Shown piece by piece: positions 1 to 64,000 of a stretch of DNA of 64,000 nucleotides (positions are counted from its first letter, which is position 1; each line of letters starts with the position of its first letter). The position numbers were made by a program, and so were the translations under genes. The notes below the pieces were generated by a model. That model saw nothing but the letters and a program-made list of their open reading frames with translations, did no database searches and was not told the DNA's origin. Where the stretch lies: contig NZ_JACVBX010000005.1 of the NCBI RefSeq assembly GCF_014852585.1, forward strand, positions 248,001 to 312,000. Direction: 5' to 3'. The DNA is from Pseudomonas sp. PDM18. Lineage in GTDB: Bacteria > Pseudomonadota > Gammaproteobacteria > Pseudomonadales > Pseudomonadaceae.

Positions 1-965
1 CTGACGCGGGGCTCAAAGCGCCACTTGTCCATGGCATCGCGCACGGCGTTGTCGAACATGCGCGGTGGCGTGGACTCCAGCACCTGGATGTCGGCGATGC
101 GACCATCGCTGGTGATGGTGAACAGCACCTTCACCCGACCTTCGATGCCACGGTTCAGGGCCATGCGCGGGTAGACCGGCGGGTCCATGCGCAGCGGCTT
201 GATGTCGCTGTCGTTGAGGCTGCCAGTGGGCAGGCCGGCGGGGCCTTGCGAGCCGGCTGGTGCGGCCTGGGCGCCCTCGGTGAACTGGCCAACGGTAGGC
301 GCAGCGGGCGGCGGCGGGGCGGCCGGGGTCGGCGGCGCGGCAGCTTCCTCGGCGGGCTCCGGGTCAGGCTCGGGCTTGGGTTTCGGCTTGGGCTTGGGCT
401 TGGGCGACACCTTGGGCACGGCCTTCTCGACCGGCTTTGGTTTGGGCTTGGGCTTCTCTACCGGCTTGGGCGGCTCGATGGGCTTGGGGGGCTCGGGTTC
501 CGGCGGCGGGGGAGTCGGCGCGGCGGCGGGCGGCTGCTGCACCGGCTCAGGCTTGGGCGGCAGGGTGACGACACTGACCTGCATGGCCTTGGGCATCTCG
601 CCAGCGCCCAGATTCAGTTCAGCCGGCGTGGGCACCACCCAGATCAGCGCGGCGACGATCGCCAGATGCAGGCCGATGGCCAGACCGGAGGACTTCCACC
701 AGCCACCGGGAGGCGGCGGCTGGTCGCCGTCTTCCACGCCTTCGACCGGCGCGGCGTAGGGAATCAGGACTTCTTCGGTCGCCACTTCCTCGTCACGGCG
801 AGGACCCGCACAGCTGACGAGTCTCAGGCTGGCCTCATTGGCGCGCTGGGCGTTCACGCTGGGCAAATGGGCGCCGTCATCCGCCGTGGCGGAAGTGAAC
901 AGCTGTTCCTCAGCGTCCACGGCAGGACTTGCGTCCGCCGCTTTGCGCGGTTGGGGTAACGACAT
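1..965 (-). CDS. tonB: TonB energy transducer (TonB1-type), C-terminus cut by window edge
   Basis: Couples the inner-membrane proton-motive force to TonB-dependent outer-membrane receptors for siderophores, heme and similar ligands. The 321 visible residues show a long cytoplasmic N-terminal extension (about 1-90) as in P. aeruginosa TonB1, one membrane segment (about 93-112, with His100 inside it), a Pro/Lys-rich periplasmic spacer (about 137-205, runs of KP and EP), then the start of the TonB C-terminal domain with VYPRMALNRGIEG near 264-276. Only the last few residues are missing. The ATG at 965 was chosen because the frame opens there just downstream of a Fur box at 1006-1024. No exbB/exbD lies next to it; a second tonB with exbBD is at 34556. 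The opposite strand is open by GC bias but is a shadow. Confidence 0.95.
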   Translation of the reverse strand, partial: MSLPQPRKAADASPAVDAEEQLFTSATADDGAHLPSVNAQRANEASLRLVSCAGPRRDEEVATEEVLIPYAAPVEGVEDGDQPPPPGGWWKSSGLAIGLHLAIVAALIWVVPTPAELNLGAGEMPKAMQVSVVTLPPKPEPVQQPPAAAPTPPPPEPEPPKPIEPPKPVEKPKPKPKPVEKAVPKVSPKPKPKPKPKPEPDPEPAEEAAAPPTPAAPPPPAAPTVGQFTEGAQAAPAGSQGPAGLPTGSLNDSDIKPLRMDPPVYPRMALNRGIEGRVKVLFTITSDGRIADIQVLESTPPRMFDNAVRDAMDKWRFEPRV

Positions 966-1005
966 GAAAAAGCCTGCGGGAAGAGTTCACGAAGCAATAT
1001 CTTCT

Positions 1006-1024
1006 GATAATTATTATCATTCAC
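1006..1024. promoter_or_regulatory. Fur box upstream of tonB
   Basis: The sequence starting GATAATTATTATCATT matches the 19-bp Fur consensus (GATAATGATAATCATTATC) at 15 of 19 positions. It lies about 40 bp upstream of the tonB start, between tonB and the end of the preceding GTPase gene. This fits iron-repressed tonB expression from its own promoter. Confidence 0.85.
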
Positions 1025-1050
1025 TCGCTCCGGGAGGGCAACCTTATCTG

Positions 1051-2013
1051 TCAGATGGGTGCAATCGCGCAGCGAAAAAGACCGTCCTGCAGCACCTGTG
1101 GATCAAGTTCAGTGGCCAGGATCAGCTCTATACGGCTGTCCTTGCGCCACGCGCTTGGCGTCCACGGCGCCGGACCAACGGTACGGTTGCAGGCCAGCCA
1201 GGCGTCCTCGCCGTGCAGCACCGCCTTGGCCCGCAACAGGCCGGGAAGCCCGGCCAGCCAGGCGTCAATCTCGGCCGTGCGGAAGCGCCAGTCACGGTGG
1301 AAGCGCCAGCCGACCGCCTGTCGGCCCTCTTCGACGCGTACCTGGCGCAGCGGCGAGTCACGGCGCAACAGCATCGCCGGTTCGGTGGACGAAGCGCGCT
1401 GCGGCAAATCAGCACTCGCCGCTTCAATCGGCGTACTCGGCAGCTCGCCCAGCGGCAGGCGGCCGCGGGTCGTCCAGCGCAACGGCACCTCCGGCAAACG
1501 CGCCGCCAAGACCGCACGCGCTCCGTCATCCAGCGCTTCGGACTTGTTCATCAGCAGCAGCGATGCTTCGCCCAGCGCCAGGCGCTGCGCCTCGGGCAGC
1601 GGCTGCCCGGCAGCCAGTGCGGCGGCATCGAGCACCATCACCAGTGGCTGCACCGCCAGTACACCCTCCCATGGCGCGCCGCGCAGTTGCGCCAGCAGTT
1701 GCGCGGGATGGCCCAGACCGGAAGGCTCGATGAACACGCGATGCGGCCTGGCCTTGCGCAGCAGCCGGCCGAGGCCGACCTGGAACGGCGCGCCATTCAC
1801 GCAGCACAGGCAGCCGCCAGCGACTTCGCCCAGGGCGATGCCGTCTTCGTCGCGGGACAACAGCGCGGCGTCCAGGCCGACCTGGCCGAATTCGTTGACC
1901 AGCACGGCCCAGCGCTCACCCGCCGGGCGTTGCGCCAGCAGGTCCTGCAGCAGGCTGGTCTTGCCCGCCCCGAGGGGGCCGGCGATGAGATGAGTCGGGA
2001 TCTGCTTCAACAT
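1051..2013 (-). CDS. COG0523 (CobW/YjiA-type) metal-associated GTPase
   Basis: A 320-residue G3E-family P-loop GTPase. Visible motifs are Walker A GPLGAGKT (12-19), the COG0523 hallmark CxCC as CLCC (68-71), and a G4-like NKSE. Family members deliver or insert metals (zinc, cobalt or nickel) into target proteins; the length is typical of the YjiA subgroup, with a C-terminal CobW_C-like region. It sits upstream of tonB on the same strand, separated by the Fur box, so it probably belongs to a different transcript. There is no Zur box directly in front of it, unlike the paralogue at 3217-4443. The metal and client protein cannot be read from sequence. Confidence 0.85.
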   Translation of the reverse strand: MLKQIPTHLIAGPLGAGKTSLLQDLLAQRPAGERWAVLVNEFGQVGLDAALLSRDEDGIALGEVAGGCLCCVNGAPFQVGLGRLLRKARPHRVFIEPSGLGHPAQLLAQLRGAPWEGVLAVQPLVMVLDAAALAAGQPLPEAQRLALGEASLLLMNKSEALDDGARAVLAARLPEVPLRWTTRGRLPLGELPSTPIEAASADLPQRASSTEPAMLLRRDSPLRQVRVEEGRQAVGWRFHRDWRFRTAEIDAWLAGLPGLLRAKAVLHGEDAWLACNRTVGPAPWTPSAWRKDSRIELILATELDPQVLQDGLFRCAIAPI

Positions 2014-2090
2014 TCGCCCATGGTGCCGCCTGACGCTCGCCGGGAAAAGCGCTAGAGTCGCGGCTTTCTTTCGCCAACCCCGGATCGATC

Positions 2091-2447
2091 ATGCGCCTGT
2101 TGCTGCCCCTAGCCCTCGCCTGCCTGCCCCTGCTCGCCCACGGCGAAGCCTGCGTGGTGCACACCCAGGGCAAGGACGTCGACGTAAAGGTCTGCCAGCA
2201 GAACCGCACCATCCCGGAAAAGCTCTTCCGCGAGGGCTTCTGCCAGCCGCAGCTCAAGGACCAGAAGGTCGAGGTGACCTACGCCGAAAACTGCCCCAGC
2301 GGCGCCTTCGGTGTCTGTGAGAACGCCCAGACCCAGGGCGTGCCCTACCGCCAGGACATCCACTACTACGGGGTGGCCAGCGACGCGCGCATCCTCCAGC
2401 CCTTCTGCGAACAGCAGAGCAACGGCCACTGGCGCAAACCGCAGTAG
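2091..2447 (+). CDS. Small secreted Cys-rich protein of unknown function
   Basis: A 118-residue protein with an N-terminal signal peptide (about 1-19, ending AHGEA). The mature part contains six cysteines, consistent with disulfide bonding in the periplasm. No catalytic motif is recognised. It is divergently placed relative to the COG0523 GTPase, whose start is only 77 bp away, so the two share a promoter region. A stem-loop with a T-run follows at 2539-2570. A similar small hypothetical gene sits at this position near tonB1 in P. aeruginosa (from memory). The function is unknown. Confidence 0.75.
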   Translation: MRLLLPLALACLPLLAHGEACVVHTQGKDVDVKVCQQNRTIPEKLFREGFCQPQLKDQKVEVTYAENCPSGAFGVCENAQTQGVPYRQDIHYYGVASDARILQPFCEQQSNGHWRKPQ

Positions 2448-2538
2448 CGGTCATCGCCCTGTCACACGGCTCGGGCTTACTGACGTCGGGTACCTCACAC
2501 CCTCCCGGCCCCCCACGCCGGACATGATCTTGGTGAAT

Positions 2539-2570
2539 TGGGCCGCTCTCCCCGGGTGGCCCATTTTTTT
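2539..2570 (+). terminator. Rho-independent terminator after the small secreted protein
   Basis: TGGGCC and GGCCCA arms (2539-2544 and 2558-2563) flank a 13-nt loop and are followed by a run of seven T. It is positioned between two converging genes. Confidence 0.65.
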
Positions 2571-2584
2571 GCCCGCGCGAAACC

Positions 2585-3216
2585 TCAGCCGAGCCAGTCG
2601 AGCGTGAGCAGCAGGCGTCGCTCACCCGGCGCCGGCAGCGGCGAGCGGTGGACGATGCCGCCGCCGAGATTGCCGGCCCATTTCTCGCCCTTGAACAACC
2701 CCACGTCGCCGGCGGCCATCTCGCGGATCTCGGCCCGGCTGACCGGTTCGGCGGCCGCATCGCCCAGCCGCGCGCGGGCCATGGCCCACTCCTCCAGCCA
2801 TTGGCTGGCAGGGCCCGAGTAGGTGGTGACCAGGCGCAGCGGCACGTGATCGACGTGGAAGCGCGGACACATGGCCTTGTCCAGGCTGCGCAGGCGCAAG
2901 CCGATACGCTGCGCACCGGTCAGGCAGGCGAAGGCTTCGGCCAGCCATTGCAGGTCGCTGCGAAACAGTGTGCAGCCGTCGAGCATGGCGTACTGGCGCA
3001 GTAGGTCGCCCAGTTCGACGCGCTCATCGACCACCTCGAGGCTCTGCGTGAGGTCCAGCGCCTGGGTCCCCAGCCAACCGGCGAAGCTGCTGATTTCCGG
3101 GTACAGCGTGCGTTGCCAGACGGCCAGGTTGACGTCTTCCTTGAGCACTTCGGCGAGCACCTGCGGATCGTCGCTGAGCACCTGGCGCGGCCAGACCGGG
3201 GTTTCGAGGGCGAGCA

Positions 3217-3217
<1 letters not shown>
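2585..3217 (-). CDS. DUF1826 family protein
   Basis: A 210-residue cytoplasmic protein recognised as DUF1826. It contains a conserved-looking segment (CPRFHVDHVPLRLVTTYSGP) and a GLFKGEKW motif. The fold resembles proteins with a His-based metal or heme-like site, but no biochemical activity is established. The ATG at 3217 overlaps the stop of the upstream COG0523 GTPase as TGATG, which argues for translational coupling and fixes the start; an upstream in-frame TTG at 3235 would lie inside the GTPase gene. As the third gene of a dksA2-GTPase-DUF1826 run behind a Zur box, it is probably zinc-starvation induced. Confidence 0.8.
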
Positions 3218-4443
<1,226 letters not shown>

Positions 4444-4460
4444 GGGTGGGCTCCAGAAAT

Positions 4461-4865
4461 TCAGGCTACGCGGACGTGCAGTTCGCGCCGTTCCTGGCGC
4501 TCCTTGGCCTCGATGCACAGCGAGGCGGTGGGGCGCAGCAGCAGGCGGCGCAGACCGATAGGTTCGCCGGTTTCCTCGCACCAGCCGTAGCCGCCCCGCG
4601 CCAGGCGCTCCAGCGCCTGGTCAATCTTGTCGAGCAGCTTCTTCTCGCGCTCCAGCAGGCGCAGTTGCCACTGGCGCGACTCTTCGCGGCTGGCGACATC
4701 GGCTTCGTCGCTGGCCCGCTCGGTGTCCTGCAGCGCCTGGAATTCCTCCTCGATACGCCCCTGCAACTCGTCGCGCTGGCCTAGCAGCAGTGCGCGGAAA
4801 TAGCCCTGTTGCGCCTCGCTCATGTAGGCCTCGGCGGGCTGGGCGAGCAGTTCCTGTTCGGTCAT
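4461..4865 (-). CDS. dksA2: DksA2, DksA paralogue lacking a full zinc finger
   Basis: RNA-polymerase secondary-channel regulator that works with (p)ppGpp. At 134 residues it has the coiled-coil arm (about 35-85) with acidic tip motif DEADVA (53-58) and a C-terminal globular part where only two of the four zinc-ligand positions of classical DksA are Cys: C96-E-E-T99 and C117-I-E-A120. This pattern is the signature of P. aeruginosa DksA2, which folds without zinc and can replace DksA during zinc starvation. A perfect Zur-box core lies 32 bp upstream of its ATG. It is the first gene of a likely operon with the COG0523 GTPase. Confidence 0.95.
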   Translation of the reverse strand: MTEQELLAQPAEAYMSEAQQGYFRALLLGQRDELQGRIEEEFQALQDTERASDEADVASREESRQWQLRLLEREKKLLDKIDQALERLARGGYGWCEETGEPIGLRRLLLRPTASLCIEAKERQERRELHVRVA

Positions 4866-4896
4866 GACCGTCTCCGGGTGGGGAGTGATCTTTTAT

Positions 4897-4909
4897 GTTA
4901 TATTATAAC
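4897..4909. promoter_or_regulatory. Zur box in the dksA2 / secreted-protein intergenic region
   Basis: GTTATATTATAAC is a perfect 13-bp palindrome matching the core of Pseudomonas Zur operators. It lies between divergently transcribed dksA2 and the small secreted protein gene at 4982, so it can control both. The identical 13-mer recurs at 5418-5430. Confidence 0.85.
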
Positions 4910-4981
4910 CTTTCGCACTCGACAATACCCTGCCGACGTGAGATATCGAAACCCTGCTGCACCCACCTCCCGAGACCTCCG

Positions 4982-5383
4982 ATGCTGCGCCTCGCCCTGC
5001 TGCTCTGCCTGTTCGCTCCTTTCGCCCAAGCCAGCGGGTCCGCGCCACTGCCTTTCCCCGGCGAGGAACCGGCGCGCTGCGCCTGGTCGGCTTCGGTGCT
5101 GGCCTGCATGGACGATTCGGGGAATCTCTACAGCGTCGCCACCCAGGGCCACGACACCTACCTGCGCGGCTTCGAGGCGAGCAGCGGACGACGCTGGGCG
5201 CAGACCGGCACGCGCTACGGCAGCCTGACCTTCTTCAGCGGAGTGACCAGCGATGGTCAGGTGTGGGTCGGCACCAGCCGCGGCATCGGCTGGACCAACA
5301 TCAGCCGCTTCAGCAGCTCATCGGGTGACAGCGCGCGCCTGACCTGCGGCCGGGTCAGTGGCTGCAAACAGCACGAACGCTGA
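4982..5383 (+). CDS. Small secreted protein of unknown function, Zur-box linked
   Basis: A 133-residue protein with a clear signal peptide (MLRLALLLCLFAPFAQAS). The mature part carries four cysteines in two local pairs (CAWSASVLAC and CGRVSGC) and a central segment with short beta-rich repeats (SGNLYSVATQG, DGQVWVGTSRG) resembling single blades of a propeller or PQQ-like repeat. The ATG at 4982 directly precedes the signal peptide; an open extension upstream to 4895 would overlap the Zur box and is rejected. It is flanked on both sides by identical Zur-box cores, so zinc-starvation expression is likely. No function is recognised. Confidence 0.7.
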   Translation: MLRLALLLCLFAPFAQASGSAPLPFPGEEPARCAWSASVLACMDDSGNLYSVATQGHDTYLRGFEASSGRRWAQTGTRYGSLTFFSGVTSDGQVWVGTSRGIGWTNISRFSSSSGDSARLTCGRVSGCKQHER

Positions 5384-5417
5384 CGAGCCCATTGCGGGAT
5401 CGCCGGGAAGTAAATAC

Positions 5418-5430
5418 GTTATATTATAAC
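5418..5430. promoter_or_regulatory. Zur box upstream of folE2
   Basis: A second exact copy of GTTATATTATAAC lies 22 bp before the folE2 ATG. At that position it would overlap the folE2 promoter or transcription start, as expected for a repressor site. Confidence 0.85.
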
Positions 5431-5452
5431 AATTGCCGACCGTGACCCGCCC

Positions 5453-6340
5453 ATGACCGCCCTGCTCCCCGATATCGCCTGCCAATCCGCCCGCCTGCCC
5501 ATCCCGCTCGACTGGGTCGGCATGCAAGGCATCGCCGTGCCGCTGCGTATCGCGGGCGAGCGCGTTGCCGCCCATGCCGACGCCGGGGTCAGCCTCGACG
5601 AAGCCGAAGCGCGCGGCATCCACATGTCGCGGCTGTACCTGGCGCTGGAGGCGCTGGCAGACACGGAGCTCTCACCTGCGCTGCTACGCGACCTGCTCCG
5701 GCAGTTCCTCAGGAGCCACGCGCAGCTTTCCCGGCGCGCCAGCCTGACGCTGCGTTTCGAACTGCTGTTGCGGCGCCCGGCGCTGGTCAGCCCGCTGAGT
5801 GGCTGGAAGCGTTACCCCTGCGAGATCCACGCGCAGTTGGAGGGCGATGCGCTGCAACTGGAGTTGTGCCTGAGCCTGTCCTATTCATCGACCTGCCCGT
5901 GCTCGGCAGCCCTGGCGCGCCAACTGATCCAGGAGCGCTTCGACGCCGACTTCACCGGCCGCCCACTGAAGGCCAGCGAGGTTCGCGCCTGGCTCGGCAG
6001 CCCGCAGGGCATAGTCGCCACGCCGCACAGCCAGCGCAGCGAGGCACAGCTGAACCTGCGGCTCGACCCGGCCGCGCAGGCATTCGCTTTCAGCGCGCTG
6101 ATCGACCACGCCGAAGACGCCCTCGGCACCGCCGTGCAGACGGCAGTGAAGCGCGCCGATGAACAGGCTTTCGCCTTGGCCAATGGGCAGAACCTGATGT
6201 TCTGCGAGGACGCCGCACGCCGGTTGCACCAGGCGCTGTTGCAGCGCGAAGAGGTGTCGGGCTTCGAGGTACGCGTAGTGCATGCGGAAAGCCTGCACGC
6301 CCACGATGCAGTGGCGGTGAGTCGCTGGGGGCGCGACTAA
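5453..6340 (+). CDS. folE2: GTP cyclohydrolase FolE2 (type IB, COG1469)
   Basis: Converts GTP to 7,8-dihydroneopterin triphosphate, the first step of folate (and preQ0) synthesis. The 295-residue length and motifs GIHMSR (56-61) and STCPCS (146-151, Cys148 as the metal/catalytic ligand) identify the FolE2 family, which uses metals other than zinc, unlike zinc-dependent FolE. A Zur box sits 22 bp upstream, the usual arrangement for this zinc-sparing backup enzyme. Its 3' end overlaps the convergent GNAT gene by 4 bp. Confidence 0.95.
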   Translation: MTALLPDIACQSARLPIPLDWVGMQGIAVPLRIAGERVAAHADAGVSLDEAEARGIHMSRLYLALEALADTELSPALLRDLLRQFLRSHAQLSRRASLTLRFELLLRRPALVSPLSGWKRYPCEIHAQLEGDALQLELCLSLSYSSTCPCSAALARQLIQERFDADFTGRPLKASEVRAWLGSPQGIVATPHSQRSEAQLNLRLDPAAQAFAFSALIDHAEDALGTAVQTAVKRADEQAFALANGQNLMFCEDAARRLHQALLQREEVSGFEVRVVHAESLHAHDAVAVSRWGRD

Positions 6341-6813
6341 GCGTTCAGGTCGAGCGCCAGACGAATCTGGTCGCGGCACTGGATGCCGTTCTCGTAGATC
6401 GGCTCGGGATAATGCCGTACGAAGTGATCCGCCTCGATACCAACGATGCGGAAGCCCAGGCGCTGATACAGGCCGAGCTGCGCCAGGCTGGAGTTGCCGG
6501 TGGCGATGGTCAGGCGCTGCAGGCCGGCCTCGCGGGCCTGCTCGATGGCCGCCAGCAGCAGGCGTCGGCCCAGGCCGCGCTCCTGCCATTCGTCCTCGAC
6601 CGCCAGGCTGGTGATCTCGGCGACGCCGGGCTCGCGGGGAGTCAGCGTTAGTACGCCGCGTACGGAGTCCGCCTCGTTCAGCGCCAGCAGTCGGGAGTCG
6701 GGCAGGTAGCTCTCGATCTGCTCGCGACTGGGATCGGCCTTGAGCAGCAGCGACCAGGGCGCCTGCGTGGGCGAGAGTTCGACGAGAGTCAGGTCCGGAA
6801 AGAAATTCACCAT
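6337..6813 (-). CDS. GNAT family N-acetyltransferase
   Basis: A 158-residue single-domain GNAT. The acetyl-CoA-binding motif A is visible as ITSLAVEDEWQERGLGRRLL (about 67-86, containing the Q/RxxGxG/A-type loop ERGLGRR), followed by LTIATGNSSLAQLGLYQRLGF, the usual beta5-alpha4 segment. The acetyl acceptor (amino acid, small molecule or protein) cannot be predicted. Convergent with folE2 and probably monocistronic. Confidence 0.85.
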   Translation of the reverse strand: MVNFFPDLTLVELSPTQAPWSLLLKADPSREQIESYLPDSRLLALNEADSVRGVLTLTPREPGVAEITSLAVEDEWQERGLGRRLLLAAIEQAREAGLQRLTIATGNSSLAQLGLYQRLGFRIVGIEADHFVRHYPEPIYENGIQCRDQIRLALDLNA

Positions 6814-6900
6814 GATTCATCTACCAAAGAGTCAGTGGGGACAGGGGGTTTATCTTCCCTCGCCCCTGGATGCAAGACTTTTGCTCCGCACCGGAAAGGC

Positions 6901-6925
6901 ATCGGGCGCGGCAAGCCGGCCCGAT
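6901..6925. repeat. Stem-loop between the GNAT and cfa genes
   Basis: ATCGGGC (6901-6907) and GCCCGAT (6919-6925) form a 7-bp stem downstream of the cfa stop. No T-run follows on the minus strand, so it is at best a weak terminator or a 3' stabilising hairpin. Confidence 0.45.
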
Positions 6926-6943
6926 AGCAATCCCCGAACAGGC

Positions 6944-8128
6944 TCAGGCGTAGATGTCGCGGCGACTCCAGGGCACTTCGTGGCCGCCATCAGTGTGCGG
7001 CTTGCTGGCGAGAATCTGGTGCAGGTTGATCCAGCCCTTCTTGAAACCATAGGCGCAGCCGGCGAGGTACAGGCGCCAGATGCGCAGGGCCTGGTCGGGT
7101 ACCAGTTTTGCCGCCTCGTCCAGCCTCGCTTCGAGGTTGGCGCTCCAGAAGTCCAGGGTGCGCGCGTAGTGCAGGCGCAGCCCTTCGACGTCGACCACCT
7201 CCAGTCCCGCCTCGCTCATACGCGCAATAGCCAGGGACAGGTGCGGCAGCTCGCCGTGAGGGAATACGTAGCGGTCGATGAAGTCACCCGCGCCGCGCCC
7301 GACCGGACGGCCGTCGGTATTACTGGAAGTGATGCCGTGGTTCATCACCAGCCCGCCCGGCCGCACCGCGTCGTACAGGTGCTGGAAATAGAGGCCCAGG
7401 TTCGCGTGGCCGACGTGTTCGAACATGCCGACGCTGACCACCTTGTCGTAGCGGCCGTCGCGCGGCAGGTCGCGGTAATCGCGTAGTTCCAGGTTCACCT
7501 TGCCTTCCAGCCCGTCCGCCTTGACCCGCTCGCGGCCGAGCTTGAGCTGCTCCTCACTCAGGGTTATGCCGTGCACCTCGACGCCGAACTCCCGCGCCGC
7601 CAGGCGCGCCAGCCCGCCCCAGCCGCAGCCGACGTCGAGCAGCTTCTCGCCAGGCTTGAGTCGCAGCTTGCGGCACAGGTGGCGCAGCTTGGCCAACTGG
7701 GCGGCGGCCAGGTTTTCGTTGCCGGTTTCGTAGTAGGCGCAGGAGTACACCATCTCCGGATCGAGCCAGAGTTGGTAGAACGCGTTGGACAAGTCGTAGT
7801 GGTAATGGATGGCTTCGGCGTCGGTGGCCTTGTCGTGGCTTTCGCGCACGTATTCGGCATCGTCGTCTTCATCGCCCAGCGCAGCGCTCAGGGCGTCGGC
7901 AGTGGCGATCACTTCCTGCATCGGCCCCTCGATGTCCATGCGGTTCTCGACATAGGCACGACCGAGGATATCGAGGCTGGGGTGGGTGATCTCGGTCAGC
8001 AGCGTGGGATCGCGGACAACCAGAGTTACCTGCGGGTCGGGGCCGAGGTCGAAGGCCTGGGCCTCGCCGATGCGGATACGCAGCGGCAACTGCAGGGACA
8101 GCAACTCAGAGGGCAGATTGGCTTTCAT
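6944..8128 (-). CDS. cfa: Cyclopropane-fatty-acyl-phospholipid synthase
   Basis: Methylates the double bond of unsaturated phospholipid acyl chains using S-adenosylmethionine, giving cyclopropane fatty acids that harden membranes in stationary phase. The 394-residue protein has the CFAS N-terminal region, the SAM-binding motif LLDVGCGWGG, and the conserved SVGMFEHVGHANL and HGITSS segments. The ATG at 8128 follows an excellent Shine-Dalgarno sequence (AGGAGG), which rejects the longer open frame to 8233. A stationary-phase-like -10 (CTATAGT, 8163-8157 on the minus strand) lies about 30 bp upstream, consistent with the RpoS control known for Pseudomonas cfa genes. Confidence 0.92.
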   Translation of the reverse strand: MKANLPSELLSLQLPLRIRIGEAQAFDLGPDPQVTLVVRDPTLLTEITHPSLDILGRAYVENRMDIEGPMQEVIATADALSAALGDEDDDAEYVRESHDKATDAEAIHYHYDLSNAFYQLWLDPEMVYSCAYYETGNENLAAAQLAKLRHLCRKLRLKPGEKLLDVGCGWGGLARLAAREFGVEVHGITLSEEQLKLGRERVKADGLEGKVNLELRDYRDLPRDGRYDKVVSVGMFEHVGHANLGLYFQHLYDAVRPGGLVMNHGITSSNTDGRPVGRGAGDFIDRYVFPHGELPHLSLAIARMSEAGLEVVDVEGLRLHYARTLDFWSANLEARLDEAAKLVPDQALRIWRLYLAGCAYGFKKGWINLHQILASKPHTDGGHEVPWSRRDIYA

Positions 8129-8469
8129 GCAAACCTCCTGGTCACGGGGCTGAAAAACTATAGACCAGCTACTCCATAGTCTTCCCCTATGGTCCGGTCC
8201 GCAAAAAACTATCGGGCTCCACCCCGCCAGCACCCTTGCAGTGGAGTCCGGCGATTGGCGGGACGTTCCAAAAAGAATGCGTCGAACGATAGTTCGCTAC
8301 GCAAGCGTAGCAGCCGAAATGCCGCGCATCGTTGCCAGCCCCGAGATAGAGCCTTTACTAACCGGCAACGATGACACCGGCGTGACAGATCGTCAGCCGA
8401 TTGCACTACACTGACGCCCCCTCCGCGTGCATTCCGCGCGGAGGACCTCTGCCGTCCAAGGGGGCTGTC
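8129..8469. other. Intergenic region between cfa and the MFS gene, with short palindromes
   Basis: 341 bp without a credible gene. It holds CTATAGT (8163-8157, minus strand) as a candidate RpoS-type -10 for cfa, an inverted repeat CCATAG/CTATGG (8174-8179, 8187-8192), and two adjacent small hairpins, CGAAC/GTTCG (8283-8296) and CTACGC/GCGTAG (8297-8310). No known operator was recognised. Confidence 0.5.
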
Positions 8470-9942
8470 TTGACTACCTTCTCCGCGCCTCGCCCGGCGG
8501 TCCGCACCGTACTGGTGGGGCTGATGCTGGCGATCTTCCTCGGTGCGCTCGACCAGACCATCGTCGCCGTATCCCTGCCGGCGATCTCATCAGGCTTCGG
8601 CGATTTCGACCTGCTGGCCTGGGTCATCTCCGGCTACATGGTGGCGATGACCATCTCCATGCCGATCTATGGCAAGCTCGGCGACCTCTACGGCCGCCGC
8701 GTGCTGATGCTCTTCGCCATCGGCCTGTTCACCGTCGCCTCATTGCTCTGCGGCGCCGCACAGAGCATGGAGCAGCTGGTGCTCGCCCGCGTCCTGCAGG
8801 GTATCGGCGCCGGCGGCATGATGTCGGTGAGCCAGGCGATCATCGGCGACATCGTCCCGCCCCGAGAGCGCGGCCGCTACCAAGGTTACTTCAGCAGCAT
8901 GTACGCGGTGGCGAGCATCGCCGGTCCGGTGCTGGGCGGATTGCTCACCGAGTACCTGTCGTGGCGCTGGGTGTTCCTGATCAACCTGCCGGTGGGCCTG
9001 GTCGCCCTCGCGGTGTCGCGCCAGACCCTACGCGGCCTGCCGGTGCCGGGGCGCAAGCCGGTGATCGACTACCTCGGCACGATGCTGATGATCGCAGGCC
9101 TGGGCAGCCTGCTGCTGGCAATCACCGAGGTCGGCCAGGGCGCGCGCTGGAACGACCCGCAGATGCTTGCGCTGTTCGTCGCCGCGCTGGTGCTGATCAC
9201 CCTGTTTGTGCTGCAGGAACGCCGCGCGCCGGAACCGCTGGTGCCGATGCACCTGTTCGGTATTCGAGCGGCCACCCTGAGCTGGCTGATCAGCTTCTTC
9301 GCCAGTTTCCAGGTCATCTCGCTGTCGGTGCTGGTGCCGCTGCGCTTCCAGTCGGTGACTGGCGCCGGCGCAGACAGCGCCGCACTGCACCTGCTGCCGC
9401 TGGCCATGGGCGTGCCGATCGGCGCGTACTGCTGCGGCCGTCTCACCGCGATCATCGGCCGCTACAAGCCGCAGATCGTCGGTGGCGCGCTGCTGATGCC
9501 GCTGGCGATTGCCGGTCTCGCGCTGACGCCGCCCAACTCGTACCTCCTCTCGGGCGTGTGCATGCTGCTCACCGGCATTGCCGCCGGGACGCAGTTCCCC
9601 ACCAGCCTGGTGGCGGCTCAGAGCGCGGTGGAGACGAAACACCTCGGAGTGGCGACCAGCAATATCACGCTGTTCCGCTCACTGGGCGGGGCGGTAGGGA
9701 TTGCGCTGATGTCCGCGCTGCTGCTGGCGATGTTGCAGCCGCTGGCAGGCGAAGCGGGTCACGGGCTGTCGGCCAGCGCGCTGCTGGCCAGCCTCAGTGG
9801 GGCCGGCCACCAGGCGCAGCGGCTCACGCTGGATGGAGTTTTCGGGCACCTGTTCCTGATCAACGCAGGCTTCGGCGCCCTGGCCCTGCTGATCGCCCTG
9901 TCGCTGCCCGACCACGCCCTGCGCGGCCGGGGCAACGACTAG
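8470..9942 (+). CDS. MFS drug-exporter-like transporter (DHA2, EmrB/QacA family)
   Basis: A 490-residue inner-membrane protein with about 14 predicted helices, typical of DHA2 proton-driven exporters. Motif D1/C-like features are visible: FLGALDQTIVAVSLPAIS in helix 1, GKLGDLYGRRVLM in the first cytoplasmic loop (motif A), and GPVLGG in helix 5 (motif C of exporters). A TTG start at 8470 is preferred because AAGGGGG lies about 9 nt upstream; the open frame extends to 8401 without a ribosome-binding site. Substrate unknown. No membrane-fusion partner or adjacent regulator gene was found. Confidence 0.85.
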   Translation: MTTFSAPRPAVRTVLVGLMLAIFLGALDQTIVAVSLPAISSGFGDFDLLAWVISGYMVAMTISMPIYGKLGDLYGRRVLMLFAIGLFTVASLLCGAAQSMEQLVLARVLQGIGAGGMMSVSQAIIGDIVPPRERGRYQGYFSSMYAVASIAGPVLGGLLTEYLSWRWVFLINLPVGLVALAVSRQTLRGLPVPGRKPVIDYLGTMLMIAGLGSLLLAITEVGQGARWNDPQMLALFVAALVLITLFVLQERRAPEPLVPMHLFGIRAATLSWLISFFASFQVISLSVLVPLRFQSVTGAGADSAALHLLPLAMGVPIGAYCCGRLTAIIGRYKPQIVGGALLMPLAIAGLALTPPNSYLLSGVCMLLTGIAAGTQFPTSLVAAQSAVETKHLGVATSNITLFRSLGGAVGIALMSALLLAMLQPLAGEAGHGLSASALLASLSGAGHQAQRLTLDGVFGHLFLINAGFGALALLIALSLPDHALRGRGND

Positions 9943-9957
9943 CGCTGCCGGCGCAGG

Positions 9958-11262
9958 TCAGTCCTCGTCGTTGAGATAGCTGACCTTGCGCAGGTCAGGC
10001 AGCAGCAGGCAGACCAGCAGCGCCACGCCGCACATGACCGAAACGTAGATGTAGAACACCTCTTCCATGCCCATGGTCTTCAGGCCCAGCGCGGCGTATT
10101 CGGCGGAGCCGCCGAAGATCGCGTTGCCCACCGCGTAGGACAGGCCCACGCCCAGGGCGCGAATCTGCGGCGGGAACATCTCCGCCTTGATCAGGCCGCT
10201 GATCGAGGTGTACAGGCTGACGATGGCCATGGCCGCGATGATCAGCACGAAGGCCAGGTACGGGCTGCTCACCGCCTTCAGCGCGGAGAGGATCGGCCAG
10301 GTGAAGATCATCCCCAGGGCGCCGAACCAGAGCATCGAGGTCTTGCGGCCGATGCGGTCGGACAGCGCGCCGAACAGCGGCTGCATGCACATGTAGCAGA
10401 ACAGCGCGAAGGTCATCACGCCGCTGGCCACCTTCGGGTCCATGCCGGCGGTATTCACCAGGTATTTCTGCATGTAGGTGGTGAAGGTGTAGAAGATCAG
10501 CGAGCCGCCGGCGGTGAAGCCGAGCACGGTGAAGAAGGCGCGCTTGTGGTGGGTGAACAGCTCGGCGAGCGTGCCCGACTCCTTGCGGTTGAGGTTCGAC
10601 TCCTTGGCCGTCTCGTGCAGCGAACGGCGCAGGTAGAAGGCGATCACCGCGGTGATGGCGCCGACCACGAAGGGAATCCGCCAGCCCCATTCCTTCAGCT
10701 CGTCGGTGGTCAGCAGTTGCTGCAGGACGACCACCACCAGCACGGCCAGCAGTTGCCCGCCGATCAGGGTCACGTACTGGAAGGAGGCGAAGAAGCCGCG
10801 CTGGCCCTTGAGCGCCACTTCGCTCATGTAGGTCGCGCTGGTGCCGTACTCGCCGCCCACGGAGAGGCCCTGGAACAGCCGCGCCAACAGCAGCAGAGCG
10901 GGCGCTGCGACGCCGATGGTGGCGTAGGTCGGCATCACCGCAATCGCCAGCGAGCCGCCGCACATCATCAGCACCGAGATCATCATCGCGGTCTTGCGGC
11001 CCTTCTTGTCGGCGATGCGGCCGAACAGCCAGCCGCCGATCGGGCGCATCAAAAAGCCTGCGGCGAATACCCCGGCGGTGTTGAGCAGTTGCACCGTCGG
11101 GTCGTCGGAGGGGAAGAAGGCGTGGGCGAAGTACAGCGCGGTGAAGGCGTAGACGTAGAAGTCGAACCACTCCACCAGGTTGCCCGACGAAGCGCCGACG
11201 ATGGCAAGGATGCGCGAGCGGCGCTCGTGGGCGGAATATTGCGGTGCGGCAGGTGTGTTCAT
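9958..11262 (-). CDS. MFS transporter, metabolite:H+ symporter (MHS) family, KgtP-like
   Basis: A 434-residue, 12-helix importer of the MHS family. The segment [20 protein letters not shown] is the family hallmark at helix 1, and [13 protein letters not shown] is the loop 2-3 MFS motif. Related Pseudomonas proteins import alpha-ketoglutarate or other dicarboxylates. The ATG at 11262 was chosen because the family N-terminus begins right after it; the upstream extension to 11367 has no matching sequence. A second member of the family is encoded at 55940-57247. Confidence 0.85.
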
Positions 11263-11513
11263 GGGGATTCTCTTGTCAGTTGGAACAGCGTCCCGTCTTG
11301 ATGGACGGAAATCCTTCTGCCGTCCGTGCCCGCACCTCGCTCCAGATGCGAAGTTTCCCGGACACAATCAGAAACAGTATAGACACCTCCGATAGCCAGC
11401 TAACGAAATCCGCGGGTCGACCAGCCCTTTTGGTTCGAATATCGGACACCGGCGAACGCGCGTTTGTCGTTTCCGATTGACCGGCCACTAGCCAGCTTCT
11501 ATCGTTGGCCCCG

Positions 11514-11559
11514 CTCCCGGCCCTGCGGGAGACTTGTCAGGTACCCCTCGCAGGGCCGG
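11514..11559. repeat. Two mutually exclusive stem-loops downstream of glmS
   Basis: CTCCCG/CGGGAG (11514-11519, 11526-11531) can form a short hairpin. The overlapping 11-nt arms CCGGCCCTGCG (11517-11527) and CGCAGGGCCGG (11549-11559) form a longer alternative stem. It lies between the MHS transporter and glmS. Confidence 0.6.
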
Positions 11560-11563
11560 AGTC

Positions 11564-11588
11564 CGACCTTGTCCACAAGACAAGGTCG
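11564..11588. repeat. Perfect 10-bp stem-loop
   Basis: CGACCTTGTC (11564-11573), loop CACAA, GACAAGGTCG (11579-11588). It is immediately adjacent to the preceding structure and shows no T-run on either strand. Confidence 0.65.
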
Positions 11589-11608
11589 ATTTCCATTCCC
11601 CTCGTGTA

Positions 11609-11666
11609 GCGGCTCAAGCCGCCTGGCCTCGGTGCCCCGTCCATACCCCCGGACGTGCAGGCACCG
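11609..11666. repeat. Two further stem-loops in the glmS downstream region
   Basis: GCGGCT-CA-AGCCGC (11609-11622) is followed by CGGTGCC (11630-11636) paired with GGCACCG (11660-11666), with GTCC/GGAC nested inside (11639-11642, 11651-11654). Together with the preceding two entries this gives four or five consecutive palindromes in about 150 bp. The rest of 11263-11765 shows no gene. Confidence 0.6.
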
Positions 11667-11722
11667 GGGGAATGTTGATCCGCCCCCTCGCCTTTCCCCC
11701 TGAGTTCCCACGCCCTGAAACG

Positions 11723-11748
11723 AAAAAAGGCCCCCGAAGGGACCTTTC
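11723..11748 (-). terminator. glmS rho-independent terminator
   Basis: On the minus strand AAAGGTCCC-TTCG-GGGGCCTTT forms a 9-bp stem with a UUCG tetraloop and one G-U pair, followed by a T-run. It starts about 18 bp after the glmS stop. Confidence 0.9.
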
Positions 11749-11765
11749 TCCTGACACCTGCGCGC

Positions 11766-13601
<1,836 letters not shown>

Positions 13602-13616
13602 GGCTTGGCTCTCCTG

Positions 13617-14387
13617 TCAGTCTTCGCAGCGCGCGCGGATCACTTTCACGCCGCGCGCCTGGATCAGTTCGAACGCTTCATCGCTCAGGCGTTCGTCGGT
13701 AATCAGGGTCTGGACGCTGCTCCAGGGCAGCTCCAGGTTGGGAATGCGCCGGCCCAGCTTGTCGGACTCGGCCATGACGATCACCTCACGGGCGACCTCG
13801 GCCATGACCCGGCTCAGGCCCAGCAGTTCGTTGAAGGTCGTCGTGCCACGCTCAAGGTCCAGCCCGGTGGCGCCAATGAACAGCTGATCGAAATCGTAGG
13901 AGCGCAGCACCTGTTCGGCCACCTGGCCCTGGAACGACTCCGAGTGCGGGTCCCAGGTACCCCCGGTCATCAGCAGCACCGGTTCGCGCTCCAGCTCACG
14001 CAGGGCATTGGCCACACTCAGGGAGTTGGTCATCACCACAAGGCCGGGCTTGCGGCCAAGCTCCGGGATCAGCGCGGCGGTAGTGCTGCCGCTGTCGATG
14101 ATGATCCGCGCGTGCTCACGGATGCAGGCGGCCGCGGCGCGACCAATGGCCTGCTTGTAGCGCGACAGCGGCTGGCTCGGCTCGGCGATCAGCTCGTGGG
14201 GCATCGGCACGGCGCCACCGTAGCGGCGCAGCAGCAGGCCGTTGCCTTCCAGGGCGGCCAAGTCCTTGCGGATGGTCACCTCGGAGGTGGCGAAGCGGCG
14301 CGCGAGATCGTCCACGCTGACTTCGCCCTGTTCGGCGAGCAGCGCCAGGATGTCGTGGCGGCGTTGAGGTGTGTTGCGTTTCGACAT
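13617..14387 (-). CDS. glmR: GlmR, DeoR-family regulator upstream of glmS
   Basis: A 256-residue DeoR/GlpR-type repressor: winged helix-turn-helix at about 6-57 (RRHDILALLAEQGEVSVDDL... SEVTIRKDL) and a C-terminal sugar-phosphate-sensing domain with IIIDSGSTTAAL and GATGLD motifs. In P. aeruginosa GlmR controls amino-sugar metabolism and affects envelope stress resistance. It is cotranscribed with glmS (15 bp gap). Upstream in this genome lies dgcH rather than the glmU region expected from PAO1 (from memory). Confidence 0.92.
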   Translation of the reverse strand: MSKRNTPQRRHDILALLAEQGEVSVDDLARRFATSEVTIRKDLAALEGNGLLLRRYGGAVPMPHELIAEPSQPLSRYKQAIGRAAAACIREHARIIIDSGSTTAALIPELGRKPGLVVMTNSLSVANALRELEREPVLLMTGGTWDPHSESFQGQVAEQVLRSYDFDQLFIGATGLDLERGTTTFNELLGLSRVMAEVAREVIVMAESDKLGRRIPNLELPWSSVQTLITDERLSDEAFELIQARGVKVIRARCED

Positions 14388-14478
14388 GAACGATTAAGTT
14401 TCGATTAGAAAGATAATAGATCGAATCAAAACCTATGTTCTTTCGTTCGTCAAGATTTTCCCGCATGAACGGAAGTGC

Positions 14479-14516
14479 TTCCCTGTAGGAGCGAGCTTGC
14501 TCGCTCCTACAGGGAA
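14479..14516. repeat. REP element (family A), single near-perfect palindrome
   Basis: Arms of 18 nt, TTCCCTGTAGGAGCGAGC (14479-14496) and its exact complement (14499-14516), are separated by TT. The GTAGGAGCGAGC core is the dispersed Pseudomonas REP sequence also found at 24455, 27824, 41267 and 55623. It lies just downstream of the dgcH stop and upstream of glmR. Confidence 0.9.
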
Positions 14517-14525
14517 GGGATGCGA

Positions 14526-16568
14526 TCAGTCGACTTCGAGGCGATTGCGCCCGCCGCGCTTGGCGCGGTACAGCGCCTGGTCGGCGCGTTCGAACACGGC
14601 CTCGGCGCGCTCGCCGTCGCGGAACGCCGTCAGACCCGCCGAGCAGGTGATGCTCAGGCGTTCGCCCTTGAAGTGGAACGGGCAGGCTTCGATGGCGCCG
14701 CGCAGCACGTCGAGCAGTTGTTGTCCGCCGTCCAGCGGCGTGGCGGGCAGCAGCACGACGAACTCCTCGCCGCCGTATCGTGCGATGAAGTCGGTCTTGC
14801 GCACGCGCTTGGCCAGTTCGTTGGCGATGATCTTCAGCACCTTGTCACCCGCGAGGTGGCCGAAGTCGTCGTTGATGCGCTTGAAGTGGTCGACGTCGAG
14901 CACCGCCAGCAGCAGGTCACCGCCGTAGCGCTCCCAGCGCGAGACCTCCAGCTCCAGCCGCTCGCTCAATGCGGCACGGTTAGGCAGGCCGGTCAGGGCA
15001 TCGGTCATGGCCTTCTGGCGCTGGTCCTCGATGTTCGCCTGGAAGTTGCGGGCCTCCTCTTCCATGCTGGTGACGCGGGTCACCAGCGACTGGATGCGCT
15101 CGCCCACTTCGCGCTCACGGACTTCGCGCTCCTCGCGGAAGCGGTCCATGGTGCCGACCAAGCCCTGCAGGCGCGACTCGACATTGCGCTTGAGGCCTTC
15201 CAGGTCGGTTGCCTCCAGCACGCTTTCCTTCAGGCCGCTGACCTGTTCACGCAGGGTATCGTCCAGGTCGCGGGCGCTGGAGCTGGAGCCACTGTGGTTC
15301 TCCTGGACCACCTGCAGGCCGTCGAGGAAGGTGCCCAGGCGTTCATTGAGCTGGTGCAGATAGCCTTCGAACTCGCGCTGGCCGCTGTCATTGAGCGACA
15401 GCACCAGGACGCCCAGGTCATCCAGCACCGGCACCAGTTCGTACCAGTTGAGGCTGCCATGGATGCGCGAGCGCAGCTCCTCGGCCTGGATCTGCTGGGC
15501 GGCCGGCAGGTGCATCTCGTCCAGCAGGCGCAGCAGGCTCGCCTCGATGTGCGGCGCTACGGCGCTGTAACCGGGCTCCGGGCGTGGCGGCAGAGCGTAG
15601 GGATCGTTGGCCTGGCGCGCGTCTTCCGGCGTGCCGAACAGGCCGGGCGGCACCGGCAGGCTGTCGAGCAAGTTGGAATCGTCGTGGACGGCAGACTTCG
15701 CTGCGGGCGCCGGAACCATTGCCTCTGCCATGGCAACAGGTTCGGGCAGCGAGGTCGCAGATGGTGCGGCGACGGATTCTGGCGCGAGAGTCGAAGCCAC
15801 GGCGTCGGCCCGTTCCAAGACGGGCTCGGCAACCGCTTCAGCGCCCACCTGCTCGGCGCGTGCAGGTGCAGGTGCAGGTGCAGGTGCAGGTGCAGGTGCA
15901 GGTGCAGGTGCAGGTGCAGGTGCAGCAGGTTGGGCGACAGCGGGCAACGGCTCAACCATCGCTGCTTCGTCGATGGGCGTGGCTTCTAGCGTTGCTGCGG
16001 GCGCAGTGGCCACCGATTCCGGTAAGTCTGCGTCGTCGTTGTCCCGGCTGCCGAACAGCCGTTGGAGGAAGCCGGGGCGTTGCTCGCCGCCGCCATTGCC
16101 AAAATGGTCCAGCACCTGCCGCTGCAGGCGGCTGAGTTCGGCCAGAAGCGCAGGAAGTTCGCGGGAGGAACTGCCGCGGCTGGGAATGTCCTTGGACAGG
16201 CGCTTGAGTGGCTTGCGTACGTCGCCCGGCATGTCCAGTGACAACAGTTGTTGCGACAGCTGGCTGAGCGCGGCGATGTTCTGCTCGACGCGCTGCTGGC
16301 GGCGCTGCTCGGAGTCGAGCACGGCCTTTTCCAGCTGCGGGATCAGGCGCGACAGGCCGGCGTCCATATCGTCGCGGCGCAACACTTCGCGCAGCTCCTT
16401 CATGCAGGCGTCCACTGCCTTGTCGCTGCCCTCGGCCGCCAGGCTGCTGCGCACCAGGCCGCGGCGCAGCAGGTCGAGACGGGCATCCCAGCGGCGCTCG
16501 AGCTTTTCCTGCTGCTCGAGGTTGTCCAGGTATTTCTGTTTCCAGCGTTGGTCGTCGTCGCGACTCAT
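14526..16568 (-). CDS. dgcH: Diguanylate cyclase DgcH (GGDEF domain)
   Basis: Synthesises cyclic di-GMP from two GTP, promoting biofilm formation. The 680-residue protein has an N-terminal coiled-coil region (about 1-150), a low-complexity Ala/Pro/Glu linker (about 185-300), a middle helical region, and a C-terminal GGDEF domain with active-site GGEEF (599-603) preceded by an RxxD inhibitory site (RKTD, 590-593). No membrane segments are visible, so it is cytoplasmic. The linker contains about ten Ala-Pro dipeptides encoded by a hexanucleotide tandem repeat at 15861-15924. Its start overlaps the stop of the upstream phosphatase-fold gene, and the pair resembles PA5487-PA5488. Confidence 0.92.
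15861..15924. repeat. Hexanucleotide tandem repeat (TGCAGG)n inside dgcH
   Basis: Ten perfect copies of TGCAGG plus TGCA cover 64 bp. On the coding strand this gives an uninterrupted Ala-Pro run in the linker of DgcH. Because the unit is six bases, gain or loss of copies changes linker length in two-residue steps without a frameshift. Confidence 0.95.
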
Positions 16569-17437
16569 TCAGGGGCCTCGCCGCGCAAGGCGAGCGACGA
16601 GGACGAACGCAGGGCATCCGGCAGGCGGATTTCTACGGCCACGGGCAGGTGGTCGGAAATCGGGTGCGGGAGGACACTGACGCGTTCCAGCGCCAGCTCG
16701 GAACTGAGCAGGATGTGGTCCAGGCAGCGCTGCGGGCGCCAACTGGGGAATGTAGCCTCGACCTGCGGGGCGATGAGCTGGAGGTCGCGCAATGGCGAGC
16801 TTTCCAGCAGGTCGGTGGCATGGGTGTTCATGTCGCCCATCAGCACGTGGTGGCGGTAGTCCTGCAGCAGCTCGCGAATGTAGGCGAGCTGGCGGGTGCG
16901 GGTCCGCGCGCCGAGGGCCAGGTGCATCATCACCACGGCCAGCGCGTCCTTGCCTTCGCCGAAGCGCATGAGGATCGCACCGCGTCCGGGCGGGCCGGGC
17001 AGCGGGTGGTCCTCCAGCGCGGTGGGCTGCAGGCGGCTGAGCAGGCCGTTGCTGTGCTGGGCGATGCGCCCGAGATTGCGGTTGAGCTGCTGGTACCAGT
17101 AGGGGAAGGCACCGAGCTGAGCCAGGTGTTCGACCTGGTTGATGTTGCCGGAGCGGATGCTGCCGCCATCAGCTTCCTGCAGCGCGACCACATCGTAGTC
17201 AAGCAGCAGATCGCCGATGCGCTGGAGATTGCTGGCGCGCCCGGCGGTCGGCAGCAGGTGCTGCCAGCCGCGGGTCAGGTAGTGGCGGTACCTTTCGGTA
17301 CTGATGCCGACCTGGATGTTGAAGCTGAGCAGGCGAAGCCGGCCGTCGTCGGGCAGACCGGCGGATGTCCCATGGGCGGCATTCACCCGCGGGGCGCAGG
17401 CCCCCGCGACACGATCACGAGTCCGCCGGCGCAGCAT
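16565..17437 (-). CDS. Endonuclease/exonuclease/phosphatase-fold protein
   Basis: A 290-residue member of the EEP (Mg2+-dependent DNase I-like) superfamily. Characteristic positions are visible: LSFNIQ near the N-terminus, LQEADGG (catalytic Glu), MGDMNTH (Asp/Asn metal site), and SDHLPV near the C-terminus. The substrate could be nucleic acid or a phosphoester lipid; sequence does not decide. There is no signal peptide. It overlaps dgcH by 4 bp (ATGA-type junction), so the two are probably cotranslated. Confidence 0.85.
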
Positions 17438-17449
17438 CGTCTTCGGCCC

Positions 17450-18091
17450 TTACTGAGCGGCCTTGGCGTCGGCGCGTTCCTTGGCGATCAGCTGGTCAGC
17501 CAGCTGCAGCGCCTCGTCCGGGCCACCGGCCGAGCCGATGTCGAAGCGGTACTTGCCATTGACCACCAGGGTCGGCACGCCGCTGATCTGGTAGGCCATC
17601 GCCAGTTTCTTGGCCTTTTCGATCTGGCCCTTGATGGCGAAGGAGTTGTAGGTGCTCAGGAACTTGTCCTTGTCCACACCCTGTTCGGCGACGAAGTCAG
17701 CCATTTCTTCCGGGGTGGTCAGGGCTTTGGGGTTGTTGTGCAGCTTCTCGAAGATCGAGTGGTGCACCTTCTTCTCCACGCCCATGGATTCCAGGGTCAG
17801 GAACAGCTGGCCGTGGATGTTCCACAGGCCGCCGAACATGGCCGGAATACGCACGAAGTGAACGTCGGCCGGCAGCTTCTCGACCCACGGGTTGATGGTC
17901 GGCTCGAACGCGTAGCAGTGCGGGCAGCCGTACCAGAACAGCTCCACCACCTCGATCTTGCCGGGCTGGGAGACCGGAACGGCCTGGTTCAGCTCGGTGT
18001 AGTTCTTGCCAGCTTCGAAGTCGGCGGCGTTCGCGTTGACGGCGAACAGGCCGGCGAAGGCAAGAGCGGCGGTGAAAATCAGGTTACGCAT
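17450..18091 (-). CDS. dsbA: Thiol:disulfide interchange protein DsbA
   Basis: Periplasmic oxidase that introduces disulfide bonds into exported proteins and is reoxidised by DsbB. The 213-residue precursor has a signal peptide cleaved after ANA (22) and a thioredoxin-fold active site CPHC (56-59) in FWYGCPHCYAFEP. A cis-Pro-like VPTLVV segment is near 160. It sits next to cytochromes c4 and c5, whose maturation also needs periplasmic thiol chemistry. It is separated from c4 by a terminator, so it has its own promoter. Confidence 0.97.
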   Translation of the reverse strand: MRNLIFTAALAFAGLFAVNANAADFEAGKNYTELNQAVPVSQPGKIEVVELFWYGCPHCYAFEPTINPWVEKLPADVHFVRIPAMFGGLWNIHGQLFLTLESMGVEKKVHHSIFEKLHNNPKALTTPEEMADFVAEQGVDKDKFLSTYNSFAIKGQIEKAKKLAMAYQISGVPTLVVNGKYRFDIGSAGGPDEALQLADQLIAKERADAKAAQ

Positions 18092-18196
18092 GGTTCACTC
18101 CTTGGCTGAGCGGAACCGCCACGCTGCACGCGGCGGGATGAAGCGGTTTGACCGGAGGGGCCAGACACGGTTCCAGCATTGTAGTGGGGGCGGATG

Positions 18197-18228
18197 CAAA
18201 AAAGGGCGGCCTGAGCCACCCTTTTTTT
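18197..18228. terminator. Strong terminator between cytochrome c4 and dsbA genes
   Basis: GGGCGGC and GCCACCC arms with loop CTGA are flanked by A-runs on the left and T-runs on the right. It therefore works on the minus strand behind the c4 gene and looks bidirectional. Confidence 0.85.
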
Positions 18229-18270
18229 CGAAGCAGATTTTCGATCTGGCGTTTCCGCCACGAGGGCTGC

Positions 18271-18876
18271 TTAGTGCAGGCCTTCGATGTAGCTGGAGAT
18301 CGCGGCAATGTCCTTGTTGGACAGTTTGGCGGCGATGCTGCGCATGATCATGGCGTCGCCGTCGTTGGTGCGCTCGCCTTCGCGGAAGGCGGTCAGCTGC
18401 TTGACGGTGTACGCCGCATGCTGGCCACCCAGGTGCGGGAAGCCGGCTTCAGCGTTGCCCTGACCAGCCGGGTTGTGGCAACCGGTGCAGGCCGGCATGC
18501 CTTCGGCGAGCTTGCCGCCACGGAACAGGGCTTCACCCTGCGCGACCAGCTTGGGATCGGCGGCGCCGACGCTGCCGTTCTGGCTGGAGAAGTAGGCGGC
18601 GATATCTGCCAGGTCCTCATCGCTGAGGTTGGTCAGCAGGCCGGTCATTTCCAGCACGGTACGCTTGCCGTCCTTGATGTCGTGCATCTGCTTGAGCAGG
18701 TAACGCTCACCCTGCCCGGCCAGTTTCGGGAAGTTGGGCGCCATGCTGTTGCCATCGGCGCCGTGGCAGGCACCACAAACAGCAGCTTTCGCCTGACCGG
18801 CCTTGGCATCGCCAGCGGCGTTCGCCACACCGACAAGACCCAGGGTCAACAGCAGACTCACGATCAATTTGTTCAT
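18271..18876 (-). CDS. cc4: Diheme cytochrome c4
   Basis: Periplasmic electron carrier feeding terminal oxidases, notably cbb3-type. The 201-residue precursor has a signal peptide (cleavage after ANA, 20) and two CxxCH heme sites, CGACH (34-38) and CTGCH (130-134). Each half also carries a Met axial-ligand candidate, so it is a tandem duplication of a class I cytochrome domain. The monoheme cytochrome c5 gene lies 46 bp upstream on the same strand, suggesting cotranscription. Confidence 0.95.
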   Translation of the reverse strand: MNKLIVSLLLTLGLVGVANAAGDAKAGQAKAAVCGACHGADGNSMAPNFPKLAGQGERYLLKQMHDIKDGKRTVLEMTGLLTNLSDEDLADIAAYFSSQNGSVGAADPKLVAQGEALFRGGKLAEGMPACTGCHNPAGQGNAEAGFPHLGGQHAAYTVKQLTAFREGERTNDGDAMIMRSIAAKLSNKDIAAISSYIEGLH

Positions 18877-18922
18877 CAGCTAATCCAATAACGGCTAAGG
18901 GTGAAAGAGTAAGGCCTGGGAG

Positions 18923-19213
18923 TTACTTCGACATCCACTGGATAATTGTCTGGTAATCCTCGGCGCTGCAGTCGGTGCACAGGCCGCGAGGCGGCATCGC
19001 GTTGAAACCGTTGGTCACATGTTGCACCAGCGTGTCCATGCCCTTGTCCAGGCGTGGCTTCCAAGCGGCGGCGTCGCCCTTTTTCGGCGCCATTGGCAAC
19101 TGACCATTGTGGCAGGCGCCACAGGCTCTGTTGAAAACGGCTTCCGGATCCTGGGCCGCCAGGGCGCTGGATGCCAGCGCGGCAACGATGGCTGCGAACA
19201 GCAGTTTCTTCAT
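18923..19213 (-). CDS. Cytochrome c5
   Basis: Small periplasmic monoheme cytochrome. The ATG at 19213 gives a 96-residue precursor with signal peptide MKKLLFAAIVAALASSALA and follows a GAGG ribosome-binding site; the open frame to 19366 is rejected. The heme site is CGACH (31-35), the axial Met is in AMPPRG (73), and the CTDC pair (79-82) forms the disulfide typical of c5. It is upstream of and probably cotranscribed with cytochrome c4, as in other pseudomonads. Confidence 0.93.
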   Translation of the reverse strand: MKKLLFAAIVAALASSALAAQDPEAVFNRACGACHNGQLPMAPKKGDAAAWKPRLDKGMDTLVQHVTNGFNAMPPRGLCTDCSAEDYQTIIQWMSK

Positions 19214-19393
19214 GATTATCCTCATCGCAGGGAACATCCGCGTTCTTGATTGCGCGGACTCCAACGTTCCCGTGTGGCTCGACCCTGGGGGATAAAGCGC
19301 ACACAAAATCCGCGGCATTATATACTTCAGATGCCCAAACGGAAACGAAACCGCCCCCCGCGACACCGCGTCGCACCCGCCGCGAAGTTACCC

Positions 19394-20056
19394 ATGTCCT
19401 CGAATAACGCTACGAAAAACCCGATTCTCGGCCTCTGCCAACAGGCCACTTTCCTCATTTCCGCCGCCAAGGTGAACCAGTGCCCGGAAGACTCCGGCCT
19501 GGAAGTCGCCTTCGCCGGCCGCTCCAACGCGGGCAAGTCCAGCGCGCTGAACGCGCTGACCCACGCGAACCTGGCGCGAACCTCCAAGACCCCCGGCCGC
19601 ACCCAGTTACTGAACTTCTTCCGCCTGGATGACGAACGCCGCCTGGTCGACCTGCCCGGCTACGGCTACGCCAAGGTGCCGATCCCGCTGAAGCTGCACT
19701 GGCAGCAGCATCTGGAAGCTTATCTCTCCAGCCGCAATGCGCTAGCCGGCGTGGTGCTGATGATGGATATCCGCCACCCGCTGACCGACTTCGACCGCCT
19801 GATGCTCGACTGGGCGCAGGCCAGCCAGCTGCCGATCCACGTGCTGCTGACCAAGGCCGACAAGCTCGCCTACGGCGCGGCGAAGAATGCGCTGCTCAAG
19901 ACCCGCAAGGAAATCCTCGATGGCTGGGGCGATGTCGCCACCCTGCAGCTGTTCTCGGCGCCCAAGCGCCAGGGCGTGGAAGAGGCGCAGCTGGTCCTGG
20001 CCGGCTGGCTGGGGCTGCTGGATGAGGAAGAAGAGGAGGCCGGCGAGGAGGCCTGA
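19394..20056 (+). CDS. engB: Ribosome-biogenesis GTPase EngB (YihA/YsxC)
   Basis: Essential GTPase needed for late assembly of the 50S subunit. The 220-residue protein has G1 GRSNAGKS, G2-region TPGRTQ, G3 DLPGYG, G4 TKAD and a C-terminal acidic tail ([10 protein letters not shown]). The start at 19394 (MSSNN) places [12 protein letters not shown] at the N-terminus as in other Pseudomonas EngB; an earlier ATG at 19331 would add a basic, poorly conserved segment. It converges with ersA and polA. Confidence 0.95.
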
Positions 20057-20071
20057 GGCCGAATCGCAGGC

Positions 20072-20201
20072 AAAAAAAACCCCGAGCTTCGTATGGGGAG
20101 GGGGAAGTTCGGGGTTTAAGTCCGGACCGCTAGGGCGGGGTCCAGTAATCTGCCAACACTAAACACTGCAAAGGAGCATCGAAGGGCTTCACCAGCCATT
20201 C
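20072..20201 (-). ncRNA. ersA: Small RNA ErsA (Spot 42-position sRNA)
   Basis: Between convergent engB and polA, the minus strand shows an AlgU (sigma-22) promoter, GAACTT (20235-20230), 17 nt, TCAGA (20212-20208), then about 130 nt ending in a classic terminator (AACCCCGA...TCGGGGTT followed by eight T). Size, location and promoter type match P. aeruginosa ErsA, an Hfq-dependent envelope-stress sRNA known to regulate algC and oprD. The terminator-proximal loop has a C-rich single strand (CCCCCTCCCC), suited to pairing with Shine-Dalgarno sequences. The 5' end is estimated from the -10 position. Confidence 0.85.
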
Positions 20202-20207
20202 ACGAGT

Positions 20208-20235
20208 TCTGACTCGGCTCTTCGCGGGAAAGTTC
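20208..20235 (-). promoter_or_regulatory. AlgU/sigma-22 promoter of ersA
   Basis: A -35 GAACTT and a -10 TCAGA with a 17-bp spacer match the extracytoplasmic sigma AlgU consensus (GAACTT, 16-17 nt, TCTRA) except for one base. Confidence 0.8.
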
Positions 20236-20333
20236 AGCGGGTCACAAAAGATTTTTTCGGGCCGGCCCCCAAGGGCCTGAACAATCGTGCCAGAAGGCCC
20301 GGCTGACGGGCCTTGTGACCGTTCGTCCAGTCG

Positions 20334-23084
20334 TCAGTGTGCCTCGTCCCAGTTCACCCCGACACCGGCTTCGACGACCAGCGGTACGTCCAGTTCCGCC
20401 GCGCCACTCATCAGCGGCCGAATGCCATCACGGACCTGATCCACCAGGTCCTCGCGCACTTCCAGGACCAGTTCGTCGTGTACCTGGAGGATGACGCGGG
20501 CATCGATGGCGCTTTCCTGCAGCCAGTTATCCACAGCCACCATCGCGCGCTTCATAATGTCCGCGGCCGTGCCCTGCATCGGCGCGTTGATCGCCGTGCG
20601 CTCGGCGGCCTTGCGCATGGCGCCGTTCTTCGAGGCGATTTCCGGCAGGTACAGGCGACGGCCAAAGAGGGTTTCGACGAAGCCCTGCTCGGCGGCCTGG
20701 GCGCGGGTGCGCTCCATATAGGCCAGCACGCCCGGGTAGCGGGCAAAATAGCGGTCGATGTAGGCCTGGGCCTCCTTGCGCTCGACGCCGATCTGCTTGG
20801 CCAGGCCGAAGGCGCTCATGCCGTAGATCAGGCCGAAGTTGATCGCCTTGGCGCTGCGGCGCTGATCGCCGGTCACCTCATCCAGCGGCACGCCGAAGAC
20901 TTCGGCGGCGGTGGCACGGTGCACGTCGCGGTCGTGGCGGAAGGCGTCCAGCAGGCCTTCGTCCTTGGCCAGGTGGGCCATGATGCGCAGTTCGATCTGC
21001 GAGTAGTCCGCCGCCAGCAGCTTGTAGCCCTTGGGCGCAACGAAGGCCTGGCGGATGCGCCGGCCTTCGGCGGTGCGGATCGGGATGTTCTGCAGGTTCG
21101 GGTCGCTGGAGGACAGTCGACCGGTCGCCGCCACAGCCTGGTGGTAGCTGGTGTGGATGCGCCCGGTGCGCGGGTTGATCTGCTCCGGCAGCTTGTCGGT
21201 GTAGGTGCTCTTGAGCTTGCTCAGCGAGCGGTACTGCATGATCACCTTGGGCAGCTCGTAATCCTGCTCGGCCAGCTCGGCGAGGACGGCCTCGGCGGTG
21301 GACGGCTGGCCGGTGGCGGTCTTGGACAGCACCGGCAGGCCGAGCTTTTCATAAAGGATGGCGCCCAGCTGCTTGGGCGAGCCGAGGTTGAACTCCTCGC
21401 CCGCCAGCTCGAAGGCCTGGCGCTGCAGCTCAACCATCTTCTCGCCCAGTTCGACGCTCTGCTTGCCCAGCAGATTGGCATCGACCAGCGCGCCGTTGCG
21501 CTCGATGCGCGCCAGCACCGGTACCAGTGGCATCTCGATTTCGGTGAGGACTTTCGCCAGCGACGGGATAGCCTCCAGCTTCTGCCACAGGGTCTGGTGC
21601 AGGCGCAGGGTCACGTCGGCGTCTTCGGCGGCGTAGGGGCCGGCCTGTTCGAGGGCGATCTGGTCGAAGGTCAGTTGCTTGGCACCCTTGCCGGCGATGT
21701 CCTCGAAGCGGATGGTGCTGTGGCCCAGGTACTTGAGCGCCAGGCTGTCCATGTCGTGACGGGTCGCGGTGGAGTCCAGCACGTAGGATTCGAGCATGGT
21801 GTCGAAGGCGACGCCCTGCACGGCGATGGGCGTCGAGGCGTTGGCCAGGACGTTCATGTCGTACTTGGCGTGCTGGCCGACCTTGCGCTTCTTCGGATCC
21901 TCCAGCAGCGGCTTGAGAGCCTGGAGTACCGCGTCGCGGTCCAGCTGCGCCGGCACGCCCATGTAACTGTGGGCCAGCGGCACGTAGGCGGCTTCGCCCT
22001 CCTTGACCGCGAAGGACACGCCCACCACCTGAGCCTGCTGCGGGTCGAGGCTGGTGGTCTCGGTGTCGAAGGCGATCAGTTCGGCGGCTTCCAGCTTCTT
22101 CATCCAGGCGTCGAACTGCGCTTGCTCCAGGACGATCTCGTAGTTCTTCTGCGCTGCCGCCGCCGGAGCCTCCTCCAGCGCCAGCTGCGGGCTGCCGGCC
22201 TTGGCTGCCTCGCGCTGCAGTTCATCCAGCCCGGTCTTGAACTCCAGGGTGCGATACAGCTCGGCCAGGGCCTCGCGGTCCGGCTCGCCGGGGTGCAAGG
22301 CATCGATCTCGATGTTCAGTTCGACATCGCACTTGATCGTGGCGAGCTGGTAGGACAGGTAGGCCATGTCCTTGTGCTCTTCGAGCTTGGCCGGCAGGCC
22401 CTTGGCGCCGCGAATCGGCAGTTCGGGCACCTTGTTCAGGCTGGCGTAGAGCACATCCAGGCCGCCACCGACGCCGGTGAGCAGGCCAAGGGCGGTCTTT
22501 TCGCCGACTCCGGGCACGCCGGGGATGTTGTCGACCTTGTCGCCCATCAGCGCCAGGTAATCGATGATCAGCTCAGGACCGACACCGAATTTCTCCTTAA
22601 CGCCATCCACGTCGAGCGAGCTACCGGTCATCGTGTTGACCAGCGTAATGTGCCCGTCGACCAGCTGCGCCATGTCCTTGTCGCCGGTGGAGATCACTAC
22701 CGCCCGGCCGCCGGCCGCGCTCTGTCGGGCCAGAGTGCCGATCACGTCGTCCGCTTCCACGCCCTCCACGCAGAGCAAGGGCAGGCCGAGGGCGCGCACG
22801 GTAGCGTGCAGCGGCTCCACCTGCACGCGCAGGTCGTCCGGCATCGAGGGGCGATTGGCCTTGTACTCGGCGAACATCTCATCGCGGAAGGTCCCGCCCT
22901 TGGCATCGAATACCACTGCGAAGGGGCTATCCGGGTATTGCTTGCGCAAACTCTTGAGCATGTTCAGCACGCCCTTCACCGCTCCCGTGGGCATGCCGGT
23001 GGAGGTCATCAGCGGCGGCAGGGCATGGAAAGCGCGATACAGGTAGGACGAGCCGTCCACGAGGACGAGGGGTGCTTGGCTCAT
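20334..23084 (-). CDS. polA: DNA polymerase I
   Basis: Replaces RNA primers and fills repair gaps. The 916-residue protein has the 5'-3' exonuclease domain (about 1-290, [15 protein letters not shown]), the 3'-5' proofreading domain with intact DTETTSLDP, and the family A polymerase domain with [13 protein letters not shown] and [10 protein letters not shown] carrying the catalytic aspartates. The ATG at 23084 ([11 protein letters not shown]) fits the family; an upstream extension to 23135 does not. Divergent from the DUF2782 gene; its 3' end faces ersA. Confidence 0.98.
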
Positions 23085-23158
23085 GAGGGGAATCAACCTT
23101 TTCAGAAGGGCTCGGGCTAAAATGTCCGTAGCCAATTCGACAAAGGGACAAGGTTATC

Positions 23159-23446
23159 ATGCGTACGTTGAACCGCCTGTTGCTCGCCGCGCTGCTGGGT
23201 CTTGGCGCAAGCTCCGTCATGGCGGCGGACGATGCCCCGACGCCGGAACCGGATGTGACCATCCGCCAGGAAGGCGACAAGACCATCCAGGAATACCGCG
23301 TGAACGGATTCCTCTACGCCATCAAGGTCGTGCCCAAGCACGGCAAGCCGTACTTCCTGGTGCGCCAGGACGGCAGCGACGGCAACTTCATCCGCTCGGA
23401 CCAGCCCGACAAGCTGATTCCGCAGTGGCAGATCTTCAGCTGGTAA
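23159..23446 (+). CDS. DUF2782 small exported protein
   Basis: A 95-residue protein with a signal peptide (about 1-22, SSVMAADD) and a single compact domain recognised as DUF2782 (motif TIQEYRVNGFLYAIKVVPKHG). Its role is unknown. It is conserved between polA and thrB in Pseudomonas and lies 34 bp upstream of thrB on the same strand, so it is probably cotranscribed with it. Confidence 0.85.
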   Translation: MRTLNRLLLAALLGLGASSVMAADDAPTPEPDVTIRQEGDKTIQEYRVNGFLYAIKVVPKHGKPYFLVRQDGSDGNFIRSDQPDKLIPQWQIFSW

Positions 23447-23480
23447 ACCTTCCCCTCCACGACGCTCCAGAGGATTGAGC

Positions 23481-24431
23481 ATGTCGGTATTCACACCTCT
23501 GGAACGTCCGGTCCTGGAAGACTTCCTCGCCCCCTACGGCCTCGGCCGCCTGCGGGACTTCCGCGGCATTGCGGAAGGCTCTGAGAACAGCAACTTCTTC
23601 GTCAGCCTGGAGCAGGGCGAATTCGTCCTGACCCTGGTGGAGCGCGGCCCGGTGCAGGAGATGCCGTTCTTCATCGAACTCCTCGACGTCCTGCACAAGG
23701 CCGACTTGCCCGTGCCCTACGCCCTGCGCACCAAGGATGGCGAGGCGCTGCGCCAGCTCGAAGGCAAGCCGGCGCTGCTGCAACCGCGCCTTGCCGGCCG
23801 TCACGAACGCTCGCCGAACAACCATCACTGCCAGGAGGTCGGCAACCTGCTGGCACGCCTGCACCAGGCGACCCGCGAGCGCATCATCGAGCGCCCCAGC
23901 GACCGTGGCTTGAGCTGGATGCTGCATGAAGGCGAGGCGATGCAGTCGCACCTGTCCGGCAACGCCGCGAGCTTGCTGGGCGATGCGCTGGAAGAAATCG
24001 CCCGCCTGCTCGCCGAGCAACCGGCGCTGCCGCGCGCCAACTTGCACGCCGACCTGTTCCGCGACAACGTGCTGTTCGACGGCCCGCACCTGGCCGGGGT
24101 GATCGACTTCTACAACGCCAGCTCCGGCTGGATGCTCTACGACCTGGCAATCACCGTGAACGACTGGTGCTCGACAGACGACGGCGCCCTCGACGGCCCG
24201 CGTGCCCGCGCCCTGCTGGCGGCCTATGCGGCCAAGCGGCCGTTCACCGCGCTGGAAGCTGAGCTTTGGCCGGAGATGCTGCGGGTGGCTTGCGTGCGCT
24301 TCTGGCTGTCGCGACTGATCGCCGCCGAGGCATTCGCCGGGCAGGACGTGCTGATCCACGACCCGAGCGAGTTCGAGCGCCGCCTGGCGCAGCGGCAGAA
24401 GGTGGGGATTCATTTGCCGTTTGCGTTGTGA
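23481..24431 (+). CDS. thrB: Homoserine kinase (type II, APH-fold)
   Basis: Phosphorylates L-homoserine for threonine synthesis. The 316-residue protein belongs to the aminoglycoside-phosphotransferase-like ThrB family: FRGIAEGSENSNFFV nucleotide loop, catalytic NLHADLFRDNVLF and metal-binding GVIDFYNAS. An AGAGGA ribosome-binding site precedes the ATG at 23481. A REP pair (24455-24539) follows the stop. Confidence 0.95.
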   Translation: MSVFTPLERPVLEDFLAPYGLGRLRDFRGIAEGSENSNFFVSLEQGEFVLTLVERGPVQEMPFFIELLDVLHKADLPVPYALRTKDGEALRQLEGKPALLQPRLAGRHERSPNNHHCQEVGNLLARLHQATRERIIERPSDRGLSWMLHEGEAMQSHLSGNAASLLGDALEEIARLLAEQPALPRANLHADLFRDNVLFDGPHLAGVIDFYNASSGWMLYDLAITVNDWCSTDDGALDGPRARALLAAYAAKRPFTALEAELWPEMLRVACVRFWLSRLIAAEAFAGQDVLIHDPSEFERRLAQRQKVGIHLPFAL

Positions 24432-24454
24432 TTGGCGCAACGCAAATGCTGAAC

Positions 24455-24539
24455 CTGTAGGAGCGAGGGGGACGCCATCGTTATTGCTCGCGAACAGCCC
24501 CGCTGCGGAGTTTGTTCGCGAGCATGCTCGCTCCTACAG
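24455..24539. repeat. REP pair (BIME, family A), degenerate left half
   Basis: CTGTAGGAGCGAG at the left and CTCGCTCCTACAG at the right are inverted, with GCTCGCGAA and TTCGCGAGC cores inside. The left REP is altered after GAGCGAG (GGGGACGCC). It lies between thrB and the convergent nrdJb end. The rest of 24432-24685 shows no gene. Confidence 0.85.
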
Positions 24540-24685
24540 AAAGGCAGGCCGGTGTGAGGCGGGTAGGGTGAAGATCGAACGGGAAGCCGGCATCCCTGCC
24601 GCGGCTCCTCTGCCCAGGGTCAGCCCCGGCCCGGCCATCCATGGCCAGTCGTTCGCCCTTCAAAACGCATGCGTTTTGAGCGAGC

Positions 24686-25372
24686 TCACCCGCACTTCGA
24701 ATGCCCACAGTTCAGGCAGGTCGCGCAGCCATCCATCTGCACCACCGCCATGGTGTTGCACTTGCCGCACAGCTGGGCGCCAGCGGGGAAGCCTTCGCCG
24801 GGCTCGGCCTTGTTGGTGCCTTGGGCGGCTTCGTAGGCGGCGCGTTTCTCGGCGAGGTACAGGCGCTGTTCCTCGTCCAGCTGCGGGCCTTCCATCAGGC
24901 CGATGGCGACCAGGTGGCGCTCCACCACGGCGCCGATCTCGGCGACGATCGATGGCATATAGATGCCGCCGCGCTTCAGGTAGCCGCCACGCGGGTCGAA
25001 CACCGCCTTCATTTCTTCGACCAGGAAGGTGCAGTCACCGCCCTTGCGGAACACCGCGGACATGATCCGGGTGAGCGCAACGATCCACTGGAAGTGGTCC
25101 ATGTTCTTGGAGTTGATGAAGATCTCGAAGGGCCGGCGCTGTTCATACGGGGTGTCCGGGTTGAGCACCACGTCATTGATGGTCACGTAGAGCGCATGCT
25201 CGAACAGCGGCGACTTGATCTTGTAAGTCGCACCGACCAGCAGCTCCGGCCGTTGCAGGGTTTCATCCATCTTCACCACGGCGGCGGCCGCGGCGGCTTC
25301 CACACGGGCCTTTTCCTCGGCCACGTCCACCACCTGGAAGCCTTTGATCTTCTGGTTGATCTTGACGCTCAT
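24686..25372 (-). CDS. nrdJb: Class II ribonucleotide reductase, NrdJb subunit
   Basis: Second polypeptide of the split adenosylcobalamin-dependent ribonucleotide reductase. The 228 residues carry a TSCPD-like domain and the C-terminal redox region CGKCNT...CATCLNCGHSKCG, which supplies cysteines for enzyme re-reduction. It starts 18 bp after the nrdJa stop on the same strand, so the pair is one operon. The split into NrdJa and NrdJb is characteristic of P. aeruginosa and relatives. Confidence 0.95.
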   Translation of the reverse strand: MSVKINQKIKGFQVVDVAEEKARVEAAAAAAVVKMDETLQRPELLVGATYKIKSPLFEHALYVTINDVVLNPDTPYEQRRPFEIFINSKNMDHFQWIVALTRIMSAVFRKGGDCTFLVEEMKAVFDPRGGYLKRGGIYMPSIVAEIGAVVERHLVAIGLMEGPQLDEEQRLYLAEKRAAYEAAQGTNKAEPGEGFPAGAQLCGKCNTMAVVQMDGCATCLNCGHSKCG

Positions 25373-25389
25373 AGCTTTCTCCAGGGGTA

Positions 25390-27537
25390 TCAGTACTTGC
25401 CGTAATAGCCTTCTTTCAGGGCGTCGAAGAGGTTGGCGGCGGTATGGATCTCGCCGTCGTATTCCACTTCCTCGTTGCCCTTGAGCTCCACCACGCTACC
25501 GTCTTCCAGCTCGAAGCGGTACAGCGTCTTCTCCAGGTCCGACTCCTTCACCAGCACGCCCTGGAAGGCCGCCGGGTTGAAGCGGAAGGTGGTGCAACCC
25601 TTCAGGCCCTGGCGCCAGGCATAGCGGTAGATGTCCTTGAAGTCCTCGAACGGGTAGTCGGTGGGGACGTTGGCGGTCTTGGAGATCGACGAATCGATCC
25701 ACTTCTGCGCGGCGGCCTGGATATCCACATGCTGCTGCGGGGTGATGTCGTCGGCGGTGATGAAGTAGTCCGGCAGACGGTGCTTCTCTTCCTCGGCGCC
25801 CGGCACCGCGTGGTTATCCACCTGGTCACGGTAGGCCAGCAGCTCGTAGCTGAAGACCGAGATCTTTTCCTTGGTCTTGCGTCCGGGGCGGATCAGGTTG
25901 CGCGAATAATGGTGGGCGAAGCTCGGCTCGATGCCATTGGAGGCGTTGTTGGCCAGGCTCAGGCTGATGGTACCGGTGGGCGCGATGGAGCTGTGGTGGG
26001 TGAAGCGCGCGCCGTGCTCGGCCAGTTCCTCGATCAACTGCGGCGCATGCTCGGCAACGCGCTGCATGTAGCGCGAGTATTTGGCGTGCAGCACGCGGCC
26101 GGCCACCTTGTCGCCGACCTTGAGGCCATCGGCCTTCATTTCCGGACGCTTGCGCAGCATCTCGGCGGTGACTTCGTATTCCTTCACCAGGGCCGGTGCC
26201 GGACCTTTCTCGCGGGACAGCTCCAGGGCCACTTCCCAGCCAACCAGGGCCATCTCACGCGCCACTTCCTCGGTGAACACGCAGGCTTCCGGGCTGCCGT
26301 AGCGCAGCTTGAGCAGCGTCAGCGCCGAGCCCAGGCCGAGGAAGCCCATGCCGTGGCGACGCTTGCCGAGAATTTCCGCGCGCTGCTGCTCCAGCGGCAG
26401 GCCGTTGATCTCCACGACGTTGTCGAGCATGCGGGTGAACACGCGGACCACTTCGCGGTAGCGTTCCCAGTCGAAGCGCGCGTTGTCGCCGAAGGCGTCG
26501 ACCACGAAGGTCGTCAGGTTTACCGAGCCCAGCAGGCACGAGCCATAGGGCGGCAGCGGCTGCTCGCCGCAGGGGTTGGTGGCGCGGATCGCCTCGCACC
26601 ACCAGTTGTTGTTCATCTCGTTGACCCGGTCAATGAGGATGAAGCCGGGCTCGGCGTAGTCATAGGTGGACACCATGATCATGTCCCACAGGTGCCGCGC
26701 CTTGACCCGCCCGTAGACCTTGCAGGCGACGCGGCCGTCATCGCCTACCAGGTAGTCGTCATGCAGCGGCCAGTCGCGCCAGACCACTTCCTCGGCGTTC
26801 TTCAGGTCGACTTCGTCGCGCTCCTTCTGGTGGATCGGGAACACCAGCGGCCAGTCCTCGTCATCCTCCACGGCGTTCATGAAGCCGTCGGTGATCAGCA
26901 GGCTGAGGTTGAACTGGCGCAGGCGGCCGTCTTCGCGCTTGGCGCGGATGAACTCGCGCACGTCCGGATGGCTGACGTCGAAGGTGCCCATCTGCGCGCC
27001 ACGCCGCCCCCCGGCGGAGCTGACGGTGAAGCACATCTTGTCGTAGATATCCATGAACGACAGCGGCCCGCTGGTGTGCGCGCCGGCGCCGGAGACGTAG
27101 GCGCCACGCGGGCGCAGGGTGCTGAATTCGTAGCCGATGCCGCAGCCGGCCTTGAGCGTCAGCCCGGCCTCGTGGACCTTCTCCAGGATATCGTCCATGG
27201 AGTCGCGGATGATCCCCGAGACGGTGCAGTTGATGGTCGAGGTGGCCGGCTTGTGCCCCTGGGCGCCGGCGTTGGAAATGATCCGCCCGGCCGGGATGGC
27301 GCCGTTGCGCAGGGCCCAGAGGAAGCGCTCGTACCAGTGCTCGCGCAGGGCCTTGTTGGCCTCGACGTCGGCCAGGGCGCGGGCGACGCGCTGCCAGGTC
27401 TCGTCGACGCTGCCGTCGATGGGGTCACCGCTCTTGTGCTTCAAGCGGTACTTGCTGTCCCAGATATCCTGCGAGGCAGGCTGCAGGGCGAGAACTCCTG
27501 GGTTGGCGCCGCGTTGGCGCGCATCGGTCTTGGCCAT
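25390..27537 (-). CDS. nrdJa: Class II ribonucleotide reductase, NrdJa catalytic subunit
   Basis: Reduces ribonucleotides with or without oxygen using coenzyme B12. The 715-residue protein contains the glycyl/thiyl-radical barrel with NCTVSG (active-site Cys), the finger-loop region NPCGEQPLPPYGSC, and PTGTISLSLANNASNGIEP typical of the class II NrdJ family. The ATG at 27537 has AGGAGG 10 nt upstream; the longer frame to 27576 is rejected. Two NrdR-box-like motifs lie upstream at 27592-27640. No cobalamin riboswitch was seen. Confidence 0.96.
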   Translation of the reverse strand: MAKTDARQRGANPGVLALQPASQDIWDSKYRLKHKSGDPIDGSVDETWQRVARALADVEANKALREHWYERFLWALRNGAIPAGRIISNAGAQGHKPATSTINCTVSGIIRDSMDDILEKVHEAGLTLKAGCGIGYEFSTLRPRGAYVSGAGAHTSGPLSFMDIYDKMCFTVSSAGGRRGAQMGTFDVSHPDVREFIRAKREDGRLRQFNLSLLITDGFMNAVEDDEDWPLVFPIHQKERDEVDLKNAEEVVWRDWPLHDDYLVGDDGRVACKVYGRVKARHLWDMIMVSTYDYAEPGFILIDRVNEMNNNWWCEAIRATNPCGEQPLPPYGSCLLGSVNLTTFVVDAFGDNARFDWERYREVVRVFTRMLDNVVEINGLPLEQQRAEILGKRRHGMGFLGLGSALTLLKLRYGSPEACVFTEEVAREMALVGWEVALELSREKGPAPALVKEYEVTAEMLRKRPEMKADGLKVGDKVAGRVLHAKYSRYMQRVAEHAPQLIEELAEHGARFTHHSSIAPTGTISLSLANNASNGIEPSFAHHYSRNLIRPGRKTKEKISVFSYELLAYRDQVDNHAVPGAEEEKHRLPDYFITADDITPQQHVDIQAAAQKWIDSSISKTANVPTDYPFEDFKDIYRYAWRQGLKGCTTFRFNPAAFQGVLVKESDLEKTLYRFELEDGSVVELKGNEEVEYDGEIHTAANLFDALKEGYYGKY

Positions 27538-27591
27538 CCGGGAAAGAACCTCCTGTCGGTTGGGTGGCAGTCGCAAATGGAGCGCGAGTAG

Positions 27592-27640
27592 ACCCCATAT
27601 ATAGGCATGGATTCCTGATCACCATCAACATCTTGTGTCA
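27592..27640 (-). promoter_or_regulatory. Candidate tandem NrdR boxes upstream of nrdJa
   Basis: ACCCCATATATAGGCA (27592-27607) and a weaker ACATCTTGT-centred motif (27626-27641 region) lie about 32 bp apart centre to centre, three helical turns, as NrdR requires. Both depart from the consensus ACACWATATWTWGTGT, so this is a tentative call. Confidence 0.4.
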
Positions 27641-27823
27641 GGCAACCTCAAGTAGACACCATAGACAATTGAACGGCGAACGCCGTCAAAGATGCGGAAA
27701 GCCGACGATTGGTGGGGAATCAGGGGAGGAAATTACGGGAAATTTCAGGCAAGGAGGGTGCGACGATCAGGCGCGGCAGAAGCGATTACTTGAGCGCTCG
27801 ATGCATCACGCAAGCATCGAACC

Positions 27824-27907
27824 TTGTAGGAGCGAGCTTGCTCGCGAACCCGCCTTGCAGCGGAGCATCAGGTCGCCCTGATTCGCGAGCAAGCTCGCTC
27901 CTACGAA
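27824..27907. repeat. REP pair (BIME, family A)
   Basis: TTGTAGGAGCGAGCTTGC... at the left and its inverted copy ...GCAAGCTCGCTCCTACGAA at the right flank about 33 bp of spacer. Both REPs are intact copies of the dispersed family. They lie between nrdJa and znuA. Confidence 0.92.
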
Positions 27908-27917
27908 AGGCAGCAAC

Positions 27918-27997
27918 GTAGGGCGGATAAGGCGGAACGCTTTATCCGCCATCCGAAGCCCATCGGCGAATAACGCCCGAGGCGTTATTCGCCCTGC
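27918..27997. repeat. Dispersed palindromic repeat, family B (GTAGGGCGGATAA type)
   Basis: Two consecutive hairpins: GGCGGATAA...TTATCCGCC (27921-27950) and GGCGAATAACGCC-CGA-GGCGTTATTCGCC (27965-27993). The same family appears at 36692-36767 and, degenerate, at 57366-57399. The remaining parts of 27538-28025 have no gene. Confidence 0.8.
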
Positions 27998-28025
27998 GAT
28001 CGGGAAACTCCGGCAGCAGCTCGAC

Positions 28026-28955
28026 TCAGAGCTTCTCCAGGCACCCCGCGAACTCATCCGCCAGGTTGCCCAGCAGCTTTTCGTAACCCTGGGCATCCAC
28101 CTTCACGCCCACGCCCAGGTCATCCAGTTCGGCCAGGCGCACCGGCAGGCCCTGGCTCAGGGTATCTGCCAGGCGCGGGCGAATCGGCGGTTCGCTGAAG
28201 ATGCATGACGGGCCGGCCTTCTGCAGCTGTGTGCGCATGGCCGCCACGTGGCGGGCGCCCGGCTGCACATCGGCGGAGACTGCGAACACCCCGGCATGGC
28301 GGAGGCCATAGGCTTCCTCGAAGTAGTCGAAGGCCTCGTGGAAGACGAAGAAGGGCTTGCCCTTGAGCGGTTCGATGCGCTGTTTCAGGCGCGCGTCGAG
28401 AGTTTCCATGCGCTCATCGAAGGCCTTCAGGTTGGCCTGATAGCGAGTGGCGTTGGCCGGGTCGGCGATGGCCAGGTCCTCGGCCATGCGTGCGGCGATC
28501 ACCTGGGCATTGGCGGGCAATAGCCACAAATGCGCGTCGATCATGCCGGGCCGGTGATCATGATCATGGCCGGTCTCGTCGTCATGGTCCGGATGGTTCG
28601 ACTCGCTGAAGTCGGCGAACTTGCGCAGGTGCATGCCGGCCTGGTCCTGTACGGCCACGCTCGGGCCCTTGCGGCTTTCCAGCACCTTGGGCAGGAAGTT
28701 TTCCAGGCCCTGGCCGACCCAGTAGAACAACTGGGCATCACGCACGCGGCGGATGTCCGAGGGGCGCAGCGAGTAGCTGTGCGGCGAGGCGCCCGGCGGC
28801 AACAACACGTCCGGCGTGCCTTCGCCATCCTGGATGGCGGCGGCGATCAGTTGCAGCGGCTTGATGCTGGTCAGCACGCTGACCTCGGCGCGCACGGGGA
28901 GGCTGAGCAGCAGCGCGCAGGCAGCGGTCAGCAGGGCGACGGGACGGAAGGACAC
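28026..28955 (-). CDS. znuA: ZnuA, periplasmic zinc-binding protein
   Basis: Captures periplasmic zinc for the ZnuBC ABC importer. About 309 residues with a signal peptide (ALLTAACALLLSLPVRA), the cluster A-I fold, and a His/Asp-rich flexible loop (SNHPDHDDETGHDHDHRPG). Zinc-ligand histidines are in GASPHSYSL, DAHLWL and FHEAFDYF. The start is uncertain: GTG at 28955 is preferred because a weak GAG precedes it and the signal peptide then has normal length; GTG at 28967 is the alternative. It diverges from zur-znuC-znuB across a Zur-box-like site. Confidence 0.93.
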   Translation of the reverse strand: MSFRPVALLTAACALLLSLPVRAEVSVLTSIKPLQLIAAAIQDGEGTPDVLLPPGASPHSYSLRPSDIRRVRDAQLFYWVGQGLENFLPKVLESRKGPSVAVQDQAGMHLRKFADFSESNHPDHDDETGHDHDHRPGMIDAHLWLLPANAQVIAARMAEDLAIADPANATRYQANLKAFDERMETLDARLKQRIEPLKGKPFFVFHEAFDYFEEAYGLRHAGVFAVSADVQPGARHVAAMRTQLQKAGPSCIFSEPPIRPRLADTLSQGLPVRLAELDDLGVGVKVDAQGYEKLLGNLADEFAGCLEKL

Positions 28956-28986
28956 GGCGGCACTCACACAGGGGAGACATGAAAGA

Positions 28987-28999
28987 GTAATATAATAAC
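28987..28999. promoter_or_regulatory. Zur box between znuA and zur
   Basis: GTAATATAATAAC is a Zur-operator-like sequence with the same GT-ATA-TAA-C framework as the boxes at 4897 and 5418. It lies centrally between divergent znuA and zur and would coordinate both transcripts. Confidence 0.8.
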
Positions 29000-29025
29000 G
29001 TCTCTGAACCCGAGCGTCGCCGCGC

Positions 29026-29532
29026 ATGTACAAGATCGCCCCCAAGACACCCCTCGCCTGCCGTCCGCACGACCACGCCAACTGCGTGGCAAGCGCTCTG
29101 GCGGATGCCGATGCGCTGTGCGCCCGGCAGGGAGTTCGTCTGACCGAACTGCGCCGACGCGTGCTGGAGCTGGTCTGGGCGAGCCACAAGCCACTGGGCG
29201 CCTACGACATCCTCGCCGTGCTGAGCGAGGAGGACGGCCGCAAGGCAGCGCCGCCGACGGTCTACCGCGCCCTCGACTTCCTCCTGGAAAACGGCCTTGT
29301 GCACCGCATCGCCTCGCTCAACGCCTTCATCGGCTGCGCCCACCCTGAACATGCCCATGAGGGCCAGTTCCTGATCTGCCGCGCCTGCCACACCGCCATC
29401 GAGCTGGAGCAACCAGCCATCAGCGAGGCCATCGTCGCCGGCGCCAAGGGCGTCGGCTTCGCCGTGGAAAGCCAGACCGTCGAAATCGTCGGCCTCTGCG
29501 GCGCCTGCGCTCCCGGCCAGCGGGAGGCGTGA
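29026..29532 (+). CDS. zur: Zur (Np20), zinc-responsive Fur-family repressor
   Basis: Binds DNA when zinc-loaded and represses zinc-uptake genes. The 168-residue protein has the winged helix (about 30-95, [13 protein letters not shown] and [15 protein letters not shown]) and a C-terminal dimerisation and metal-binding part with [12 protein letters not shown] and a second CGAC pair forming the structural Cys4 zinc site. It heads a zur-znuC-znuB operon (overlap with znuC as TGATG) and is divergent from znuA with a shared Zur box, indicating autoregulation. Confidence 0.95.
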
Positions 29533-30332
29533 TGAGCGACGCCCTGATCCGCCTGCAAGGCGTCGGCGTCAGCTACGCCGGCCAGGCGGTGCTGCAGAAC
29601 GTCGACCTGACCATCGCCCCCGGCGAGATCGTCACCCTGATCGGCCCCAACGGCGCCGGCAAGACGACCCTGGTGCGCAGCGTGCTCGGCCTGCTCAAGC
29701 CCGATACCGGCAGCGTCTGGCGCCAGCCGAAGCTGTCCATCGGCTACATGCCGCAGAAGCTCCACGTCGACCCGACCCTGCCGCTGACGGTGTTCCGTTT
29801 CCTGCGCCTGGTCCCCGGCGTGCAGCGCACCCATGCGCTGGATGCGCTGAAGGAAGTCGGCGCAGCGCATGTGATCGACAAGCCGCTGCAAAGTGTCTCC
29901 GGCGGCGAGCTGCAGCGCGTGCTGCTGGCCCGCGCCCTGCTGCGCAAGCCGGAGCTGCTGGTGCTCGACGAACCCGTGCAGGGCGTCGATGTCGCCGGGC
30001 AAGCCGAGTTGTACCGTCTGATCGGCCGTCTGCGCGACCGCCTCGGCTGCGGCGTGCTGATGGTGTCCCACGACCTGCACCTGGTGATGAGCGCCACCGA
30101 CAAGGTGGTCTGCCTGAACCGCCACGTCTGCTGCTCCGGGCACCCGGAACAGGTCAGCGGCGACCCGGCCTTCGTCGAGCTGTTCGGCCAGGACGCCCGC
30201 AGCCTGGCGGTCTATCACCATCACCACGACCATTCCCATGACCTGCACGGCGAGGTGGTGAAACCCGCCTTCCCGGCCGGCACCCGCTTCACTCCGGTCC
30301 ACCAGCACGGCCCCGACTGCAACCATGGCTGA
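29532..30332 (+). CDS. znuC: ZnuC, ATPase of the zinc importer
   Basis: ABC ATPase of 266 residues: Walker A GPNGAGKT (about 40-47), signature [15 protein letters not shown], Walker [11 protein letters not shown] and switch His in VSHDLH. A His-rich tail ([12 protein letters not shown]) near the C-terminus is typical of ZnuC. The ATG at 29532 overlaps the zur stop, and its stop overlaps the znuB start, so the three genes are translationally coupled. Confidence 0.96.
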
Positions 30333-31113
30333 TTTCCTGCTCAACGCCCTCCTCGCCGGGCTGGCCCTGGCGGTGGTCGCCGGGCCCCTGGGTTCGTTCG
30401 TCGTCTGGCGACGCATGGCCTATTTCGGCGACACCCTGTCCCACGCCGCCCTGCTCGGCGTGGCCTTAGGCTTTCTGCTGGATGTCAGTCCGACGCTGGC
30501 CGTGACCGTCGGCTGCGTGCTGCTCGCCGTGCTGCTGGTCACCCTGCAACAGCGTCAGCCGCTGGCCGCCGACACCCTGCTCGGCATCCTCGCGCACAGC
30601 ACGCTGTCACTGGGCCTGGTGACCCTGAGCTTCATGAAGGAAGTGCGCGTCGACCTGATGGCCTACCTGTTTGGCGACCTGCTCGCCGTCAGCCAGACCG
30701 ACCTCCTGTGGATAGTCGCCGGCAGCGCCCTGGTGCTCGGCCTGATCTGCTGGCTGTGGCGACCGCTGCTGGCGATCACCGTGCATGAGGAACTGGCGCG
30801 GGTCGAAGGCCTGCCGGTCACCGCCATCCGTCTCGCGCTGATGCTGCTGATCGCCATCGTCATCGCCGTGGCCATGAAGATCGTCGGCGTGCTGCTGATC
30901 ACCTCGCTGCTGATAATCCCCGCCGCTGCCGCCCAGCGGCATGCGCGCAGCCCGGAACAGATGGCCTTCGGCGCGAGTCTGATCGGCCTGGTGGCGGTGT
31001 GTGCCGGGCTCTCGCTGTCCTGGTTCAAGGACACCCCCGCCGGCCCCTCCATCGTGGTCAGCGCGGCGGCCCTGTTCCTGCTGAGTTTTGTCCTGCCGCG
31101 CCGGACGGTGTAG
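30325..31113 (+). CDS. znuB: ZnuB, membrane permease of the zinc importer
   Basis: A 262-residue ABC-3 family permease with about eight hydrophobic helices. The conserved [15 protein letters not shown] segment near residue 34 is the family signature. It overlaps znuC by 8 bp. Together with ZnuA and ZnuC it completes the high-affinity zinc importer in one locus. Confidence 0.95.
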
Positions 31114-31150
31114 AATTTGGCGATTTTTTGATCAAAAGAGACCCTGACGC

Positions 31151-31537
31151 ATGAAGTCGTTCGTCATCCGCCTGTTCGCGCTGATGGCCATGGCGCTGGC
31201 CCTCGCGGCCTGCCAGAGCACCGCGAGCAATCCGCCCAGCAGCAGTGGCTTCGAGACCGAACTGGCCGCCGGCCGTCTGGAATCCGCGCAGCTCGCGCTG
31301 GGTTCCGAACAGGAAGACGCCACCCAGCTCGCCGAGCGCCGCAAGCGCCTGGCCGACGCGTACCTTGAGCGCAGCCGCGAAGCGCTGGCCAAGGGCGACG
31401 TCAATGGCGCCACCACCGCTCTGACCCGCGCCCGCTCGCTGATGCCTCGCGCCCCTGGCGTCGCCGCCGACGTCAGCGGCCTGCAGAAGCCCGCCGTTCC
31501 GGTCGCCCCGGCCGTCCAGCCGAACTGCACGCCCTGA
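31151..31537 (+). CDS. Small lipoprotein of unknown function
   Basis: A 128-residue protein with a lipoprotein signal peptide and lipobox LAAC (Cys21), so it is probably membrane anchored. The mature part has a helical, TPR-like stretch (LAERRKRLADAYLERSREALAKGDVNGA) and a Pro-rich end. It corresponds in position to the small lipoprotein between znuB and metN in P. aeruginosa (from memory). A terminator at 31543-31578 separates it from the met operon. Confidence 0.8.
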   Translation: MKSFVIRLFALMAMALALAACQSTASNPPSSSGFETELAAGRLESAQLALGSEQEDATQLAERRKRLADAYLERSREALAKGDVNGATTALTRARSLMPRAPGVAADVSGLQKPAVPVAPAVQPNCTP

Positions 31538-31542
31538 GCCCC

Positions 31543-31578
31543 ACGGGCGCCCGTTCGCGGCGCCCGTTATTTCCTTTT
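31543..31578 (+). terminator. Terminator between the lipoprotein gene and metN
   Basis: ACGGGCGCC (31543-31551), a 7-nt loop, and GGCGCCCGT (31559-31567) form a perfect 9-bp stem followed by TATTTCCTTTT. Confidence 0.8.
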
Positions 31579-31731
31579 GTTCCGTGCTTAGCTGAACAAA
31601 GATTAATCAGCCATAAAAAAGCAGGTTAAAATGCGCGGTTTTGGCTGACCGCCTACGCTCGTTTCCTACGCCTGTTCATCCGACGGCCCTGGCAGCGAGC
31701 GGCGCCTCCCCGTACCCACAAGGTTCGCTAA

Positions 31732-32742
31732 GTGATCGAATTCCACGACGTCCACAAGACCTATCGCGTCGCCGGACGCGATATCCCGGCCCTGCAGCCG
31801 ACCCACCTGTCCATCGAGGGCGGCCAGGTGTTCGGCCTGATCGGCCATTCCGGCGCCGGCAAGAGCACGCTGTTGCGCCTGATCAACCGCCTGGAAGAGC
31901 CCAGCGGCGGACGCATCGTCATCGACGGCGAAGACATCACCGCCCTGGACGCCGACGGCCTGCGCCGCTTCCGCCAGCGTGTCGGGATGATCTTCCAGCA
32001 CTTCAACCTGCTGGCCTCCAAGACCGTCGCCGACAACATCGCCATGCCGATGAAGCTCGCCGGCACCTTCAGCGCCGCCGAAATCACCGCGCGGGTGGAC
32101 GAACTGCTCGATCGCGTCGGCCTCAAGGACCACGCCCGCAAGTACCCGGCGCAGCTCTCCGGCGGCCAGAAGCAGCGCGTCGGCATTGCCCGCGCGCTGG
32201 CCTGCCGGCCGACCATCCTGCTCTGCGACGAGGCCACCAGCGCCCTCGACCCGCAGACCACCGGCCAGGTCCTGCAGTTGCTGGCGGAAATCAACCGCGA
32301 GCTGAAGCTGACCATCGTCCTGATCACCCACGAGATGGACGTGATCCGCCGCGTCTGCGACCAGGTCGCGGTGATGGATGCCGGGCGCATCGTCGAACAG
32401 GGCGAGGTCGCCGACGTGTTCCTTCATCCGCAGCACGAGACCACCCGCCGCTTCGTCTTCGAAGCCGAGCGCGTCGACGAAGACGAGCAGCACGATGACT
32501 TCGCCCACGTGCCGGGCCGCATCCTGCGCCTGACCTTCCGCGGCGAGGCGACCTACGCGCCGCTGCTGGGCACCGTCGCGCGCCAGACCGGCGTGGACTA
32601 CAGCATCCTTGCCGGGCGCATCGACCGCATCAAGGACCAGCCCTACGGCCAGCTCACCCTGTCCCTGGTGGGCGGTGACATCGAAGCCGCTCTGGCGCAG
32701 CTCAACGCGGCCGATGTCCATGTGGAGGTGCTGCGCGCATGA
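31732..32742 (+). CDS. metN: MetN, ATPase of the methionine importer
   Basis: ABC ATPase of 336 residues: Walker [10 protein letters not shown], signature [15 protein letters not shown], Walker [14 protein letters not shown], and a C-terminal NIL (ACT-like) domain (about 260-336) that binds methionine and inhibits transport. A GTG start at 31732 with an AAGG upstream is used. It overlaps metI by 4 bp; metQ follows, giving a complete MetNIQ system for D/L-methionine. Confidence 0.96.
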
Positions 32743-33404
32743 ACGACTTCTTTGTGAATATCGACTGGTCGGAAATCCTCCAGGCCAGCCTCGACACCTT
32801 CTGGATGCTCGGCGGCTCGCTGCTGTTCACCGTCATCCTCGGCCTGCCGCTGGGCGTGCTGCTGTTCCTCACCGGGCCCAAGCAGTTGTTCGCCAACCGC
32901 GGCATTTACGGCGTGCTGGCGTTCATCGTCAACGTGCTGCGCTCGCTGCCGTTCATCATTCTGCTGATCGTGCTGATCCCGCTCACGGTGATCCTGGTCG
33001 GCACCTCGCTGGGCGTCGCCGGAGCCATCCCGCCGCTGGTGGTGGGTGCCACGCCGTTCTTCGCGCGCCTGGTGGAAACCGCGCTGCGCGAGGTGGACAA
33101 GGGCATCATCGAAGCCACCCAGGCCATGGGCGCCAGCACCCGCCAGATCATCTGGAATGCCCTGCTGCCCGAGGCCCGTCCGGGCATCATCGCCGCCATC
33201 ACCGTCACTGCCATCACCCTGGTGTCCTACACCGCGATGGCCGGCGTGGTCGGCGCCGGCGGCCTCGGCGACTTGGCGATCCGCTACGGCTACCAACGCT
33301 TCCAGGACGACGTGATGCTGCTCACCGTGGTGATGCTGGTGGTCCTCGTCCAGATCCTGCAGACCGTCGGCGACAAGCTGGTGGTCCACTACTCGCGCAA
33401 ATAA
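32739..33404 (+). CDS. metI: MetI, permease of the methionine importer
   Basis: A 221-residue inner-membrane permease with five helices. The cytoplasmic EAA loop that contacts MetN is visible as [20 protein letters not shown]. Its ATG overlaps the metN stop (ATGA), coupling translation. Confidence 0.96.
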
Positions 33405-33445
33405 CCACAAGGCCCGCCGGATGCGGGCCGACCAAGGAGCCAACC

Positions 33446-34228
33446 ATGAAGAAACTGTTCGCCGCGTTCGCTGCCGCCGCAGTCATCGCCGCCCCGCTGG
33501 CCCAGGCCGCCGACAGCCTGACCGTCGCCGCCACCCCGGTGCCGCACGCCGAGATCCTCAACTTCGTCAAACCCATCCTGGCGAAGGAAGGGGTTGAGCT
33601 GAAGGTGAAGGAATTCACCGACTACGTGCAGCCCAACACCCAGGTCGCCGAGAAGCGCCTGGACGCCAACTTCTTCCAGCACCAGCCGTACCTGGATGAG
33701 TTCAACAAGACCAAGGGCACCAGCCTGATCGCCGTCACCGGCGTGCACATCGAGCCGCTGGGCGCCTACTCCACCAAGTACAAGAAGCTCGACGAGCTGC
33801 CCTCGGGCGCCACCGTGGTGATCCCCAACGACGCAACCAACGGCGGCCGCGCGCTGCTGCTGCTGGACAAGGCCGGCGTGATCAAGCTCAAGGACAACAA
33901 GTCCATCACCGCCACCCCGAAAGACATCGTCGAGAACCCGAAGAACATCAAGGTGCGTGAGCTGGAAGCGGCCACCCTGCCGCGAGTGCTGACCCAGGTC
34001 GACCTCGCCCTGATCAACACCAACTACGCCCTGGAAGCCAAGCTGAACCCCACCAAGGACGCGCTGGCCATCGAAGGCGCCGACTCGCCTTACGTGAACA
34101 TCCTGGTAGCCCGCCCGGACAACAAGGACAGCGCCGCCATGCAGAAACTGGCCGCCGCCCTGCACAGCCCCGAGGTCAAGCAGTTCATCCTCGAGAAGTA
34201 CAAGGGCGCCGTCATTCCGGCGTTCTGA
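33446..34228 (+). CDS. metQ: MetQ, methionine-binding protein
   Basis: NlpA-family periplasmic binding protein of 260 residues. The signal peptide ends APLAQA-ADS and lacks a lipobox cysteine, so it appears to be a soluble periplasmic form rather than a lipoprotein. Family segments VAATPVPHAEIL, DANFFQHQPYLDEFN and NAT-NGGRALLLL are present. It is 41 bp after metI; a strong terminator at 34251-34280 ends the operon. Confidence 0.95.
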   Translation: MKKLFAAFAAAAVIAAPLAQAADSLTVAATPVPHAEILNFVKPILAKEGVELKVKEFTDYVQPNTQVAEKRLDANFFQHQPYLDEFNKTKGTSLIAVTGVHIEPLGAYSTKYKKLDELPSGATVVIPNDATNGGRALLLLDKAGVIKLKDNKSITATPKDIVENPKNIKVRELEAATLPRVLTQVDLALINTNYALEAKLNPTKDALAIEGADSPYVNILVARPDNKDSAAMQKLAAALHSPEVKQFILEKYKGAVIPAF

Positions 34229-34250
34229 TCGCCGCGAAGCTGTCGCTCTG

Positions 34251-34280
34251 AAAAAGCCCGGTCGAATGACCGGGCTTTTT
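34251..34280 (+). terminator. Terminator of the metNIQ operon
   Basis: AAAAAGCCCGGTC-GAAT-GACCGGGCTTTTT: a perfect 13-bp stem including the A/T tracts, located 23 bp after the metQ stop. Confidence 0.95.
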
Positions 34281-34500
34281 CGTTTCAGCACCCCGCAAAG
34301 CCGCGCGCCAGGGCCTTTGCTCAAAAAAACACCAACCTTTCCTGCATATTTTCCATGCCGCAAAGGCATCGGATTTTTGCCGATCCGCTGAAACCCACGA
34401 ATGGTGAGGCCTACAGCGATTCGCCAAAAATCTATAGCACAGAAAGTTATTTAAATAAGAGAAACAATCACTTCAAGAGCTAAGGCGCTCCGCCAATCAT
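34281..34500. other. Intergenic region upstream of tonB2
   Basis: No gene was seen. The region becomes AT-rich near 34430-34475 (AGTTATTTAAATAAGAGAAA), which probably holds the tonB2 promoter. No convincing Fur box was found although exbBD-tonB operons are usually iron regulated. Confidence 0.5.
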
Positions 34501-34542
34501 GCAGGTCCGTTCCAAGCGCGACTTAGAGCCGCGCAGACCTGC
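34501..34542 (+). promoter_or_regulatory. Stem-loop abutting the tonB2 ribosome-binding site
   Basis: GCAGGTC (34501-34507) pairs with GACCTGC (34536-34542), and GCGCG (34516-34520) pairs with CGCGC (34530-34534) inside. The stem ends exactly where the Shine-Dalgarno AAGGAG (34543-34548) begins, so folding could influence tonB2 translation. Confidence 0.6.
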
Positions 34543-34555
34543 AAGGAGATCGCTC

Positions 34556-35377
34556 ATGGCTCAACCCCAGCATGCCCTCGCGCCGGATGCCTTCCTGCGC
34601 CACGTGCCCGGCGGCGACCTGGTCGATCTCGGCCGCCCGCTGCGCCACGCACTGGAGCTGGGCCGCCACGTGCCGGCGAAAGCCCGCGCGCTGAGCCGTC
34701 GCGAAGCCGTCCTGCTCGGTCTGTTCGCCCTGACACTGCATGGCGCGGTGGTCTACTGGCTGAGCCAGCAGCCCACCCCGCAACTGCCGGAGGTGCCGCC
34801 GCAGGTGCCGCCGATGACCATCGAATTCACCGCGCCGACGCCGCCGGTAGTCGAACCGCCGCCGCCCGAGCCGATTCCCGAACCGGTGGTGCAGGAACCG
34901 CCGCCCCCGGTGGTGGACGAGAACGCGGTGAAACCGCCGCCGCCCAAGCCGGTCCCCAAACCCAAGCCGAAACCGGTGGCCAAGCCCAAACCCGTGCCCA
35001 AGCCGGTCGAGCAACCCGCACCGCCCAAGGCAGAGACCCCGCCGCCCCCGGCACCGCCCGCCCCGGCGGCACCGGCGGCACCGGCTCCGGCACCGCTGAC
35101 GCCGCCTTCGGCCAGCGCCGGTTACCTGAAGAACCCGGCGCCGGAATACCCGCCACTGGCACAGCGCCGTGGCTGGGAAGGCACCGTGCTGCTGCGTGTG
35201 CATGTACTCGCCAGCGGCAGCCCGAGCGAGATCCAGGTGCAGAAGAGCAGCGGCCGCGATGCCCTGGACGATGCCGCGGTGCGTGCGGTGAAACGCTGGA
35301 GCTTCGTCCCCGCCAAGCGCGGCGACGTGGCCCAGGACGGCTGGGTCAGCGTACCCATCGATTTCAAATTGCATTGA
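34556..35377 (+). CDS. tonB2: TonB2-type energy transducer of the ExbB-ExbD-TonB system
   Basis: A 273-residue TonB: short cytoplasmic N-terminus, one membrane segment (about 51-70, VLLGLFALTLHGAVVYWLSQ, with the SxxxH-like His), a Pro/Lys-rich spacer (about 75-185) and a complete TonB C-terminal domain with EYPPLAQRRGWEG and the usual end VSVPIDFKL. The ATG at 34556 has AAGGAG 7 nt upstream. exbB and exbD follow on the same strand, so this is a self-contained energising complex, parallel to the orphan tonB at 1-965. Confidence 0.95.
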   Translation: MAQPQHALAPDAFLRHVPGGDLVDLGRPLRHALELGRHVPAKARALSRREAVLLGLFALTLHGAVVYWLSQQPTPQLPEVPPQVPPMTIEFTAPTPPVVEPPPPEPIPEPVVQEPPPPVVDENAVKPPPPKPVPKPKPKPVAKPKPVPKPVEQPAPPKAETPPPPAPPAPAAPAAPAPAPLTPPSASAGYLKNPAPEYPPLAQRRGWEGTVLLRVHVLASGSPSEIQVQKSSGRDALDDAAVRAVKRWSFVPAKRGDVAQDGWVSVPIDFKLH

Positions 35378-35426
35378 TTCAACTTGCCCAGATCAGCCGC
35401 ACGAGAAACGCGGAAGGAGAACACCC

Positions 35427-36143
35427 ATGAGTCTGCCCCTGAACCCCCTGGAATCCGTCGAAGGCGCAGTCATCTGGCTGCTGGTCGGCTTCTCCGTCGT
35501 CACTTGGGCGCTGGCCCTGGTGAAAGGCGTCCAGTTCACCCGCCAGAAGTCCCAGGACAAGCGCTTCCAGAAGCAGTTCTGGAGCGCCACCAGCCTCGAA
35601 TCGGCCGGTGACCAGGCCGCCGGCAAGCCTGGTGCCGGGGCCCGCGTGGCCCAGGCCGGTTTCGCTGCCATCCAGGTACAGGACAACGGCCAGCCGGACC
35701 TCACCCAGTCGATCAACCATCAGGACCGCCTCGAACGCGCCCTGCGCCAGCAGATTCAGCGTGAACGCCGCTCCCTGGAATCGGGCCTGGCAGTGCTTGC
35801 CTCGATCGGTTCCACCTCGCCCTTCATCGGCCTGTTCGGCACCGTGTGGGGCATCATGGAAGCGCTCAAGGGCATCAGCGCGGCGGGCTCCGCCAGCCTG
35901 GAAACCGTCGCTGGCCCCATCGGCAGCGCGCTGATCGCCACCGGCGTGGGTATCGCCGTCGCCGTGCCGGCGGTGCTGGTCTACAACTACTTCCTCCGTC
36001 GCCTGAAGCTCACCGCGGCCGACCTCGACGACTTCGCCCACGACTTCTACAGCCTCGCGCAGAAGAGTGCCTTCCGCGTCGTCACCCTGCCCACCGCCGC
36101 GCGCAAACCGGCTGCCGGCAACAGCGTGAAGGAGGCGAGCTGA
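35427..36143 (+). CDS. exbB: ExbB, proton-channel subunit
   Basis: A 238-residue MotA/TolQ/ExbB-family protein with three membrane helices. The conserved IGSTSPFIGLFGTVWGIMEAL segment and the GPIGSALIATGVGIAVAVPA helix line the proton path. It is encoded 49 bp after tonB2 and 1 bp before exbD. Confidence 0.96.
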   Translation: MSLPLNPLESVEGAVIWLLVGFSVVTWALALVKGVQFTRQKSQDKRFQKQFWSATSLESAGDQAAGKPGAGARVAQAGFAAIQVQDNGQPDLTQSINHQDRLERALRQQIQRERRSLESGLAVLASIGSTSPFIGLFGTVWGIMEALKGISAAGSASLETVAGPIGSALIATGVGIAVAVPAVLVYNYFLRRLKLTAADLDDFAHDFYSLAQKSAFRVVTLPTAARKPAAGNSVKEAS

Positions 36144-36144
36144 C

Positions 36145-36546
36145 ATGGCCTTCTCGACCCAGGACAGCGACGAAGTTCTCTCCGAGATCAACGTCACCCC
36201 GCTGGTGGACGTGATGCTGGTGCTGCTGGTGGTGTTCATCGTCACCGCGCCGCTCTTGACCAACGCCATTCCGATCAACCTGCCCAAGACCGAGGCCGTC
36301 GCCCCGCCGGAGCAGAAGGACCCGCTGGTGGTGAGCATCGACGGCGCCGGCAAGTGGTTCATCAACAAGGACGAGATCCAGCCGGACCTGCTGCAGAGCA
36401 ACCTGGCGGCCGCGAAGGCCAAGGACGCCGAAGTCCGCGTGCAACTGCAGGCCGACGAGACCGTGAACTACGGCCAGGTGGCCAAGGCCATGGCCTCCAT
36501 CGAGAAGGCGGGGATTACCAAGCTGGCGGTGATCACCGCGCGCTGA
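36145..36546 (+). CDS. exbD: ExbD, proton-channel subunit
   Basis: A 133-residue ExbD/TolR protein: N-terminal membrane helix with the essential Asp in INVTPLVDVMLVLLVVFI (Asp25 region) and a periplasmic domain. It is the last gene of the tonB2-exbB-exbD operon, followed by a strong terminator at 36612-36657. Confidence 0.96.
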   Translation: MAFSTQDSDEVLSEINVTPLVDVMLVLLVVFIVTAPLLTNAIPINLPKTEAVAPPEQKDPLVVSIDGAGKWFINKDEIQPDLLQSNLAAAKAKDAEVRVQLQADETVNYGQVAKAMASIEKAGITKLAVITAR

Positions 36547-36611
36547 GGCACCTGTAAGACACCTGAAACAGAGCGGGTGTAGAAAGGGACCTCCACAACG
36601 TACCGAGCTTC

Positions 36612-36657
36612 AAGGCCGCTCTCCCAATACTCAGGCAGGGGTGAGCGGCCTTTTTTT
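36612..36657 (+). terminator. Terminator of tonB2-exbB-exbD
   Basis: AAGGCCGCTC (36612-36621) pairs with GAGCGGCCTT (36643-36652 region) and runs into a tract of seven T. Confidence 0.93.
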
Positions 36658-36691
36658 ATTCGCGCGTTTCGCGCCGATGACGGTTGATCGC

Positions 36692-36767
36692 GTAGGGCGC
36701 ATAACCCGGAACGGGTTATGCGCCACAGGCCCCGCGGTGGATAACGCTGACGCGTTATCCGCCCTAC
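36692..36767. repeat. Dispersed palindromic repeat, family B
   Basis: Two consecutive hairpins, GGCGCATAACCC-GGAAC-GGGTTATGCGCC and GGATAACGC-TGAC-GCGTTATCC, framed by GTAGGG at the left and CCCTAC at the right. The two units point inward like a BIME. The rest of 36547-36915 contains the exbD terminator and no gene. Confidence 0.85.
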
Positions 36768-36915
36768 CTGAGCGCCAGCGACTCCTGCGCCTGCCAGATC
36801 ACCCGCCGTTCGTCGTCATCCCCGCCCTGGCAATAAACCTATGCCTTTCAGGCCCTTCCGTGGCCGCCGCAGTTCTACTAAGTTGATGACAGTTAGGAGA
36901 CCTGAGGGGTACCGC

Positions 36916-37569
36916 ATGACATCGTCTCCCGCTTCGGAAGGCCCGTTCTATCCACCGACACTGGGGGTGCCGGAACGCTTCACACCCGATCAGCTGCGCG
37001 CCTCGCTCGACATCACCATGAGCGAACACGGCGCCGGCCCGGTATGGCTGTTCGCCTATGGCTCGCTGATCTGGCGCCCGGAATTCCCGGTGGCCGAGGC
37101 TCGCCGCGCGCGGGTGCACGGCTACCATCGCGGGCTCTACCTGTGGTCCCTCACCCACCGCGGCACCCCGGAAGCGCCGGGCCTGGTGCTCGGCCTGGAC
37201 CGGGGCGGCTCCTGCGCCGGCTTCGCCTTCCGCCTGCCCGACGACAACCTCGACGCCAACCTCTACGCGCTCTGGGAACGGGAGATGCCCTACGCCTCCT
37301 ACCGCCCGGAATGGCTGAACTGCCGCCTCGACGACGGCAGCCGCGTGCGCGCCCTGGGCTTCGTCCTCGAACGCCACCTGCCCAGCTACGCCGGTTCCCT
37401 GCCCGACAACATCGTCCAGCACGTGCTCGACAGCGCCCAGGGCCACTTCGGCACCACCCGTGACTACGTCGAGCAGACCGCCAGGGCGCTGCGCGCATAC
37501 GCCATGCCCGACCTCAACCTGGAAGGTATCCTGGCACGCTGCTGCCCGCTGCGCCGGGCGCAGGACTAA
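36916..37569 (+). CDS. Gamma-glutamylcyclotransferase, ChaC-like
   Basis: A 217-residue protein of the ChaC family, which cleaves glutathione to 5-oxoproline and Cys-Gly. The N-terminal substrate loop VWLFAYGSLIWRPEF matches the YGSL family signature, and the catalytic Glu is probably in the LWEREMPYASYRPEWL region. The ATG at 36916 has GAGG upstream; the open extension to 36841 is not conserved-looking. It is separated from exbD by a terminator and probably monocistronic. Confidence 0.85.
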   Translation: MTSSPASEGPFYPPTLGVPERFTPDQLRASLDITMSEHGAGPVWLFAYGSLIWRPEFPVAEARRARVHGYHRGLYLWSLTHRGTPEAPGLVLGLDRGGSCAGFAFRLPDDNLDANLYALWEREMPYASYRPEWLNCRLDDGSRVRALGFVLERHLPSYAGSLPDNIVQHVLDSAQGHFGTTRDYVEQTARALRAYAMPDLNLEGILARCCPLRRAQD

Positions 37570-37687
37570 CGCCTTATCGCTGTTCGTTAGCTAGAAATAC
37601 TGCATAAGCAAAGAATTTCTTATTCCTTAACGAATATTAAAACCCTCCCTAGAATGCCTTCTCATGACGATTCGAGAGGGCCGCCCC

Positions 37688-38269
37688 ATGCGCAATGAAC
37701 GCATCCGCTACCTGATCGTGCCGGGCTGGCACGGTTCCGACGACGCCCATTGGCAGAGCCACTGGCAGCGCGCCCTGCCGAACGCCGCGCGGGTGCAGCA
37801 GCAGGACTGGATCATCCCGCAGCACAACGACTGGGTCGCCGAACTGGACCGCGAAATCCGCCGCGAGCCGGGCCGCGTGGTACTGATCGCCCACAGTCTC
37901 GGCTGCGTCACCGTCGCCTCCTGGGCGGCCCGTGCCGACCGCCGCGCCCTCGCCCAGGTCGCCGGCGCCCTGCTGGTCGCCCCGGCCGATGTGGAGCGCG
38001 AGACCTGCCACGAAGCCCTGCGCAACTTCGCCCCCATCGCCGCACAGACGCTGCCTTTCCCCGCCGTGCTGGTGGGTTCGGACAACGACGCCGCCTGCAG
38101 TCCGCAACGCGCGCTGATCCTCGGCCGCGCCTGGGGCGCCGAGACGGTGATCCTGCCCTCCGCCGGGCACATCAACGTGAAATCCGGCCACGGCGCGTGG
38201 GAATCGGGCTACCGTCATCTGTATCGCCTGCAGTACCTGATCGACCAGCAATCGCGCCAGCGCGCCTGA
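37688..38269 (+). CDS. RBBP9/YdeN-type serine hydrolase
   Basis: A 193-residue small alpha/beta hydrolase (DUF413/RBBP9-like). The nucleophile Ser is in the elbow AHSLGC, Asp in VGSDNDAACS, and His in SAGHINVKSGHG. An N-terminal GWHGSDDAHWQSHW motif is typical of the family. The ATG at 37688 is preferred over 37664 because GAGAGG lies 8-13 nt upstream. Natural substrate unknown; the amidase gene follows 106 bp downstream. Confidence 0.85.
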   Translation: MRNERIRYLIVPGWHGSDDAHWQSHWQRALPNAARVQQQDWIIPQHNDWVAELDREIRREPGRVVLIAHSLGCVTVASWAARADRRALAQVAGALLVAPADVERETCHEALRNFAPIAAQTLPFPAVLVGSDNDAACSPQRALILGRAWGAETVILPSAGHINVKSGHGAWESGYRHLYRLQYLIDQQSRQRA

Positions 38270-38375
38270 TCCGACTCCTGATTACCGGAGTATGGAGCGC
38301 GGTGTGACGTCCGCGCCTATCCCATCGCAGCGCGGATTCGGCTAGGGTGAGGCATAGCCCACGCCGGAGACCGCC

Positions 38376-39773
38376 ATGCCCCCGCTGCACGACCTGTCCG
38401 CCGTCGAACTGCTGGCCCTTTACCGCTCGCACCAGCTTTCCCCCGTCGAATACCTGGAGCACCTGATCGCTCACATCGACCGCTGGGAGCCGCAGCTCTG
38501 CGCGCTGTTCGCCTTCGATCCGCAGCGGGCTATGGAGCAGGCGCGGCGCTCCGAGGCGCGCTGGATCCGCTGCGCGCCCTGCGGCGAACTGGATGGCGTG
38601 CCGGTGACCATCAAGGAGCTGATCGCCACTCGCGGCGACCCGATTCCCCAGGGCAGCGCCGCCACCTTGCTGCAACCTTCAACCGGCGACGCACCGCCTG
38701 CCGCGCGGATGTTCGAGGCCGGCGCGATCCTGCTGGGCAAGACCACGGTGCCGGACTTCGGCATGCTCTCCTCCGGGCTCTCCAGCTTCCACGAACTGGC
38801 GCGCAACCCCTGGGACCTGCGCATGAACCCCGGCGGCTCCAGCGCCGGAGCCGCCTCGGCCGCCGCCGCCGGCTACGGGCCGCTGCACATCGGCACTGAC
38901 ATCGGCGGCTCGGTACGCCTGCCGGCGGGGTGGTGCGGCCTGGTCGGCTTCAAGCCGAGCTTCGGGCGTATTCCTATCGACCCTTACTACACCGGGCGTT
39001 GCGCCGGGCCCATGACCCGCACGCTGGATGATGCGGCGCTTATGATGAAGCACCTGTCCCGCCCCGACTGGCGCGACGCTACGGCGCTGCCGCCGGCGGA
39101 TCTGGACTGGCGCATCGAGGAGCTGGACGTGCAGGGTTTGCGCATCGGCCTGCAACTCGACCCCGGCTGCGGCCTGCAACCGGACGAGGAAGTCCGCGCT
39201 GCCGTCGAGGCGGTGGCGCGGCGCTTCTCCAACGCCGGCGCGGAGATAGTCGAGGTACAGCCGATCCTTGATCGCGAACTGCTCGACGGCCTCGACAAGT
39301 TCTGGCGCGCGCGCCTGTGGGCCGAGCTGGAAAACCTACCGCGCGAACGCCAGGCCAAGGTACTGCCGTACATCTACCAGTGGGCCGAAGGCGGCGCTTC
39401 GGTCAGCGGCGCCGATGCGGTGCGCGGCTACAACCGCACATTCGACATGCGTCGACGGGCGGCCGAGCAATTCCACGAGTTAGACTTCCTGCTCTCGCCG
39501 ACCAACCAGGTCGCCGCCTTCCCGGCCGAATGGGCATCGCCCACCAACGACCCGGCGCTGCCCTTCGAGCACATCGGCTTCACTGTGCCCTGGAACATGT
39601 CCGAGCAACCGGCACTCTCAATCAACTGCGGCTTCACCAGCGCCGGCATGCCCATCGGCCTGCAGATCGTCGGCCCGCGCTTCGCCGACATCCAGGTGCT
39701 GCGCCTGGGCAAGACCTACGAACACTGGCGCGGCCCCGTCAGCCGCTGGCCGCAGCCGCCGAGAGTCAACTAG
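38376..39773 (+). CDS. Amidase (amidase signature family)
   Basis: A 465-residue amidase with the Ser-cisSer-Lys triad: Lys in VTIKELIATRG, and the Gly/Ser-rich signature NPGGSSAGAASAAAA followed by GTDIGGSVRLPA. It lacks GatB/GatC partners nearby, so it is more likely a catabolic amide hydrolase than GatA. No signal peptide. Substrate unknown. It keeps the order exbD-hydrolase-amidase known from P. aeruginosa (from memory). Confidence 0.9.
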   Translation: MPPLHDLSAVELLALYRSHQLSPVEYLEHLIAHIDRWEPQLCALFAFDPQRAMEQARRSEARWIRCAPCGELDGVPVTIKELIATRGDPIPQGSAATLLQPSTGDAPPAARMFEAGAILLGKTTVPDFGMLSSGLSSFHELARNPWDLRMNPGGSSAGAASAAAAGYGPLHIGTDIGGSVRLPAGWCGLVGFKPSFGRIPIDPYYTGRCAGPMTRTLDDAALMMKHLSRPDWRDATALPPADLDWRIEELDVQGLRIGLQLDPGCGLQPDEEVRAAVEAVARRFSNAGAEIVEVQPILDRELLDGLDKFWRARLWAELENLPRERQAKVLPYIYQWAEGGASVSGADAVRGYNRTFDMRRRAAEQFHELDFLLSPTNQVAAFPAEWASPTNDPALPFEHIGFTVPWNMSEQPALSINCGFTSAGMPIGLQIVGPRFADIQVLRLGKTYEHWRGPVSRWPQPPRVN

Positions 39774-39815
39774 GCTCAGACGCACCGCCGACCACAAGGA
39801 ACTGATCGCGCGCCC

Positions 39816-41249
39816 ATGCAGTACACCACCTACATCGCCCACTTCCTGGTCGTCATCCAGTTGCTGGGGATCATCGCCGCGATCCACGCCGTGCTCAGCG
39901 TGCGCACCGCCCAGGGCGCCATCGCCTGGGCGACCTCGCTGGTGTTCATGCCGCTGCTGACGCTGGTGCCCTACCTCGTTTTCGGCCGTAGCCGCTTCGA
40001 CGCTTACATTGGCGCACGCCGGCAAGCCAACGAGGAAATGCACGTGGCGGCCGCCGAACTGGACTGGCGCCCCTGGGTCGAAGAAGCCCTCGCCGCCCGC
40101 CAGTACCACGCATACAAGTCGCTCAAGGCCATGGTCGCTCTGGCGCGCATGCCGACGCTGGCCAACAACAAGGTGCGCCTACTGGTGAACGGCAAGGCCT
40201 CCTTCGACGCGATCTTCGAGGCCATCTCCAGCGCGAAGAAAGTCATCCTCGTGCAGTTCTTCATCATCCGCGACGACGCCCTCGGCCAGCGCCTCGCTCA
40301 ACTGCTGCTGGAGCGCGCGGCCAACGGTGTCGACGTGTTCCTGCTGTATGACGGCATCGGCAGCCATGCGCTGTCGAGACGCTACATCGAACGCCTGCGC
40401 CAGGGCGGCGTGCAGGTGCACGCCTTCAGCACCGGCAGCGGGATGATCAACCGCTTCCAGGTGAACTTCCGCAACCACCGCAAGATCGTGGTGGTCGACG
40501 GCGTGCGCGGTTTCGTCGGCGGGCACAACGTCGGCGTCGAATACCTGGGCGAGAAGCCGCCGCTGGCACCTTGGCGCGACACCCACATCGAACTGCACGG
40601 TCCGGCGGTAGCGTGCCTGCAGGAGTGCTTCGCCGAGGACTGGTTCTGGGCCACCCATACGCTGCCGACGCTGATCCTGCCCGACGGCTATGACGACGCC
40701 GGGATGCTCTGCCAGGTGGTGCCCAGCGGCCCGGCGGACACCCAGGAAACCTGCTCGCTGTTCTTCGTCGAATCGATCAACGCAGCGGTGGAGCGAGTGT
40801 GGATTACCACGCCGTATTTCGTCCCGGACGAAGCCGTTGCCGCTGCCCTGCGCCTGGCAGTGCTGCGCGGCGTGGACGTGCGCATCCTGTTGCCCTCGCG
40901 GCCTGACCACAAGACGGTCTACGCCGCTTCCAGCCTCTACGCGCTGGAAGCCGTGCGCGCCGGCGTGCGGGTGTTCCGCTACCAGCCGGGGTTCCTGCAT
41001 CAGAAGGTAGTGCTGATCGACCATGACAGTGCCGCCGTGGGCAGCGCCAACCTGGACAACCGCTCCTTCCGCCTGAACTTCGAGATCATGGTGATCACCG
41101 TCGACGAAGGCTTCGCCCGCGACGTGGAGGACATGCTGGAAGAGGATTTTGCGCAGTCGGTGGAGATGACCCTGGACGACCGCAAGCGTGTGCATCGCCT
41201 GCAGCAACTGGGGATGCGCGTGGCGCGGCTGGTGTCGCCGATTCTCTGA
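39816..41249 (+). CDS. cls: Cardiolipin synthase
   Basis: Condenses phosphatidylglycerol molecules to cardiolipin. The 477-residue protein has two N-terminal membrane helices (about 5-25 and 35-55) and two phospholipase-D HKD motifs, HRKIVVVDG and [10 protein letters not shown]. The C-terminal [12 protein letters not shown] is the family hallmark. A REP pair and a bidirectional terminator follow. Confidence 0.94.
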
Positions 41250-41266
41250 AGATTCGGAGCGACGAT

Positions 41267-41338
41267 GTTCGCGAGCAAGCTCGCTCCTACAGGGAATCCG
41301 AGCAATCGCTCTTTGTAGGAGCGAGCTTGCTCGCGAAC
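41267..41338. repeat. REP pair (BIME, family A)
   Basis: GTTCGCGAGCAAGCTCGCTC... and the inverted ...GAGCGAGCTTGCTCGCGAAC flank about 17 bp of spacer. Both copies are intact. The pair lies between cls and the convergent ahpF gene. Confidence 0.93.
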
Positions 41339-41353
41339 GCTTTTCCCGCACCA

Positions 41354-41396
41354 AAGAAAACGCCCGGTTCACTCGCGTGAACCGGGCGTTTCTTTC
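41354..41396. terminator. Bidirectional terminator between cls and ahpF
   Basis: AAACGCCCGGTTCA (41358-41371) and TGAACCGGGCGTTT (41378-41391) form a 14-bp stem, with A-rich sequence before it and T-rich sequence after it. It can end both cls (plus) and ahpF (minus). Confidence 0.92.
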
Positions 41397-41411
41397 TCTA
41401 GCGCGAGGTCA

Positions 41412-42977
41412 TCAGGCTGGCGCGGAGGAGCGGATCAGGTGATCGAAGGCGGAGAGCGACGCCTTGGCGCCTTCGCCGACCGCAATCACGATCTGCTTGT
41501 ACGGAACAGTGGTCACGTCACCGGCGGCGAAGATGCCCGGCAGCGAAGTCTCGCCGCGAGCATCGACGATGATCTCGCCACGCGGGGTCAGCTCGATGGT
41601 GCCCTTGAGCCATTCGCTGTTGGGCAGCAGGCCGATCTGCACGAAGATGCCTTCCAGGTCGATGGACTTGAACTCTTCCGAGTTGCGGTCCTTGTAGACC
41701 AGGCCGGTGACCTTCTGGCCATCGCCTTTCACTTCACTGGTCAGCGCGCTGGTGATCACGTCCACGTTCGGCAGGCTGAACAGCTTGCGTTGCAGCACAG
41801 CATCGGCGCGCAGCTTGCTGTCGAACTCCAGCAAGGTCACGTGGGACACGATGCCGGCCAGGTCGATGGCCGCTTCGACGCCGGAGTTGCCGCCGCCGAT
41901 CACCGCCACGCGCTTGCCCTTGAACAGCGGGCCGTCGCAGTGCGGGCAGAAGCAAACGCCCTTGGCCTTGTATTCCTTCTCGCCCGGCACTCCCATTTCA
42001 CGCCAGCGGGCGCCGGTGGCCAGGATCAGCGACTTGGCCTTCAGGCTGCCGCCGCCCTCGAACTGCACTTCGTGCAGGCCGCCGGGGGTCTTCGCCGGAA
42101 TCAGGGCGCTGGCGCGCTGCAGGTTCATGATGTCGACGTCGTAGTGCTTGACGTGCTCCTCCAACTGGCGGGCCAGTTTCGGGCCTTCGGTCTCGGTCAC
42201 CGAGATGAAGTTCTCGATCGCCATGGTGTCCAGCACCTGGCCGCCGAAGCGCTCGGCTGCAACGCCGGTGCGGATGCCCTTGCGAGCGGCGTAGATGGCC
42301 GCCGCAGCGCCAGCCGGGCCACCGCCGACGACCAGTACGTCGAACTCTTCTTTCGCAGACAGCTTCTCGGCTTCGCGGGCAGCGGCGCCAGTGTCGATCT
42401 TGGCGAGGATTTCTTCCACGCCCATGCGGCCCTGGCCGAACACTTCACCGTTGAGGTAGATGCTCGGGACAGCCATCACCTGGCGGCGCTCGACTTCTTC
42501 CTGGAACAGCGCGCCGTCGATGGCGACGTGGCGGATGTTCGGGTTGAGCACGGCCATCAGGTTCAGCGCCTGGACCACGTCCGGGCAGTTCTGGCAGGAC
42601 AGCGAGAAGTAGGTTTCGAACTCGAACGAACCCTGGATGCCCTTGATCTGCTCGATCACTTCGGCTTCGAGCTTGGACGGGTGGCCGCCGACCTGCAGCA
42701 GCGCCAGCACCAGAGAGGTGAATTCGTGGCCCATGGGGATGCCGGCGAAAGCCAGGCCGATGTTCGCCCCCGGGCGATTCAGCGCGAAGGAGGGCTTGCG
42801 AGCATCGCTACCGTCTTCACGCAGGGTGATCTTGTCGGTGAGGCCGACGATTTCGTGCAGCAGCTCGCTCATCTCGCGGGATTTGTCGCTGTCATCGAGG
42901 GACGCGACGATCTCGAACGGCTGCTGGACCTTTTCCAGGTAGGCCTTCAACTGGGTTTTAAGAGTGGCGTCCAACAT
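41412..42977 (-). CDS. ahpF: Alkyl hydroperoxide reductase subunit F
   Basis: NADH-dependent flavoprotein that re-reduces AhpC. The 521-residue protein has an N-terminal double thioredoxin-like domain with CQNC (about 129-132), an FAD/NAD domain with [17 protein letters not shown], and the redox-active CPHC pair of the thioredoxin-reductase part (FCPHCDGPL). Downstream of ahpC on the same strand, separated by 260 bp of highly structured sequence. Confidence 0.97.
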
Positions 42978-43060
42978 GATTCAAATCCTCGGAATTTGAG
43001 CAAAGGGGTTCCCCGGCAGGCTTTTCAGCCCACCCTACGCACGCTTTTGGCTTTGGTAGG

Positions 43061-43082
43061 GAGGATGCCGGTAGGCATCCTC
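43061..43082. repeat. Perfect hairpin in the ahpF leader
   Basis: GAGGATGCC (43061-43069), loop GGTA, GGCATCCTC (43074-43082). It lies 84 bp upstream of the ahpF start and has no T-run, so it is more likely a leader or mRNA-processing hairpin than a terminator. Confidence 0.6.
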
Positions 43083-43139
43083 GGGGGTACTGCGTAAAAC
43101 GGATTGGGAAGCGTCGTGAGCAAGCGCTCAGGCAAGGCG

Positions 43140-43196
43140 AAATCAGGCGTGGGCGCGGAGTTTACAAGTTGTAAAGACAAAGCCCGCGCCTGATTT
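43140..43196 (-). terminator. Long nested stem-loop between ahpC and ahpF
   Basis: Fifteen-nt arms, AAATCAGGCGTGGGC (43140-43154) and GCCCGCGCCTGATTT (43182-43196), pair with a single mismatch. Inside is a second perfect hairpin TTTACAA-G-TTGTAAA (43161-43175). It begins 42 bp after the ahpC stop and could attenuate read-through into ahpF. Confidence 0.6.
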
Positions 43197-43237
43197 CAAC
43201 GCAGCATGAGCGCTGCGCAACAGCTTCCCGGCCGTTT

Positions 43238-43801
43238 TTAGATCTTGCCGACCAGGTCCAGGGAGGGAGCCAGGGTCTTCTCGCCTTCTTTCCACTTGGC
43301 CGGGCAGACTTCGCCCGGGTGAGCGGCGGTGTACTGGGCAGCTTTCAGCTTGCGCAGGGTTTCGCCGACGTCACGAGCGATCTCGTTGGAGTGGATTTCG
43401 ACGGTCTTGATGATGCCTTCCGGGTTGATCACGAAGGTGCCGCGCAGAGCCAGGCCTTCTTCCGGAATGTGTACGCCGAAGGCGTTGGTCAGCTGGTGGG
43501 TCGGGTCGCCGATCAGCGGGAACTGGGCTTTGCCAACGGCCGGGGAAGTTTCGTGCCACACCTTGTGGGAGAAGTGGGTATCGGTGGTCACGATGTAGAC
43601 CTCGGTACCGGCCTTCTGGAACTCGGCGTAGTTGTTGGCGGCGTCTTCGATCTCGGTCGGGCAGTTGAAGGTGAAGGCTGCCGGCATGAAGATCAGAACG
43701 GACCACTTGCCCTTGAGGGATTCTTCGGTGACTTCGATGAACTTGCCGTTATGGAAAGCGTTGACCTTGAACGGTTGAACGGGGGTGTTGATCAGGGACA
43801 T
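43238..43801 (-). CDS. ahpC: Alkyl hydroperoxide reductase subunit C (peroxiredoxin)
   Basis: Typical 2-Cys peroxiredoxin of 187 residues that reduces hydrogen peroxide and organic hydroperoxides. The peroxidatic Cys is in FTFNCPTEIED (about 47) and the resolving Cys in GEVCPAKW (about 166). The ATG at 43801 matches the family N-terminus MSLINT; the extension to 43900 does not. An inverted repeat ATGCCC/GGGCAT (43893-43898, 43908-43913) lies in the promoter region; OxyR control is expected from the family but no clear OxyR site was read. Confidence 0.97.
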   Translation of the reverse strand: MSLINTPVQPFKVNAFHNGKFIEVTEESLKGKWSVLIFMPAAFTFNCPTEIEDAANNYAEFQKAGTEVYIVTTDTHFSHKVWHETSPAVGKAQFPLIGDPTHQLTNAFGVHIPEEGLALRGTFVINPEGIIKTVEIHSNEIARDVGETLRKLKAAQYTAAHPGEVCPAKWKEGEKTLAPSLDLVGKI

Positions 43802-44267
43802 TAGGCAATTCCTCAATGAGAGTTTGTCGTTTAATCGAGTGGTCGATCGGTTGAAATTCGACAGGGGCAAGATTATCGCCTGATGACAATGAATGCCCAT
43901 TGATTTAGGGCATCACGGAAATTGAGTCTCTCTATGGAGAGAACTATAAAAGGAAGAAGTTTCCTATCAGGCGAATCCCGTCCTCCTACGCCAGGACGCG
44001 TCGCAAGAGGTGTCTGGCCCGTGGGTTTTCAGCCATCCTCTGACGCACCGATCAAATCACCTTCGCCCGAAAGCGTCGCGAGGACAACGCCACTCGCGAC
44101 GTACGGCGCTTCGAAGATTGTCGAGAGCGGTGGATTCCTGCCTCACTGGTCAAGCCTGCCCACAAGCCTATGCTAGTGCCAGAGAGCCCTTCGCCACGCG
44201 GCTCTCGATGTTTACGGACAGCCTTCGCGAAGCGGCACGGCCGCACGCATGACGACGAGGACTCCCG
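43802..44267. other. Divergent intergenic region between ahpC and xdhA
   Basis: 466 bp without a credible gene. It holds the ahpC promoter side (inverted repeat ATGCCC/GGGCAT, 43893-43913) and the xdhA promoter side, where a perfect RutR-type half-site TGGTCAA occurs at 44147-44153, about 115 bp before the xdhA start. Confidence 0.5.
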
Positions 44268-45692
44268 ATGATCCAGTTCCTACTCGGCGACGAAACGGTC
44301 CAGGCCGACGGCTTCGCTCCGGAAACCAGCCTGCTCGACTACCTGCGCATCCACCGCGCACGCACCGGCACCAAGGAGGGCTGCGCCTCCGGCGACTGCG
44401 GGGCCTGCACCGTGGTACTCGCGGAGCCCGAGGGCGAAGCGCTGCGCTACCGCGCGGTGAACGCCTGCATCACGCTGCTGGGTGCGGTTCACGGGCGCCA
44501 GGTGCTGACCGTGGAGCATCTTGGCGAGCCCGGCGCACTGCACCCGGTGCAGCAGGCGATGGTGGACTGCCACGGTTCGCAGTGCGGTTTCTGCACGCCG
44601 GGCATCGTCATGTCGTTGTTCGCCTGGCGCCACTCGCCGCTGCCGCACGACCGCGAGACGGCACTGACCGCGCTCTCTGGCAACCTCTGTCGTTGCACCG
44701 GCTACCGGCCGATCCTCGACGCTGCCACACAGATCGCCGGGCAGCCCTGCCACGACCGCTTCGAGCAGGACACCGCCCTGACCGTAGCCCGTCTTCAGGA
44801 GATACCCACAGCCGGCGCGCTTCACGACGGCGAGGCACAGGCTTGGCTACCTGCCTCGCTGGAGGAACTGGACGCCCTGCTGCAAAGTCATCCGCAGGCA
44901 CGGCTGATCGCCGGCGGCACCGACCTGGCGCTGGAAGCCACGCAGAACCTGAAGGCCTTTCCCGCGCTGATCCACCTCGACCGGGTGAGCGAACTGCAGC
45001 GCCTGGAATTCCATTCCGAACATCTGCTGATCGGCGCAGCGCGGACCTACACCGACTGCCTCGAAGCGCTGCAGGAATTCCCCGGCGTCGCCGCCCTGCT
45101 CGAACGCTTGGGCTCGCTGCAGATTCGCCAGCGCGGCAGCCTGGGCGGCAATATCGCCAACGCCTCGCCCATTGGCGATATGCCGCCGGTGCTGCTGGCG
45201 CTGGATGCCCGGCTACGCCTGCGCAAGGCGGGAGCCGTGCGCGAAGTGGCCATCGACAGCTTTTTCACCGGCTACCGCCAGACATTGCTGCAACCCGGCG
45301 AGTACATCGAAGCGCTGCTGATTCCGCGCCTGCGCGGTAACCAGCGGTTCCGCGTCGACAAGATTTCCAAGCGCCGCGACGACGATATTTCCGCCGTCTG
45401 CCTGGCCCTGCGTCTGGACTTCGACGATGCCGGCATCGTCACTGACGCGCGCCTTGCCTGCGGCGGCATGGCGGCTACCCCCTTGCGCGGCGCAAAGACC
45501 GAAACAGCCCTGCGCGGCCGGCCTTTCGACGCCGCAGCCGTGGCCGCCGCCCAAGCCGCGATCCCGGAAGATTTCCAGCCCATCGACGACCTGCGCGCCA
45601 GCGCCGCCTATCGCCTGAAGGTGGCGCAGAACCTGTTGCAGCGCGCACTACTGGAATGGACCCCAAGCCCCGCGGAGGTGCGCCATGCGTAG
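44268..45692 (+). CDS. xdhA: Xanthine dehydrogenase small subunit (2Fe-2S and FAD)
   Basis: Electron-transfer subunit for oxidation of hypoxanthine and xanthine to urate. The 474-residue protein has a plant-type [2Fe-2S] domain (CASGDCGACT), a second alpha-helical [2Fe-2S] domain (CGFCTPG and CRCTGYRP) and an FAD-binding domain (about 190-470, IAGGTDLALE and LGGNIANASPIGD). Its stop overlaps the xdhB start. Gene order xdhA-xdhB-xdhC matches P. aeruginosa. Confidence 0.96.
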   Translation: MIQFLLGDETVQADGFAPETSLLDYLRIHRARTGTKEGCASGDCGACTVVLAEPEGEALRYRAVNACITLLGAVHGRQVLTVEHLGEPGALHPVQQAMVDCHGSQCGFCTPGIVMSLFAWRHSPLPHDRETALTALSGNLCRCTGYRPILDAATQIAGQPCHDRFEQDTALTVARLQEIPTAGALHDGEAQAWLPASLEELDALLQSHPQARLIAGGTDLALEATQNLKAFPALIHLDRVSELQRLEFHSEHLLIGAARTYTDCLEALQEFPGVAALLERLGSLQIRQRGSLGGNIANASPIGDMPPVLLALDARLRLRKAGAVREVAIDSFFTGYRQTLLQPGEYIEALLIPRLRGNQRFRVDKISKRRDDDISAVCLALRLDFDDAGIVTDARLACGGMAATPLRGAKTETALRGRPFDAAAVAAAQAAIPEDFQPIDDLRASAAYRLKVAQNLLQRALLEWTPSPAEVRHA

Positions 45693-48024
45693 CCTGCCAC
45701 CGCTGGCCAGCAATGGCGTCGCGGTCGCCATCCACAGCGCGGGCAAGCCCCGCGAGCACGACAGCGCTGCGCTGCACGTGAGCGGCGCCGCGCGCTACGT
45801 GGACGACCTGAAGGAACCGCGCGACCTGCTGCACGCCGCCGTCGGCCTGACTGAAATCGCCTGCGGCGCGGTGCTCTCCCTCGACCTCGACGCCGTGCGT
45901 AGCGCTCCTGGCGTTGTGGCGGTTCTGACATTGGACGACGTGCTCGGCCACACCGACATCGGCCCGGTGTTCCCCGGCGACCCGCTGCTGGCCGGCGAGC
46001 GGGTGAAATACCACGGCCAGGCGCTGTTCGCAGTAGCCGCGCAAACCCTGCTCCAGGCGCGCCGCGCGGTGCGTCTGGCGAAAGTCGAATACGCGAAGGA
46101 AGACCCGCTGATCGACCCTCTGCAGGCCAAGGCCGAAGAACGCTTCGTGCGCCCGCCGCACCACATGCGCCGGGGCGATGCGCAAGCAGCGCTGGAGAGC
46201 GCTCCCCAGGTGCTGGAAGCCCGCCAGTTCATCGGCGGCCAGGAGCATTTCTACCTCGAAGGCCAGGCCTCGCTCGCACTGCCCGGCGACGACGGCGGCA
46301 TGCTGGTGCACACCTCCAGCCAGCACCCGAGCGAAGTGCAGAAACTGGTCGCCGAAGTGCTGGCGATCCCGCTGGCCAAGGTCACGGTGGAAGTGCGGCG
46401 CATGGGCGGCGGCTTCGGCGGCAAGGAGACCCAGGCCGCGCCTTTCGCCTGCCTCGCCGCGCTGCTGGCACGCAAGACCGGCCGCGCGGTGAAGCTGCGC
46501 CTGCCCCGCGCCGACGACATGCGCCTGACCGGCAAGCGCCATCCCTTCCACAACCGCTACCGCATCGGCTTCGACGACGACGGCCGGCTGCTCGCCGCGC
46601 AGCTTGAGGTTGTGGGTGATTGCGGCCATTCGCCGGACCTCTCCGACGCCATCGTCGACCGCGCGATGTTCCATGCCGACAACGCTTACTTCATCCCCGA
46701 CGTCACTATCTCCGGCTACCGCAGCTTCACCAACATCGTCTCGCACACCGCCTTTCGCGGCTTCGGCGGGCCGCAGGGAATGATGATCATCGAGCGCGCG
46801 ATAGACGACATCGCCCGCGCGGTCGGCAAGGACCCGCTCGAAGTGCGCAAGCTCAATCTCTACGGGGGAATGGGCCGGGAGTTGACGCCCTACCACCAGA
46901 AGGTCGAGCACAACCTGCTGGGTGAACTGATCGTGCGGCTGGAACAGAGCAGCGACTACGCCGCGCGCCGCTTGGCGATCCATGAATTCAATGCGCGGAG
47001 CCCGGTGTTGAAGAAAGGCCTGGCGCTGACGCCGGTGAAGTTCGGCATCTCCTTCACCGCGCAGCACCTCAACCAGGCGGGCGCGCTGGTCCACCTCTAC
47101 ACCGACGGCAGCATCCAGCTGAACCACGGCGGCACCGAGATGGGCCAGGGCCTGAACACCAAGGTCGCGCAGATCGTCGCCGAGGAATTCCAGCTGCCGC
47201 TGGAGCGCGTAGTAATCACCGCCACGCGCACCGACAAGGTACCCAACACCTCGCCCACCGCCGCCTCCAGCGGCACCGACCTGAACGGCATGGCCGCCCG
47301 CGATGCCGCCCGCACGCTGAAGAAGCGCCTGATCGACTTCCTCGCCGAACGCGACGGGGTGAAGCTGCAGGAGATACGCTTCGAGCACGGCGGCGTCACC
47401 GTCGGCGCGCAGTTCCTGAGCTTTACCGAAGTCATCCAGGCGGCCTACTTCGCGCGCATCCAGCTCTCCGCCACCGGTTTCTACCGCACGCCAAAGATCT
47501 TCTACGACCGCGAGAAGAGCCAGGGCCACCCGTTCTTCTACTTCGCCTATGGCGCGGCGGTGTCCGAGGTGGAAGTGGACACGCTGACCGGCGAATACCG
47601 TGTGCGGCGGGTGGACATCCTCCACGACGTCGGCCGCAGCGTGAACCCAGCCATCGACATCGGCCAGATCGAGGGTGGCTTCGTCCAGGGCATGGGCTGG
47701 CTGACCACTGAGGAGCTGCGTTGGGACGACACCGGCAAGCTGCTCACCGTGGGGCCGGCGACCTACAAGATCCCGGCGGTGAGCGACGTACCGGAAGACT
47801 TCCGCGTGACACTGTTCGAGCGGCCCAACGAGGAAGACAGCGTGTACCTGTCCAAGGCCGTGGGCGAGCCGCCGTTCATGCTGGCGATCTCGGTGTGGTC
47901 GGCGCTGCGCGACGCCATCGCCAGCCTCGCGGATTATCGCCTGAGCCCCGACCTCGATACGCCGGCGACGCCGGAGCGGGTACTCTGGGCCTGTGAGGCG
48001 ATGCGCCAGGAGAACCCAGCATGA
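45685..48024 (+). CDS. xdhB: Xanthine dehydrogenase large subunit (molybdopterin)
   Basis: Molybdenum-cofactor subunit of 779 residues that binds and hydroxylates the purine. Conserved features are GQEHFYLEGQ, GGGFGGKETQ, the RGFGGPQG loop, and the active-site Glu near the C-terminus in AVGEPPFMLAISVW. Overlaps xdhA by 8 bp and xdhC by 4 bp. Confidence 0.96.
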   Translation: MRSLPPLASNGVAVAIHSAGKPREHDSAALHVSGAARYVDDLKEPRDLLHAAVGLTEIACGAVLSLDLDAVRSAPGVVAVLTLDDVLGHTDIGPVFPGDPLLAGERVKYHGQALFAVAAQTLLQARRAVRLAKVEYAKEDPLIDPLQAKAEERFVRPPHHMRRGDAQAALESAPQVLEARQFIGGQEHFYLEGQASLALPGDDGGMLVHTSSQHPSEVQKLVAEVLAIPLAKVTVEVRRMGGGFGGKETQAAPFACLAALLARKTGRAVKLRLPRADDMRLTGKRHPFHNRYRIGFDDDGRLLAAQLEVVGDCGHSPDLSDAIVDRAMFHADNAYFIPDVTISGYRSFTNIVSHTAFRGFGGPQGMMIIERAIDDIARAVGKDPLEVRKLNLYGGMGRELTPYHQKVEHNLLGELIVRLEQSSDYAARRLAIHEFNARSPVLKKGLALTPVKFGISFTAQHLNQAGALVHLYTDGSIQLNHGGTEMGQGLNTKVAQIVAEEFQLPLERVVITATRTDKVPNTSPTAASSGTDLNGMAARDAARTLKKRLIDFLAERDGVKLQEIRFEHGGVTVGAQFLSFTEVIQAAYFARIQLSATGFYRTPKIFYDREKSQGHPFFYFAYGAAVSEVEVDTLTGEYRVRRVDILHDVGRSVNPAIDIGQIEGGFVQGMGWLTTEELRWDDTGKLLTVGPATYKIPAVSDVPEDFRVTLFERPNEEDSVYLSKAVGEPPFMLAISVWSALRDAIASLADYRLSPDLDTPATPERVLWACEAMRQENPA

Positions 48025-48881
48025 CCCGCCACTGGATGGAAGCCATCGCCCGCCTGCGCGACAGCGCCGAGCCCTACGTGCTGATCACTGTGATCGGCGT
48101 GCAGGGCTCCACGCCCCGCGAGTCCGGCAGCAAGATGCTGGTCACCGCCGGGGAAACCTTCGACACCATCGGCGGCGGCCATCTGGAATTCGCCGCCATC
48201 GAGCACGCGCGCCAGCTGCTGCTGGCCGGCAAGAACAGCCAGGCACTGGAACACTTCCCCCTCGGCGCACGACTGGGCCAATGCTGCGGCGGGCGCGCCA
48301 GCCTGCTGTTCGAATGCTTCGCCGCGCGCGGGCCGCAGGTCGTGCTGTTCGGTGCCGGCCATGTGGGCCGCGCCCTCGCACCGCTGCTGGCGGGGCTGCC
48401 ACTGCGCCTGGAATGGGTGGACAGTCGGGCGGCAGAGTTTCCCCAGGCCCTTCCCGAGGGCGTACGCATGCGCCTGCTGGAAGAGCCGGAAGACGCCGTA
48501 CACGAGGCACCGCCGGGCAGCTACTTCCTGGTCATGACCCACAATCACCCGTTGGATTACGCCATCGCCGAGGCGGTGCTCAAGCGCGGCGACGCCGGCT
48601 TCCTCGGCATGATCGGCTCGCGCACCAAGGCCCGGCGCTTCCAGATGCGGCTGGAACAGCATGGTTATCCACAGGAGGTGATCGGTCAGATGCATTGTCC
48701 CATCGGTCTCTCCGAAGTCCCCGGCAAGCGCCCGCTGGAAGTGGCCATCTCGGTAGCCGCCCAGGTCATCGCCCGCTATCACCAGGACGCTCCTGCCCGG
48801 AAGATGCGCGAAGGCGTGGAATGGGCAGCGCTTTGTAGTCCGGGCGCGCGCAGCGACGAATCAGAAGACGCAAAAACCTGA
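48021..48881 (+). CDS. xdhC: XdhC, molybdenum cofactor chaperone for xanthine dehydrogenase
   Basis: Binds and sulfurates the molybdenum cofactor and loads it into XdhB. The 286-residue protein has an N-terminal XdhC/CoxI domain ([21 protein letters not shown]) and a C-terminal Rossmann domain ([13 protein letters not shown], then TRK-type [14 protein letters not shown]). Third gene of the operon, ATGA overlap with xdhB. Confidence 0.95.
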
Positions 48882-48988
48882 CCAGTGGGACAACAGTTTT
48901 CCCCGCTGCCGCCGATACACTCAACGACCCCGTCTCTTCGCCCGCCACTGGCGGGCGTTTCGTTGTGCGTTCGGAGGACAACAAGAAA

Positions 48989-50917
48989 ATGCGCCTGCGA
49001 AGTATCCAGACCCAGCTCATCCTCAGCATGGGCGCCGCCCTGCTCATCAGCCTTCTCATCGTTCTCGGTCTCTACGCCGTGCTGGTCAACCGCCTCAGTG
49101 AGCGCTACCTGCTCGACCAGGCGCTTCCGGCAAGCATCCGGGCGATCGCCAACGACTTCGAAAAACGCCTAACCGGCCCCATCACCGCAGCAGCTGGCAT
49201 CGCCGACAACACCCTGGTGCAGGACTGGCTGGCCGCGGGCGAAAGCCCGGAGAAACTGGCCGAATTCACTCGCTACCTGGGCGGCATCCGCGCGTCGCAG
49301 AAGGCCTTCTCGGCGCTGATCACCTCCAACGCCAGCGGCGCCTACTACAGCGACAAGGGCATGGAGCGCACGCTGAGCCGCAGCGAGCCGAAGGACAGTT
49401 GGTACTTCCAGTTCATCGACAGCGGCAAACCACGCATGTGGAACATCGACACCGACGGCAGCACCGGCGAACTGGCGCTGTTCATCGACCAGCGCGTGGA
49501 GCGTGACGGCAAGCTGCTGGGCATCGCCGGGCTGGGCCTGGAGATGCGCGAACTGTCGACGCTGATCCGTGACTTCCGCTTCGGCCAGTCCGGGCGCGTG
49601 TACCTGGTGAAGAACGACGGCCAGGTGCAGATCCATCCCGACGTCTCGCTGCCCAAGGGACGCAGCCTCGGCGACCTGATCGGCGCCAGCGCCGCTGGCG
49701 CGCTGCTCGGCCAGCAGGGCTTCCACAGCGCCCGCTTCGAGCGCGACGGCGAGGACTACCTGGCCGCCAGCCTGCCGCTGCATGACCTGGGCTGGACCCT
49801 GGTGAGCGAAGTACCGGAAGCGGAAATCTACGCCGACGCCCGCGAGGCGCTGGCCTTCTCCGGCCTCGCCGGAGCCCTGGTCGCCCTGCTCTGCCTGGCG
49901 CTGGTGGTGCTGATGGCGCGCAGCCTGGCCCGGCCGATCCGCCAGGTCACCCGCGCGTTGCTGGAAATCGGCGGAGGCGGCGGTGATCTCACCCGCCGAC
50001 TGGACGACAGCCGCGCGGACGAACTGGGCGACCTGGCCCGTGGCTTTAACCGCTTCCTCGAAGGCCAGCGCGCGCTGATCAGCGCCGTACTCGGCACCAG
50101 CCAGCAACTGCTGCGCACTGTCAGCGAAGTGGCGCAGGTGGTGGACAACACCGCCGACCGCGCCGGCCGCCAGCAGGAGATGACCGACATGGTCGCCACG
50201 GCGGTGAACGAAATGGGCAGCACGGTGCAGGAAATCGCCCGCAACGCCGAGCAGGCCGCCAGCGCCTCGCAGCAGGCGCGTGAGGAAGCCGGCGAAGCAC
50301 GGCGCGTGGTCGGCGGCTCGCTGCAAGTCGGCCAGCGCATGTCCGGGGAGATCGGCGAAGCGGCTAGCGCCGTGGGCGAGCTGGCGGGGCAGGTGGCGAG
50401 CATCGACCAGGTGCTGGCGGTGATCCGTGGCGTGTCCGAGCAGACCAACCTGCTCGCCCTCAACGCCGCCATCGAGGCGGCGCGCGCGGGGGAACTGGGC
50501 CGTGGCTTCGCCGTGGTGGCCGATGAGGTCCGCACGCTGGCGAGCCGCACACAGGGCTCAACCGACGAAATCCTCACCATCATCCAGCGCCTGAAGGGCG
50601 GCGCGGAGGCCGCGGTGCGCTCGATGCAGTCCAGCCAGCAGACCACCGGGCAGAGCCTGGCCGCCAGCGAACAGGCCGGTGCCTCTCTGGGCGCCATCGC
50701 CGACCAGGTGGAGCGCATCAGCGACATCAACCACCAGGTTGCCACGGCCACCGAGGAACAGTCGGCGGTGACCGAGGAGATCAACCGCAACGTGCAGGGC
50801 ATCGCCGACCTCGCCCACGCCACTACCCGCGAAGTGCAGCACGGCCGAGAACAGTGCCGCGAGCTGCGCAACCTGGCCGATGACCTGGCACGGCAGATGG
50901 CGCAGTTCCGCCTTTGA
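48989..50917 (+). CDS. Methyl-accepting chemotaxis protein with dCache ligand-binding domain
   Basis: A 642-residue chemoreceptor. Membrane helix 1 (about 13-38), a roughly 250-residue periplasmic double-Cache domain (with [19 protein letters not shown] and [18 protein letters not shown]), helix 2 (about 290-312), HAMP, then the cytoplasmic signalling domain with the hairpin tip [19 protein letters not shown]. The ATG at 48989 has GGAGG 11 nt upstream; a GTG at 48965 is the alternative. It lies 107 bp after xdhC on the same strand, which suggests, but does not prove, a purine or related ligand as sensed by McpH of P. putida. Confidence 0.9.
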
Positions 50918-50928
50918 ACGGCGGCTCT

Positions 50929-50955
50929 GGCGCCGGCCTCGTGCCGGCGCCTTTT
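50929..50955 (+). terminator. Terminator after the chemoreceptor gene
   Basis: GGCGCCGGC (50929-50937), loop CTCGT, GCCGGCGCC (50943-50951), then TTTT: a perfect 9-bp stem 12 bp after the stop. Confidence 0.92.
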
Positions 50956-50959
50956 CCCC

Positions 50960-51365
50960 AGAGTTACCCACAGATTTTCCAAGCGAAGCGGCGGGCTTTT
51001 CGCTATGCCTGGCGGGTGATGACGACCGATCAGCGCACGAGGTGTCTCGCCAGCGAGACACCTTGCCCACAAGTTGCCCACAGATTGTCCAGAGAGTTGC
51101 CCCCACCCCTCCGGACGCCGCCCGCGAATCCGTCAACAAGCCCGAGCCCAGGCCCTGCAAGCCCTGCATCAATCCAATGAATAATTCACCGAGTGGTCAG
51201 AAGTGGCGTCTGACGACATTCAGGGGGAGTTTCACCCACACCTTTTCCACAGCTTGTTCATATTTTGCTCAACAGGCCTGACAGCAATTGATCAAAAAAT
51301 AAGCGAAGCGCTGAAGACTGCGAAGTACGTGGGCAGCAGAGGTCCTGCCACAGGTTATCCACAGG
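50960..51365. other. Non-coding region with clustered DnaA-box-like motifs
   Basis: About 400 bp without a gene. DnaA-box-like 9-mers on the plus strand: TTACCCACA (50964-50972), TTGCCCACA (51063-51071 and 51074-51082), TTGTCCAGA (51085-51093), TCACCCACA (51232-51240), TTTTCCACA (51243-51251) and a perfect TTATCCACA (51355-51363). An AT-rich stretch follows the sixth box (51253-51305). Several boxes are spaced exactly 11 bp apart. DnaA binding is inferred from the motif only. Confidence 0.6.
51040..51063. repeat. 24-bp inverted repeat next to the DnaA-box-like array
   Basis: AGGTGTCTCGC (51040-51050), CA, GCGAGACACCT (51053-51063): 11-bp arms with no mismatch. The right arm runs directly into the first of the phased TTGCCCACA motifs. 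Confidence 0.9.
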
Positions 51366-51392
51366 CGGTTCCACGGTGTTTGGGGAGAAGAA

Positions 51393-51983
51393 TCAGGCGT
51401 CCAGCAACTGCGCCCGCACGCGACCACGGCTGAGGTCGCCCAGCAGCTTCTGTAGCGGCTCGACCTGGGTGGTCGGCAGGTTCAGCGTCATGCGCACGCC
51501 TTGCGCGCCAAAGGCTTCGTCTTCGACGCTGGCGCCGAGCGCCAGCACTCGCACCTTGAACAGCGCGTGCTCGGCGAAGCTGCAGTCGAATGCCAGGCGG
51601 CGGCTGGGCACCAGTTCGATGCGTTCGGCGTCCTGCAGGCACTTCGCCGCGCAGCCGCCATAGGCGCGGGCCAGGCCGCCGGTGCCGAGCTTGATGCCAC
51701 CGAACCAGCGACTGACCACAACCACCACGCGGTCCATGTCCTGCCCCTCGATGGCGACCAGCATAGGCCGGCCGGCGGTGCCGCCGGGCTCGCCGTCGTC
51801 GCTGAAGCGGTACTGGTTGCCCAGCTTCCAGGCCCAGCAGTTGTGCCCGGCGCTGGGGTCCCGGTGGGCGGCGAGGAAGGCCTGGGCCTCGGCCTCGCTG
51901 GCAATGGGTGCGGCGACGCAGTGGAAGCGGCTCTTGCGGATGTCTTCGTGGTAAACCGCGGGGCCGGCGAGGGTGAAACTCAT
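51393..51983 (-). CDS. YigZ/IMPACT family protein
   Basis: A 196-residue protein of the YigZ (UPF0029/IMPACT) family. The N-terminal domain has the conserved HNCWAWKLG and FSDDGEPGGTAGRPML motifs and GIKLGTGGLARAYG; a short DUF1949-like domain closes the C-terminus. Members are linked to translation or RNA functions but the activity is not settled. The start overlaps the stop of the TetR gene (ATGA), which fixes the ATG at 51983 and indicates coupling. Confidence 0.88.
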   Translation of the reverse strand: MSFTLAGPAVYHEDIRKSRFHCVAAPIASEAEAQAFLAAHRDPSAGHNCWAWKLGNQYRFSDDGEPGGTAGRPMLVAIEGQDMDRVVVVVSRWFGGIKLGTGGLARAYGGCAAKCLQDAERIELVPSRRLAFDCSFAEHALFKVRVLALGASVEDEAFGAQGVRMTLNLPTTQVEPLQKLLGDLSRGRVRAQLLDA

Positions 51984-52651
51984 GCCGAGGCTGGCGGCGG
52001 CGTCAGCCCGCAACCCTTGAGGATGATGCGGATCAGGTTGTCGCTGGCATCGCTGAAGTCCTGCCTGGACATTCGCTTGCGGCCGGTGACGAAGCCGATC
52101 TGGGTGGCGAAGTCGGCGTAGTGCTGGGTGCTGCTCCAGATCAGGAAGATCAGGTTCACCGGGTCCACCGCGTCCATCTTGCCGGCGTCGATCCAGGCCT
52201 GAAACACCGCGGCGCGGCCGGCGAACCAGGCGCGGTAATCCTGGCTGAAGTGCTCGGACAGGCATTCGCCGCCACTGATAATCTCCATGGCGAACACCCG
52301 GGAGGCCCGCGGGTAACGGCGGGAGAATTCCATCTTGGCGCGAATGTAGGTGGCCAGCGCAACGGCCGGATCATCGTCCACGGTCAGGTGGTTGAAGGTG
52401 CTGTCCCACAGCTCGAGGATGTTGCTCAGCACCGCCACATACAGCCCCAGCTTGTTGCTGAAGTAGTAATGCAGGTTGGCCTTGGGCAGGCCGACGCGCT
52501 GGGCGATGGTGTTCATGCTGGTGCCCTTGAAGCCGTGGCGGGCGAACTCCTCCTCGGCGGCGGCGAGGATGGCTTCCTCGTTCTTCTGGCGAATGCGGCC
52601 GGCGGGCTTTTCGCCGTGGGGCGCGGTATGGGCGGGTACCTGGAGGGTCAT
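51980..52651 (-). CDS. TetR-family regulator, RutR-like
   Basis: A 223-residue repressor. The N-terminal HTH (about 25-72) reads ILAAAEEEFARHGFKGTSMN...VGLPKANLHYYFSNK; the C-terminal domain (IWSSTQHYADFATQIGF) resembles the RutR/YcdC type that senses pyrimidines. In P. aeruginosa a similar regulator is encoded close to xdhABC (from memory), as it is here. It is cotranscribed with the YigZ gene. RutR-like half-sites TGACCA/TGGTCA were noticed upstream of the Tsx-like gene and xdhA, but regulation of these is an inference. Confidence 0.85.
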   Translation of the reverse strand: MTLQVPAHTAPHGEKPAGRIRQKNEEAILAAAEEEFARHGFKGTSMNTIAQRVGLPKANLHYYFSNKLGLYVAVLSNILELWDSTFNHLTVDDDPAVALATYIRAKMEFSRRYPRASRVFAMEIISGGECLSEHFSQDYRAWFAGRAAVFQAWIDAGKMDAVDPVNLIFLIWSSTQHYADFATQIGFVTGRKRMSRQDFSDASDNLIRIILKGCGLTPPPASA

Positions 52652-52727
52652 GCGGGATGTCCGTGCATTGAGCGGGGGCGCTGCATGGATAACCCAGGCG
52701 GGTAGCGGGATTCAAGCGCGATGCGTG

Positions 52728-52772
52728 AAAAATGGCAGGAACCGGCTCCCTCACGGAGGCCGGTTCCTGCCA
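52728..52772 (-). terminator. Terminator of the Gly/Ala-rich protein gene
   Basis: TGGCAGGAACCGGC (52733-52746) and GCCGGTTCCTGCCA (52759-52772) form a 14-bp stem. On the minus strand it is followed by five T (52732-52728). Confidence 0.92.
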
Positions 52773-52809
52773 TCGGCGGTAACGTCCCGGCGCCGGCCGG
52801 GCGTCAACG

Positions 52810-53193
52810 TCAGCGAGTGGTGCCGGTGGTGCCGGAAGTGCTGTGGTGACCACCACCGCCATGGTTGCCAACGGCCGCGCCAACGGCAACCACCGCAGCA
52901 CCGATACCCACGGCTGCGCCGACGGTGAGCGAACCCACCAGCGGCGTGGCCAGGCCCAACGATGCGCCAGCGGCCGGAACGGCAGCGGCAGCAGCGCCAC
53001 CACCCACAGCGGCAGCATCGGTATTGGTGCCCGTTTCAGCCACGGCGGGCTTGAGAATCGGGCGCATCTCGGTGCTCTGGTAGAAGCCCTGCTTGTGCCG
53101 GTAGCTCTCCAGCGGCTGGATCGCGCCGGGCTCCGCCGCCAGCACCGGGGTGCAAATACTCGCGACGACGGCCGCGATCAACAGTTTCTTCAT
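52810..53193 (-). CDS. Small exported Gly/Ala-rich protein
   Basis: A 127-residue protein with a signal peptide (MKKLLIAAVVASICTPVLA). After a polar stretch (about 20-55) the sequence becomes Ala/Gly/Val rich with a hydrophobic glycine-zipper-like segment (LTVGAAVGIGAAVVAVGAAV) and ends in GNHGGGGHHSTSGTTGTTR. Low complexity makes homology weak. A good ribosome-binding site (AAGGAG) and a dedicated terminator support a real gene. Function unknown; glycine-zipper proteins can insert in or associate with membranes. Confidence 0.7.
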   Translation of the reverse strand: MKKLLIAAVVASICTPVLAAEPGAIQPLESYRHKQGFYQSTEMRPILKPAVAETGTNTDAAAVGGGAAAAAVPAAGASLGLATPLVGSLTVGAAVGIGAAVVAVGAAVGNHGGGGHHSTSGTTGTTR

Positions 53194-53350
53194 GGCTCAC
53201 ATCTCCTTGGTGAAGCTAAAGAGATGCAACGCTAGTGCCTCGCTCCCGCGAGACCAATTGGCCGGGGACCGGGTCAAGTGTCAGCCATTTCTGAAAGTCT
53301 TGCGGGAAAAACAGAGGGAAGCGAATCAGGCGAAGACCGCGGGAAAGAAC

Positions 53351-53371
53351 AACCCCGCCAGGCGGCGGGGT
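53351..53371 (-). terminator. Terminator of the Tsx-like channel gene
   Basis: AACCCCGCC-AGGC-GGCGGGGT forms an 8-bp stem; on the minus strand it is followed by TTGTTCTTT. Confidence 0.8.
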
Positions 53372-53382
53372 CGTCGGGAACA

Positions 53383-54219
53383 TCAGAAGTGGTACTTGAC
53401 CAGCGCGCTGACGGTGTTCTGGTCGGTGGTGAAGTACTGCGAATCCTTGATGCCGTACTTGTCGGACCAGTAGTCGTACTCGATACCCACATACAGGTGC
53501 TTGGCTTCGTAGCCCAGGGACTTGCCCAGGTCGTACTTCAGCTGCGGGTTGAAGTGCAGGTTGGCGTGGTAGTCCGACTGGTTGCGGTGGCTGGAGCTGG
53601 CGTCCTTGTTGTTGACGACCCAGTCCATGAAGCCATCGAACAGAATGTCGGAATTACCCACCGGGAAAGTCATGGCCCAGGCCGGAGTGATCTGCCAGGC
53701 GCCGGACGGCACGCGGTTGCCGTCGGGCTTGCGGTAGTAGAAGTTCAGCTGGAAGTAATCGAAGCCCGGCAGCGCCAGGTCGAAGCCCGGACCGACCAGG
53801 TAGGACTCGACGTCGCCTTCGCCGAATTCGTAGGTGGTCGCCAGCAGCACGTCCTTGACCGGGCCGAAGGACAGATCGGTGCCGGTGATCTTGCCGAACG
53901 ACAGGCGCGGGCTGAACTCACCGTAGTAGGTGTTCTTGCCGTTGGTGGCGCTTTCCTTGCCGTTGTAGTTGATCTGGTCGACGAAGAACCAGATGTCGCC
54001 CCAGGTCCAGGCGCTCGCGCTCTCGAAGGTGAAGGTCTGCTGGATCGGCGGGTCTACCTTGAAGTTCTTGCCCCACAGGTAGGTCAGGCTTTCGTTGTGC
54101 CAGATCAGCGGGCCGTCGTTGGAAGCCGGCGCCGGTGTCAGGTCTTCACCGCCAGCCATGGCCTGCCCGGCCGCGAGCAGCCCGCCGGCGAGCAGCAGGG
54201 ATGCGAGAGTGCGAGTCAT
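53383..54219 (-). CDS. Tsx-like outer-membrane nucleoside channel
   Basis: A 278-residue outer-membrane beta-barrel of the Tsx/OmpK family. A signal peptide (cleavage after AMAG, about 22-23), many alternating amphipathic strands with aromatic girdles, and the C-terminal phenylalanine (VKYHF) required for barrel assembly are visible. Tsx proteins pass nucleosides. Location beside purine-oxidation genes agrees with purine or nucleoside uptake. It has its own terminator, and two palindromic motifs lie 90-120 bp upstream. Confidence 0.82.
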   Translation of the reverse strand: MTRTLASLLLAGGLLAAGQAMAGGEDLTPAPASNDGPLIWHNESLTYLWGKNFKVDPPIQQTFTFESASAWTWGDIWFFVDQINYNGKESATNGKNTYYGEFSPRLSFGKITGTDLSFGPVKDVLLATTYEFGEGDVESYLVGPGFDLALPGFDYFQLNFYYRKPDGNRVPSGAWQITPAWAMTFPVGNSDILFDGFMDWVVNNKDASSSHRNQSDYHANLHFNPQLKYDLGKSLGYEAKHLYVGIEYDYWSDKYGIKDSQYFTTDQNTVSALVKYHF

Positions 54220-54307
54220 GCGTTGCTCCTAATCAGTGCAGTCGTGTTGCGTTTTTTAATTGTCGGTGGAACCTGTCCGGTCGGTCAGGCCTGGCGAGGA
54301 AAAGCAA

Positions 54308-54337
54308 GATTGGCGCCAATCCTGACCAGATGTTCCA
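54308..54337. promoter_or_regulatory. Candidate operator upstream of the Tsx-like gene
   Basis: The palindrome GATTGGCGCCAATC is directly followed by CTGACCAGATGTTCCA, which matches the RutR consensus TTGACCANNTGGTCAA at 11 of 14 fixed positions. Both lie about 90-120 bp upstream of the Tsx-like start. The binding protein is a guess. Confidence 0.4.
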
Positions 54338-54468
54338 CTTTTATGACGAACCCCTTCAGGTCCGCTCCTTTGGCAGGGAAGACGCAGGTGCACGGGACGG
54401 GCCATTTCCTGACTCACAGGACAACTTCGCCTGATTGGAGGGCATCGGCCCCAACAGGAGGCACCGCA

Positions 54469-54516
54469 ATGGCGATCGCCGACCAGAAGATTGGATACAT
54501 GACCTCTTTGTGTTGA
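54469..54516 (+). CDS. Micro-ORF, 15 residues, possible leader peptide
   Basis: ATG preceded by AGGAGG at 7 nt spacing encodes MAIADQKIGYMTSLC and stops. The ribosome-binding site is the best in this intergenic region, but the reading frame is too short to test by codon bias. It could be a leader peptide, a gene remnant or chance. Confidence 0.3.
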   Translation: MAIADQKIGYMTSLC

Positions 54517-54797
54517 AACGAATCAACGCAGATTCTGTATACAACTATCTTGTGGGAAATCTACACAACAGCCGTCGGAACACACCACGCGTTTTTCCGG
54601 GCGCGGATGATGCCAGACAAGGGCCTTCACCACACCTGCCAAAGTGCCTCGGACCGCCCGGCGGTCGGTCTGTCGGATGCCTGCTTCATGGCTCGAACGC
54701 CGCCGTTCGGGTCGGCAACAGCTCTGATCCGGCTTGAGGCAGACGGAGCAGCCTGCCAGACTCTGATTCTCCAGCGATACTTTCCAAAGTTATAGCG

Positions 54798-55589
54798 ATG
54801 AAAGTACAAGCTCCCGAACTGCAACGCCTTATCCCGGTGCTCGATCGCCTGCCGCGACCGGTCTATGCGCGCGCCGAGCGGTTGCGCGCGGGTTCGTGGA
54901 CCAGCAAGCACCATCACGCCTGGGTGCAGCTGTCCTACGCCATCACCGGGGTGCTGGGTGTACACACGGCCGAAGGCAGCTTCTTCGCACCACCGCAGCG
55001 GGCGATCTGGATTCCAGCCTTCCTCGACCATGAAGTGGTGACCTCGACTCAGGCGGAAATGCGCAGCCTGTACATCCGCGACGACGCCTGCCGATGGGCG
55101 CCCGACCGCTGCCGGGTGCTGGAGGTGACGCCGCTGGCGCGCGAGCTGATCAAGAGCTTCTGCGAGATGCCGGTGGATTATCCACAGGGCGACAGCGCCG
55201 AATCACGGCTGGTGGAAGTGCTGCTGGACCAACTGCGCGATCTGCCGGAGGTCGCCTTCTCCCTGCCGATGCCGCAGGAGGGCCGGCTGCTGCAGTTGTG
55301 CCAGACACTGATCGACCACCCTACCGACAGCCATACCCTGGGCGACTGGGCGCAGCGCATCGGCACCTCGGAGAAGACCTTGTCGCGGCTGTTCCAGCGC
55401 GAGACCGGCATGACCTTCCGCCTGTGGCGCCAGCGCCAGCGCCTGCTCGCCTCCCTCGGTTCACTCGAGGCCGGCGACAGCGTGACGGCGGCGGCGCTGG
55501 ATTGCGGGTATGACTCGACCTCGGCATACATCGCGTCGTTCAAGGGGTTGTTCGGGTTTACGCCGGGAGATCTCTTCCGCCAGCGGTAG
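54798..55589 (+). CDS. AraC-family regulator with N-terminal cupin
   Basis: A 263-residue regulator: cupin-like sensor domain (about 20-110, HHHAWVQLSYAITGVLGV) and a C-terminal double-HTH AraC domain (about 160-260, GTSEKTLSRLFQRETGMTF and AALDCGYDSTSAYIASFKGLFGFTP). The organisation is that of the NimR/YeaM subgroup, which usually control adjacent exporter genes. The nearest transporter is the MHS gene 350 bp downstream across a REP pair. Inducer unknown. Confidence 0.87.
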   Translation: MKVQAPELQRLIPVLDRLPRPVYARAERLRAGSWTSKHHHAWVQLSYAITGVLGVHTAEGSFFAPPQRAIWIPAFLDHEVVTSTQAEMRSLYIRDDACRWAPDRCRVLEVTPLARELIKSFCEMPVDYPQGDSAESRLVEVLLDQLRDLPEVAFSLPMPQEGRLLQLCQTLIDHPTDSHTLGDWAQRIGTSEKTLSRLFQRETGMTFRLWRQRQRLLASLGSLEAGDSVTAAALDCGYDSTSAYIASFKGLFGFTPGDLFRQR

Positions 55590-55622
55590 ACCGTGCGGGC
55601 ACAAGCCACGCCGAGGCGCCTT

Positions 55623-55718
55623 TTGTAGGAGCGAGCTTGCTCGCGAACCGCCCAACGCCGGTGCAACCGGGAAATTCGTTCGCGAGCAAGAGCTAGGCGC
55701 CCCCCTCGTTCCTACAGG
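55623..55718. repeat. REP pair (BIME, family A) with altered right copy
   Basis: The left REP TTGTAGGAGCGAGCTTGCTC is intact. The right inverted copy begins TTCGCGAGCAAG, then carries an insertion-like AGCTAGGCGCCCCC before CTCGTTCCTACAG. The rest of 55590-55939 shows only the MHS leader and no gene. Confidence 0.85.
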
Positions 55719-55939
55719 CAGCCCAGCAATCGGCGGATTTCCGCTCAACACCCACCACAATCGGCGCCGCTTCGCCTGCCGGCGTCTCTCTCAAAATGGC
55801 TAAAACCCTTCTGCCACGTGGCTTTCGAGCCTTGGCACGTTGCCTGCTATCGCCTCGACACTGCGCCGCCCTCGCGGCGCGCCGGCGTGCTGTTCCGCAG
55901 TCCGTACGCCTGACGACAACAACGACAAGAGGAATACCC

Positions 55940-57247
55940 ATGGATAGCGCAAGCGCCGTCTCCGCTTCTGCCGCACCCCGCACGACTTCCCAGCGCATCA
56001 AGTCGATTTTCAGTGGTTCGGTCGGCAACCTGGTCGAGTGGTACGACTGGTACGTCTACGCCGCCTTCTCGCTGTACTTCGCCAAGGCGTTCTTTCCCCA
56101 GGGCGACATGACCGCCCAGTTGCTGAACACCGCCGCAATCTTCGCCGTGGGCTTCCTGATGCGCCCGATCGGCGGCTGGCTGATGGGTATCTATGCCGAC
56201 CGCAAGGGCCGCAAGGCGGCGCTGCTGGCCTCGGTCCTGCTGATGTGCTTCGGCTCACTGATCATCGCCCTGACCCCCAGCTATGAAGCCATCGGCGTCG
56301 GCGCCCCCATCCTGCTGGTGCTCGCGCGCCTGCTGCAGGGCCTGTCGGTCGGCGGCGAATACGGCACTTCCGCTACCTACCTGAGTGAGATGGCCAACAA
56401 GGAGCAACGCGGCTTCTTCTCCAGCTTCCAGTACGTGACCCTGATCTCCGGCCAGCTCATCGCCCTGGCGGTGCTGATCGTGCTGCAGCAGACCCTGACC
56501 ACCGAGCAGCTGGAAAGCTGGGGCTGGCGTGTGCCGTTCTTCATTGGCGCGCTGTGCGCGGTCGTCGCCATGTTCCTGCGTCGCGGCATGGAAGAGACCG
56601 AGTCCTTCACCACCAAGAAGGAAGAGCCCAAGGAAAGCCTGATGCGCTCGCTGATGCGCCATCCCAAGGAAGTCCTGACCGTGGTCGGCCTGACCATGGG
56701 CGGCACACTGGCCTTCTACACCTACACCACCTACATGCAGAAGTACCTGGTGAACACGGTGGGGATGAGCAAGAACGACTCCACCATGATTTCAGCGGCC
56801 ACGCTGTTCCTGTTCATGCTGCTGCAACCCCTGGTCGGCGCGCTGTCGGACAAGATCGGCCGTCGCCCGATCCTGATCGCCTTCGGCGTGCTGGGCACGA
56901 TCTTCACCTACCCGATCCTCAGCACCCTGCACACCATCGATACCTGGTGGGGCGCGTTCTTCCTGATCATGGCCGCGCTGATCATCGTCAGCGGCTACAC
57001 CTCGATCAACGCCGTGGTGAAGGCCGAGCTGTTCCCCACCGAGATCCGCGCCCTGGGCGTAGGCCTGCCGTACGCGCTGACCGTGTCCATCTTCGGCGGC
57101 ACCGCCGAGTACGTGGCGCTGTGGTTCAAGAGCATCGGCATGGAGAGCGGCTTCTACTGGTACGTCACCGCGTGCATCGCCTGCTCGCTGCTGGTGTACG
57201 TGACCATGAAGGACACCCAGAAGCACTCGAAGATCACCACCGACTGA
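55940..57247 (+). CDS. MFS transporter, MHS family, KgtP-like
   Basis: A 435-residue, 12-helix symporter with the MHS signature GNLVEWYDWYVYAAFSLYFA and GIYADRKGRKAAL. It is clearly paralogous to the protein at 9958-11262, sharing long identical segments such as the [12 protein letters not shown] region, and probably imports alpha-ketoglutarate or a similar dicarboxylate. The ATG at 55940 has AAGAGGA upstream; the open frame to 55796 lacks family similarity. Two hairpins follow. Confidence 0.87.
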   Translation: MDSASAVSASAAPRTTSQRIKSIFSGSVGNLVEWYDWYVYAAFSLYFAKAFFPQGDMTAQLLNTAAIFAVGFLMRPIGGWLMGIYADRKGRKAALLASVLLMCFGSLIIALTPSYEAIGVGAPILLVLARLLQGLSVGGEYGTSATYLSEMANKEQRGFFSSFQYVTLISGQLIALAVLIVLQQTLTTEQLESWGWRVPFFIGALCAVVAMFLRRGMEETESFTTKKEEPKESLMRSLMRHPKEVLTVVGLTMGGTLAFYTYTTYMQKYLVNTVGMSKNDSTMISAATLFLFMLLQPLVGALSDKIGRRPILIAFGVLGTIFTYPILSTLHTIDTWWGAFFLIMAALIIVSGYTSINAVVKAELFPTEIRALGVGLPYALTVSIFGGTAEYVALWFKSIGMESGFYWYVTACIACSLLVYVTMKDTQKHSKITTD

Positions 57248-57264
57248 TTGGGCTGCTTGCCCAG

Positions 57265-57293
57265 GCCCCGCCGCACACTCTGCGGGGCTTTTT
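57265..57293 (+). terminator. Terminator of the MHS transporter gene
   Basis: GCCCCGC (57265-57271) and GCGGGGC (57282-57288) followed by TTTTT. Confidence 0.9.
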
Positions 57294-57297
57294 ATCC

Positions 57298-57325
57298 ACA
57301 AGGCCCGGCAGATGCCGGGCCTTGT
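57298..57325. repeat. Second perfect hairpin after the MHS gene
   Basis: ACAAGGCCCGGC-AGAT-GCCGGGCCTTGT: 12-bp arms directly after the terminator. It has no T-run and may be a back-up or minus-strand structure. A degenerate family B repeat follows at 57366-57399 (GGCGTATAACCG...CGGTTGTGCGCC). Confidence 0.8.
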
Positions 57326-57437
57326 CGCTTCAGGCGATAGACGGTTCGCCACCAGGCAGAGAAGTGTCGGCGTATAACCGCGAACGGTTGTGCGCCTACG
57401 TTATGCTCGCCATCATCTTCTGCGTTGAAACCTGTCC

Positions 57438-58055
57438 ATGAAGCAGATTCCTCAAGGCCCGCTACAGGCCCGCGAGCTGCGCGGCGCTCACAGCGGCCCC
57501 TTCGATCTCGACCTGCCTCCCGGCTGCTGCACAGTGCTCAGCGGGCCCTCGGGCATCGGCAAGAGCCTTCTGCTGCGCATGCTCGCCGACCTCGACCCGA
57601 ACCAGGGCCGCGTCAGCCTTGCCGGGATCAGCCGCGAAAGCGTGCCAGCCTCCAGCTGGCGGCGCCTGGTGACCTACCTGGCAGCCGAGTCCGGCTGGTG
57701 GGAGGACGACGTCGCCGCGCACTTCACCGACCTCGATGCCGCGCGCCCGTTGCTGCCACAGGTGAACCTCGACCCGGCGCTTCTGCACGCCCAGGTCCTG
57801 CAACTCTCCACCGGCGAACGCCAGCGCCTGGCATTGCTCCGGGCAGTCGTACAGAACCCTCGCTTTCTGCTCCTGGACGAACCGACGGCGGCGCTCGATC
57901 CAGCCAGCCGCGACGGCGTCGAACAACTGCTCAAGCGCCTGCAGGCGCAAGGCACGGGTCTTTTGCTGGTGAGCCACGATCCCGAACAGGCTCGGCGCCT
58001 GGCGGATGCGCGGCTACAGCTGGACAGCCAGGGCCTACGCGAGGTCGCCCAATGA
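57438..58055 (+). CDS. fetA: FetA-like ABC ATPase
   Basis: A 205-residue ABC ATPase of the FetA/YbbL type: Walker A GPSGIGKS (about 36-43), signature LSTGERQRLALLRA, Walker B FLLLDEPTAALDP, and switch VSHDPEQA. With FetB it forms a small exporter linked in E. coli to iron homeostasis and peroxide resistance. Its stop overlaps the fetB start (ATGA), so the two are coupled. Confidence 0.85.
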   Translation: MKQIPQGPLQARELRGAHSGPFDLDLPPGCCTVLSGPSGIGKSLLLRMLADLDPNQGRVSLAGISRESVPASSWRRLVTYLAAESGWWEDDVAAHFTDLDAARPLLPQVNLDPALLHAQVLQLSTGERQRLALLRAVVQNPRFLLLDEPTAALDPASRDGVEQLLKRLQAQGTGLLLVSHDPEQARRLADARLQLDSQGLREVAQ

Positions 58056-58852
58056 CGCCGATCCAGCTGAGTCTTCCTGAACTGGCCGTCGCCGCCCTGC
58101 TGATCGTCGTCGCCGCCGCGCTTTCCTGGGCGCTGCGCCTGGGCCTGCAACGCACGCTGCTGGTCTCTGCCGTGCGCCTGGTGGTGCAGCTTGTGCTGGT
58201 GGGATTGTTCCTGCGCCAGGTGTTCGCCCTGTCCTCGCCCTGGCTGACCGCCCTGGTCGTGGCGGGCATGCTCACCGCTGCCACCTTCGAGGTCGGCTCG
58301 CGGCAGCGGCGGCGCCTCGCCGGCTTCTGGCATCTGGGCATCGGCGGCGGCACGGTGGGCGTCGCCACCCTAGGTATCGCCCTGTTCGCCCTGGCCAGCA
58401 GCCTGCGTCCGCAACCCTGGTACGACGCACGCCATGCCATCCCGCTGGTGGGCATCATCCTCGGCACCGCGATGAACGCCGCGAGCCTGGCGCTCAACCA
58501 GGTCTTTGCCAGCGTCACCCGCGAGCGCGCCGCCATCGAAGCGCGCCTGGCGCTGGGCGCCGACCGTTACACGGCGCTGGGCGGTGTGCTGCGCCACGCG
58601 CTGTACACCGGGATGATCCCGACGCTGAACCAGATGGCCGCCGCCGGGATCATCACCCTGCCGGGGATCATGACCGGCCAGATACTTGCCGGCATGGACC
58701 CGCTGGACGCCGCGCGCTACCAGATTCTGCTGATGTTCCTGCTCGCAGGCGCCGGCTTCGCCACGGCCCTCGGTGCGGTCTGGCTGTCAGCCTGGCGGCT
58801 CACCGACGAGCGTGATCGCTTGCGCCTGGACCGCCTGCGCGCGGAGAACTGA
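58052..58852 (+). CDS. fetB: FetB-like permease (UPF0014)
   Basis: A 266-residue membrane protein with about seven helices of the UPF0014/FetB family. The conserved GTAMNAASLALNQ and GIITLPGIMTGQILAGMDPLDA motifs are family signatures. Partner of the ATPase encoded immediately upstream. Confidence 0.88.
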   Translation: MTPIQLSLPELAVAALLIVVAAALSWALRLGLQRTLLVSAVRLVVQLVLVGLFLRQVFALSSPWLTALVVAGMLTAATFEVGSRQRRRLAGFWHLGIGGGTVGVATLGIALFALASSLRPQPWYDARHAIPLVGIILGTAMNAASLALNQVFASVTRERAAIEARLALGADRYTALGGVLRHALYTGMIPTLNQMAAAGIITLPGIMTGQILAGMDPLDAARYQILLMFLLAGAGFATALGAVWLSAWRLTDERDRLRLDRLRAEN

Positions 58853-58893
58853 GCGCGTATGCTGAGGACTTTTCAACGGCACCGGAGAACGCC

Positions 58894-59577
<684 letters not shown>

Positions 59578-59587
59578 CGGCTCGCGC

Positions 59588-59611
59588 CGTGGGCGTTACC
59601 ATGCGCCCACG
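59588..59611. repeat. Hairpin between the SDR and 8-oxoguanine deaminase genes
   Basis: CGTGGGCG (59588-59595) and CGCCCACG (59604-59611) form an 8-bp stem 10 bp after the SDR stop. No T-run follows, so termination is uncertain. Confidence 0.5.
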
Positions 59612-59729
59612 TCTGACTCTCGGGTCAGCGGACCTGGATCAGCAGACAGGGTGAACACTGAGCTGGCTTCCCATGACCCCATGGAGCCGGCTCGCTACGA
59701 ACGGCTCCGTCCGTTTGGAGAACTCACCC

Positions 59730-61088
59730 ATGTCTTCCCCGCGTCTCTGGCTGCGCAACCCGCTGGCCATCTTCACCGCCAACGACCTCGACGCCCGTGG
59801 CGGCATCGTCGTCCAAGACGGTCGCATCGTCGAACTGGTCGCTGCCGGCCAGCAACCCTCGGCTCCCGTTCAGCAGACCTTCGATGCCAGCCAGCACGTG
59901 CTGACGCCCGGCCTGATCAACACCCATCACCACTTCTACCAGACCCTCACACGCGCCTGGGCGCCGGTGGTGAACCAGCCGTTGTTCCCCTGGCTGAAGA
60001 CCCTCTACCCGGTGTGGGCGCGCCTGACTCCCGAGCAGCTCGGGGTGGCCACCAAGGTCGCCCTGGCAGAACTGCTGCTGTCGGGCTGCACCACCGCCGC
60101 CGACCACCACTACCTGTTCCCCGACGGCCTGGAGCAGGCCATCGACGTGCAGGCCGGCGTGGTCCAGGAACTGGGCATGCGCGCCATGCTCACCCGTGGC
60201 TCCATGAGCCTGGGCGAAGCCGACGGCGGCCTGCCGCCGCAACAGACCGTACAGAGCGCCGAGGACATCCTCGAAGACAGCCAGCGCCTGATCCGCGAAT
60301 ACCACCAGCGCGGCGAAGGCGCCCAGGTTCAGATCGCCCTGGCGCCCTGCTCACCGTTCTCGGTCACCCCAGAAATCATGCGCGCCAGCGCCGAACTGGC
60401 CGAGCGCGAGGACGTGCGCCTGCACACCCACCTCGCCGAAACCCTCGACGAGGAAGACTTCTGCCTGCAGCGCTTCGGCCAGCGCACCGTGGACTACCTG
60501 GACAGCGTCGGCTGGCTCGGCCCGCGCACCTGGCTGGCCCATGGCATCCACTTCAACGACGAGGAAATCCGCCGCCTGGGCGAAGCCGGCACCGGCGTCT
60601 GCCACTGCCCGAGCTCGAACATGCGGCTCGCCTCGGGCATCTGCCCGACCGTGGCGCTGGAAGCCGCCGGCGCGCCGGTGGGCATCGGCGTGGATGGTTC
60701 GGCCTCCAACGACGCCTCCAACATGATCCTCGAAGCGCGCCAGGCGCTGTACATCCAACGCCTGCGCTACGGCGCCGAGCAGATCACCCCGGAACGCGCG
60801 CTGGGCTGGGCCACGAAGGGTTCAGCGAAGCTCATCGGCCGCAGCGACATCGGCGAGCTGGCCGTGGGCAAGCAGGCGGACCTGGCCCTGTTCAAGCTCG
60901 ACGAACTGCGCTTCTCCGGCAGCCACGACCCGCTCTCGGCCCTGCTGCTGTGCGGTGCCGACAAGGCCGACCGGATCATGATCGGCGGCGCCTGGCGGGT
61001 CATCGACGGCGAAGTCGAAGGCCTCGACCTCAAGCGCCTGATCGCCGACCACACCCAGGCGGCGCGCAAGCTGCTCGGTACGCTGTAA
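59730..61088 (+). CDS. 8-oxoguanine deaminase (amidohydrolase superfamily)
   Basis: A 452-residue metal-dependent amidohydrolase of the TrzN/AtzB/8-oxoguanine deaminase group. Metal ligands are in NTHHHFYQTLTRAW, the HTHLAETLDE motif, GIHFND and the GVDGSASND Asp. The closest characterised group (Pseudomonas 8-oxoguanine deaminase) converts 8-oxoguanine to uric acid; guanine deaminase-like specificity is an alternative. The ATG at 59730 has TTGGAG upstream. It adds another purine-degrading step to a region already encoding xanthine dehydrogenase. Confidence 0.85.
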   Translation: MSSPRLWLRNPLAIFTANDLDARGGIVVQDGRIVELVAAGQQPSAPVQQTFDASQHVLTPGLINTHHHFYQTLTRAWAPVVNQPLFPWLKTLYPVWARLTPEQLGVATKVALAELLLSGCTTAADHHYLFPDGLEQAIDVQAGVVQELGMRAMLTRGSMSLGEADGGLPPQQTVQSAEDILEDSQRLIREYHQRGEGAQVQIALAPCSPFSVTPEIMRASAELAEREDVRLHTHLAETLDEEDFCLQRFGQRTVDYLDSVGWLGPRTWLAHGIHFNDEEIRRLGEAGTGVCHCPSSNMRLASGICPTVALEAAGAPVGIGVDGSASNDASNMILEARQALYIQRLRYGAEQITPERALGWATKGSAKLIGRSDIGELAVGKQADLALFKLDELRFSGSHDPLSALLLCGADKADRIMIGGAWRVIDGEVEGLDLKRLIADHTQAARKLLGTL

Positions 61089-61124
61089 GCCCCCGACCGG
61101 GAGCATCCTGCGCTCGGGCCTCCC

Positions 61125-61166
61125 CTCTCCCCCGCCCTCTCCCTTCAGGGAGAGGGCGGGGGAGAG
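61125..61166. repeat. Very strong 20-bp-arm hairpin
   Basis: CTCTCCCCCGCCCTCTCCCT (61125-61144), TC, and its exact complement (61147-61166). It lies 36 bp after the deaminase stop and may act as a rho-independent-like block without a T-run, or be a dispersed repeat unit. Confidence 0.9.
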
Positions 61167-61508
61167 ATTCAGCGGGAGGCGGTTGCGACCCACCTCTGTC
61201 TCACCTCTTCACCGTGGCTCAGGATGCCAATCCAGCCGGCACGTTTTGCCATCGAAAAATCGCTACAACCCGCGTCACACAAGGTCTGCGCCCTACCGCC
61301 CGTCGCCCGCCAGACAGTCATGACGGACCGTCATTCCAGCAAAAACCTCTCTAAATCAAGGCCCGCTGTGAGTTGGCAGGAAAATGCCGTCAATTTGACA
61401 TCACAGAGAGGCCCTCTAGTTTTAAATCGCCGGGCCGAATTCCTGCTCAAGACGTAGTCAGCAGCCGTTGGGCCCGGTTACCGGCGCCCGGCAATGGAGT
61501 GCACTTCA
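61167..61508. other. Intergenic region upstream of the che operon
   Basis: No credible gene. An AT-rich stretch near 61400-61430 (CTCTAGTTTTAAATCG) is a reasonable place for the promoter of the downstream receptor-like gene. No sigma-28 promoter was recognised with confidence. Confidence 0.45.
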
Positions 61509-62696
61509 ATGCGCGATTCACAGTTGAACCCCCAGGCGGTTCAAGAAGCCGGCCAGGATTGGCCGCGGCGCCTCGTCATCCAGACCTTGCCCTGGGCGGT
61601 CGTGGCCGGGCTCTGCGCGGTCGGCGTGCCGTTCTGGTGGATGCTGCCGATCGGCTGGGTCTCCAGCCTGGTGCTGTGCAGCCTGCTCTGCGGCGCCAGC
61701 AAGACCGCCGTCGATGCCCAGGCCACCACCCTGCAGAACGACGAGCTGCCGCACTGGCTCCCCCTGCAGGAAGCCGTGGAAGGCCACCTGGCCTCGCTCA
61801 ACGGCCACACTCACCAGATCGACAACCTCCTGCACCAGGCCATCCGCCAGCTCACCGACAGCTTTCACGCTCTCGCCGAGCGCATCGACATCCAGCGCGG
61901 CCTGTCCCACTCGCTGATCGAGCGCTACGACGGGCGCGGCCACATGGACGGCGATATCGACTTCCAGCGCTTCATCCACGCCACCCAGGAAACCCTCGGG
62001 CTGTTCGTAGAAGCCACCCTGGAGACCAGCCGCACCTCGCAGCAACTGGTGGAGCGCATGGACCGCGTGACGCACAAGATCGCCGAGATCCTGCAGTCCA
62101 CCCAGGACATGGACGCCATCGCCAAGCAGACCAACCTGCTGGCACTCAACGCCGCCATCGAGGCCGCCCGCGCCGGTGAAAGCGGGCGTGGATTCGCCGT
62201 GGTGGCCGACGAGGTGCGCGCGCTGTCGACCCGCTCCACGCACTTCTCCCAGGCCATCCGCGAGCACGTCGACGTGGTCTATCGCGAGATCAAGGACGCC
62301 GAAGGCGCGATCAGCCAGCTGGCCGACAAGGACATGACCTTCGCCCTGGATTCGCGCCAGAAGATCCAGCGCATGCTTGACGAGCTCGACACCATGAACC
62401 AGCACACCGTGAAGGTGGTGCAGGAGCTGGACCGCATTTCTCTGGAAGTTGGCGACGGCGTCAACGCCGCTGTCACCGCCCTGCAGTTCCAGGACATGAG
62501 CAGCCAGCTGCTCGGCCAGATCGGCAAGCACAGCGCCCGCCTTGGCGCGCTCGCCGTCGGCCTGGGAGCGCTGGAAGGCCGCCCGCCCGGCGAGTGGAGC
62601 GAACGCCTGCGCGGCGAAGTCTCCGAGCTCGGCCGCCCCCTGAGCAACCCGGTCGCCCAGACCAGCCTGAGCGCTGGCGAGGTGGAACTGTTCTGA
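61509..62696 (+). CDS. Chemoreceptor-like protein without a periplasmic ligand domain
   Basis: A 395-residue protein starting at ATG 61509 (GGAG 9 nt upstream). Two closely spaced N-terminal hydrophobic helices (about 25-65) form a membrane hairpin with almost no periplasmic loop. The cytoplasmic part contains the MCP signalling tip [22 protein letters not shown] and [11 protein letters not shown], but the rest is shorter than in normal receptors and lacks a clear HAMP domain. The C-terminal region [15 protein letters not shown] may be a second helical module. As first gene before cheY and cheA it probably signals to this Che system. Confidence 0.82.
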
Positions 62697-62722
62697 CCTG
62701 AAGGCAACGCAGGAGCCCCGAC

Positions 62723-62773
62723 ATGCTGCAGTCCGTCTTCGAATACTTGGCCAACCTCGCTCTGATCGGCTGA
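62723..62773 (+). CDS. Micro-ORF between the receptor-like gene and cheY
   Basis: ATG with CAGGAG at 7-8 nt upstream encodes the 16-residue hydrophobic peptide MLQSVFEYLANLALIG, followed by TGA. It sits alone in the 170-bp gap inside the operon and would be translated from the same mRNA. It could be a small membrane peptide or a translational spacer; conservation was not tested. Confidence 0.35.
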   Translation: MLQSVFEYLANLALIG

Positions 62774-62866
62774 GCCCACCCCACCATTTCCACGCGCCGG
62801 GATGGCGCGAGCACTTGTGCGCCTGGCGACACGCAAACGCATTGCAATCCGAGGAGAACCAACGCA

Positions 62867-63232
62867 ATGGGAAAGCAGATTCTGATCGTCGATGACTCGG
62901 CCTCGATCCGGCAGATGCTGAGCTTCACGCTCAAATCCGCCGGCTACGAGGTGGACGAGGCCGTGGACGGCAAGGACGGCCTGGGCAAGGCCCAGCGCAA
63001 GGCCTACAACCTGGTCTTCACCGACCAGAACATGCCGAACATGGACGGCCTGACGCTGATCCGCAGCCTGCGCGACATGGCCGGCTACCGCGTCACGCCG
63101 ATCCTCATGCTGACCACCGAATCCAGCGACGCCATGAAGCAGCAGGGCAAGAGTGCGGGCGCCACCGGCTGGCTGGTCAAGCCGTTCGACCCGCCGAAGC
63201 TGCTGGAAGTCACCCGCAAGGTCCTGCCCTAG
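62867..63232 (+). CDS. cheY: CheY-type single-domain response regulator
   Basis: A 121-residue receiver domain with acidic pocket DD (10-11 region, IVDDSASIR), phospho-acceptor Asp in FTDQNMPNMDG, Thr in LMLTTESS and Lys in WLVKPFDPP. It lies immediately upstream of cheA (11 bp), as in the P. aeruginosa Che2 cluster. It probably serves that CheA rather than the flagellar CheY pathway. Confidence 0.95.
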   Translation: MGKQILIVDDSASIRQMLSFTLKSAGYEVDEAVDGKDGLGKAQRKAYNLVFTDQNMPNMDGLTLIRSLRDMAGYRVTPILMLTTESSDAMKQQGKSAGATGWLVKPFDPPKLLEVTRKVLP

Positions 63233-63243
63233 GGGTATCGCCG

Positions 63244-64000
63244 ATGGCCACTGGAATGGAGCAGTTCCTCCAGGTGTTCTTCGAGGAAACCGACGAGCAC
63301 CTGGCGACCCTCGAACTCCTGCTCATCGGGCTCGACCTCGATCAGCCGGACGCCGAGACGCTCAATGGCATTTTCCGCGCGGCCCACTCGATCAAGGGCT
63401 CCAGCGGCATGTTCGGTTTCGACGACCTGACCGCGGTGACCCACGAGCTGGAAACCCTGCTCGACCGCATCCGCTGCGGGCAGACCGCCCTGCACACGGA
63501 CATGATCGGCGTGTTCCTGGAAGCCCGCGACGTCCTGCAGCGCCTGCTCGACGCACACCGCAGCCAGGTGCCCGACCCGGACGTCCCGGTATCGGCCACC
63601 GTGGACCGCCTGCGCGCCTGGCTGGCAGAGCCTGTCGCAGTCGCCGCCGATGACGGATTCGGCCTGTTCGACGGCGCCCCCGCAGCGGCTGAAAACTGCG
63701 CCAGCGACGACGATACGTTCGGCTTCTTCGACGATGCGCCCGGCATGCCTGAAACCGCTGCCAGCAGCGAGGACTTCGGTTTCTTCGACGACGCCCCCGG
63801 CGCGCCGGACGTCAAACCCGTCGAGCCCTACGGCATTTTCGACAAGGCCCCCGGCGCCCCCGCGGCCGCCGCAGTGGTTACAGCACCAAGCGAGCAACCC
63901 AAGGCCGCGCCCGCCATTGCTGCCAAGCCCGCTGCCCGCACCGATAGCGAATCCAGCTCCATCCGCGTCAGCGTCGAGAAGATCGACAGCCTGATCAACC
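63244..64000 (+). CDS. cheA: CheA-type histidine kinase, 3' part beyond the window
   Basis: The first 252 residues of a CheA. The HPt (P1) domain (1-120) has the phospho-acceptor His in AAHSIKGSSGMFGF. Instead of a recognisable P2 domain, the linker (about 139-204) contains four repeats of the type FGFFDDAPG (139-146, 159-167, 178-186, 196-204). The P3 dimerisation helix begins with SSIRVSVEKIDSLIN at the window edge. It follows cheY with an 11-bp gap. The catalytic and CheW-like domains are outside the window. Confidence 0.93.
   Translation, partial: MATGMEQFLQVFFEETDEHLATLELLLIGLDLDQPDAETLNGIFRAAHSIKGSSGMFGFDDLTAVTHELETLLDRIRCGQTALHTDMIGVFLEARDVLQRLLDAHRSQVPDPDVPVSATVDRLRAWLAEPVAVAADDGFGLFDGAPAAAENCASDDDTFGFFDDAPGMPETAASSEDFGFFDDAPGAPDVKPVEPYGIFDKAPGAPAAAAVVTAPSEQPKAAPAIAAKPAARTDSESSSIRVSVEKIDSLIN

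Follow-up and report, generated by a model that had tools for sequence, protein, structure and literature searches.

Why does a short gene-free spacer, away from the replication origin, hold a phased array of DnaA-box-like motifs? This question was raised by an initial annotation, made from the letters alone, of a 64,000-nucleotide stretch of the Pseudomonas sp. PDM18 genome (the window). It was addressed by comparison with orthologous spacers, with related modules in other genomes and with DnaA control sites of E. coli. The features are collected in Table 1.

DnaA boxes in a spacer between convergent genes

The spacer is bounded by the stop codons of the chemoreceptor (MCP) gene (50915–50917) and of the YigZ gene (51393–51395), and the 475 gene-free base pairs initially described were found as such. 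Where at least seven box-like 9-mers had been announced, one of them perfect, the + strand holds eleven with at most two mismatches to TTATNCACA, the perfect one being at 51355. The 11-bp phasing of the boxes at 51063, 51074 and 51085 and of those at 51232 and 51243 was likewise recovered, and 51254 continues the second run. Over the 380 kb scanned of contig C55, the spacer is the richest 480-bp segment in DnaA boxes, and five of the nine double boxes on the scanned contig fall in it. The sequence TTNNCCACANNTTNNCCACA, with at most one mismatch, has six matches in the 6.43-Mb genome, three of them in the spacer. Single boxes (at most one mismatch) are in mild excess in the 64-kb window (18 for 10.1 expected), and 3 of the 18 are in the spacer.

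Table 1 Features of the spacer and of its flanking genes (positions in the window)
Feature	Position	Strand	Remarks
Chemoreceptor (MCP) gene	48965..50917	+	Pfam dCache, HAMP, MCPsignal
Non-coding spacer	50918..51392 (475 bp)		Between convergent genes; holds the whole element; orthologues aligned
G+C-rich inverted repeat, then TTTT	50929..50951	+	Column identity 0.81–0.82 (conserved)
Two boxes, 50952 and 50964	50952..50972	+	Column identity 0.99 and 0.94
Inverted repeat of the initial annotation	51040..51063		Arms 51040–51050/51053–51063 perfect; not conserved
Phased head-to-tail box run	51063..51105	+	Starts 51063, 51074, 51085; weaker copy 51097
Probable eroded second module	51180..51262	+	Boxes 51232, 51243, 51254; R2 15.1 bits (match 51180–51259)
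Intact DARS-like module (~110 bp)	51283..51390	+	R2 62.5 bits, E 3e-18 for 120 kb
Predicted Fis-consensus site (GnnYAnnnnnTRnnC)	51290..51304		Exact match; starts 65 bp before first box
First (outer) DnaA box, perfect TTATCCACA	51355..51363	+	DARS box III position; identity 1.00 in 15 orthologues
Second DnaA box, weak (GGTTCCACG, 5/9)	51367..51375	+	DARS box II position; 3-bp gap
Inverted DnaA box (7/9)	51381..51389	-	DARS box I position; 5-bp gap; R2 alignment
YigZ gene	51393..52001	-	UPF0029, DUF1949; start provisional

The spacer could in principle be a transcription feature of the flanking genes, that is, a promoter, a small RNA or a terminator region. The conserved G+C-rich inverted repeat followed by TTTT is probably the terminator of the chemoreceptor gene; the terminator scan did not call it. 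As the two genes are convergent, a promoter in the spacer is unlikely, and the promoter scan of the spacer revealed no promoter-like site, which leaves little of the initial suggestion of a DnaA-regulated control region. With Rfam, 19 of the 20 fetched loci described below had no match that reached the gathering score, and the window's spacer had a single one, below threshold. That a transcription feature explains the locus is very improbable.

An accessory replication origin had also been proposed. The DnaA boxes do adjoin a short A/T-rich stretch, as had been noticed, and P. aeruginosa is reported to have two autonomously replicating sequences (PMC4403523). However, reading of the spacer disclosed no long A/T-rich stretch such as that of oriC, and the genome possesses a normal origin. 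The dnaA gene is on contig C7, where the rpmH-dnaA spacer in front of it contains boxes as well as an A/T-rich stretch, in agreement with the initial statement that the present locus is not the usual oriC. The suggested GC-skew check was run in G003, a complete relative, and no lasting trend change was seen near the orthologous locus, at +174 kb from dnaA. Thus, the spacer lacks the extended A/T-rich unwinding element of an oriC, and the G003 locus lacks the turn in GC skew. An accessory origin is hardly credible.

Around the normal origin itself, a zone rich in single boxes was observed on one side of oriC (contig C7:73410–133159, loci L062 and L123–L125). All 46 TTWTNCACA motifs of this 142-kb contig, out of 209 genome-wide, are within 60 kb upstream of dnaA, five of them in oriC, and there are none in the 60 kb on the other side. 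The same one-sided zone is found in G003 from -60 to 0 kb (L110–L112), with 36 motifs in the left 60 kb and none in the right 60 kb.

Conserved boxes and the layout of the intact module

A first search gave matches in 23 of 37 genomes, from which 18 MCP–yigZ spacers were taken, including that of the window. Fifteen were aligned for counting, L018–L020 being excluded as longer and more diverged. The mean pairwise identity was 0.877 in the box columns and 0.637 in the other columns, and when the box mask was shifted circularly, the identity observed for the boxes was reached in none of the 477 shifts. A rapid drift of the 9-mers among relatives had been named as an outcome that would speak against a role of DnaA. 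The reverse was observed in this alignment, which had also been proposed at the outset: the 9-mers are what is conserved, at fixed spacing, and the inverted repeat drifts. The fourfold sites of yigZ have an identity of 0.737, so that part of the non-box spacer drifts faster than fourfold sites, the identity of which is probably raised by codon bias.

The boxes at 51063, 51074 and 51085 have column identities of 0.82–0.92. Measured from box 51243, box 51355 is 112 bp away in 16 of the 21 rows examined and 125–126 bp away in 4, and no such box pair was found by the script in the remaining row, L020. In L082 and L084, boxes follow yigZ although the fetched stretch showed no MCP gene. A scan of genome contigs with an exact 28-nt pattern returned seven records, all from Pseudomonas, the P. 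nitroreducens group being nearest; it is uninformative on the wider range. The inverted repeat next to the array does have the perfect arms initially described, but it is not part of the conserved element, being among the least conserved stretches of the spacer (mean column identity 0.44–0.47), and it was rejected as a functional part. When the matching interval was tested for stems in 41 non-redundant modules, the mean was 5.12, little more than the 4.51 (sd 1.17) of shuffles, three modules reaching 12.

The perfect box is the first of a set of three. It is followed by a weak box in the same direction, after GGC, and by an inverted box, after GTGTT, in the layout →3 bp→5 bp←. The inverted third box and the Fis-like site around the perfect box had been missed by the initial annotation, and the element runs to 51389, beyond the end given there. 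The common core of E. coli DARS1 and DARS2 consists of three equally spaced boxes, box I being reversed, at which DnaA is described to meet head to head (PMC5742627, PMC10380432). As read in strain MG1655, DARS1 is TAATACACA-3-TTATCCACA-5-inverted AGTGGATAA and DARS2, at the DARS1 spacing, is TCTTACACC-3-TTATCCACA-5-inverted CTGGGATAA. The window has the same core, with boxes II and III in one direction and box I reversed, and the same 3- and 5-bp spacing; its middle box is weak. A weak middle box and a perfect outer box are found in the window and in many Pseudomonas copies. In contrast, the perfect box of E. coli and of most copies of the class is the middle one, at the presumed position of the head-to-head contact. 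As judged from the sequence, the structural features of a DARS-type site are present and the affinity pattern is unusual.

DARS2 is reported to be activated by IHF and Fis (PMC5742627, PMC10380432). Upstream of the boxes of the window, a Fis site as in the regulatory part of DARS2 is predicted, by consensus only; this consensus, GnnYAnnnnnTRnnC, was taken from a figure legend of PMC10380432. It is not rare, with 144 exact matches in the 64-kb window, both strands counted, and the argument therefore rests on the fixed place of the site and not on the match as such. The full consensus is present in 9 of the 18 rows of alignment A1, and its G and C are found at their 15-bp distance in all 18. Between 50915 and 51395, there is no match with at most one mismatch to WATCAANNNNTTR, which we take to be the IHF consensus, and the element was not filed as DARS2-type for that reason. 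As a separate observation, exact Fis-consensus matches overlap the head-to-tail DnaA boxes at 51065–51090 and 51256–51270, where they are partly forced by the repeats themselves; this recalls the overlap of box V and Fis sites described for DARS2 (PMC10380432).

A family of modules in Pseudomonadaceae and beyond

Two models were used to search for other copies of the module. R1, a sequence-only model of the 3' half, has several matches in every one of the 25 genus genomes; of 146 family genomes, 128 have one match or more. Twenty R1 places were fetched, mostly strong or clustered matches, and 14 of them were read. Starting from the 92 TTDTCCACA anchors in the 20 loci, a forward box (at least 6/9) is found at +12, that is, after a 3-bp gap, in 42% of cases, versus about 1% at background offsets. 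An inverted box at +26, after a further 5-bp gap, is found in 61%, versus about 2% for the background; R1 ends before this box, which thus played no part in the selection of the loci. Of the 21 occurrences of the motif TCARAAA, 17 are exactly 63 bp upstream of the anchor. Fifty-four copies satisfy the geometry; in their upstream part, G(-65) and C(-51) carry the most information, and the consensus of these copies has YA and TR at the places required for Fis.

R2 comprises 117 positions and derives from 35 dispersed copies, to which the spacer of the window contributed none; eight of these copies lie next to yigZ or in its neighbourhood in other genomes (L151, L156, L157, L158), and four come from other parts of the genome that contains the window (L139, L140). 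A plain weight matrix made from 34 of these rows scores the window copy at 84.3 and its G003 orthologue at 81.9. Over 920 kb, no other real place scores above -15.6, and the best reversed or complemented control reaches -9.5. At E <= 0.001, R2 has 23 matches in the genome to which the window belongs and between 11 and 34 in each of seven other complete genomes; of 59 family genomes, 56 have one match or more, the maximum being 35. The best reading of these counts is that the genome carries about ten sites, with the 23 modules, of a family expanded in Pseudomonadaceae. The longest array among the 20 fetched places, L152 (G162:C156:91200–94800), has five module pairs over about 2 kb, with 124 bp within each pair. 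A single 37-nt query found no match to plasmid copies of the module.

Remnants of further modules may be present in the spacer. In addition to the probable second module, R2 matches weakly at 51069–51105 (11.6 bits) and at 50933–50978 (10.6 bits). Unrelated stretches of the window reach 16.0, 12.1 and 11.5 bits, so that the scores of the eroded modules mean little by themselves. The place of the second module scores 22.0 bits in L003 and 30.1 bits in L018, and L019, L020, L082 and L083 have three tandem modules of at least 46 bits each at the locus. On the strength of these orthologue scores and three-module arrays, the clade of the window has probably kept one intact module, while the others decayed into box runs. 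The phased run at 51063–51105 and the two boxes at 50952–50972 are possibly such eroded modules.

Tandem and dispersed intergenic copies are also what would be expected of a selfish or neutral repeat carrying DnaA boxes by chance. The R178 repeat of P. fluorescens is a candidate, since its size and copy number are comparable (101 bp, 9–28 copies, with internal 11-bp inverted repeats; PMC2718517). The likeness (about 100 bp, tens of intergenic copies) is to its published description only, and DnaA goes unnamed in the main text of PMC2718517. However, the geometry of the boxes is rigid while the filling is divergent, and the orthologous place is kept: of the 25 genus genomes checked, 22 have an R2 match next to yigZ. 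In G013, yigZ is present with no R2 match beside it; G010 and G037 match R1, their neighbouring genes being outside the comparison. A similar layout, in one to three copies, is moreover found across the class. A selfish or neutral dispersed repeat is improbable.

At E <= 0.01, R2 matches 90 of 114 gammaproteobacterial genomes, including the window's own, where about one match is expected by chance over the 114; these E-values are rough, and many of the matches cover the box part only. The other 89 genomes have one to three matches, except G196 (6), G208 (4) and G251 (4). At the DARS offsets, a second box matching 8/9 or better and an inverted box matching 7/9 or better are present in 22 of the best 29 class loci; a centred search did not find them in the other seven (L164, L166, L175, L180, L183, L185, L186). 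The perfect box is usually the middle one in the 22 loci; in Pseudomonas copies, it is the outer box that is usually stronger. The full Fis consensus at the Pseudomonas distance is present in just 4 of the 29 loci, so that the Fis-like part looks family-specific.

As to chromosomal placement, all sites among the matches listed are within 0.49–0.55 of the half chromosome from dnaA in G002, G003, G005, G016 and G140. The chance of this is 0.0007–0.0097 per genome, the genomes not being independent and the matches listed reaching about E 8e-6. In G102 and G142, some of the matches listed are in the far half. Modules linked to yigZ occur in other genera (G040, G047, G055, G056, G063, G065, G073, G077, G140), and yigZ is about 0.75 Mb from dnaA in G140 and G063; a fixed distance from oriC was rejected as a family feature on this ground. 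The G003 sites at -171, -515 and -772 kb and at +174, +505 and +815 kb from dnaA are roughly mirrored about the origin. With P 0.04, in one genome and post hoc, such symmetry is not claimed.

Putative function and relation to known control sites

The spacer is read here as a DARS-type DnaA-binding control site, made of one intact module and probably eroded tandem modules in a single orientation and belonging to a family expanded in Pseudomonadaceae; a probability of about 0.55 is assigned to this reading. Its geometry and its similarity to DARS1 are best explained in this way, and the function is proposed on this basis. R2 recognises DARS1 at 20.7 bits (E 3.3e-5 for 120 kb), and the weight matrix gives 16.1, a figure that is indicative only, as the backgrounds were G+C-rich Pseudomonas DNA. 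R2 misses the core of DARS2; its best match in the fetched DARS2 stretch (13.4 bits) is elsewhere. That match belongs to another →3→5← set in the rppH-ygdT region of MG1655 (L159:835–896), about 0.3 kb from the DARS2 core, with boxes TTCTTCACA, CTATCCACA and inverted GGTGAATAA and a weight-matrix score of 15.1.

Binding of DnaA to the array is likely from its boxes, that of Fis to the module may be presumed from the consensus, and a reactivation of ADP-DnaA by the array is suggested by analogy. As in E. coli DARS, DnaA molecules on the middle and inverted boxes would meet head to head, the outer box would stabilise the assembly, and Fis would tune it. ADP would then leave DnaA, and the apo-DnaA would reload ATP, whereby the cell would regain initiation-competent DnaA.

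The initial annotation had offered DnaA reactivation or titration. Reactivation is the better fit, given the DARS core geometry and the recognition of DARS1 by R2; titration survives in the main rival, a datA-like sink. In that case, the array would bind ATP-DnaA soon after initiation and lower its availability, through titration or through ATP hydrolysis on the head-to-tail runs. Such runs do resemble datA or oriC more than DARS, which is a point against the DARS reading, and the 2-bp gaps between head-to-tail boxes of the spacer correspond to the spacing reported to be preferred by E. coli DnaA in vivo (PMC11317965). The position of the locus is also suitable. It is 139–216 kb from dnaA, on the 3' side, in 11 of the 12 relatives with both on one contig (G001, G002, G003, G004, G005, G007, G009, G016, G018, G023, G037), and hence is copied early; in the exception, G008, it is about 70 kb away on the opposite side. 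However, the most conserved block of the spacer contains a head-to-head pair with a reversed box, whereas the essential boxes of datA are described as all pointing in one direction, with an essential IHF site between them (PMC5742627). The spacer lacks an IHF consensus, R2 has no match in the fetched datA stretch (L161), and the yigZ-linked modules of other genera can be as far as about 0.75 Mb from dnaA. A sink is judged unlikely.

If the DARS-type reading holds, a broader proposal may be ventured with reserve. In Pseudomonadaceae, a distributed network of about ten arrays (20–35 DnaA-Fis modules), confined to the origin half in several complete genomes, may have taken the place of the two-site DARS scheme. 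ATP-DnaA level and initiation timing would then be set by the summed, replication-dependent dosage of the arrays and not by a single dominant site. About twenty modules per Pseudomonas genome, versus two known sites in E. coli, would provide a testable handle on replication timing. Candidate sites would be mapped in a tractable group, a family of intergenic repeats might be explained, and a control system known as two E. coli sites could exist as many tandem ones. With the R2 model, a class-wide search for DARS-like sites becomes a simple computation, and the effects of dosage and position are testable by deletion of single arrays.

DARS-like sequences are conserved in many proteobacteria according to a review (PMC10380432), and their presence as such is therefore not new. 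The novelty lies in the copy number, in the arrangement in tandem and in the Fis-like site at its fixed place; that DARS-like sequences occur outside E. coli is no part of it. In a literature search, which was not exhaustive, the DARS papers found concern E. coli, and none on DARS in Pseudomonas was encountered.

Among the known systems, datA shares with the window a cluster of boxes in a spacer, some of them head to tail with a 3-bp gap; no →3→5← core was seen in the fetched datA stretch. DARS2, beside mutH, has the same core layout as the window module, and the Fis sites reported for it (PMC10380432) have a counterpart in the Fis-consensus site of the window. It differs in being a single site, in having a longer regulatory part, and in needing IHF sites, of which the spacer of the window has none by consensus. 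DARS1, in the bioD-uvrB spacer, resembles the module by its →3 bp→5 bp← boxes and its size of about 100 bp; it is a single site in E. coli, with the perfect box in the middle instead of the outer position that it occupies in the window.
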